A stretch of 22,548 nucleotides of DNA from a virus, in IMG/VR virus record IMGVR_UViG_3300030102_008231, positions 1-22,548 of that record; one strand, 5' to 3'. The notes below the pieces were generated by a model. That model had not been told where the DNA came from and did no database searches. It worked only from the letters and a program-made list of their open reading frames with translations. The position numbers and the translations under genes are program-made. Shown here one piece after another: positions 1 to 22,548 of this stretch (its first letter is position 1; the number at the start of each line of letters is the position of its first letter).

Positions 1-1
1 C

Positions 2-424
2 TTTAAAAATGACGAGTTTAGAAAAAATTTACCAATAAACTTTATAACTCATGAAGTGGTTGCTTTAACCTCACAAAAGCCCGTAGGTAAATCTTGGAAG
101 AAAAACACTAGATACAAATACGACAACTATAATGGTAGTTTAATTTTAAGTAATAAAATGCTTACCTGTGATAACATTTATACCGTTTTAAAAAAAGTAA
201 CTAATTATAATAATTTTACCAAAGAAAATGATCCGTATAAGGAAAAAAGATTTGGTGACATAACAATTAGTAATTTATCTTTTGATGGAATAGTGGAGAG
301 TGAAAGTATAATATTTTGGAAAATAGAATTTTGGGACGACAATTCCTTAAGACATCAAACCGATGACTATTTGAAAAGTAAATCCTATAGAACTATAACA
401 ATATATCATTTGGATGAGGCATGA
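2..424 (+). CDS. DUF3768 family protein (5' end outside window)
   Basis: The reading frame is open to the left window edge, so the first codons are missing; a GTG at 56 lies in frame but has no convincing ribosome binding site and is probably internal. The C-terminal half matches my memory of DUF3768: an F-x-x-ENDPYKEKRFG block, then IFWKIEFWDD, then a terminal YRTITIYHLDEA segment, in the family order (F..NDP.gE.DFG, WKIDYYD, RVLTIMLA.EY). The family is small, of unknown biochemical function, and common on proteobacterial phages and plasmids. The stop codon overlaps the ATG of the next gene (ATGA), so the two are translationally coupled. Family assignment is from motif memory, not a search. 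Confidence 0.75.
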   Translation, partial: FKNDEFRKNLPINFITHEVVALTSQKPVGKSWKKNTRYKYDNYNGSLILSNKMLTCDNIYTVLKKVTNYNNFTKENDPYKEKRFGDITISNLSFDGIVESESIIFWKIEFWDDNSLRHQTDDYLKSKSYRTITIYHLDEA

Positions 425-663
425 GAGAAAATTTTTACGCAGATAAGTATAAAGATAAAAAAACAACTCTAAGAACACATTTTGTCATGAATAAAGGAAT
501 TATGGAGTTTAGCATCAAAAAGTTAAAAAAAGAATTAAAAGAAATAGGTGAAGTTGTAACTCTTGAATCTGCCTTAGATTGGCTTAGAAGTAGTAAAATG
601 TTTACAGAAGAGGAGATAAAGGATTTTATAGAAAATTATGACATGGATGTTATTAATGATTAA
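421..663 (+). CDS. hypothetical protein, 80 aa
   Basis: I do not recognise it. It is a short charged protein with an acidic helical C-terminus (TEEEIKDFIENYDMDVIND). The ATG overlaps the stop of the upstream DUF3768 gene by four bases, indicating coupling. Its TAA stop shares the palindrome TTAA (660-663) with the stop of the convergent minus-strand gene, so the two genes meet with no spacer and no terminator between them. Confidence 0.6.
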   Translation: MRENFYADKYKDKKTTLRTHFVMNKGIMEFSIKKLKKELKEIGEVVTLESALDWLRSSKMFTEEEIKDFIENYDMDVIND

Positions 664-908
664 TGAAGTTTTTTTTCTTTTGCTTTTGAATGAGCGACCA
701 TTTTTTTATGCTTTACTTCACATTTTGCCTTTGCAACTAATAGTTTTTCTAGGATGTCTTCTAGTGTGTCGGCTTCTATTAGAAGTGGTCTAGGAACTTT
801 ACCGGTTTCATCTTTAAATTTGTAATGTTGTATATAGTTTTCTTTTAAAATCTCTTTTACTTTTTCCAACAAAAAATTAATTTCTCTATAACTTAAATGA
901 GTCTTCAT
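660..908 (-). CDS. hypothetical protein, 82 aa
   Basis: Unrecognised small basic protein, predicted mostly helical, with a Lys/His-rich C-terminus (KCEVKHKKMVAHSKAKEKK). The start ATG overlaps the stop of the upstream gene as TAATG and has a GGAG six bases upstream. It is the last gene of the minus-strand early block; its stop overlaps the stop of the plus-strand gene at 421-663. Confidence 0.6.
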   Translation of the reverse strand: MKTHLSYREINFLLEKVKEILKENYIQHYKFKDETGKVPRPLLIEADTLEDILEKLLVAKAKCEVKHKKMVAHSKAKEKKLH

Positions 909-1156
909 TATTTTACTCCATACCTTTCAAAAAAGATCTTTTCATACTCTTGTCTTGCTTTTTTTATTCGTGGTGTAGCATCGTACGGCTTTTGTTTTTT
1001 ATAATTTTTATTCATAATTTTAAATTGAGTTATTAAGTTATCAATCGTAACTTTTTTGTCTCCTGGCCACCAAAGTTTTGTATATCGTCTTTGTCTTTCT
1101 AAACTCTCCAAAATTATTTCTAATTCTTTTTTATCAAATGACATTTTTTTTAACAT
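908..1156 (-). CDS. hypothetical protein, 82 aa
   Basis: Unrecognised basic protein with a predicted N-terminal helix (FDKKELEIILESLERQRR). The start at 1156 is supported by AAGGA seven bases upstream. It is separated from the nuclease gene by a structured intergenic region and a terminator (1187-1216), so it may need its own promoter or read-through. It overlaps the next gene by TAATG. Function unknown. Confidence 0.6.
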   Translation of the reverse strand: MLKKMSFDKKELEIILESLERQRRYTKLWWPGDKKVTIDNLITQFKIMNKNYKKQKPYDATPRIKKARQEYEKIFFERYGVK

Positions 1157-1180
1157 TTTCTATTCCTTTAGATTTTTTGA

Positions 1181-1278
1181 CAAAAAAAAGGGGTAATGCT
1201 GACCACTTACCCCTTTAATGATTTTTACTTAGAAACAAGTAACTCTGAAGAATTTTCAGTGTTAATACGTAGACTCTT
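1181..1278 (-). ncRNA. candidate small structured RNA between nuclease and small-gene pair
   Basis: On the minus strand a perfect TATAAT (1290-1285) is followed by three successive hairpins: CTGAA/TTCAG (1245-1259), TTACTT/AAGTAA with a 6-nt loop (1225-1242), and a 10-bp terminator stem (1187-1216) ending in a run of U. Nothing in the interval looks coding. This is what an independently transcribed phage small RNA would look like, but no good -35 is visible at the right distance, and the same elements could be the 3' untranslated region of the replication operon. Boundaries are inferred. Confidence 0.35.
1187..1216 (-). terminator. intrinsic terminator after VRR-NUC gene
   Basis: Stem AAAGGGGTAA (1187-1196) pairs perfectly with TTACCCCTTT (1207-1216) around a 10-nt loop. 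Read on the minus strand, the stem runs into eight U (1189-1182). It would end the replication operon, or the ncRNA candidate, before the gene at 1156. On the plus strand no comparable U-tract follows. Confidence 0.75.
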
Positions 1279-1293
1279 TTTTATATTATATAA

Positions 1294-1698
1294 TTACTTT
1301 TGTAAAGCTTTTTTAACATCCTCTACACTAGAAACAAAAAATGCGTTGGCACCCATAGCTTTAATTTTTTTTTGAAACTCTATTTGTCTTCTAAAATGTC
1401 GTTCACGGTCATTTTTTAAAGCCCAAGAGGCTGTTTTACTTAAACGTTCGTGATTTTTCTCATAAAATTTAATACTAGTTGGAGTTTTAACTTCAAATGC
1501 ATAAAACTCTCCTCGATATAGTCCTAGAATGTCAGATCCACCCTTTATTACAAATTTGGAAACATGGCTTCTTATCTTTTTTCCGTCAAAAAAACCACCG
1601 GCTGGGTTCTTCCAAAAAAAAGAATCTTTTAAGGAATTAAGATATGAAAGGATTAACTCCTCTATTTGATACTCTTTTAATACAAGTTTTTTTGACAC
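1294..1698 (-). CDS. VRR-NUC domain nuclease
   Basis: A 134-aa protein of the virus-type replication-repair nuclease family (PD-(D/E)XK fold), usually a structure-specific endonuclease in phage replication or recombination modules. The core motif is visible: Lys52-Gly-Gly-Ser-Asp56, then Glu69-Val-Lys71, followed by the Gln105/Gln109 helix and a C-terminal strand (NAFFVSSVEDV). An insertion of about 25 residues separates the E-x-K strand from the Gln helix, making it slightly longer than a minimal VRR-NUC domain. The start is GTG at 1698 with GAGG about ten bases upstream; it overlaps the previous gene by 62 bases in another frame. It lies downstream of helicase and initiator, and Bet is encoded nearby without a visible exonuclease, so it might serve as Bet's nuclease partner; that last point is inference. 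Confidence 0.8.
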   Translation of the reverse strand: MSKKLVLKEYQIEELILSYLNSLKDSFFWKNPAGGFFDGKKIRSHVSKFVIKGGSDILGLYRGEFYAFEVKTPTSIKFYEKNHERLSKTASWALKNDRERHFRRQIEFQKKIKAMGANAFFVSSVEDVKKALQK

Positions 1699-1969
1699 TC
1701 TCTTTGTCCTCGATAAGATTTTTCAATTTCATTTTAACTATAAAGCTCTCAAAAGAGTCATACTCTTCAGGTATATCAACGCCATATAATTCTTTTTCTA
1801 GAATATGTTTGGAGATATCGTTAAATTGTAGTTGTATTTTTTCGTTAAACGGAGTTTTCTGAAACTGTATAAGATAAAGACGATAAAGCAACAATTTAAC
1901 CTTATCGTCTTTGTTAAGATCTTTAAATTCAGGAAAATCTAAAGGTTCATCGTCAAAAATATTTATAAT
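1637..1969 (-). CDS. hypothetical protein, probable ATT start
   Basis: Unrecognised protein of about 110 aa. The frame is open from just after an in-frame stop near 1980 and holds no ATG or GTG at the beginning. The best Shine-Dalgarno (AGGAG, 1980-1976) stands six bases before an ATT codon at 1969, overlapping the stop of the helicase gene. The conventional alternative, TTG at 1894, has no good ribosome binding site and would discard an acidic, coding-looking N-terminus (FDDEPLDFPEFKDLNKDD). The C-terminal 62 bases overlap the nuclease gene. Position between helicase and nuclease suggests a replication accessory role, but no homology is recognised. Confidence 0.55.
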   Translation of the reverse strand: MINIFDDEPLDFPEFKDLNKDDKVKLLLYRLYLIQFQKTPFNEKIQLQFNDISKHILEKELYGVDIPEEYDSFESFIVKMKLKNLIEDKESVKKTCIKRVSNRGVNPFIS

Positions 1970-2808
1970 ACGTTTCTCCTCTTAAAATTGTCCTTCATTT
2001 CCTCAAAGTCTAGATGTCGGTCTTCTATATACAAGTTTTTTTCCTTGTCGAATGTTATATAATACATCTTTTCGTCAACGGTCTGTCCTCTATGCTTGGT
2101 AATTCTTAAAGTAGGAAAATAAAATTCGTTAATGTGAAATCTTTGTAAAATGTAACAATATTGAACAACATTTATAATTGATTTACAACCTCTAATATCA
2201 TTCATGTTAATTAATCGGTGGCTATTTTCCGTAACTTCTGCTCCAGTATGAGCCACAAAGATTAATGGCTTTCTACACTCTCCAATTATCTCTTTTACTT
2301 CTTTTATAAAAAAGCTTTGGGTTTCTATTTGTTGATCCATATAGAAACCGGATGTTGTAATATTATCGAAAAAAATAATATCAACATCTGAGCGATTAAC
2401 AGCCTCTTTAAAGTAATTAAACTTAGTAGACATAGACTCATTTTTAAAATGCTTAGAAAAACTTAACTCGGAATGTATTAATAGCTTTTTAAAGATTGTT
2501 TCAGCATCTTTTTGATCAAAACTCTTTAGCGCCATGGAAAACTCTATTAAAAAGTCGTTTTCCGTTTCTTCGCTTAGCCATACTAAAACCTTTTTGTCTT
2601 TATTTACTCTTTTTAGAGCATCTAATATTAAAGATCTAATTAGAGTAGACTTTCCCCCATGTGCCACCCCTAAATATAAATGTAAATTGCCCGGTCTATG
2701 ACCTCTATGGGCATTTAAAAATTTAAAGTCAGAATAAAAATGTGTCTTTTCTCTCTCTTTTAATAAGTCAAAAACACCCGCCAAAGATTCTTTGTTAATC
2801 TCAATCAT
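1963..2808 (-). CDS. RecA-fold replicative ATPase/helicase (DnaB/RepA-like)
   Basis: A 281-aa single-domain ATPase of the RecA/DnaB superfamily (AAA_25/RepA-like). Walker A is GVAHGGKST (residues 47-55); the catalytic-glutamate strand is VLVWLSEE (74-81); Walker B is VDIIFFDN (142-149); the switch strand is IFVAHTG (183-189); and RGCKSIINVVQYCYIL (206-221) corresponds to the H4-type segment of DnaB-like helicases. It lacks the DnaB N-terminal domain, as is usual for plasmid RepA and phage helicases of this size. Directly downstream of the initiator gene, it most likely acts as the replicative helicase or helicase-loading ATPase at the origin inside that gene. The start at 2808 follows a GGGA motif. 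Confidence 0.8.
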   Translation of the reverse strand: MIEINKESLAGVFDLLKEREKTHFYSDFKFLNAHRGHRPGNLHLYLGVAHGGKSTLIRSLILDALKRVNKDKKVLVWLSEETENDFLIEFSMALKSFDQKDAETIFKKLLIHSELSFSKHFKNESMSTKFNYFKEAVNRSDVDIIFFDNITTSGFYMDQQIETQSFFIKEVKEIIGECRKPLIFVAHTGAEVTENSHRLINMNDIRGCKSIINVVQYCYILQRFHINEFYFPTLRITKHRGQTVDEKMYYITFDKEKNLYIEDRHLDFEEMKDNFKRRNVL

Positions 2809-2855
2809 TCCAAAATCCCTTTTTATATTTTTACATGGTAAAATTATTGTCCACC

Positions 2856-3848
2856 TTAACTACCTTTACAATTATTTTTTTCAAAAAAGTTCCAAAGATC
2901 CCTATCTAAATCATTTTTAAATTTTTTATTATGGGGTTCGTTTAAATTATTTTCGTTCAAATAATTTTCAAAATTTTTGCTACCAAAAAGAGTGGCGGGT
3001 CTTAAATAATTTGAGGCATGCTGACCATTACTAAAAATTAACCCGTTCCATTGCAGAGTTTTTTTGTCTATTACAGATTTAAAGTCCTCTAAAGTATAAC
3101 CCTCTTCTATCCGTGCCCGAATATTTTTTATATTACTCTCCGCACTAAGCCTAAAATTCTTACCGGCTTTTTTATTTAAATAACTCAAAATTTCTTGTGC
3201 CATAATTAGTCTTTTTTCACGTTCTAAAATGGTAGCCTTAGGCTTTGTATTAGTTTTGGGTTTGGAGGCTTTTTTGACGGGTTTTTTTAACAATGGTGAG
3301 GGTTTTTGTTTTTGATGAGCTCCTTCTATTGGAGTTAATAAAGATAAAATATTTTTTCTAACATCGCTACAAATTGCATTTTCGTCAAAAGCATTTTTTT
3401 TCTTAAGTATATTACTATTTATAGTAATATAAGAATATATAGACGCCGCACCGTGTTTATGCGGTGTTGACGTATTTAAATACACCGTCTTTGATGCGGT
3501 GTTGACGTATTTTAATACACCGGTTTTTAAAGGGTTTGATGCGGTGTTGACGTATTTAAATACATCGGGATTTTGTAAATTTTCGCTATGTATAATCTTA
3601 AATCTTACATTTGTTATAACGCCTTTGACCAAGCTTTTTGTTTTAATATATTTGTCAGCTTCTAATTTATTTATGGCATGTTTTAAATTAACTCTTTTTA
3701 TGCCCAATTCTTTTTCCATTGTTTTTAGCTTTACATCAAAAAATTCATCGGTTTTAATATTTTCTCCATACTTTTTTAAATACGATAAAACTACTGCGGC
3801 ATTTAAGCCCACACTTTTTATTGTATTTAGCCCCACTTTTAGAATCAT
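2856..3848 (-). CDS. phage replication initiator (Phg_2220_C C-terminal domain)
   Basis: A 330-aa replication protein functionally like lambda O. The N-terminal ~90 residues look like a winged-helix domain. Residues ~94-132 are encoded by the iteron repeats and are not folded-looking. A Lys/Pro-rich linker (~180-212) follows, then a C-terminal domain (~220-300) matching the conserved phage C-terminus: ILSYLNKKAGKNFR, then IRARIEEGYTLEDF, then VIDKKTLQW, then YLRPATLFGSKNFENYLN. The frame begins at TTG 3872, but ATG 3848 is preferred because of the GGGGGA just upstream. The helicase gene lies 47 bases downstream. I infer that the protein binds the repeats within its own gene and recruits the ATPase. 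Confidence 0.8.
   Translation of the reverse strand: MILKVGLNTIKSVGLNAAVVLSYLKKYGENIKTDEFFDVKLKTMEKELGIKRVNLKHAINKLEADKYIKTKSLVKGVITNVRFKIIHSENLQNPDVFKYVNTASNPLKTGVLKYVNTASKTVYLNTSTPHKHGAASIYSYITINSNILKKKNAFDENAICSDVRKNILSLLTPIEGAHQKQKPSPLLKKPVKKASKPKTNTKPKATILEREKRLIMAQEILSYLNKKAGKNFRLSAESNIKNIRARIEEGYTLEDFKSVIDKKTLQWNGLIFSNGQHASNYLRPATLFGSKNFENYLNENNLNEPHNKKFKNDLDRDLWNFFEKNNCKGS
3411..3428. repeat. AT-rich perfect hairpin beside iterons (candidate unwinding element)
   Basis: ATTACTATTTATAGTAAT is an 8-bp perfect inverted repeat with a 2-base centre, embedded in a nearly pure A/T stretch (~3403-3440) inside the initiator gene. It lies immediately beyond the three iterons in the direction of transcription, the same order as iterons and AT-rich region in lambda ori. 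It is a candidate DNA-unwinding element. Confidence 0.5.
3459..3567. repeat. three iteron-like repeats: putative replication origin
   Basis: Three copies of a 29-bp repeat occur at 3459-3487, 3494-3522 and 3539-3567, with at most one or two differences between copies. Each contains the core GCGGTGTTGACGTATTT, a GTATTTAAATAC palindrome (one base altered in copy 2), and outer CGGTGT/ACACCG arms, so each is itself dyad-symmetric. The copy-to-copy distances are 35 and 45 bp. Because 35 is not a multiple of three, copy 1 is translated in a different frame from copies 2 and 3, so the DNA rather than the peptide is conserved. Together with the AT-rich hairpin this matches a lambda-type origin inside the initiator gene. 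Confidence 0.75.
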
Positions 3849-3925
3849 AATTCCCCCGTTTATTGTTGACAAAATTATTACATTAACTAATCATTGTGCA
3901 ATACTTTTTTAAAGACAAGGACAAA
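3849..3925. promoter_or_regulatory. divergent promoter region between the two early operons
   Basis: This 77-bp interval separates the minus-strand replication operon from the plus-strand recombination operon and should carry both promoters. On the minus strand TTGCAC (3901-3896), a 16-bp spacer and AATAAT (3879-3874) make a reasonable sigma70-type promoter. On the plus strand a perfect TTGACA (3866-3871) is present, but the -10 candidates at 16-18 bp (around 3888-3895) are poor, so activation or another start point is possible. No clear repressor operator is seen. Confidence 0.45.
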
Positions 3926-4108
3926 ATGGAAAAACAAAATCTAAAAAACGAAATAAAAGAACTTAAAAATATAATTATCCATTTAGTAATATCTTTATTT
4001 AAAGACAAAAAAATATCGGAAAAAGAAGCCTTGGATTTATTGGCTGACGCCGTAACTAGAAATGAAAAACAAAAACAAGAAGCATATAAAAATGAATGGA
4101 GGCTATAA
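3926..4108 (+). CDS. hypothetical protein, 60 aa
   Basis: First gene of the plus-strand operon. The frame is open from GTG 3896, but ATG 3926 has AAGGA a few bases upstream and is preferred. The product is a charged helical protein with a possible coiled coil near the N-terminus (LKNEIKELKNIIIHLVISLF) and an acidic SEKEALDLLADAV helix. Its TAA overlaps the next ATG as TAATG. No family recognised. Confidence 0.55.
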   Translation: MEKQNLKNEIKELKNIIIHLVISLFKDKKISEKEALDLLADAVTRNEKQKQEAYKNEWRL

Positions 4109-4311
4109 TGTTATATACTTTAAAAAAAGAAAACCCAGGGTCCTACAAAGTAAAAGTTAACAATACCCATAGATATAACATAAAAAAAACTTCAGGTGAC
4201 AAGTGGATCCAATCTTGGGAAGTTGTAGATTTGTTAGATAATAAAAAATTTAGTGATTTTGTATCGCTTAGCGAATGCAAAGAATTTATAAACGAAGAAA
4301 TATTTAATTAA
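4108..4311 (+). CDS. hypothetical protein, 67 aa
   Basis: Unrecognised small protein with alternating beta-type segments (SYKVKVNNTHRYNIKKT, IQSWEVVDLL) and a C-terminal helix. The in-frame ATG at 4096 lies inside the preceding gene; ATG 4108 is preferred because GGAGG lies five bases before it. It is coupled to the upstream gene by a TAATG overlap. Confidence 0.55.
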   Translation: MLYTLKKENPGSYKVKVNNTHRYNIKKTSGDKWIQSWEVVDLLDNKKFSDFVSLSECKEFINEEIFN

Positions 4312-4325
4312 GGAAGGAGAGTAGG

Positions 4326-4511
4326 ATGTTGGATGAGGGAGTTTGGCATAATTGCGAACATTGCTTTAAACCTTGCAATGTTTTTTGTGGCTGTGTCGGA
4401 GAAAAAAGAGCCATAGAAAGAGAAGAAAGAAAAAGAGAAATGCTAAATGCAATTAGAGCAGAATTAAACGAAATGGACGTGGACATTTACTTTAGGGGGG
4501 AAAAGCTATGA
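4326..4511 (+). CDS. small cysteine-rich protein, possible zinc knuckle
   Basis: A 61-aa protein starting at ATG 4326, preceded by AAGGAGAG. The N-terminus has a dense cysteine cluster (C10, C13, C17, C21, C23 with H8 and H12) that could bind zinc; the C-terminus is a long charged helix (residues 27-51). It overlaps the bet start by ATGA, implying co-translation and perhaps a role with Bet. No family recognised. Confidence 0.55.
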   Translation: MLDEGVWHNCEHCFKPCNVFCGCVGEKRAIEREERKREMLNAIRAELNEMDVDIYFRGEKL

Positions 4512-5299
4512 GTGACTTAGTAAAGGTAGGCACAAGCGTCTTAGGAAAATTAGCAACAGAAGAATTAGATCTTCTAAAAAATGAAATTTGTAAAGGTGCA
4601 ACAGATTCAGAATTAGTTTATTTTTTAAAGGTGTGTAGCTCTCTAAATTTAAATCCTTTTACTAAACAAATATACTCTCTTCCATTTAGTGGAGGGCGAG
4701 TTGTTGTTATAGGAATAGATGGTCTTAGCACTATAGCCCATAGAACAAATGAATATGTAGGCTGTGGCCCTGCAACGTTTCATTTTAAAAACCCTAACGA
4801 CAAAGAGCCACTTTCGGCGGAGGTTACTGTTTACAGAATGAGAAATGGAATAAAAGGAGAGTTTACTGCTAAAGTTTTTATGGATGAATATAAACCAAAG
4901 TTCAAAGCTCCCATGTGGGACAAATTTCCTAAACGAATGCTAGAAAAATGCGCACATGCTTTAGCTTTAAAAAAAGGATTTAATGAGGAAATGACTGGTC
5001 TTTATACTACTGAAGAAATGGACCAAGCCAAAAACGATATGCACTCTGAAGGCAAAATAATTGACCTAGAAACTCTAGCACAAAAAGAAAAATCTTTTGA
5101 TCAAAGGGCCTATATAGATCTGATTAAATCCTATTGTGCTGTTAAAACCCAAGAGGGCGTCGATAAGCCCGTCAATCTTATTATAGAGCATTTAGGGCAT
5201 GAAATTATGTCAGACGAAGCCAATAAAACTTTACTAATAAACATGGAAGAAAAAGCAAAAAAAGATTTAATGATCTGGTTAGAAAATGAATTAAAATAA
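4508..5299 (+). CDS. bet: phage recombination protein Bet (single-strand annealing protein)
   Basis: A 263-aa single-strand annealing protein of the RecT/Bet superfamily, very close in motif order to lambda Beta: ATDSELVYFLKVCSSLNLNP then FTKQIY (31-56), IDGLSTIAHRTNEYVG (70-85), PMWDKFPKRMLEKCAHALAL (135-154) and FNEEMTGLYTTEEM (158-171). Bet anneals complementary single strands during replication-linked recombination, normally on ends made by an exonuclease. No lambda-Exo-like or RecE-like gene is in the window; the VRR-NUC protein is the only nuclease nearby. The start has GGGG upstream and overlaps the previous gene by ATGA. The C-terminal ~80 residues are less conserved, as usual in the family. 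Confidence 0.92.
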   Translation: MSDLVKVGTSVLGKLATEELDLLKNEICKGATDSELVYFLKVCSSLNLNPFTKQIYSLPFSGGRVVVIGIDGLSTIAHRTNEYVGCGPATFHFKNPNDKEPLSAEVTVYRMRNGIKGEFTAKVFMDEYKPKFKAPMWDKFPKRMLEKCAHALALKKGFNEEMTGLYTTEEMDQAKNDMHSEGKIIDLETLAQKEKSFDQRAYIDLIKSYCAVKTQEGVDKPVNLIIEHLGHEIMSDEANKTLLINMEEKAKKDLMIWLENELK

Positions 5300-5308
5300 T
5301 TCTAACCG

Positions 5309-5351
5309 AGGCACCCCCTTTTTTTAGCCCGGACAGCTTTGGGGGGTGCCT
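5309..5351 (+). promoter_or_regulatory. strong intergenic stem-loop after bet
   Basis: AGGCACCCCC (5309-5318) pairs perfectly with GGGGGTGCCT (5342-5351), GC-rich against an AT-rich background, with a 23-nt loop holding seven T and GCCCGGAC. It starts ten bases after the bet stop. Neither strand has a U-tract directly after the 3' arm, so it is not a classical terminator. It may protect the bet mRNA 3' end or be part of a structured leader for the next gene. Confidence 0.55.
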
Positions 5352-5365
5352 ACAAAAAAGGACAT

Positions 5366-5439
5366 GGTATCATAGTGGAGATTGTTTATAAAAAAAAACA
5401 ACAACAAAGGTCATGGAGGAAAACATCTATGATGATACC
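5366..5439 (+). promoter_or_regulatory. leader able to sequester the next start codon
   Basis: GGTATCAT (5366-5373) is perfectly complementary to ATGATACC (5432-5439). The latter covers the tandem ATGATG start of the zinc-ribbon gene; pairing extends to CTAT/ATAG if one triplet is bulged. The GGAGG ribosome binding site (~5415-5419) lies in the intervening loop. This geometry could switch translation, but it is only a pairing prediction. Confidence 0.35.
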
Positions 5440-5782
5440 TTGTAAAACGTGTGGTAAATCCTGCGAAACAAAAAACAAACATTATGCCATCTGTGAATCA
5501 TGCATGAAAAACTATTTAAACTCACTAGAAGAAATGGCAAAGCAAAACAAAAAACAAAATAAGTGTAAAGAAGTTAGAAATCAACAGTACCATAAACTAT
5601 ATCGTAAAATTACAGCAGTCAAAGAAAGACTAAGCGATATACCTAGACAGCTAGAAGTAGAAAAAGCCTATGATAGAGAGTGCTTACGATGCGACAAAAG
5701 CTTTGTGGCATCAGGCAAATATAATCGCATATGTCATAATTGCAAAAGCATTATAGAAAATTACGAGGACTACTACATATGA
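5429..5782 (+). CDS. double zinc-ribbon protein, 117 aa
   Basis: Two cysteine clusters flank a basic helical middle: C5-x2-C8-x3-C12 with C22-x2-C25 near the N-terminus, and C85-x2-C88...C102-x2-C105 near the C-terminus. The second follows the pattern CLxC-x3-F-x-S-x-G-x3-NR-x-C-x2-C typical of small proteobacterial and phage zinc-ribbon proteins. The frame is open upstream to 5339, but that would start inside the stem-loop; ATG 5429 follows GGAGG at nine bases. A second ATG comes immediately after. It probably binds nucleic acid; the role is unknown. It overlaps the next gene by ATGA. Confidence 0.65.
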   Translation: MMIPCKTCGKSCETKNKHYAICESCMKNYLNSLEEMAKQNKKQNKCKEVRNQQYHKLYRKITAVKERLSDIPRQLEVEKAYDRECLRCDKSFVASGKYNRICHNCKSIIENYEDYYI

Positions 5783-6111
5783 AAAACTATAAATTAATAA
5801 ATAATTGGTCTACAAGAGAAGAATTAAATAATTTAGAAAATTCATCCAATTTTATCTCCAAAGAAGAAATAGAAAAAATAAAAAAAGCAATTAAAATAAA
5901 AAAGCATTTAGAGGACTCCGGCTTTTATACTTCTCACTACAAAAAAGAAAAAAAAGTTAATAAAAATCAGAGGGATGTTTCCTATGTGTTTAATGTTGAA
6001 AAGCATTGTTATAAAATGGGTGATTCTAGTGACACATTTCATGGGGCAGTCTTCTCTATTTACAAATGGCTTGTTAGATGCGGAGAGGTTAGAGAGTATG
6101 AACTTATTTGA
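5779..6111 (+). CDS. hypothetical protein, 110 aa
   Basis: Unrecognised. The N-terminal half is Lys/Glu-rich and helical (SKEEIEKIKKAIKIKKHLED); the C-terminal half looks more globular (VSYVFNVEKHCYKMGDSSD). ATG 5779 overlaps the upstream stop as ATGA, with GAGG ahead of it; an earlier in-frame ATG at 5740 lies inside the zinc-ribbon gene and is less likely. The last 14 bases overlap the NlpC/P60 start. Confidence 0.5.
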   Translation: MKNYKLINNWSTREELNNLENSSNFISKEEIEKIKKAIKIKKHLEDSGFYTSHYKKEKKVNKNQRDVSYVFNVEKHCYKMGDSSDTFHGAVFSIYKWLVRCGEVREYELI

Positions 6112-6520
6112 CAAAGAAACTACCAAACTAATGATAGAATATTCTAAAACCTTTATCGGCAAGCCTTATCGTTGGGGTGGTAGTGGAGTGGCAGGTTTTG
6201 ATTGTTCTGGTTTTATTCAAGAGGTACTCAGCTGTGTTGGCCTTGATCCTAGGGGTGATCAAACTTCTCAGGGTCTTTATAATTACTTTGTTAAAAATGC
6301 TAAAGGTAGTGGTGTGGCACCTGGCGCATTACTTTTTTGGGGTAAAAGCACCGAAAAAATTACGCACGTTTCTCTTGCTATTGATTACTTTTATCATATA
6401 GAAGCCGGTGGCGGCAACTCTCAAACAACTAATTTGGAGGTTGCTGAAAAACAAGGCGCTATGGTCAGAATTAGACCGTTAAAAAGCAGAAAAGATTTAA
6501 TTGCAGCAATTAAAATTTGA
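6098..6520 (+). CDS. NlpC/P60 cysteine hydrolase (candidate endolysin)
   Basis: A 140-aa single-domain NlpC/P60 protein that would cleave peptide bonds in peptidoglycan. The catalytic Cys36 sits in GFDCSGFIQE, the histidine is His90 (ITHVSLAID), and His100 (FYHIEAGGG) fits the third polar residue. The hallmark KPYRWGGSG precedes the Cys. There is no signal peptide, so as an endolysin it would need a holin. Alternatively it is a tail-associated hydrolase, but its place at the end of the early operon, away from the tail genes, argues for a lysis role. The frame opens at 5975, but ATG 6098 has a GAGAGG/GAGAG-type site and matches the domain start. A strong terminator follows. Confidence 0.8.
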   Translation: MNLFDKETTKLMIEYSKTFIGKPYRWGGSGVAGFDCSGFIQEVLSCVGLDPRGDQTSQGLYNYFVKNAKGSGVAPGALLFWGKSTEKITHVSLAIDYFYHIEAGGGNSQTTNLEVAEKQGAMVRIRPLKSRKDLIAAIKI

Positions 6521-6570
6521 ATTTTTTTAAAAGATATGTATAATTTTATCAACATCCAAAATCCTATGAT

Positions 6571-6627
6571 AAATAAAATGGAGTTAACTGTTTCCCCCCG
6601 ATGGTTCCGGTTAGCTCCATTTTATTT
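6571..6627. terminator. bidirectional terminator between converging operons
   Basis: AAATAAAATGGAG (6571-6583) pairs over 13 bp with CTCCATTTTATTT (6615-6627); inner TAAC/GTTA bases extend the stem. The A-rich and T-rich flanks give U-rich ends in both directions, fitting a terminator shared by the plus-strand early operon and the minus-strand late operon. It includes the stop codon of the last late gene (6622-6624). Confidence 0.8.
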
Positions 6628-6810
6628 AAATAGATCTTCTCTTAAAGACTCTATTTGTTTTTCAATTCTTTTTGATCTACTTTCATTTTTTTCTAAATGA
6701 TCTATAAAATCTAAATACTTCTCCTTAACTTCTGCCTTTTCGTCTTTTACAGTCAAATATCTTGTAATAAGATTAATTGCAAAAGGTATAAGCAATTCAA
6801 TTAATTTCAT
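6622..6810 (-). CDS. small membrane-anchored coiled-coil protein (holin/spanin-like candidate)
   Basis: A 62-aa protein with one hydrophobic N-terminal segment (LIELLIPFAINLITRYL, residues 3-19) followed by a strongly charged helix (residues 20-62) likely to form a coiled coil. That topology is shared by class III-like holins and inner-membrane spanin subunits, but no family is recognised. The start overlaps the lipoprotein stop as TAATG, with GAGG upstream; lipoprotein plus single-TM neighbour resembles a spanin pair in outline only. Last gene of the late operon. Confidence 0.55.
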   Translation of the reverse strand: MKLIELLIPFAINLITRYLTVKDEKAEVKEKYLDFIDHLEKNESRSKRIEKQIESLREDLFK

Positions 6811-7493
6811 TATTCATCCTCGTAGATAATTTCTTCATAGCCGTAAGAAATTAATTTATGAAGTCTATCACGACCCATAAAAAGAAAAACACAGTCTCCA
6901 CTCTCCGGTTCATACTTAAAACTTTTTTTGCCGTTAAAAGACATAATTGGACAATTGGATCTAACTTCTAGGTCTTCATCAAACTTAATCATTTGAATTA
7001 GTCCTTTTTTGCTTTGGCATAAAGAAACGCCATTAGAAATTATTTCCTTACCATTGCAAAAGTTTTTTGCTTTTATGTTGTAGTTTTTTGTTTGAAAAGC
7101 TATTTGACCAAATTTACCTTTTCCATTTTCGTTTAAGGCACTTATAAAAACTATACACTCTTTTTCTATTCCGATTGGTTTATAATTAAATTGAAACTTT
7201 TTCCTATTTTTTATAATCCTTTTTTTGTGGTAGGCATTTCTTAAAACTATCTCTCTATGACAACTTTCAATTTTAACAAAATTTAGCCTAAATGGAGTTT
7301 CTATTTGTATTAAATAGCTTTTAGAAAAGGTAGGCACACCTATACCTACAAATGACTGCCCATTTACGGAAAATATAAGATCTTTTTTATAATTTCTTTT
7401 AACTTTTATAACATCCGACGTTCTAGAACAGCTAAAAAGAAATAAAAAAAGAAAAAATATTATTCGGAAATCTTTTTTCTTAAATCTACGCAT
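6810..7493 (-). CDS. phage-encoded lipoprotein, unknown function
   Basis: A 227-aa secreted protein with a basic n-region (MRRFKKKDFR), a hydrophobic stretch (IIFFLFLFLF) and a lipobox LFSC with Cys22 as the predicted acylation site. The mature part is Lys-rich, probably beta-structured, and contains five further cysteines that could form disulphides. No domain is recognised. It is far larger than known outer-membrane spanins. Phage lipoproteins at the end of late operons often alter the envelope or block superinfection; that is a hypothesis here. The start overlaps the previous gene by 34 bases with a weak ribosome binding site, suggesting coupled translation. Confidence 0.65.
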   Translation of the reverse strand: MRRFKKKDFRIIFFLFLFLFSCSRTSDVIKVKRNYKKDLIFSVNGQSFVGIGVPTFSKSYLIQIETPFRLNFVKIESCHREIVLRNAYHKKRIIKNRKKFQFNYKPIGIEKECIVFISALNENGKGKFGQIAFQTKNYNIKAKNFCNGKEIISNGVSLCQSKKGLIQMIKFDEDLEVRSNCPIMSFNGKKSFKYEPESGDCVFLFMGRDRLHKLISYGYEEIIYEDE

Positions 7494-7798
7494 CTTTTAA
7501 CCAAATAACCTGCGGAGAGTAGAACAGATACAGCCTCTTCAATAATAAATTCAATATTATCATCTTTTAGATCGAATTTATCTTTAGCTGCCTTTTGGAG
7601 TGCATTTTTTCCATCTTGATCTAGGTTTTTTAATTCAGGTATAACTTTTTCCCATTCTACTGACTGAAAAGACATAAGTTCGTCAGTTAAATTAAAAAAA
7701 GCACCGTAATTTTTGTCTTTAATTACTTTTTCTAATACATTTCCTAGTTCCATTAAAAATTCAATTAGTGGGATTAGGTTTTTGACGTCCATGCTCAT
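7460..7798 (-). CDS. hypothetical helical protein, 112 aa
   Basis: Unrecognised, predicted mainly alpha-helical, with hydrophobic patches (LIPLIEFLMELGNVL and FIIEEAVSVLLSAGYLV) but no clear transmembrane segment. The frame is open to TTG 7852, which overlaps the upstream stop, but ATG 7798 has AAAGGGG seven bases before it and is preferred. It belongs to the small-gene cassette after the tail fibre. Confidence 0.5.
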   Translation of the reverse strand: MSMDVKNLIPLIEFLMELGNVLEKVIKDKNYGAFFNLTDELMSFQSVEWEKVIPELKNLDQDGKNALQKAAKDKFDLKDDNIEFIIEEAVSVLLSAGYLVKRCVDLRKKISE

Positions 7799-7848
7799 TG
7801 TAAAACCCCTTTGTGTATAAAAATATAAACCAAGCTTATCAAGAAAAA

Positions 7849-8124
7849 TCAAACTCTATAGTCCTTATGGGCATAAATGGGTTTAACTTCTTTGTCTCCA
7901 TTTACACGTTTTATAATATATTTAATCATAGACATTATAGAATTATCAAAATTTTCTTTTAGCCATGATTGTAAAATTTTACCAGTCATTTTATTTTTTA
8001 TTAACCACACTTGTATATCTAACGAATGCTTATATTTAGATATTTCATAGGCGACTGGCATTAACCCTGGTTGTTCGTCTATTATTCTTAAATAGAAGTC
8101 TCGTTCAGCATTTGTCATGGTCAT
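7849..8124 (-). CDS. hypothetical protein, 91 aa
   Basis: Unrecognised basic protein, predicted mixed or helical, with Trp-containing amphipathic segments (IQVWLIKNKMTGKILQSWL). ATG 8124 has AGGA seven bases upstream and overlaps the stop of the preceding small membrane-protein gene. Part of the post-fibre cassette; the function cannot be inferred. Confidence 0.5.
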   Translation of the reverse strand: MTMTNAERDFYLRIIDEQPGLMPVAYEISKYKHSLDIQVWLIKNKMTGKILQSWLKENFDNSIMSMIKYIIKRVNGDKEVKPIYAHKDYRV

Positions 8125-8309
8125 TAATTTTTCCTAATTTCTATTAGATGGTTTAACATTTCTTTTTGGTTGCCCTTTATGTCTTTTATTTCACTCTCCA
8201 AAAAATAAACTGTTCTATTTAGAGAGCTTATGTCGGCACTAAATCCCCATAATGTGCTGGCTGCCCCTATTATAAGGGCACCCAACAGTGTAGTGATTAA
8301 ATTTTTCAT
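8124..8309 (-). CDS. small single-TM coiled-coil protein (holin-like candidate)
   Basis: A 61-aa protein with an N-terminal hydrophobic segment (LITTLLGALIIGAASTLWGF, residues 4-23) and a C-terminal charged helix (SLNRTVYFLESEIKDIKGNQ). Its architecture resembles the other small membrane protein at 6810-6622 without obvious sequence identity. Possibilities are a holin, an inner-membrane spanin or a small anchor protein. The start follows AAGG by a few bases; 17 bp separate it from the gene upstream. Confidence 0.5.
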   Translation of the reverse strand: MKNLITTLLGALIIGAASTLWGFSADISSLNRTVYFLESEIKDIKGNQKEMLNHLIEIRKN

Positions 8310-8326
8310 TTAACCGCCTTTGTAAA

Positions 8327-8710
8327 TTAAACTTTAGGATACTTTTCCTTTATTTTTTTACGTAATTCTAAATATTGTACCATTTTTTCTGGTCTACCCT
8401 CTTCCTTTTCAGCAAGTGCCTCTAAAAAAAGATGATCAACCATTTCATATTCGCTTCTACGATCTCTAAAAACTTTTTCTATTGCATCTTTTTCTAAAAT
8501 TTCTTTTTTTGCATTTTCTAAAGCTAAAATCTTTTTTTCAAAATTAGCTAGATCATTCCTATCCCAAGCTTGCACTTCTCTAAACGGTGTAATAAAACTG
8601 CTTACTCCATTTATTTCCTCTGTTCTTAAGCCAAAAGCCTGAATGTAAAATCGGTCGTCAGCAATAAGATCTTTTAATTTTTTTTCTAATTCTTGTTGTT
8701 TTTCACTCAT
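8327..8710 (-). CDS. hypothetical charged helical protein after tail fibre
   Basis: A 127-aa, highly charged, helix-rich protein with an N-terminal coiled coil (KQQELEKKLKDLIADDR) and a long central helix. ATG 8710 has GAGG upstream and overlaps the tail-fibre stop by four bases. Its place directly after the fibre gene fits a fibre-assembly chaperone, but I recognise no chaperone family, so this is positional inference only. Confidence 0.5.
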   Translation of the reverse strand: MSEKQQELEKKLKDLIADDRFYIQAFGLRTEEINGVSSFITPFREVQAWDRNDLANFEKKILALENAKKEILEKDAIEKVFRDRRSEYEMVDHLFLEALAEKEEGRPEKMVQYLELRKKIKEKYPKV

Positions 8711-10587
8711 GACAATTTCCTCACTCTCATTGTTGTAAAATATGTATTAGTGTTAGTACCTGCTGCCATGCCTGAGGTCGCAATGTACCCGACTGTACCA
8801 CTAACAAAACCGTTGGCTTGAGCCTTAAACTCAGTTGGCACTTCTAATTTTAAATATGCAGCAAAATGTAATTGTGAACCACTTGTCCCACCGGTGTCCA
8901 TTATAGCATTTCCAAAAATTGTGCCCTCAACAAATGCACTATCTGTAACGTTATATAGACCGACTTGAAAAAACCCGTTGGACCCTGAATTGTATATAGG
9001 AACAGTGCAATCTATCTGATACTTACCAGGTTGTAATATAAAATTTGTATTAGATCCGTTTATACCGTCAAACCCACCTGATACAAAATAACTATATCCA
9101 AAAATGCTATTTAATTTTAAATCCGACCAACTAGTCCCAGCAGAAACACTACCGCCATTGTTATTTCTAGTTTGTTTATTTATTAGAATAGCTGTAGAAA
9201 CATAATCAATTTTATCACTTTGACTTGTAACTCTTCCTTCAAAGTTAGAACTAGAATTGTTAAAAACTGAACCGACACATCGCCACGGGTTATTAGGATG
9301 ATAACTTCCTAATAGGTCTGCTCTTTTTATTGGACCTATATCAGAAATAACTCTATCTCCAGTGTCTTTAAAATATAAATAGTAATATGTACTAGCAGAT
9401 TCACTAGCATAAGCATCTTTTGTTGCAGTCGAGGCTAAATCGGCTGTTATATTCCATACAGGGTTATAAGTTTTAAAATCTAAATTGTTAGAATATACCC
9501 AAACGTTACCATGAGTATTAGCAACTCTACAGTTGGTGGCACTATCCCTTACAACCTCAATTGTATTTTTGTCCTCGTATTTATAATAAAAATCAAAAGA
9601 ACGAGTTGCTACAGTATTGGAACCATCCGAAATTGCAATACCTATTAAAGTTCTGTTTATAGTAACAAAGGCGGTACCGCTATATCTTTTCCACTGGCTA
9701 TTTCCTAAATCATACCAGTAGTCTCCTGTATTAGGACTCCCTGGTTGATCAAAACTCCAAACTGGAGGCTGATAAGTAACATCCGCAGTTGTTCCATCAC
9801 TTTGTAAAAAAACCCACGTCAATTTCATTAAAGTTATAGTGTCGTTATTGGCAAATTTAATTCTATTAACCGGTGCGCCAGTGTGGTCTAGAAAACTACC
9901 ACGCATGCACTGGGTTAACTCTGTACTTGATTTAACAAAAGCTAGAAAAAATTCATCATTTGTCCCGTCATTTATTTTGAAGGCAGCATATTGCCCTACT
10001 AGACCTGATATTTCACTGCCCATATTATCAACCGTAATAGTTTCATAATGTGGATTAACCGTGGATGGATCTTTAGTTTGTGGAATAATAAATTCATTAG
10101 TAGGCTCACCCCAATAACGTGTCATTTCCTGGTCAGCGGCGTCCGACATATTTACTAAGCATGTATTGTTGGACCCTGGTGCTGCAGTTAAGGAAGAAAC
10201 TGTTATATCTGTGCTACAAGTGACCGCAGTTCCGTTTACGTCAATAACTAAATTTGTAGTATTTCCATCTATTGTTAAACTTAAAGCCGATCCGTTTGCT
10301 GTAATAAAATGAGGCTGATTAGACGAGCTCCTAGTTGCTCCGCTAACAATTCTATTCGGTGGCGATGTTATTTGACTTGTATCCAAAGCACTACCGGCTA
10401 AAACAATAGAATTAAAATAACCTGTACCCCAAGGCACTGAACTTGATCCTAGACCTTGACCGCTTGTTGCAGCACCAGAAGCATTACGTCCCACAAATTC
10501 AGTTTGCAAAGCTGTGTTAAAATCATTAAAAAAATCGGCAGTAATAGTTTCTCCTGCCGACCGTGTTTGAAGTGTATTAGTTCCCAT
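8707..10587 (-). CDS. tail fibre / receptor-binding protein
   Basis: A 626-aa protein rich in Ser, Thr, Asn and Gly, low in Lys and Glu compared with neighbours, as usual for trimeric beta-structured fibres. The N-terminus (about 1-70, with PWGTGYFNS) looks like a virion-attachment and short repeat region seen in phage fibres. The C-terminal ~140 residues (from about ILINKQTRNN) look like a C1q/TNF-type jelly-roll head: alternating strands including FILQPGKYQIDC and a closing YFTTMRVRKLS. This would be the host-recognition tip. It follows the Tal-like gene with a 37-bp gap; AGAGG precedes the ATG. Fold assignment is from pattern, not modelling. Confidence 0.75.
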   Translation of the reverse strand: MGTNTLQTRSAGETITADFFNDFNTALQTEFVGRNASGAATSGQGLGSSSVPWGTGYFNSIVLAGSALDTSQITSPPNRIVSGATRSSSNQPHFITANGSALSLTIDGNTTNLVIDVNGTAVTCSTDITVSSLTAAPGSNNTCLVNMSDAADQEMTRYWGEPTNEFIIPQTKDPSTVNPHYETITVDNMGSEISGLVGQYAAFKINDGTNDEFFLAFVKSSTELTQCMRGSFLDHTGAPVNRIKFANNDTITLMKLTWVFLQSDGTTADVTYQPPVWSFDQPGSPNTGDYWYDLGNSQWKRYSGTAFVTINRTLIGIAISDGSNTVATRSFDFYYKYEDKNTIEVVRDSATNCRVANTHGNVWVYSNNLDFKTYNPVWNITADLASTATKDAYASESASTYYYLYFKDTGDRVISDIGPIKRADLLGSYHPNNPWRCVGSVFNNSSSNFEGRVTSQSDKIDYVSTAILINKQTRNNNGGSVSAGTSWSDLKLNSIFGYSYFVSGGFDGINGSNTNFILQPGKYQIDCTVPIYNSGSNGFFQVGLYNVTDSAFVEGTIFGNAIMDTGGTSGSQLHFAAYLKLEVPTEFKAQANGFVSGTVGYIATSGMAAGTNTNTYFTTMRVRKLS

Positions 10588-10624
10588 TCTTAAAACCTCT
10601 CTTTTAATTATATAAAATTATATT

Positions 10625-11965
10625 TTAAGCAATTTGACTTGTCCCTACAATTGCATTGCCTACGGTTGGAGACTCTCCAGGTGTAGCTGATCCGCTAGCA
10701 ACAACACTTAAGCCTACAACTGCAACTCCTACAGTAGAGTTGCCACTAAAGTCTTCGTAACCGTCCCCTATGTCCTTACCTGTCTGCCTTAATTTTACTG
10801 TTGACGTAAACGTTTTTATATTTTCTTTTACTTCAATAGCCTTAAAAGTTGTTTGCCAAATAATTTTGGAAGAACCAAATTGAAAAGGTAGTTTTTTGTC
10901 AGTATCCCCTACTGTTGTTGCGCCTATTACTGGCATAAATTTATTATCTGGAACTAATCTCAATGGGTAATCTACTTTGATTGGATCTAGTAAATTAATA
11001 GTTTTAGCAAAAGATGTTTTTAACTCAACTTCGCACTCTATTTTTGGATATTTAAATTCGTCACTTAATGCCTTTGCAATTGTTAATTCGGTAACGTCAT
11101 TAGTAATAAAATCTAGATTGGAAACGGTTTTCTGTCTATACCCGTAGTCTTCAACATATGTTGTCTCTACGGAAGTTTGATCACCAACCTTTACAACCGT
11201 AAATTGCCTTTGTTTTCCGTCATTATATTTTTTTAAAGATAGAATATTTTGATTTCCACGTTTAGAAAAAGGTCCGTATAAAGCGACTGCAACCTTATCA
11301 TTAAATTGTCTACTAGAAACTTTCATTTTATTATCGTCTGTGATTGTAAAAACTGAATTTGTAGCTATTAGTAATTTAGCTATAGCATCTCTAGTAGGTA
11401 TGTTGTCGAATTTAGAACCATCGTCAATTGTAATGTTAGAACTAGGATTAATTAGAGTTTCATCAAAAGTTAGTACACTTGTTATTTCATTTTTATTAAG
11501 TAAATTTTTAAAAGCATTTTGAGCTGTAGATCCATTACTAACGGTGTCCGCAGTAACTCGTAAAGTTCTTAAAACACTATCATTACTAGGACAAACTAAA
11601 CTAACTTCGTCTTTTTCAAAATCAAATCTTGTTGCTTTGTCATCTACTAGTCCATTAAAAACAGTTGTTTCTCCGTTTTTATCATTATAGCTAACTCTTA
11701 CCTTAGCTAAATCACGCCCATATGGAAAAATAGATCTAACATCATACTGATCAGAAAATTTTCCATTATAGTTATCAATTTTTAATTTAACATCTCCAAA
11801 ATAAAAAACTCCTATATCGTAGTCTGCTGCGTCTATTGATCTTTTCATGTTGGAGCTTGTTATAACATTAGCTGATATTTCTACCTCATCTCCATAGGTG
11901 TTAAGAGCAAGTCTTGGCGTAAAATAAACCTTATATTGTGTAGGGGTTATGTTAGATTTTGGCAT
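10625..11965 (-). CDS. tail tip hub (Tal-like) protein
   Basis: A 446-aa beta-rich protein. The order tape measure, Dit-like, then this gene, then fibre fits a baseplate hub or tail-associated protein (Tal/gp27-like). The first ~130 residues (for example DVKLKIDNYNGKFSD, VFNGLVDD) resemble the start of tail-hub proteins that wrap a tube-like beta-barrel. There is no lysozyme or peptidase extension. The C-terminus carries two copies of a Gly/Val/Ala-rich motif (TVGVAVVGLSVVAS and TVGNAIVGTSQIA), probably a flexible or fibre-contact tail. GAGAG lies upstream of ATG 11965. Specific family unverified. Confidence 0.6.
   Translation of the reverse strand: MPKSNITPTQYKVYFTPRLALNTYGDEVEISANVITSSNMKRSIDAADYDIGVFYFGDVKLKIDNYNGKFSDQYDVRSIFPYGRDLAKVRVSYNDKNGETTVFNGLVDDKATRFDFEKDEVSLVCPSNDSVLRTLRVTADTVSNGSTAQNAFKNLLNKNEITSVLTFDETLINPSSNITIDDGSKFDNIPTRDAIAKLLIATNSVFTITDDNKMKVSSRQFNDKVAVALYGPFSKRGNQNILSLKKYNDGKQRQFTVVKVGDQTSVETTYVEDYGYRQKTVSNLDFITNDVTELTIAKALSDEFKYPKIECEVELKTSFAKTINLLDPIKVDYPLRLVPDNKFMPVIGATTVGDTDKKLPFQFGSSKIIWQTTFKAIEVKENIKTFTSTVKLRQTGKDIGDGYEDFSGNSTVGVAVVGLSVVASGSATPGESPTVGNAIVGTSQIA
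10643..10737 (-). repeat. degenerate tandem repeat at 3' end of Tal-like gene
   Basis: Two related ~26-bp units, 10643-10668 and 10712-10737, share a CCTACAAnTGCAnnnCCTACnGT pattern on the plus strand and encode the TVGxAxVGxS motif twice. The spacing of 69 bp keeps the frame, so this is a peptide-level repeat, unlike the iterons. Confidence 0.55.
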
Positions 11966-11974
11966 TTTAACTCT

Positions 11975-12817
11975 CTACAATATATGTGGGACGGTTTCTA
12001 AGCCGCCAACATCTAGTGGGTTAGTATAAATATTTTTTACATACTTCAATGAGTAACTTTTTCTTATTTGAGATAATATACAATCTTTTAATCTAAATCC
12101 TGGTAGTTGATAACTAAAGTGCTTTGATTCATACCGACCACCGCACGGATAAATTAAAAAAGGGTCCTCACTCTCAAATAAAGTAAGAGCCAAGTCAATG
12201 TCCACATTGTAAACAGTACTACTAGGATAATTACGAAACTTAATACTATATCCGATGGTTTGTTGACTTTTTTGTACACTATACCGCCCACTTAAAGTTT
12301 TTTTGCTTCTTGTATTTCTTGATAAATCTATTTTACTAACTTGAGGATACCCAACAAAAGTTCCTATTTCACTAGTTCCAATCGCCTGGCTTAAATATTT
12401 TTCTGCGTTGGTTGTTTGTGTAGATAAGCATGCTATTTGTATAGAGGTAGTTGTTACAGAATCAAATTCGTAATAAGAAGAATCCTGAGAAAATGTAGTT
12501 TCTGTAATACCACTTAATGAAACGCCTCCAATACCTATAACATTACTAAAAGCAACATATGAGCTACCACTTAAATATTTTACAGTAAAGTTTTTAAAGT
12601 TATGATCTAACAATAGAATTCTATTTATTGTTTTATTGGATCCAAAATTAATTGTAATTGTTTCGGTTTCACTATCACTAGAGCCTACACTTGTCCAATA
12701 AGTGTCAACGTCTAAATCTAACAAAAATTTGGCTGCAGCATCTCCTGAGGTAGCCGAGGCGGTTGCACCAGCCATTTCATTTTTTTTAAAAAATTTTATT
12801 CCACCTGTAATGGCCAT
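11975..12817 (-). CDS. distal tail (Dit-like) protein with discoidin-like N-terminus
   Basis: A 280-aa protein immediately after the tape measure gene (TMP stop overlaps its ATG; AGGAGG eight bases upstream). Residues ~25-125 look like an F5/8-type C (discoidin) or galactose-binding jelly roll: DLDVDTYWTS, then ETITINFGSNKTINRILLLD, then NFTVKYL, a common start of small Dit-like tail proteins. The C-terminal half (SGRYSVQKSQQTIGYSIKF onwards) fits the ring-forming or tail-tip part. It would link tape measure and tube to the hub and might also bind carbohydrate. Identification rests on gene order and motif shape. Confidence 0.65.
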   Translation of the reverse strand: MAITGGIKFFKKNEMAGATASATSGDAAAKFLLDLDVDTYWTSVGSSDSETETITINFGSNKTINRILLLDHNFKNFTVKYLSGSSYVAFSNVIGIGGVSLSGITETTFSQDSSYYEFDSVTTTSIQIACLSTQTTNAEKYLSQAIGTSEIGTFVGYPQVSKIDLSRNTRSKKTLSGRYSVQKSQQTIGYSIKFRNYPSSTVYNVDIDLALTLFESEDPFLIYPCGGRYESKHFSYQLPGFRLKDCILSQIRKSYSLKYVKNIYTNPLDVGGLETVPHIL

Positions 12818-14922
12818 TATGAAACCTCCTCTATAGAAATTCCTAAATTTTGATTTTCTATTTGTTGGGCAGTTAAGACTTGACCGGCTTCGTCACTATC
12901 AAAGCCAATGAGTATTCCTACTTGGTTGTCGTTTCCAAAAATTTCAGCATCTCTATTGCCAGCAACAGCCCCTACAACCTCCTCAAAATTTCTTGTAGGT
13001 ACAACTAACTCTCCTCTAGAAACCATTGCCAAATTTTGATCCACTCCAGGGGCACCCATTATCATACCACCGTCATTCATTTTTGGTGGTGATGCGCCTG
13101 CAATTTGACCTATTTGAGCTGCCACCGCCAAACCAACCGCAGTGGCTAAAGCATAGTTAAACGGAGGAGGAGCCGAAGCCAAAGCTTTAATTACTGCCGC
13201 TTTGCCATCGATATAAGCCATAGCCAAAGCACCTGCCCGACCGATATTAAAAAGAGTGCTATTTGAACTTGACTGGAGAGTGGAAATAGTGCCTAAAGTA
13301 GATCTTAAATTTTCACTTCTATCTTTACTTCTATCTTTATCAATTTTTTTCTTAATTTCAGCACTTTTATGATAATTAGCTAACTCTCTTTTTTGAGCTG
13401 CCATAATAAATTTTTCATGATTAATTTCTGCAGCTTTTTTTGTTGTTAAATGCTGCCTTTCTCTTTGACTTTTTTGCATTAAAGCCTCAGCCTCAGCCTC
13501 TTCTTGCAAGATTTTCATTTCTGCAGCTTCATTTCGATCCTGTTCAGCCATTTCCTTTTTTTCGGCTCTATCCTCCATAATAATTTCTTTTAGACGCCCA
13601 AAAGTTTCTTTTGTATTTTCTACTAGTTGATTTCCATAGCTTCTATTTTCCTCTAAAGCCTTGTCGTTTCCGTCCTTAATCATTCTTTGTATAAGATCCG
13701 GATATTCTGCCGCAGCTTCGGCAGTAGGTTTAATAAAAAAATCTTTTATCATTGACCCTATGCCCTTATAAGTTTCAACTAATTTCTCCGGTAATGCTAT
13801 AATTGCTTCCATAAGCGACTGCAACATAACAAAAGTAGTATTAAATTCTTTTCTTAATATATTAAATTGATTTTCTAGGTAGTCTCCTACTTCGTTAAAA
13901 ACAAGTATTGTCTTTTCCTTAAAATTATCAAAATTAAAGAGTAATTGATCTATAGCCGTACCTATACCTATAATAAGTAAGCCTATTCCGGATCTAACTA
14001 TTGCCGCTCTTAAAGTTTTAAAAGAAACACTTAATGCTGTCACAGCAACTCTTGCCGCTATTATTGCTTTTGTAAAAAGTGCAAAGCCAGCAGTTAAACC
14101 AGCCAAGCTTGTTGCAAAAACCAAAGACCTTGCAGCTATTTTGCCAAACTCCTCGCCATTTTTTTTAAGTATGTTTCCTAAAACATCATTTAAAATTCTA
14201 GCTAAATTTGATAATGGTGGAACTAAGTGCTTTCCTATAGTTTCTGCAACGTCGCCTAAAGTGTTAGATAGTTGTATAAAGCGACCAGTGCCCTCTGCCG
14301 TTGCTCTTGCCTGCCCTCCAAACTGGACTTCTAGTTCTTTTAAGATTATTTTTTGAGCATTGGCAACATTTCCTAATTCGGTTTGGGTTTTTATTTGTTC
14401 TTTTTGTGTTTCTGTTAGTTGAACACCTGCTCTAGTTAGAGCCGTTACACCTGCAATAGGATCGTTTAGAGCCTTGCCAAGCATGACAGTAGATGATTTT
14501 AAGTCAGTACCTAGTGCTGCAGACATATTTAGTATAGATTCGGTAGCCTGTGGAAAAACATCCCGTCCAATTTTAGTAAAAGTCAAAAGTAAGGCCTGTG
14601 CTTCTATAATTGCCTCATCCCCAAAAGTAGACACTGATTGTAGTTCACTCGCTAAATTTTTTAACTCGTCAGCACTAACTCCTGCAGCGTAACTGGTGGA
14701 GGTTAACGCAGTTTCTAATTTTCTTTCAGCTTGCTCTTGAGTTCTATATGTAGCAATCAAACCCGTAACCGTTGCAGTTAGACCTGCAAATGCTATGGAG
14801 GCTTTTGTTGCAATAGCACTTAAATCCTTCTGTAATTTAGCCGTTTCGACCTCTAAACCTTTTACGGCGTTTTGAAATTGTTTAGTGTCACCGTTAATTT
14901 TTATAGTTAGACTCTCCGCCAT
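12817..14922 (-). CDS. tape measure protein
   Basis: A 701-aa tail-length tape measure protein. Its N-terminal half has coiled-coil character and the typical prophage tape-measure block (ALGTDLKSSTVMLGKALNDP, then GVTALTRAGVQLTETQKEQI). Hydrophobic segments follow at about 265-325 (FATSLAGLTAGFALF and GIGLLIIGIG), which may help DNA passage through the host membrane. Then come charged helices (about 430-530) and a C-terminal DQNLAMVSRGELVVPTRNFE motif common in these proteins. At the usual ~0.15 nm per residue the tail would be about 105 nm. The start directly follows the chaperone stop, with AGGAGG eight bases before the ATG. Confidence 0.92.
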   Translation of the reverse strand: MAESLTIKINGDTKQFQNAVKGLEVETAKLQKDLSAIATKASIAFAGLTATVTGLIATYRTQEQAERKLETALTSTSYAAGVSADELKNLASELQSVSTFGDEAIIEAQALLLTFTKIGRDVFPQATESILNMSAALGTDLKSSTVMLGKALNDPIAGVTALTRAGVQLTETQKEQIKTQTELGNVANAQKIILKELEVQFGGQARATAEGTGRFIQLSNTLGDVAETIGKHLVPPLSNLARILNDVLGNILKKNGEEFGKIAARSLVFATSLAGLTAGFALFTKAIIAARVAVTALSVSFKTLRAAIVRSGIGLLIIGIGTAIDQLLFNFDNFKEKTILVFNEVGDYLENQFNILRKEFNTTFVMLQSLMEAIIALPEKLVETYKGIGSMIKDFFIKPTAEAAAEYPDLIQRMIKDGNDKALEENRSYGNQLVENTKETFGRLKEIIMEDRAEKKEMAEQDRNEAAEMKILQEEAEAEALMQKSQRERQHLTTKKAAEINHEKFIMAAQKRELANYHKSAEIKKKIDKDRSKDRSENLRSTLGTISTLQSSSNSTLFNIGRAGALAMAYIDGKAAVIKALASAPPPFNYALATAVGLAVAAQIGQIAGASPPKMNDGGMIMGAPGVDQNLAMVSRGELVVPTRNFEEVVGAVAGNRDAEIFGNDNQVGILIGFDSDEAGQVLTAQQIENQNLGISIEEVS

Positions 14923-14924
14923 TA

Positions 14925-15697
14925 CTATGTCCTCCTAAACTCCATTTTTTTGCGCTCTCTTGCTCTTTTTAAAGCTATTTCTAAGGCTTTTTCCTGATCG
15001 TTGCTTAATACAGCTTTTTTTAATTCTTTTTTTTCTTTTACCGGTTCTTGTAGTTCTATACCATGAATAGATGCCTCAAATTTTCTATTTCTATTTAGTC
15101 TTTTGTATATGCTATTTAAACGCCAGTATATTTCATGCATGGATAATTTTAAAATATATTCAGTAGTCCAACCATAGTTGGAACTAAATAAATCTAAAAC
15201 TTCTGACCAGTCTATGACGCTTTTTTCTTCTTTGTTGGCTGTGCTTTTTTTTTAACTTTTTTGTCAAAGTCTTTTGAGTTTATAGAGTCCAATGTCTCTT
15301 TACGTAAAGCATCTACATTGTCTTCACTAAAACCCATACTTGTTAAAACACAAAAAAACATTTCCATTTGTTCTTTTACGGAGGCAATACATTTCATTAA
15401 TAAATTAAAACCGCCCATTTGTTCAATTTTTTCTTCTCCAGTTTCAATATCTATTGTCTTTACTGTAACTTTTTTAAATTCTTTTGCAGAGTCATACTCC
15501 ATTAAGTATAGAACTAATTTACAAAGCTCTTCGCTAATAGGGTTTTGCAAAACTTTTTCAACATCTATACCTTTTTTGGATAGATCGATTATGTCTTTAG
15601 GCGTGCAAGGTCTTAAAAAAAAGCTTTTTTCTAGGATTCCAAGATAAAACTCACTTCTTTTTGGAACTAAGTCGGTTATTTTAAAGTCTTCAAACAT
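14925..15697 (-). CDS. tail assembly chaperone, frameshifted G-T fusion
   Basis: Predicted long form of the chaperone. Ribosomes reading from 15697 to the A9 run (15253-15245) slip back one base and continue in the -1 frame to the stop at 14925, giving about 151 + 106 = 257 residues. The -1 frame is open from the slip site without a gap, and its start (IDWSEVLDLFSSNYGWTTEY, then ILKLSMHEIYWRL) has the look of T-region chaperones in long-tailed phages. The 71-aa frame starting at ATG 15140 is the distal part of this region, not a separate gene. Lambda makes gpG and gpGT in the same way just before the tape measure gene. Confidence 0.85.
15212..15697 (-). CDS. tail assembly chaperone, short form (lambda G analogue)
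   Basis: A 161-aa protein located between the tail tube gene and the tape measure gene, where tail assembly chaperones always lie. The main body (about 1-145) is a globular helical domain; the end is a Lys-rich tail (KKVKKKAQPTKKKKAS) encoded over the slippery A9 run. ATG 15697 is preceded by GGGGG. Its products keep the tape measure protein soluble and bring tail tube subunits to it. The short form is the majority product if frameshifting works as in lambda. Confidence 0.8.
   Translation of the reverse strand: MFEDFKITDLVPKRSEFYLGILEKSFFLRPCTPKDIIDLSKKGIDVEKVLQNPISEELCKLVLYLMEYDSAKEFKKVTVKTIDIETGEEKIEQMGGFNLLMKCIASVKEQMEMFFCVLTSMGFSEDNVDALRKETLDSINSKDFDKKVKKKAQPTKKKKAS
15245..15253 (-). promoter_or_regulatory. 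-1 programmed frameshift site (A9 run)
   Basis: On the minus strand the codons GTT AAA AAA AAA GCA form an uninterrupted run of nine A, containing the slippery heptamer A-AAA-AAA. It lies 31 nt before the zero-frame stop at 15214-15212, and the -1 frame continues open for 106 codons. No strong downstream pseudoknot is evident by eye, consistent with slip-prone A runs in phage G/GT genes. Confidence 0.8.
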
Positions 15698-15718
15698 AAA
15701 ACCCCCTATATAATATTA

Positions 15719-15768
15719 ATCTAAAAATTAAATTAGATCTTATTTTTTTTGTGATCACGTTTTACAAT
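15719..15768. promoter_or_regulatory. palindromic region before the plus-strand moron gene
   Basis: Two dyads lie between the chaperone start and the plus-strand gene: ATCTAA (15719-15724) with TTAGAT (15733-15738), and the perfect palindrome GTGATCAC (15751-15758). A TACAAT (15763-15768) could be a plus-strand -10, with no clear -35. These are candidate operators for the ribbon-helix-helix-like protein encoded next to them, or a promoter region for the moron. Weak evidence. Confidence 0.35.
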
Positions 15769-15804
15769 ATAAAGCAAAATAAACCGATTTAAAAAGGCTA
15801 TAAA

Positions 15805-16032
15805 GTGGAAAATTTAAATGAATATATACATATAAGAGTTAGTAGTTACGAAAAGAATAGACTAAAGTGGTTGGCTAATAAATATGCTGATGGAAATGTT
15901 TCTCTTTGGATGATCTACGCATCTTTAAACGTTAATCGAGAGTTTATAAAACCTGAGGATCTAAAAGAATCTAAAAGAAGAAGGGTTAGGGGGCGTAAAA
16001 ACGCCCACCATAACCGAGGTAAAAGAGTATGA
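15805..16032 (+). CDS. small ribbon-helix-helix-like DNA-binding protein (moron)
   Basis: A 75-aa protein on the opposite strand inside the late operon. It starts at GTG 15805 with AAGG seven bases upstream. Residues ~6-46 fit a ribbon-helix-helix pattern: strand EYIHIRVSS, helix YEKNRLKWLANKYA, helix VSLWMIYASLNVNREF. The tail is extremely basic (ESKRRRVRGRKNAHHNRGKR) and could hold nucleic acid. Its opposite orientation, separate start region and fit into the space between tail tube and chaperone genes mark it as a moron with its own regulation. It may repress late genes or act in lysogeny, but no family is confirmed. A frame on the other strand (15915-16151) overlaps it and the tube gene and is rejected. 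Confidence 0.5.
   Translation: MENLNEYIHIRVSSYEKNRLKWLANKYADGNVSLWMIYASLNVNREFIKPEDLKESKRRRVRGRKNAHHNRGKRV
15984..16015. terminator. hairpin at the tube/moron 3' junction
   Basis: GGGCGT-AAAA-ACGCCC (15991-16006) is a 6-bp stem with a tetraloop, extended by GGTTA/TAACC (15984-15988 and 16011-16015) across a small internal loop. It lies at the 3' end of the plus-strand moron and just past the stop of the tail tube gene on the minus strand, so it may end one or both transcripts. There is no clear U-run on either side, so terminator activity is uncertain. Confidence 0.4.
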
Positions 16033-16035
16033 CTC

Positions 16036-16911
16036 TTAAGCATCGACAAAGCGAACTTTAAAGACTCCATCTTTTGCGCTATCGTATAGCATTTTGACCG
16101 TAACTTCGGCGGCCGAGAAGGCATTACGCTGTAGGTTAATTGGCATTCCAACGGCTTTACAGTTGAAAGCGTCTATTTCCAACATTTGGCCATCGCCTTT
16201 TTTCTGAGCATATAAAACTGCTCCAAAATTAGGAAATGTTTGGTTAGCAGTAGATCCGATTGTAACGTCCATAGAACTACTGTTAATAGGTCTAATATAA
16301 AATTCAGCAGTATCACCTGTTGTAAAGGCAGGAGTTCCCACTTTACTAAAAGTTAAACCAAAGGTCGCCTCTACCGCATCACCGGATGCAACACTTAAAG
16401 CAGAGGCAATTTTTAGATCATCAGATAAGTAAGAACCATCGGTCCCTCTACCCATGTCAATATCAGATGATAAAAATAAGTCAAAAGTGTTAGTCCCTGT
16501 TGCTTTTATAACATATTTACCAAATTTTAAATCAGCAGTGTCACCACTTGTTAATTCAACAACATCGATTCCGTTTGCCGCATCTTTTACAGTAGTACCT
16601 TTGACGTTGACAAAGCCAGAAACGGATCCACCAGTTTCAGCAGAGTTTGCCGTAGGTGCATTTCCTAAAAACAACTCAAAAACAAAGTCAGGGTATTCAC
16701 TAAAAGCCAAACTCATTTCTGCAGTAATAGCTCCGTCAGCCGCTTCCCAAGGAAACTTATTTGAACCACCTAAAAGATCAATTGTTTCGCCTGACAAACT
16801 TAAACTTGAATTTTCTAAGACTCGTAACTCTCCAAAAAATGTTCCATCGGTTCTTGAATAGGGGGAAACCGAATGGATTCCAAATAGACTCCTCGGTGCT
16901 GATAGTGCCAT
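16036..16911 (-). CDS. major tail tube protein
   Basis: A 291-aa beta-rich protein, Gly/Ser/Thr-rich and more GC-rich in codon use than the surrounding genes, as expected for an abundant virion protein. It lies in the tube-protein position, between the tail terminator and the chaperone genes. Segments such as GELRVLENSSLSLSGE and FPNFGAVLYAQKKGDGQ, and the closing GVFKVRFVDA, fit a tube beta-sandwich with an internal insertion (about 95-215) that may form a surface domain. AAGGAG lies seven bases before ATG 16911. The assignment rests mainly on gene order. Confidence 0.7.
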   Translation of the reverse strand: MALSAPRSLFGIHSVSPYSRTDGTFFGELRVLENSSLSLSGETIDLLGGSNKFPWEAADGAITAEMSLAFSEYPDFVFELFLGNAPTANSAETGGSVSGFVNVKGTTVKDAANGIDVVELTSGDTADLKFGKYVIKATGTNTFDLFLSSDIDMGRGTDGSYLSDDLKIASALSVASGDAVEATFGLTFSKVGTPAFTTGDTAEFYIRPINSSSMDVTIGSTANQTFPNFGAVLYAQKKGDGQMLEIDAFNCKAVGMPINLQRNAFSAAEVTVKMLYDSAKDGVFKVRFVDA

Positions 16912-16930
16912 TATATAACTCCTTGTTAAA

Positions 16931-17404
16931 TTATCCTATACTAGTTCTTATTTGTATTCCTGTAGCTCTAAATTCTTGATTTTGATTTAAATCTGTTAAC
17001 GGTATTGGCGTAATCTGATTAATAGAAATAAAATTGCTATTGCTTTTTATACTAAAATTTTCTTCAAATATTTCTTTAAACGCTCTTAAATATCTAAACA
17101 TCCTAGTGGGTATATCGCTATAAGCAGATTGGTCAGCTAAAACTAAAACACAATTAATTAAAAACTCTTGCGGTGTATTTGGACCAAACCCACTACCCTC
17201 TATTTCTTCGCACGAATAAAAAACAAAAGGATTGTGATTTATTGTAGTGCTATCTAGTTCTTGTAAAAAATAAGCATCACTATTAACCGTCAGTAAAGTA
17301 ACCGAGTCGCTTTTTTCGCTATTAATATCATTTATTTTGTTATTAAGGTGACTTGTCATTATTGCTTTTACATCACTCATTAAATTTTCTAGATCATAAG
17401 CCAT
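16931..17404 (-). CDS. tail terminator / minor tail protein
   Basis: A 157-aa alpha/beta protein between the tail completion gene and the tube gene, the usual position of the lambda U-like or Mu gp37-like tail terminator. Features are an N-terminal amphipathic helix, a central beta region (NHNPFVFYSCEEIEG, LINCVLVLADQS) and a C-terminal strand (FRATGIQIRTSI). AAGGA precedes ATG 17404. The terminator caps the tube at the head-proximal end and sets tail length together with the tape measure. No direct motif proof. Confidence 0.55.
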   Translation of the reverse strand: MAYDLENLMSDVKAIMTSHLNNKINDINSEKSDSVTLLTVNSDAYFLQELDSTTINHNPFVFYSCEEIEGSGFGPNTPQEFLINCVLVLADQSAYSDIPTRMFRYLRAFKEIFEENFSIKSNSNFISINQITPIPLTDLNQNQEFRATGIQIRTSIG

Positions 17405-17407
17405 GGT

Positions 17408-17941
17408 TTATTTTCCTTTTCTTAAAGAGTCTGCGCAATACTTTTCTAACAGTTCTATCCACCTTTGTTTTCTTCTTTGTATAGTAGTTGATTTTGCCCA
17501 TTTACCTTTTTCGGTGCCAACAACTAAATAAGGTCGAGCAGGCATAAATTTTGTTCCAAATTGCAAAAATGCTGGGTAAGGAGCGCCATCTTTGGTTAAT
17601 TTTGTTCCTAATATTAGTGTCTTTTTATTAATAACACTTTCTACAGCATTTGGGTCGGTCGGGTTAGTTATAGACTTTTCCAGAGCTCCTGTAGCTTTTA
17701 AAATAGGATATATAAAACCATATTTTTTATCTTTTTCTCTTTGATAATTAGGGCTTAAATCATCAAATGGTCCAGCACTTTTAAAAGTAAATAAAATTCT
17801 ATTTGTTTTATAAAAAGCCTGACTAATTAGTTTAAAAGGTACTCTTAAGTCATCTGTTTTTTTGCCAGCATCTCTTAAAGCTTTTTTAAAAGCTCCTGTA
17901 GGGTCAACCCTAAAATCTACGAAGTCACCTTTTTTTACCAT
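17408..17941 (-). CDS. tail completion / virion morphogenesis protein (HK97 gp10 / Mu gpG-like)
   Basis: A 177-aa protein with the typical C-terminal signature of this family: YPAFLQFGTKFMPARPYL, seen in HK97 gp10-like and Mu virion morphogenesis proteins, which join head to tail or complete the tail. The N-terminal half is basic and helical. The start overlaps the stop of the connector gene by seven bases. It is the second of three small head-tail joining genes in canonical order. Confidence 0.75.
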   Translation of the reverse strand: MVKKGDFVDFRVDPTGAFKKALRDAGKKTDDLRVPFKLISQAFYKTNRILFTFKSAGPFDDLSPNYQREKDKKYGFIYPILKATGALEKSITNPTDPNAVESVINKKTLILGTKLTKDGAPYPAFLQFGTKFMPARPYLVVGTEKGKWAKSTTIQRRKQRWIELLEKYCADSLRKGK

Positions 17942-18366
17942 TGCTGTTCATCTCTTTTTACAACGTGTTTTATGTCATTGCTAACAGCAAAACTGTCCAC
18001 TCCGTCATTAGCCTGAGCTAAAGTCGCATCACTTAAAATAAGTCTACCCTCTGCTATATCGTCAAGTTTTGTTTTAGCCATTGCAAATAAGTTTGACGAA
18101 CTATCTTGATCTAATTCAGGTCTACCCGTTTTTACGGCTAAAATTCTTTTAATTCTAGAAACTACTAGATTTATACTTATAGTTTTCAAAATTCTTAAGG
18201 TGTAGGTACCCGTGGCAGGGACTACATATTTACGTCCTATGATTCCGTCAATAAAGGCATCCTCTTGATCTATAAATTCGTCAACTTCAGCACTAGAAAT
18301 GCCACTACTAGTATAAGTTAAGTTTTTGAACTCGCTTTGTATGTCTGAATTAGTACAATAAGCCAT
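17935..18366 (-). CDS. head-tail connector (DUF1320, Mu gp36-like)
   Basis: A 143-aa protein. The N-terminus AYCTNSDIQSEF matches the Y-x-T-xx-D-(I/L)-x-x-x-F start of DUF1320/gp36 proteins, and the helical DEFIDQEDAFIDGIIGRKY core fits connector adaptors, which sit under the portal and bind the tail. AAGG lies upstream of ATG 18366. In Mu-type phages the gene lies after the capsid gene, as here. Confidence 0.75.
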   Translation of the reverse strand: MAYCTNSDIQSEFKNLTYTSSGISSAEVDEFIDQEDAFIDGIIGRKYVVPATGTYTLRILKTISINLVVSRIKRILAVKTGRPELDQDSSSNLFAMAKTKLDDIAEGRLILSDATLAQANDGVDSFAVSNDIKHVVKRDEQQW

Positions 18367-18367
18367 T

Positions 18368-18568
18368 TTAAGTTACCTTTTTTTTGGTTGTTCTTTTTTT
18401 TCTGACTGGCTTTGGCTTTTCTGCTATTTCTTGAAATTTAACTAATTTATCATTAACTAACTGACTTAAAAGAATAGAACCTATTTCTTCCTCGTCAAAA
18501 CTAGTTAGCTCTTCGCCTTCAAGTTTAGAAATAGAATTGCATTTAAAATTTTTTATTGCCTTATACAT
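18368..18568 (-). CDS. small basic-tailed protein after capsid gene
   Basis: A 66-aa protein whose N-terminal half is acidic or mixed (EGEELTSFDEEEIGSILLSQ) and whose C-terminus is a Lys/Arg/Pro-rich tail (EKPKPVRKKRTTKKK). The position between major capsid and connector fits the small FluMu gp35-like proteins of Mu-type head modules, whose role is unclear; this match is positional. AAAAGGAG precedes ATG 18568. Confidence 0.55.
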   Translation of the reverse strand: MYKAIKNFKCNSISKLEGEELTSFDEEEIGSILLSQLVNDKLVKFQEIAEKPKPVRKKRTTKKKVT

Positions 18569-18591
18569 TTTAACTCCTTTTAAAAGAAGGA

Positions 18592-18609
18592 GGAGAGTTA
18601 AAACTCTCC
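18592..18609 (-). terminator. hairpin after the capsid gene (attenuator candidate)
   Basis: GGAGAGTT (18592-18599) and AACTCTCC (18602-18609) form a perfect 8-bp stem. On the minus strand it follows the major capsid stop and is succeeded by a pyrimidine-rich TCCTTCTTTT. Such weak terminators after capsid genes let phages make more capsid mRNA than connector mRNA. The next gene's ribosome binding site follows directly. Confidence 0.55.
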
Positions 18610-18625
18610 CCCAAACATTTTAAAA

Positions 18626-19555
18626 TTAAGCCACGCAATTTTTTACAAGATATGCTGCCTTTACATTACTTAGGAATAGATCATAATTGTCTTCCACTAG
18701 AACACAAAAAGACCCTGGAGGGTTACTTTGAGCATATTTGTACACTCTACGTGGAGCTGATTGCTGAATTCTATAACCCAAAGAAACTTGATAAGGGTTA
18801 GCTCTCTCAGGAACAACTGCAAAAATAGTATTTTTTCCAAAGCACGGAGCTAAACTAGAACTTTGACCTTCTGCAGCACTCTCGTACATAGCATCAGATC
18901 TGATGATTTTTTTAACGCCTAAAGCCACTGCAAGCTCATCGTTGTTAAGTCCACCAGTTTGGTTATACTTATACCCGAGAGCATCTAGAAGCTTAGAAGA
19001 AAAACGAAGTTTATTCCAGACTTGCCATGACATAATAGCAACGTTAGGAGCCATACCACAACCATCCATTACAGTGTCTCTAGCTGTTGCGGCGTCACCA
19101 ATAGGGTCACTATTTGCAAAGTCTGACCATTGTGCTGTGCCTGACAAAGTAGTGTTTTGAGTAAGTGTAGATGTATCTCCTAAAACATCACCAAGTGTCT
19201 TTTCCTTTTCCAAAATTAGTTGAGAAGTTAATCCCACCACTTCATCGCGAAGTGCGTCGTATGGCAGATCCGCATTGGCAATATCGGCGGCACTTACTAG
19301 CGACTCCAGGCCATGCCCCTCTATTTGGTATGTACTTTGCTCTCTAACAATTGGGTTAACTCTCCTATAAGCACCACGGCCACCTGAAAAGTTTGTTTCA
19401 ATTCGTAGGTGATTAGTTCCATATTTAGCAAGCTTACCAGAATATTGCTTAACTCTAATTTCTGGTAAAATAGACTCACATGCGAAGCCTTCTGGAATAT
19501 AGGCAGCACTTGCCTGTGTTAAAAGTTTATCTACCGTAGCTTTGTATTGGCTCAT
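18626..19555 (-). CDS. major capsid protein
   Basis: A 309-aa protein with features of HK97-fold capsid proteins: an N-terminal arm (YIPEGFACESILPEIRVKQY), a P-domain spine helix region (DALRDEVVGLTSQLILEKEK), and A-domain parts including PNVAIMSWQVWNKLRFS. Length and surroundings (protease-scaffold and decoration gene upstream, connector downstream) fit the major head protein of Mu/B3-type siphophages. There is no obvious N-terminal delta domain, consistent with a separate scaffold. AAGGAG precedes ATG 19555. Codons are richer in GC than in flanking genes, consistent with high expression. Confidence 0.85.
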   Translation of the reverse strand: MSQYKATVDKLLTQASAAYIPEGFACESILPEIRVKQYSGKLAKYGTNHLRIETNFSGGRGAYRRVNPIVREQSTYQIEGHGLESLVSAADIANADLPYDALRDEVVGLTSQLILEKEKTLGDVLGDTSTLTQNTTLSGTAQWSDFANSDPIGDAATARDTVMDGCGMAPNVAIMSWQVWNKLRFSSKLLDALGYKYNQTGGLNNDELAVALGVKKIIRSDAMYESAAEGQSSSLAPCFGKNTIFAVVPERANPYQVSLGYRIQQSAPRRVYKYAQSNPPGSFCVLVEDNYDLFLSNVKAAYLVKNCVA

Positions 19556-19598
19556 TTTTTATTCTCCTTTTTATTTTTTACAAATTTTAAAATCAAAC

Positions 19599-19985
19599 TT
19601 AAGCATCAGAACCAGAGGCTTGAAATGCTACAACTCTAACGCCAATAACATCTCCGTCTGCACCACCGGCTTCGAAGGCAATGGCTCCCACATATTCCCC
19701 TGCCGCATCGGCTATTTCACCCTTACCTGCCGATGTTGATGTTAGAAGTTTTCCAACTGCACATGCCTCGCCTACTTCTAGCTTGGCACCGCCACCAGGT
19801 AGAGCTACATCTAAAAATTCACCACTAGAAACTGACTCATCTCCTTGATGTATTCCTATGGCTCTACCATTGGCTCCACATTCTGTTACAGTACCATTGG
19901 CACTTAAGGCTACAAATCTAAATTTACGGATAGTCCCACCTGCTTTAAAAGTACTAATATTTACTGGTTGTGTAACTGCTGCCAT
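19599..19985 (-). CDS. capsid decoration protein (DUF2190-like)
   Basis: A 128-aa small beta protein rich in Gly and Ala. Its pattern FRFVALSANGTVTECGANGR, then AIGIHQGDES, then a GEYVGAIAFEAG block and GVRVVAF end resembles DUF2190/capsid-cement proteins that sit on the outside of heads and stabilise them. It stands directly before the capsid gene, with AAGGAG upstream of ATG 19985. Confidence 0.7.
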   Translation of the reverse strand: MAAVTQPVNISTFKAGGTIRKFRFVALSANGTVTECGANGRAIGIHQGDESVSSGEFLDVALPGGGAKLEVGEACAVGKLLTSTSAGKGEIADAAGEYVGAIAFEAGGADGDVIGVRVVAFQASGSDA

Positions 19986-20019
19986 CTTTTAACTCCTTTT
20001 TAAAAAACTATTATAAATC

Positions 20020-20520
20020 TTATAAATACAATTTTGATTCTTCGCTATGCTTTGCAAGTTCTTCGCCAATTGCAATGTCTAAAGCGATATTTTCTTCTTT
20101 AGCTCTTTTTTCGGCTAACTCAATAATTTTATCTTCAAAATTTTCTTTGGTTAGTTTTGACTCTTTTGGAACAACATTGTTGCCAGATTCAGAAAGTTTA
20201 ATTTCAGTTTGAAGAGATAAAAACTTTTCCATGTCGTTGTCAATAAAAGCTTGTCTTTGTGCCTCAACAACAACACCTTCGCTTAATTTTTTGTCAAAAG
20301 CTTGGTTTTTTTCCATTAGTTCTTTTTCTTTTTTGATTTCAGCAAGTTTTTTCTCTTCTTCCATCATTTTTTCTTCTAGCTCTCTTCTCATAGAAATTAA
20401 TTCTTCATCTTTTTTAAGAAGGTCATCTTTTAAAGCTTGAATCATTCTCATTGCATCCTCTAAAGACATTTCTTCTTGCATCTTTTTTTCCTCTTCTAAT
20501 TCTCTTGCATCTCCATACAT
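20020..20520 (-). CDS. nested scaffolding protein (Mu Z / lambda Nu3 analogue)
   Basis: In-frame internal gene at the 3' end of the protease ORF. ATG 20520 has AAGGA exactly seven bases upstream, and from there (MYGDARELEEEKKMQEEM) the sequence is a 166-aa highly charged, coiled-coil-rich protein typical of scaffolds. In Mu (I/Z) and lambda (C/Nu3) the scaffold is the separately translated C-terminus of the protease. The separate start is inferred from the ribosome binding site. Confidence 0.75.
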   Translation of the reverse strand: MYGDARELEEEKKMQEEMSLEDAMRMIQALKDDLLKKDEELISMRRELEEKMMEEEKKLAEIKKEKELMEKNQAFDKKLSEGVVVEAQRQAFIDNDMEKFLSLQTEIKLSESGNNVVPKESKLTKENFEDKIIELAEKRAKEENIALDIAIGEELAKHSEESKLYL

Positions 20521-21009
20521 AGTCTTATCCTTGTTAGGGTTTATAATCTTTATTTCACTTAGCACTATTGGTTCCATTTGTTTAACTACAGGTCTATTTG
20601 TTAAACCTGCACCAAAAAGAGTAGGTCCATAATTTTTTAGTGTCTCATTATCTTTATAAGCAAAAGAAAAATCGGCACTAATGTATTTAAAAGCTTTATT
20701 ATCTAAACTTGCTTTACCTGTAGGTGTCCATTCGACGTTTGCCCATAACTCTTTTTTGTCTTCGCTTAAAACTAGTTCTTTTATCCAACCGGCAGCTTCT
20801 CCTTCACTATTATGGGAAAAGTCTATCATTAAATCTATGCCTCTAACTTTTTCAGCAAAGTTTTTAACCATATTAAGTAGATCTTTTTCACTTACTTCTA
20901 TTTCTTGACCATCATGGAAGAATTTCCCAGCCCTTAAAATTTGTATTTTATCGGGTGCAGCTTGTTCACTAAAATTAATAACAAACGGTGAGGTCCTAAA
21001 TTCTGACAT
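20020..21009 (-). CDS. internal-start form: Mu I-like protease without N-terminal domain
   Basis: A second internal start at ATG 21009 has AAAAAGGA with seven bases to the ATG and begins MSEFRTSPFVINFSEQAAPD, a natural N-terminus for the protease domain. This would give a 329-aa protease-scaffold protein alongside the 531-aa product. It is predicted only from the ribosome binding site and domain boundary. Confidence 0.5.
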   Translation of the reverse strand: MSEFRTSPFVINFSEQAAPDKIQILRAGKFFHDGQEIEVSEKDLLNMVKNFAEKVRGIDLMIDFSHNSEGEAAGWIKELVLSEDKKELWANVEWTPTGKASLDNKAFKYISADFSFAYKDNETLKNYGPTLFGAGLTNRPVVKQMEPIVLSEIKIINPNKDKTMYGDARELEEEKKMQEEMSLEDAMRMIQALKDDLLKKDEELISMRRELEEKMMEEEKKLAEIKKEKELMEKNQAFDKKLSEGVVVEAQRQAFIDNDMEKFLSLQTEIKLSESGNNVVPKESKLTKENFEDKIIELAEKRAKEENIALDIAIGEELAKHSEESKLYL

Positions 21010-21615
21010 TGTATTTTTCCTTTTTAGAGATGCATAGATAAGTATAACACCTTGCTCCGGGATTTCAAAAGAGCTAAAAGTGTCTTTATCAAATAAATTT
21101 GGGTCTTTTTGCCTAAAATAATAAGACTCTTGTTTTTCGTCTACTTTAAAAAATTTGCCGCCAGCTTTTTGTAACTTCTCTTTAGCTTTTTCTAAAGTCA
21201 TGTTTGGAGTTTTTTTAACTATAACAGTCTGGAGAGTTTTTTCGGCTAATTTATTTTCATCGGCTTTTTTCATTTGTCTTAGAATCTTATTAGCCCATAC
21301 TTGACCAGCATCACCACCCCATAAAAGCCATGAAATATAAGATGCACTATACGGTTCTTTTTTTATGTGATTTTTCTTATAGGTTTGATGACGATTAAAA
21401 AAATTAACCATCTTTTTTATAACTTCTGGACTTATTTTAGATCTATTTTTTAGACTTGTTGCCCTTGCAACACCAGAACCTATATTTAAATCTCCTGCTT
21501 GTTTTGTAGTTAAACCACCTTTTCCAGTCTTTTTTCTTAGTCTTAAACCTAGGTCAGCATTACTTGAAACGCCTTTGGGTGGAGTAAAATTTATGTGAGA
21601 ATATCTTTTTATCAT
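20020..21615 (-). CDS. head maturation protease with extra N-terminal domain (Mu I-like)
   Basis: A 531-aa, three-part protein. Residues ~10-120 form a domain I associate with head-module proteins: PPKGVSSNADLGLRLRKK, then GVARATSLKNRSKISPEVI, then MVNFFNRH and YISWLLWGGDAGQVWANKIL. Residues ~203-350 match Mu gpI-type protease: GKFFHDGQEIEV, IDFSHNSEGEAAGWIKEL, then LWANVEWTPTGKASL, FKYISADFSF and LFGAGLTNRPVV. Residues 366-531 are the coiled-coil scaffold. ATG 21615 overlaps the stop of the MuF gene by four bases. The protease would cut the scaffold and itself inside the prohead. Two strong internal ribosome binding sites suggest several products from one frame. Confidence 0.8.
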   Translation of the reverse strand: MIKRYSHINFTPPKGVSSNADLGLRLRKKTGKGGLTTKQAGDLNIGSGVARATSLKNRSKISPEVIKKMVNFFNRHQTYKKNHIKKEPYSASYISWLLWGGDAGQVWANKILRQMKKADENKLAEKTLQTVIVKKTPNMTLEKAKEKLQKAGGKFFKVDEKQESYYFRQKDPNLFDKDTFSSFEIPEQGVILIYASLKRKNTMSEFRTSPFVINFSEQAAPDKIQILRAGKFFHDGQEIEVSEKDLLNMVKNFAEKVRGIDLMIDFSHNSEGEAAGWIKELVLSEDKKELWANVEWTPTGKASLDNKAFKYISADFSFAYKDNETLKNYGPTLFGAGLTNRPVVKQMEPIVLSEIKIINPNKDKTMYGDARELEEEKKMQEEMSLEDAMRMIQALKDDLLKKDEELISMRRELEEKMMEEEKKLAEIKKEKELMEKNQAFDKKLSEGVVVEAQRQAFIDNDMEKFLSLQTEIKLSESGNNVVPKESKLTKENFEDKIIELAEKRAKEENIALDIAIGEELAKHSEESKLYL

Positions 21616-22548
21616 AATATCCCCTGGTCACTCATTTGATGGGCTAAAATAAAAGCCTCTAGTTTTTCGCTAAATTGTAAAAACTTTTCATTACTCTTTT
21701 TAATTTTTAATTTTTGAATTTTCCTACCCTTTAAATCACCCACCAAGATAGGAAGAATTAAAGATCTACAGTTCCAATGCAAAGGAGGCGTAAACTTAAG
21801 CATATTTGGGTCATCTTTTGCGAAAATGGTTCCATTTAGTTCTTCACATATAGGCGTTCTATCTTGGGTGTAATTATTTACAAATTGAAATGCTTCTATC
21901 TGTTTATCTACTTCAGGATCAGTAAAAAAAGCACTACTTGCCTCAGAAATAGTTTGATGTGCTGTTAAAGGTGCGCCTGCTCTTATTGAGGGTCCATCTA
22001 TAAAGTCTTCGGCGTTATCTTGCATATCTTTTTTTACTTGATTTATAGCCTTTTCCTGTGCAACCGAAGTGGTGTATTGGAAATATATTGCTTTTTCCAA
22101 GTCCGCTAATTGTGTTTGGACTAACAATTCTTGTTGTGTTTTTATTCGTCTTCGGACTCTAGGTGGAAGTTTTTTAAACATGGTTTCTATGCGTTTATTT
22201 GTTTTTTTTACTTTTTTTGTTGCCTTTTTAACTGTTTTACTCTCCACAAATTGTATGGAATATATTTCATTTTCTGATAATTCAAATTTAGCTTTTGGAA
22301 CTTCCTTTTTTCTTTGTCTAAGAGTTTCGTAAGCAATAATTGTCAAAACATCTAATAGATCAGCTTTATATTGATTAAGACCCGATGCATCAATTCCTTT
22401 GATGGCATCGAGTTTTTTTGAATTGGATAGGCCTGACTCCTTGGCCATTACTTTATTTATAATGGTATCTCCAATGAAAGCCAAATTACTTTGCATTACA
22501 TCTAGGACTGCCTGCTCGCTGTCTTTTAAAAGCTTATCTAGCTCTTTT
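21612..22548 (-). CDS. MuF-type minor head protein (5' end outside window)
   Basis: The frame is open to the right window edge (KELDKLLKDSEQAVLDV precedes Met at 22496), so the N-terminus, usually next to the portal gene, is missing. The C-terminal part has the phage Mu F / SPP1 gp7 head morphogenesis motif: TQDRTPICEELNGTIF, then PPLHWNCRSLILP. Basic helical regions (KKATKKVKKTNKR) precede it. MuF proteins sit inside the head near the portal and may be injected. No toxin domain is attached. Downstream coupling to the protease is by a 4-base overlap. Confidence 0.85.
   Translation of the reverse strand, partial: KELDKLLKDSEQAVLDVMQSNLAFIGDTIINKVMAKESGLSNSKKLDAIKGIDASGLNQYKADLLDVLTIIAYETLRQRKKEVPKAKFELSENEIYSIQFVESKTVKKATKKVKKTNKRIETMFKKLPPRVRRRIKTQQELLVQTQLADLEKAIYFQYTTSVAQEKAINQVKKDMQDNAEDFIDGPSIRAGAPLTAHQTISEASSAFFTDPEVDKQIEAFQFVNNYTQDRTPICEELNGTIFAKDDPNMLKFTPPLHWNCRSLILPILVGDLKGRKIQKLKIKKSNEKFLQFSEKLEAFILAHQMSDQGIL

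Follow-up and report, generated by a model that had tools for sequence, protein, structure and literature searches.

The window, by which we mean the whole stretch of viral DNA analyzed here (22,548 nt), carries a replication module on its minus strand that includes a gene for a replication initiator (2856–3848), a gene for a RecA-fold ATPase (1963–2808), and an endonuclease/resolvase-like gene (1294–1698; phrog_93 endonuclease, E=4e-10). The initiator gene encodes 330 aa from an ATG at 3848, a start that is common to the window and the related viral contig L001 and was taken as the natural one; starting instead at the TTG at 3872 would lengthen the product to 338 aa. Residues 228–306 of the 338-aa version match Pfam PF09524 (Phg_2220_C; E=9e-25, 87 bits against a curated cut-off of 27), and the protein also matches phrog_428, a replication initiation protein (E=2e-35). 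With this C-terminal domain above the cut-off and with repeats in its linker (described below), it belongs to the Phg_2220_C phage replication initiators. Apart from Phg_2220_C, the Pfam scan of the initiator returned a sub-threshold MC2 hit, no match to the lambda O family, none to RepA_N at E<=0.1, and none to DnaD. A search of genomes with the initiator found relatives of the C-terminal domain only, mostly in Firmicutes. A plus-strand ORF at 3499–3912 was taken to be a shadow frame; the counterpart region of L001 lists only a 61-aa ORF on that strand.

An AlphaFold2 model of the initiator predicts a winged-helix N-terminal domain (residues ~7–85) and a helical C-terminal domain (~209–300; 209–297 in the model itself), with a low-confidence stretch between them (89–207) in which the pLDDT falls below 50. 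The iterons and palindrome described below encode residues about 95–148, that is, a part of this predicted disordered linker. The top structural matches of the N-terminal domain include 4pql and 4pt7 (both “initiator”, Z 10.3 and 10.1) and 5kbj (“Rep-DNA complex”, Z 9.1), which we take to be of the RepA family of pSK41 Rep; many unrelated winged helices score Z 8–9 against the same domain, so that values of ~10 are only modestly higher, and the Foldseek E-values are weak.

The 281-aa ATPase is similar to DnaB-like helicases (phrog_239, E=5e-14; phrog_19, E=2e-8). AAA_25 was matched in 4/4 of its relatives, the copy in the window being below the Pfam cut-off. The order of initiator and helicase-like gene is the same in L001 and in two further related contigs, L011 and L012, and the ATPase is likely the replicative helicase loaded at the origin proposed below. 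At only 281 aa, it apparently represents a RecA core that lacks DnaB's N-terminal primase-binding domain. No relatives with solved structures were found by sequence, the structure model was too poor for use (pLDDT 45), and a search of genomes with the helicase for host assignment returned no relative.

Elsewhere in the window, Mu-like head genes at 18626–22496 encode an F-like protein, a Mu I protease/scaffold, and a capsid E-like protein, the capsid relatives of which are distant (~27% identity) and belong to phages of Pseudomonas, Pasteurella, and others. The window pairs these head genes with a replication module for which most of the known relatives are Firmicutes phages. A gene at 6090–6520, near a putative lipoprotein gene (6810–7493), encodes an NlpC/P60-like cysteine peptidase by its sequence motif YRWGGSGVAGFDCSGF, and its product is probably a lysis or cell-wall enzyme.

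Iterons and an AT-Rich Palindrome in the Initiator Gene

The first-pass annotation had described three near-identical repeats inside the Phg_2220_C initiator gene, followed by an AT-rich hairpin, and both are present. Three copies of GCGGTGTTGACGTATTTWAATACAYCG (<=1 mismatch; repeat length 27–29 bp) lie on the plus strand at 3461–3487, 3496–3522, and 3541–3567, all within the minus-strand initiator gene, against 0.00 copies expected in shuffled sequence; a search at <=1 mismatch found no copy beyond these three in the window. Read along the gene, on the minus strand, iteron A (3541–3567; core TACGTCAACACCGCA) comes first, iteron B (3496–3522) starts 45 bp after it, and iteron C (3461–3487) starts a further 35 bp on. 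Because the starts are 45 and 35 bp apart, iteron C is read in a different frame from A and B, which are both in frame 0, as had been claimed: A and B translate to the same peptide, KYVNTAS, and C to another.

Each repeat had also been credited with internal two-fold symmetry, which exists but is imperfect. The palindrome of the 12-bp core, GTATTTAAATAC, is perfect in iterons A and C and holds at 5/6 bp in B, while the outer arms CGGTGT...ACACCG, whose center is ~2 bp off that of the core, are perfect in B and C only. When the copies of the window and L001 are taken together, the right half, ACACCG plus its flank, is the same in 6/6, whereas only three of them have a perfect outer left arm. 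The copies in L011 have lost both the outer and the AT-core symmetry, and only the half TACRTCNACACCGCA survives there, so strict conservation of the dyad was rejected. The dyad in the iterons is real, yet it is not the conserved part; the invariant element is one half, and this half-site is likely the recognition element, which the symmetric left half would complement more weakly.

The AT-rich hairpin TATATTACTATTTATAGTAATATA comes after the iterons in gene order, at 3408–3431 (minus strand), and can be drawn with arms of 10 bp and a loop of 4 nt, or with 11 bp and 2 nt. It is alone in the window among perfect hairpins with arms >=10 bp (loop <=8), and the 40-mer that begins at 3402, over the palindrome, has the lowest stability anywhere in the 22.5 kb; we regard the palindrome as a candidate duplex-unwinding element. 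Between iteron C and the palindrome lies a block (3432–3456, minus strand) that is the best conserved DNA of the initiator gene relative to L011, with 92% nucleotide identity vs. 56% in the rest of the gene. Together with the end of iteron C it contains a small inverted repeat, CGCA-N9-TGCG, that is kept in the window, L001, and L011, and the block is perhaps a further protein site.

DNA-Level Conservation in Related Phages

Conservation of the repeats as DNA in related phages had been named as a check on the origin, and it was found in full in L001 and as three 15-bp cores in L011. A DNA pattern search located the exact repeat in a single viral contig, L001, which is also the one close DNA-level relative found; a DNA search of the phage collection gave chance-level matches only. 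The L001 initiator is 72% identical to that of the window, and its gene retains all three repeats, their spacing, their frame relation, and an identical palindrome. Between the two, 44 of the 45 synonymous codons in 3403–3567 are identical (counting the codons for unchanged degenerate residues), compared with 128/189 elsewhere (Fisher p=7e-6), and this run of identical codons was matched in 0/20,000 shuffles. In L011, whose initiator is 44% identical, three copies of TACRTCNACACCGCA (<=1 mismatch each) occur at 45 and 35 bp, such that both the frames (0, 0, 2) and the spacing are the same in the window, L001, and L011. Nucleotide identity in these 15-bp cores is 80% vs. 56% for the rest of the gene, and the synonymous test within the cores alone is not significant (6/9 vs. 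67/118, p=0.73). Neither the L001 nor the L011 record has iterons outside its three-copy array. The synonymous sites in L001 support the claim that selection acts on the DNA, and the DNA of the segment is conserved beyond the needs of the protein.

The contigs L012 and L013, which have a related module, carry a wholly different iteron, GTCATTSCAGTGTAATAAATTAC, in three copies at 33 bp (L012:2635–2733, L013:43–141), at the same position in the linker, and the helicase of L012 is 69% identical to that of the window; one type of origin has apparently been exchanged for another. The palindrome reads TATATTACTATAAATAGTAATATA in the window and L001, TATAATTAATAAATTAATTATA, again perfect, in L011, and TTTAATATATTAAAATATATTAAA in L012/L013; its symmetry is retained in all although the sequence differs, and a MAFFT alignment of the palindromes was uninformative because they have little sequence in common. 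Non-homologous iterons (TACRTCNACACCGCA at 45/35 bp vs. GTCATTSCAGTGTAATAAATTAC at 33 bp), a diverging winged-helix domain, and an AT palindrome kept as symmetry only raise the possibility, to which we would give somewhat less than even chances, that, in one phage group with the same helicase, the origin slot can be exchanged as a cassette. If so, origin specificity and DNA-binding domain would be exchanged as a unit, and recognition of the palindrome would depend on shape or melting alone.

Survey of the Phg_2220_C Family

We surveyed 81 non-redundant Phg_2220_C genes from viral and bacterial contigs and annotated phage loci for direct repeats, counted as significant at p<=0.05 when each segment was compared with its own dinucleotide shuffles, the linker being defined as the 150 bp upstream of the C-terminal domain. 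Linker repeats were significant in 64/81, compared with 6/81 for N-terminal and 6/81 for C-terminal control segments; the number of true iterons is below 64, because some of these are low-complexity AT- or GA-rich repeats. The entry for the L001 contig (L010) is a case in which the 150 bp examined miss the iterons. AT-rich tracts accompany the repeats in the same slot across the family, and 22 of the 64 have a repeat offset that is not divisible by three. Clear dyads occur in the linkers of several relatives, e.g., GTGCAAAATGCAC (L042) and CCTCTAAAACGAGG (L087), the latter presumably close in form to the lambda iteron. Neither out-of-frame iterons nor dyad-symmetric ones are therefore unusual among Phg_2220_C initiators, and the survey suggests that initiators of this family may generally carry their origin in the linker. 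Two Phg_2220_C genes stand out individually, one with strikingly lambda-like dyad iterons ACTGTCCTCTAAAACGAGGA (L087:2557–3336) and one with out-of-frame 23-bp dyad iterons CAGTGCAAAATGCACTG (L042:2548–3351).

A Putative Replication Origin and Alternative Explanations

The segment combines iterons within the initiator gene, an adjoining AT-rich, meltable region, and DNA conserved beyond coding need, as in a lambda-ori-like intragenic origin. The earlier proposal of a putative replication origin is well supported, as far as sequence can tell, by the DNA conservation, the kept spacing and frame shift, the palindrome, and a position like that in lambda O and pSK41 Rep, and we consider it very probable that this is the phage's replication origin, contained in the gene of the phage's own initiator and operating as lambda O/ori does.

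From these features we infer protein binding, melting, helicase loading, and origin activity as follows. The winged-helix N-terminal domain of the initiator would bind the three iterons, probably with one dimer on each, and the assembled complex would strain and melt the adjoining AT palindrome. The C-terminal Phg_2220_C domain would then recruit the replicative helicase, for which the RecA-fold helicase of the next gene is the simplest candidate, and replication would start after this recruitment. Since what the origin encodes is a disordered linker joining two domains, its DNA could be constrained, and even frame-shifted, at little cost to the protein.

A turn of the cumulative GC skew at ~3.4–3.6 kb, which the first-pass annotation had offered as a check, was rejected as evidence for the origin. 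The coding-strand GC skew is positive for genes of both strands (0.19 and 0.14), and the turning point merely tracks gene orientation, since the third-position skew is about zero on both (0.04 and 0.00).

The repeats might instead be operators, at which the initiator or a repressor regulates the operon, with the origin elsewhere. Dyad-symmetric sites and a winged-helix protein would also fit an operator, and a divergent promoter region lies ~300 bp from the sites. However, the sites are far within the gene and not at a promoter, the region has promoter-like matches only at chance level, the conserved AT palindrome comes after the sites, and repeats with AT-rich tracts use the same slot across the initiator family, all of which make this explanation improbable.

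We give still less weight to the conserved element acting as RNA, either through structure in the initiator mRNA or as an antisense target. In its favor, the window strand folds better than its shuffles (z=-4.4), and the palindrome would form a hairpin in RNA too. Against it, the iteron part is predicted to fold differently in L001 (z=-1.4) and in L011 (z=-1.2); of the predicted structure, L011 retains the AT hairpin alone, and the stretch of L001 that was folded ended before this hairpin. Rfam and tRNA searches gave no Rfam hit and no tRNA. RNA-level structure was rejected, as the folds of the iteron part are not common to the relatives and Rfam offers no match.

A tandem duplication that serves the structure of the protein, with the DNA similarity of the repeats as a side effect, would account for the peptide shared by A and B, yet the peptide of C differs, L001 and L011 both keep the frame shift, the synonymous sites are frozen, and the encoded region is predicted to be disordered; we regard this as hardly credible. 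Clustered repeats are also found at packaging (pac), recombination, and partition sites, but the neighbors here are helicase and nuclease genes, with no terminase, integrase, or ParAB-like gene adjoining, and the position in the initiator linker recurs family-wide, which leaves such a site just as implausible.

With a replication origin as the preferred reading, a precise origin prediction is gained for an uncultured phage group, and the case illustrates how synonymous sites, spacing, and frame can reveal selection on DNA within a gene. If linker origins are general in Phg_2220_C, sequence alone could suffice to locate the origin in many temperate phages, those of Firmicutes among others.

Comparison with Known Origins

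In lambda, ori lies within O, and dimers of O bind its iterons, each an 18-bp hyphenated inverted repeat (PMC6022878); a 39-bp AT-rich region adjoins them, and a flexible linker joins the O domains (PMC6022878; also PMC7466680). The arrangement in the window mirrors lambda O/ori, as had been proposed: the putative origin occupies the linker part of the initiator gene, between a DNA-binding N-terminal and a partner-binding C-terminal domain, with inverted symmetry in the iterons and an AT-rich region after them. The first-pass annotation had seen in the dyad a departure from most iteron origins, which does not hold against lambda, because the lambda iterons are themselves hyphenated inverted repeats (PMC6022878). 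Unlike lambda, which has four iterons, the window has three, irregularly spaced (45/35) and unrelated in sequence, its AT region is a near-perfect palindrome, and its next gene encodes a helicase-like ATPase instead of a P-type loader. The initiator would work like lambda O, yet by sequence it is not a member of the lambda O protein family.

A lambda-like origin within a Phg_2220_C gene has already been proposed for Francisella phage KIRK (PMC7924643). KIRK ORF43 and ORF11 of Lactococcus phage r1t share with the window the C-terminal domain and a linker with repeats and AT-rich DNA, whereas the iteron in the window differs in sequence and length and its linker is longer (about 120 aa). In the Shiga-toxin lambdoid phages the iteron number varies, lengthening the protein (PMC7466680); unlike the window, the P27 and 933W origins have six lambda-type iterons and an initiator of another family.

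The origin of staphylococcal plasmid pSK41 is central in rep, where it encodes a linker dispensable for the protein (PMC5703833). As proposed for the window, pSK41 Rep (RepA_N) has a central origin in the linker; its N-terminal domain is a winged helix, a fold that may resemble the one predicted for the initiator in the window, and its C-terminal domain is DnaD-like (PMC5703833). In contrast, the window derives from a phage rather than a plasmid, pSK41 has four Rep boxes, and the initiator in the window has no RepA_N or DnaD Pfam match. The principle of an origin in the disordered linker of its initiator is known from lambda and pSK41, and the putative origin in the window is a good new example of this known design rather than a new design.
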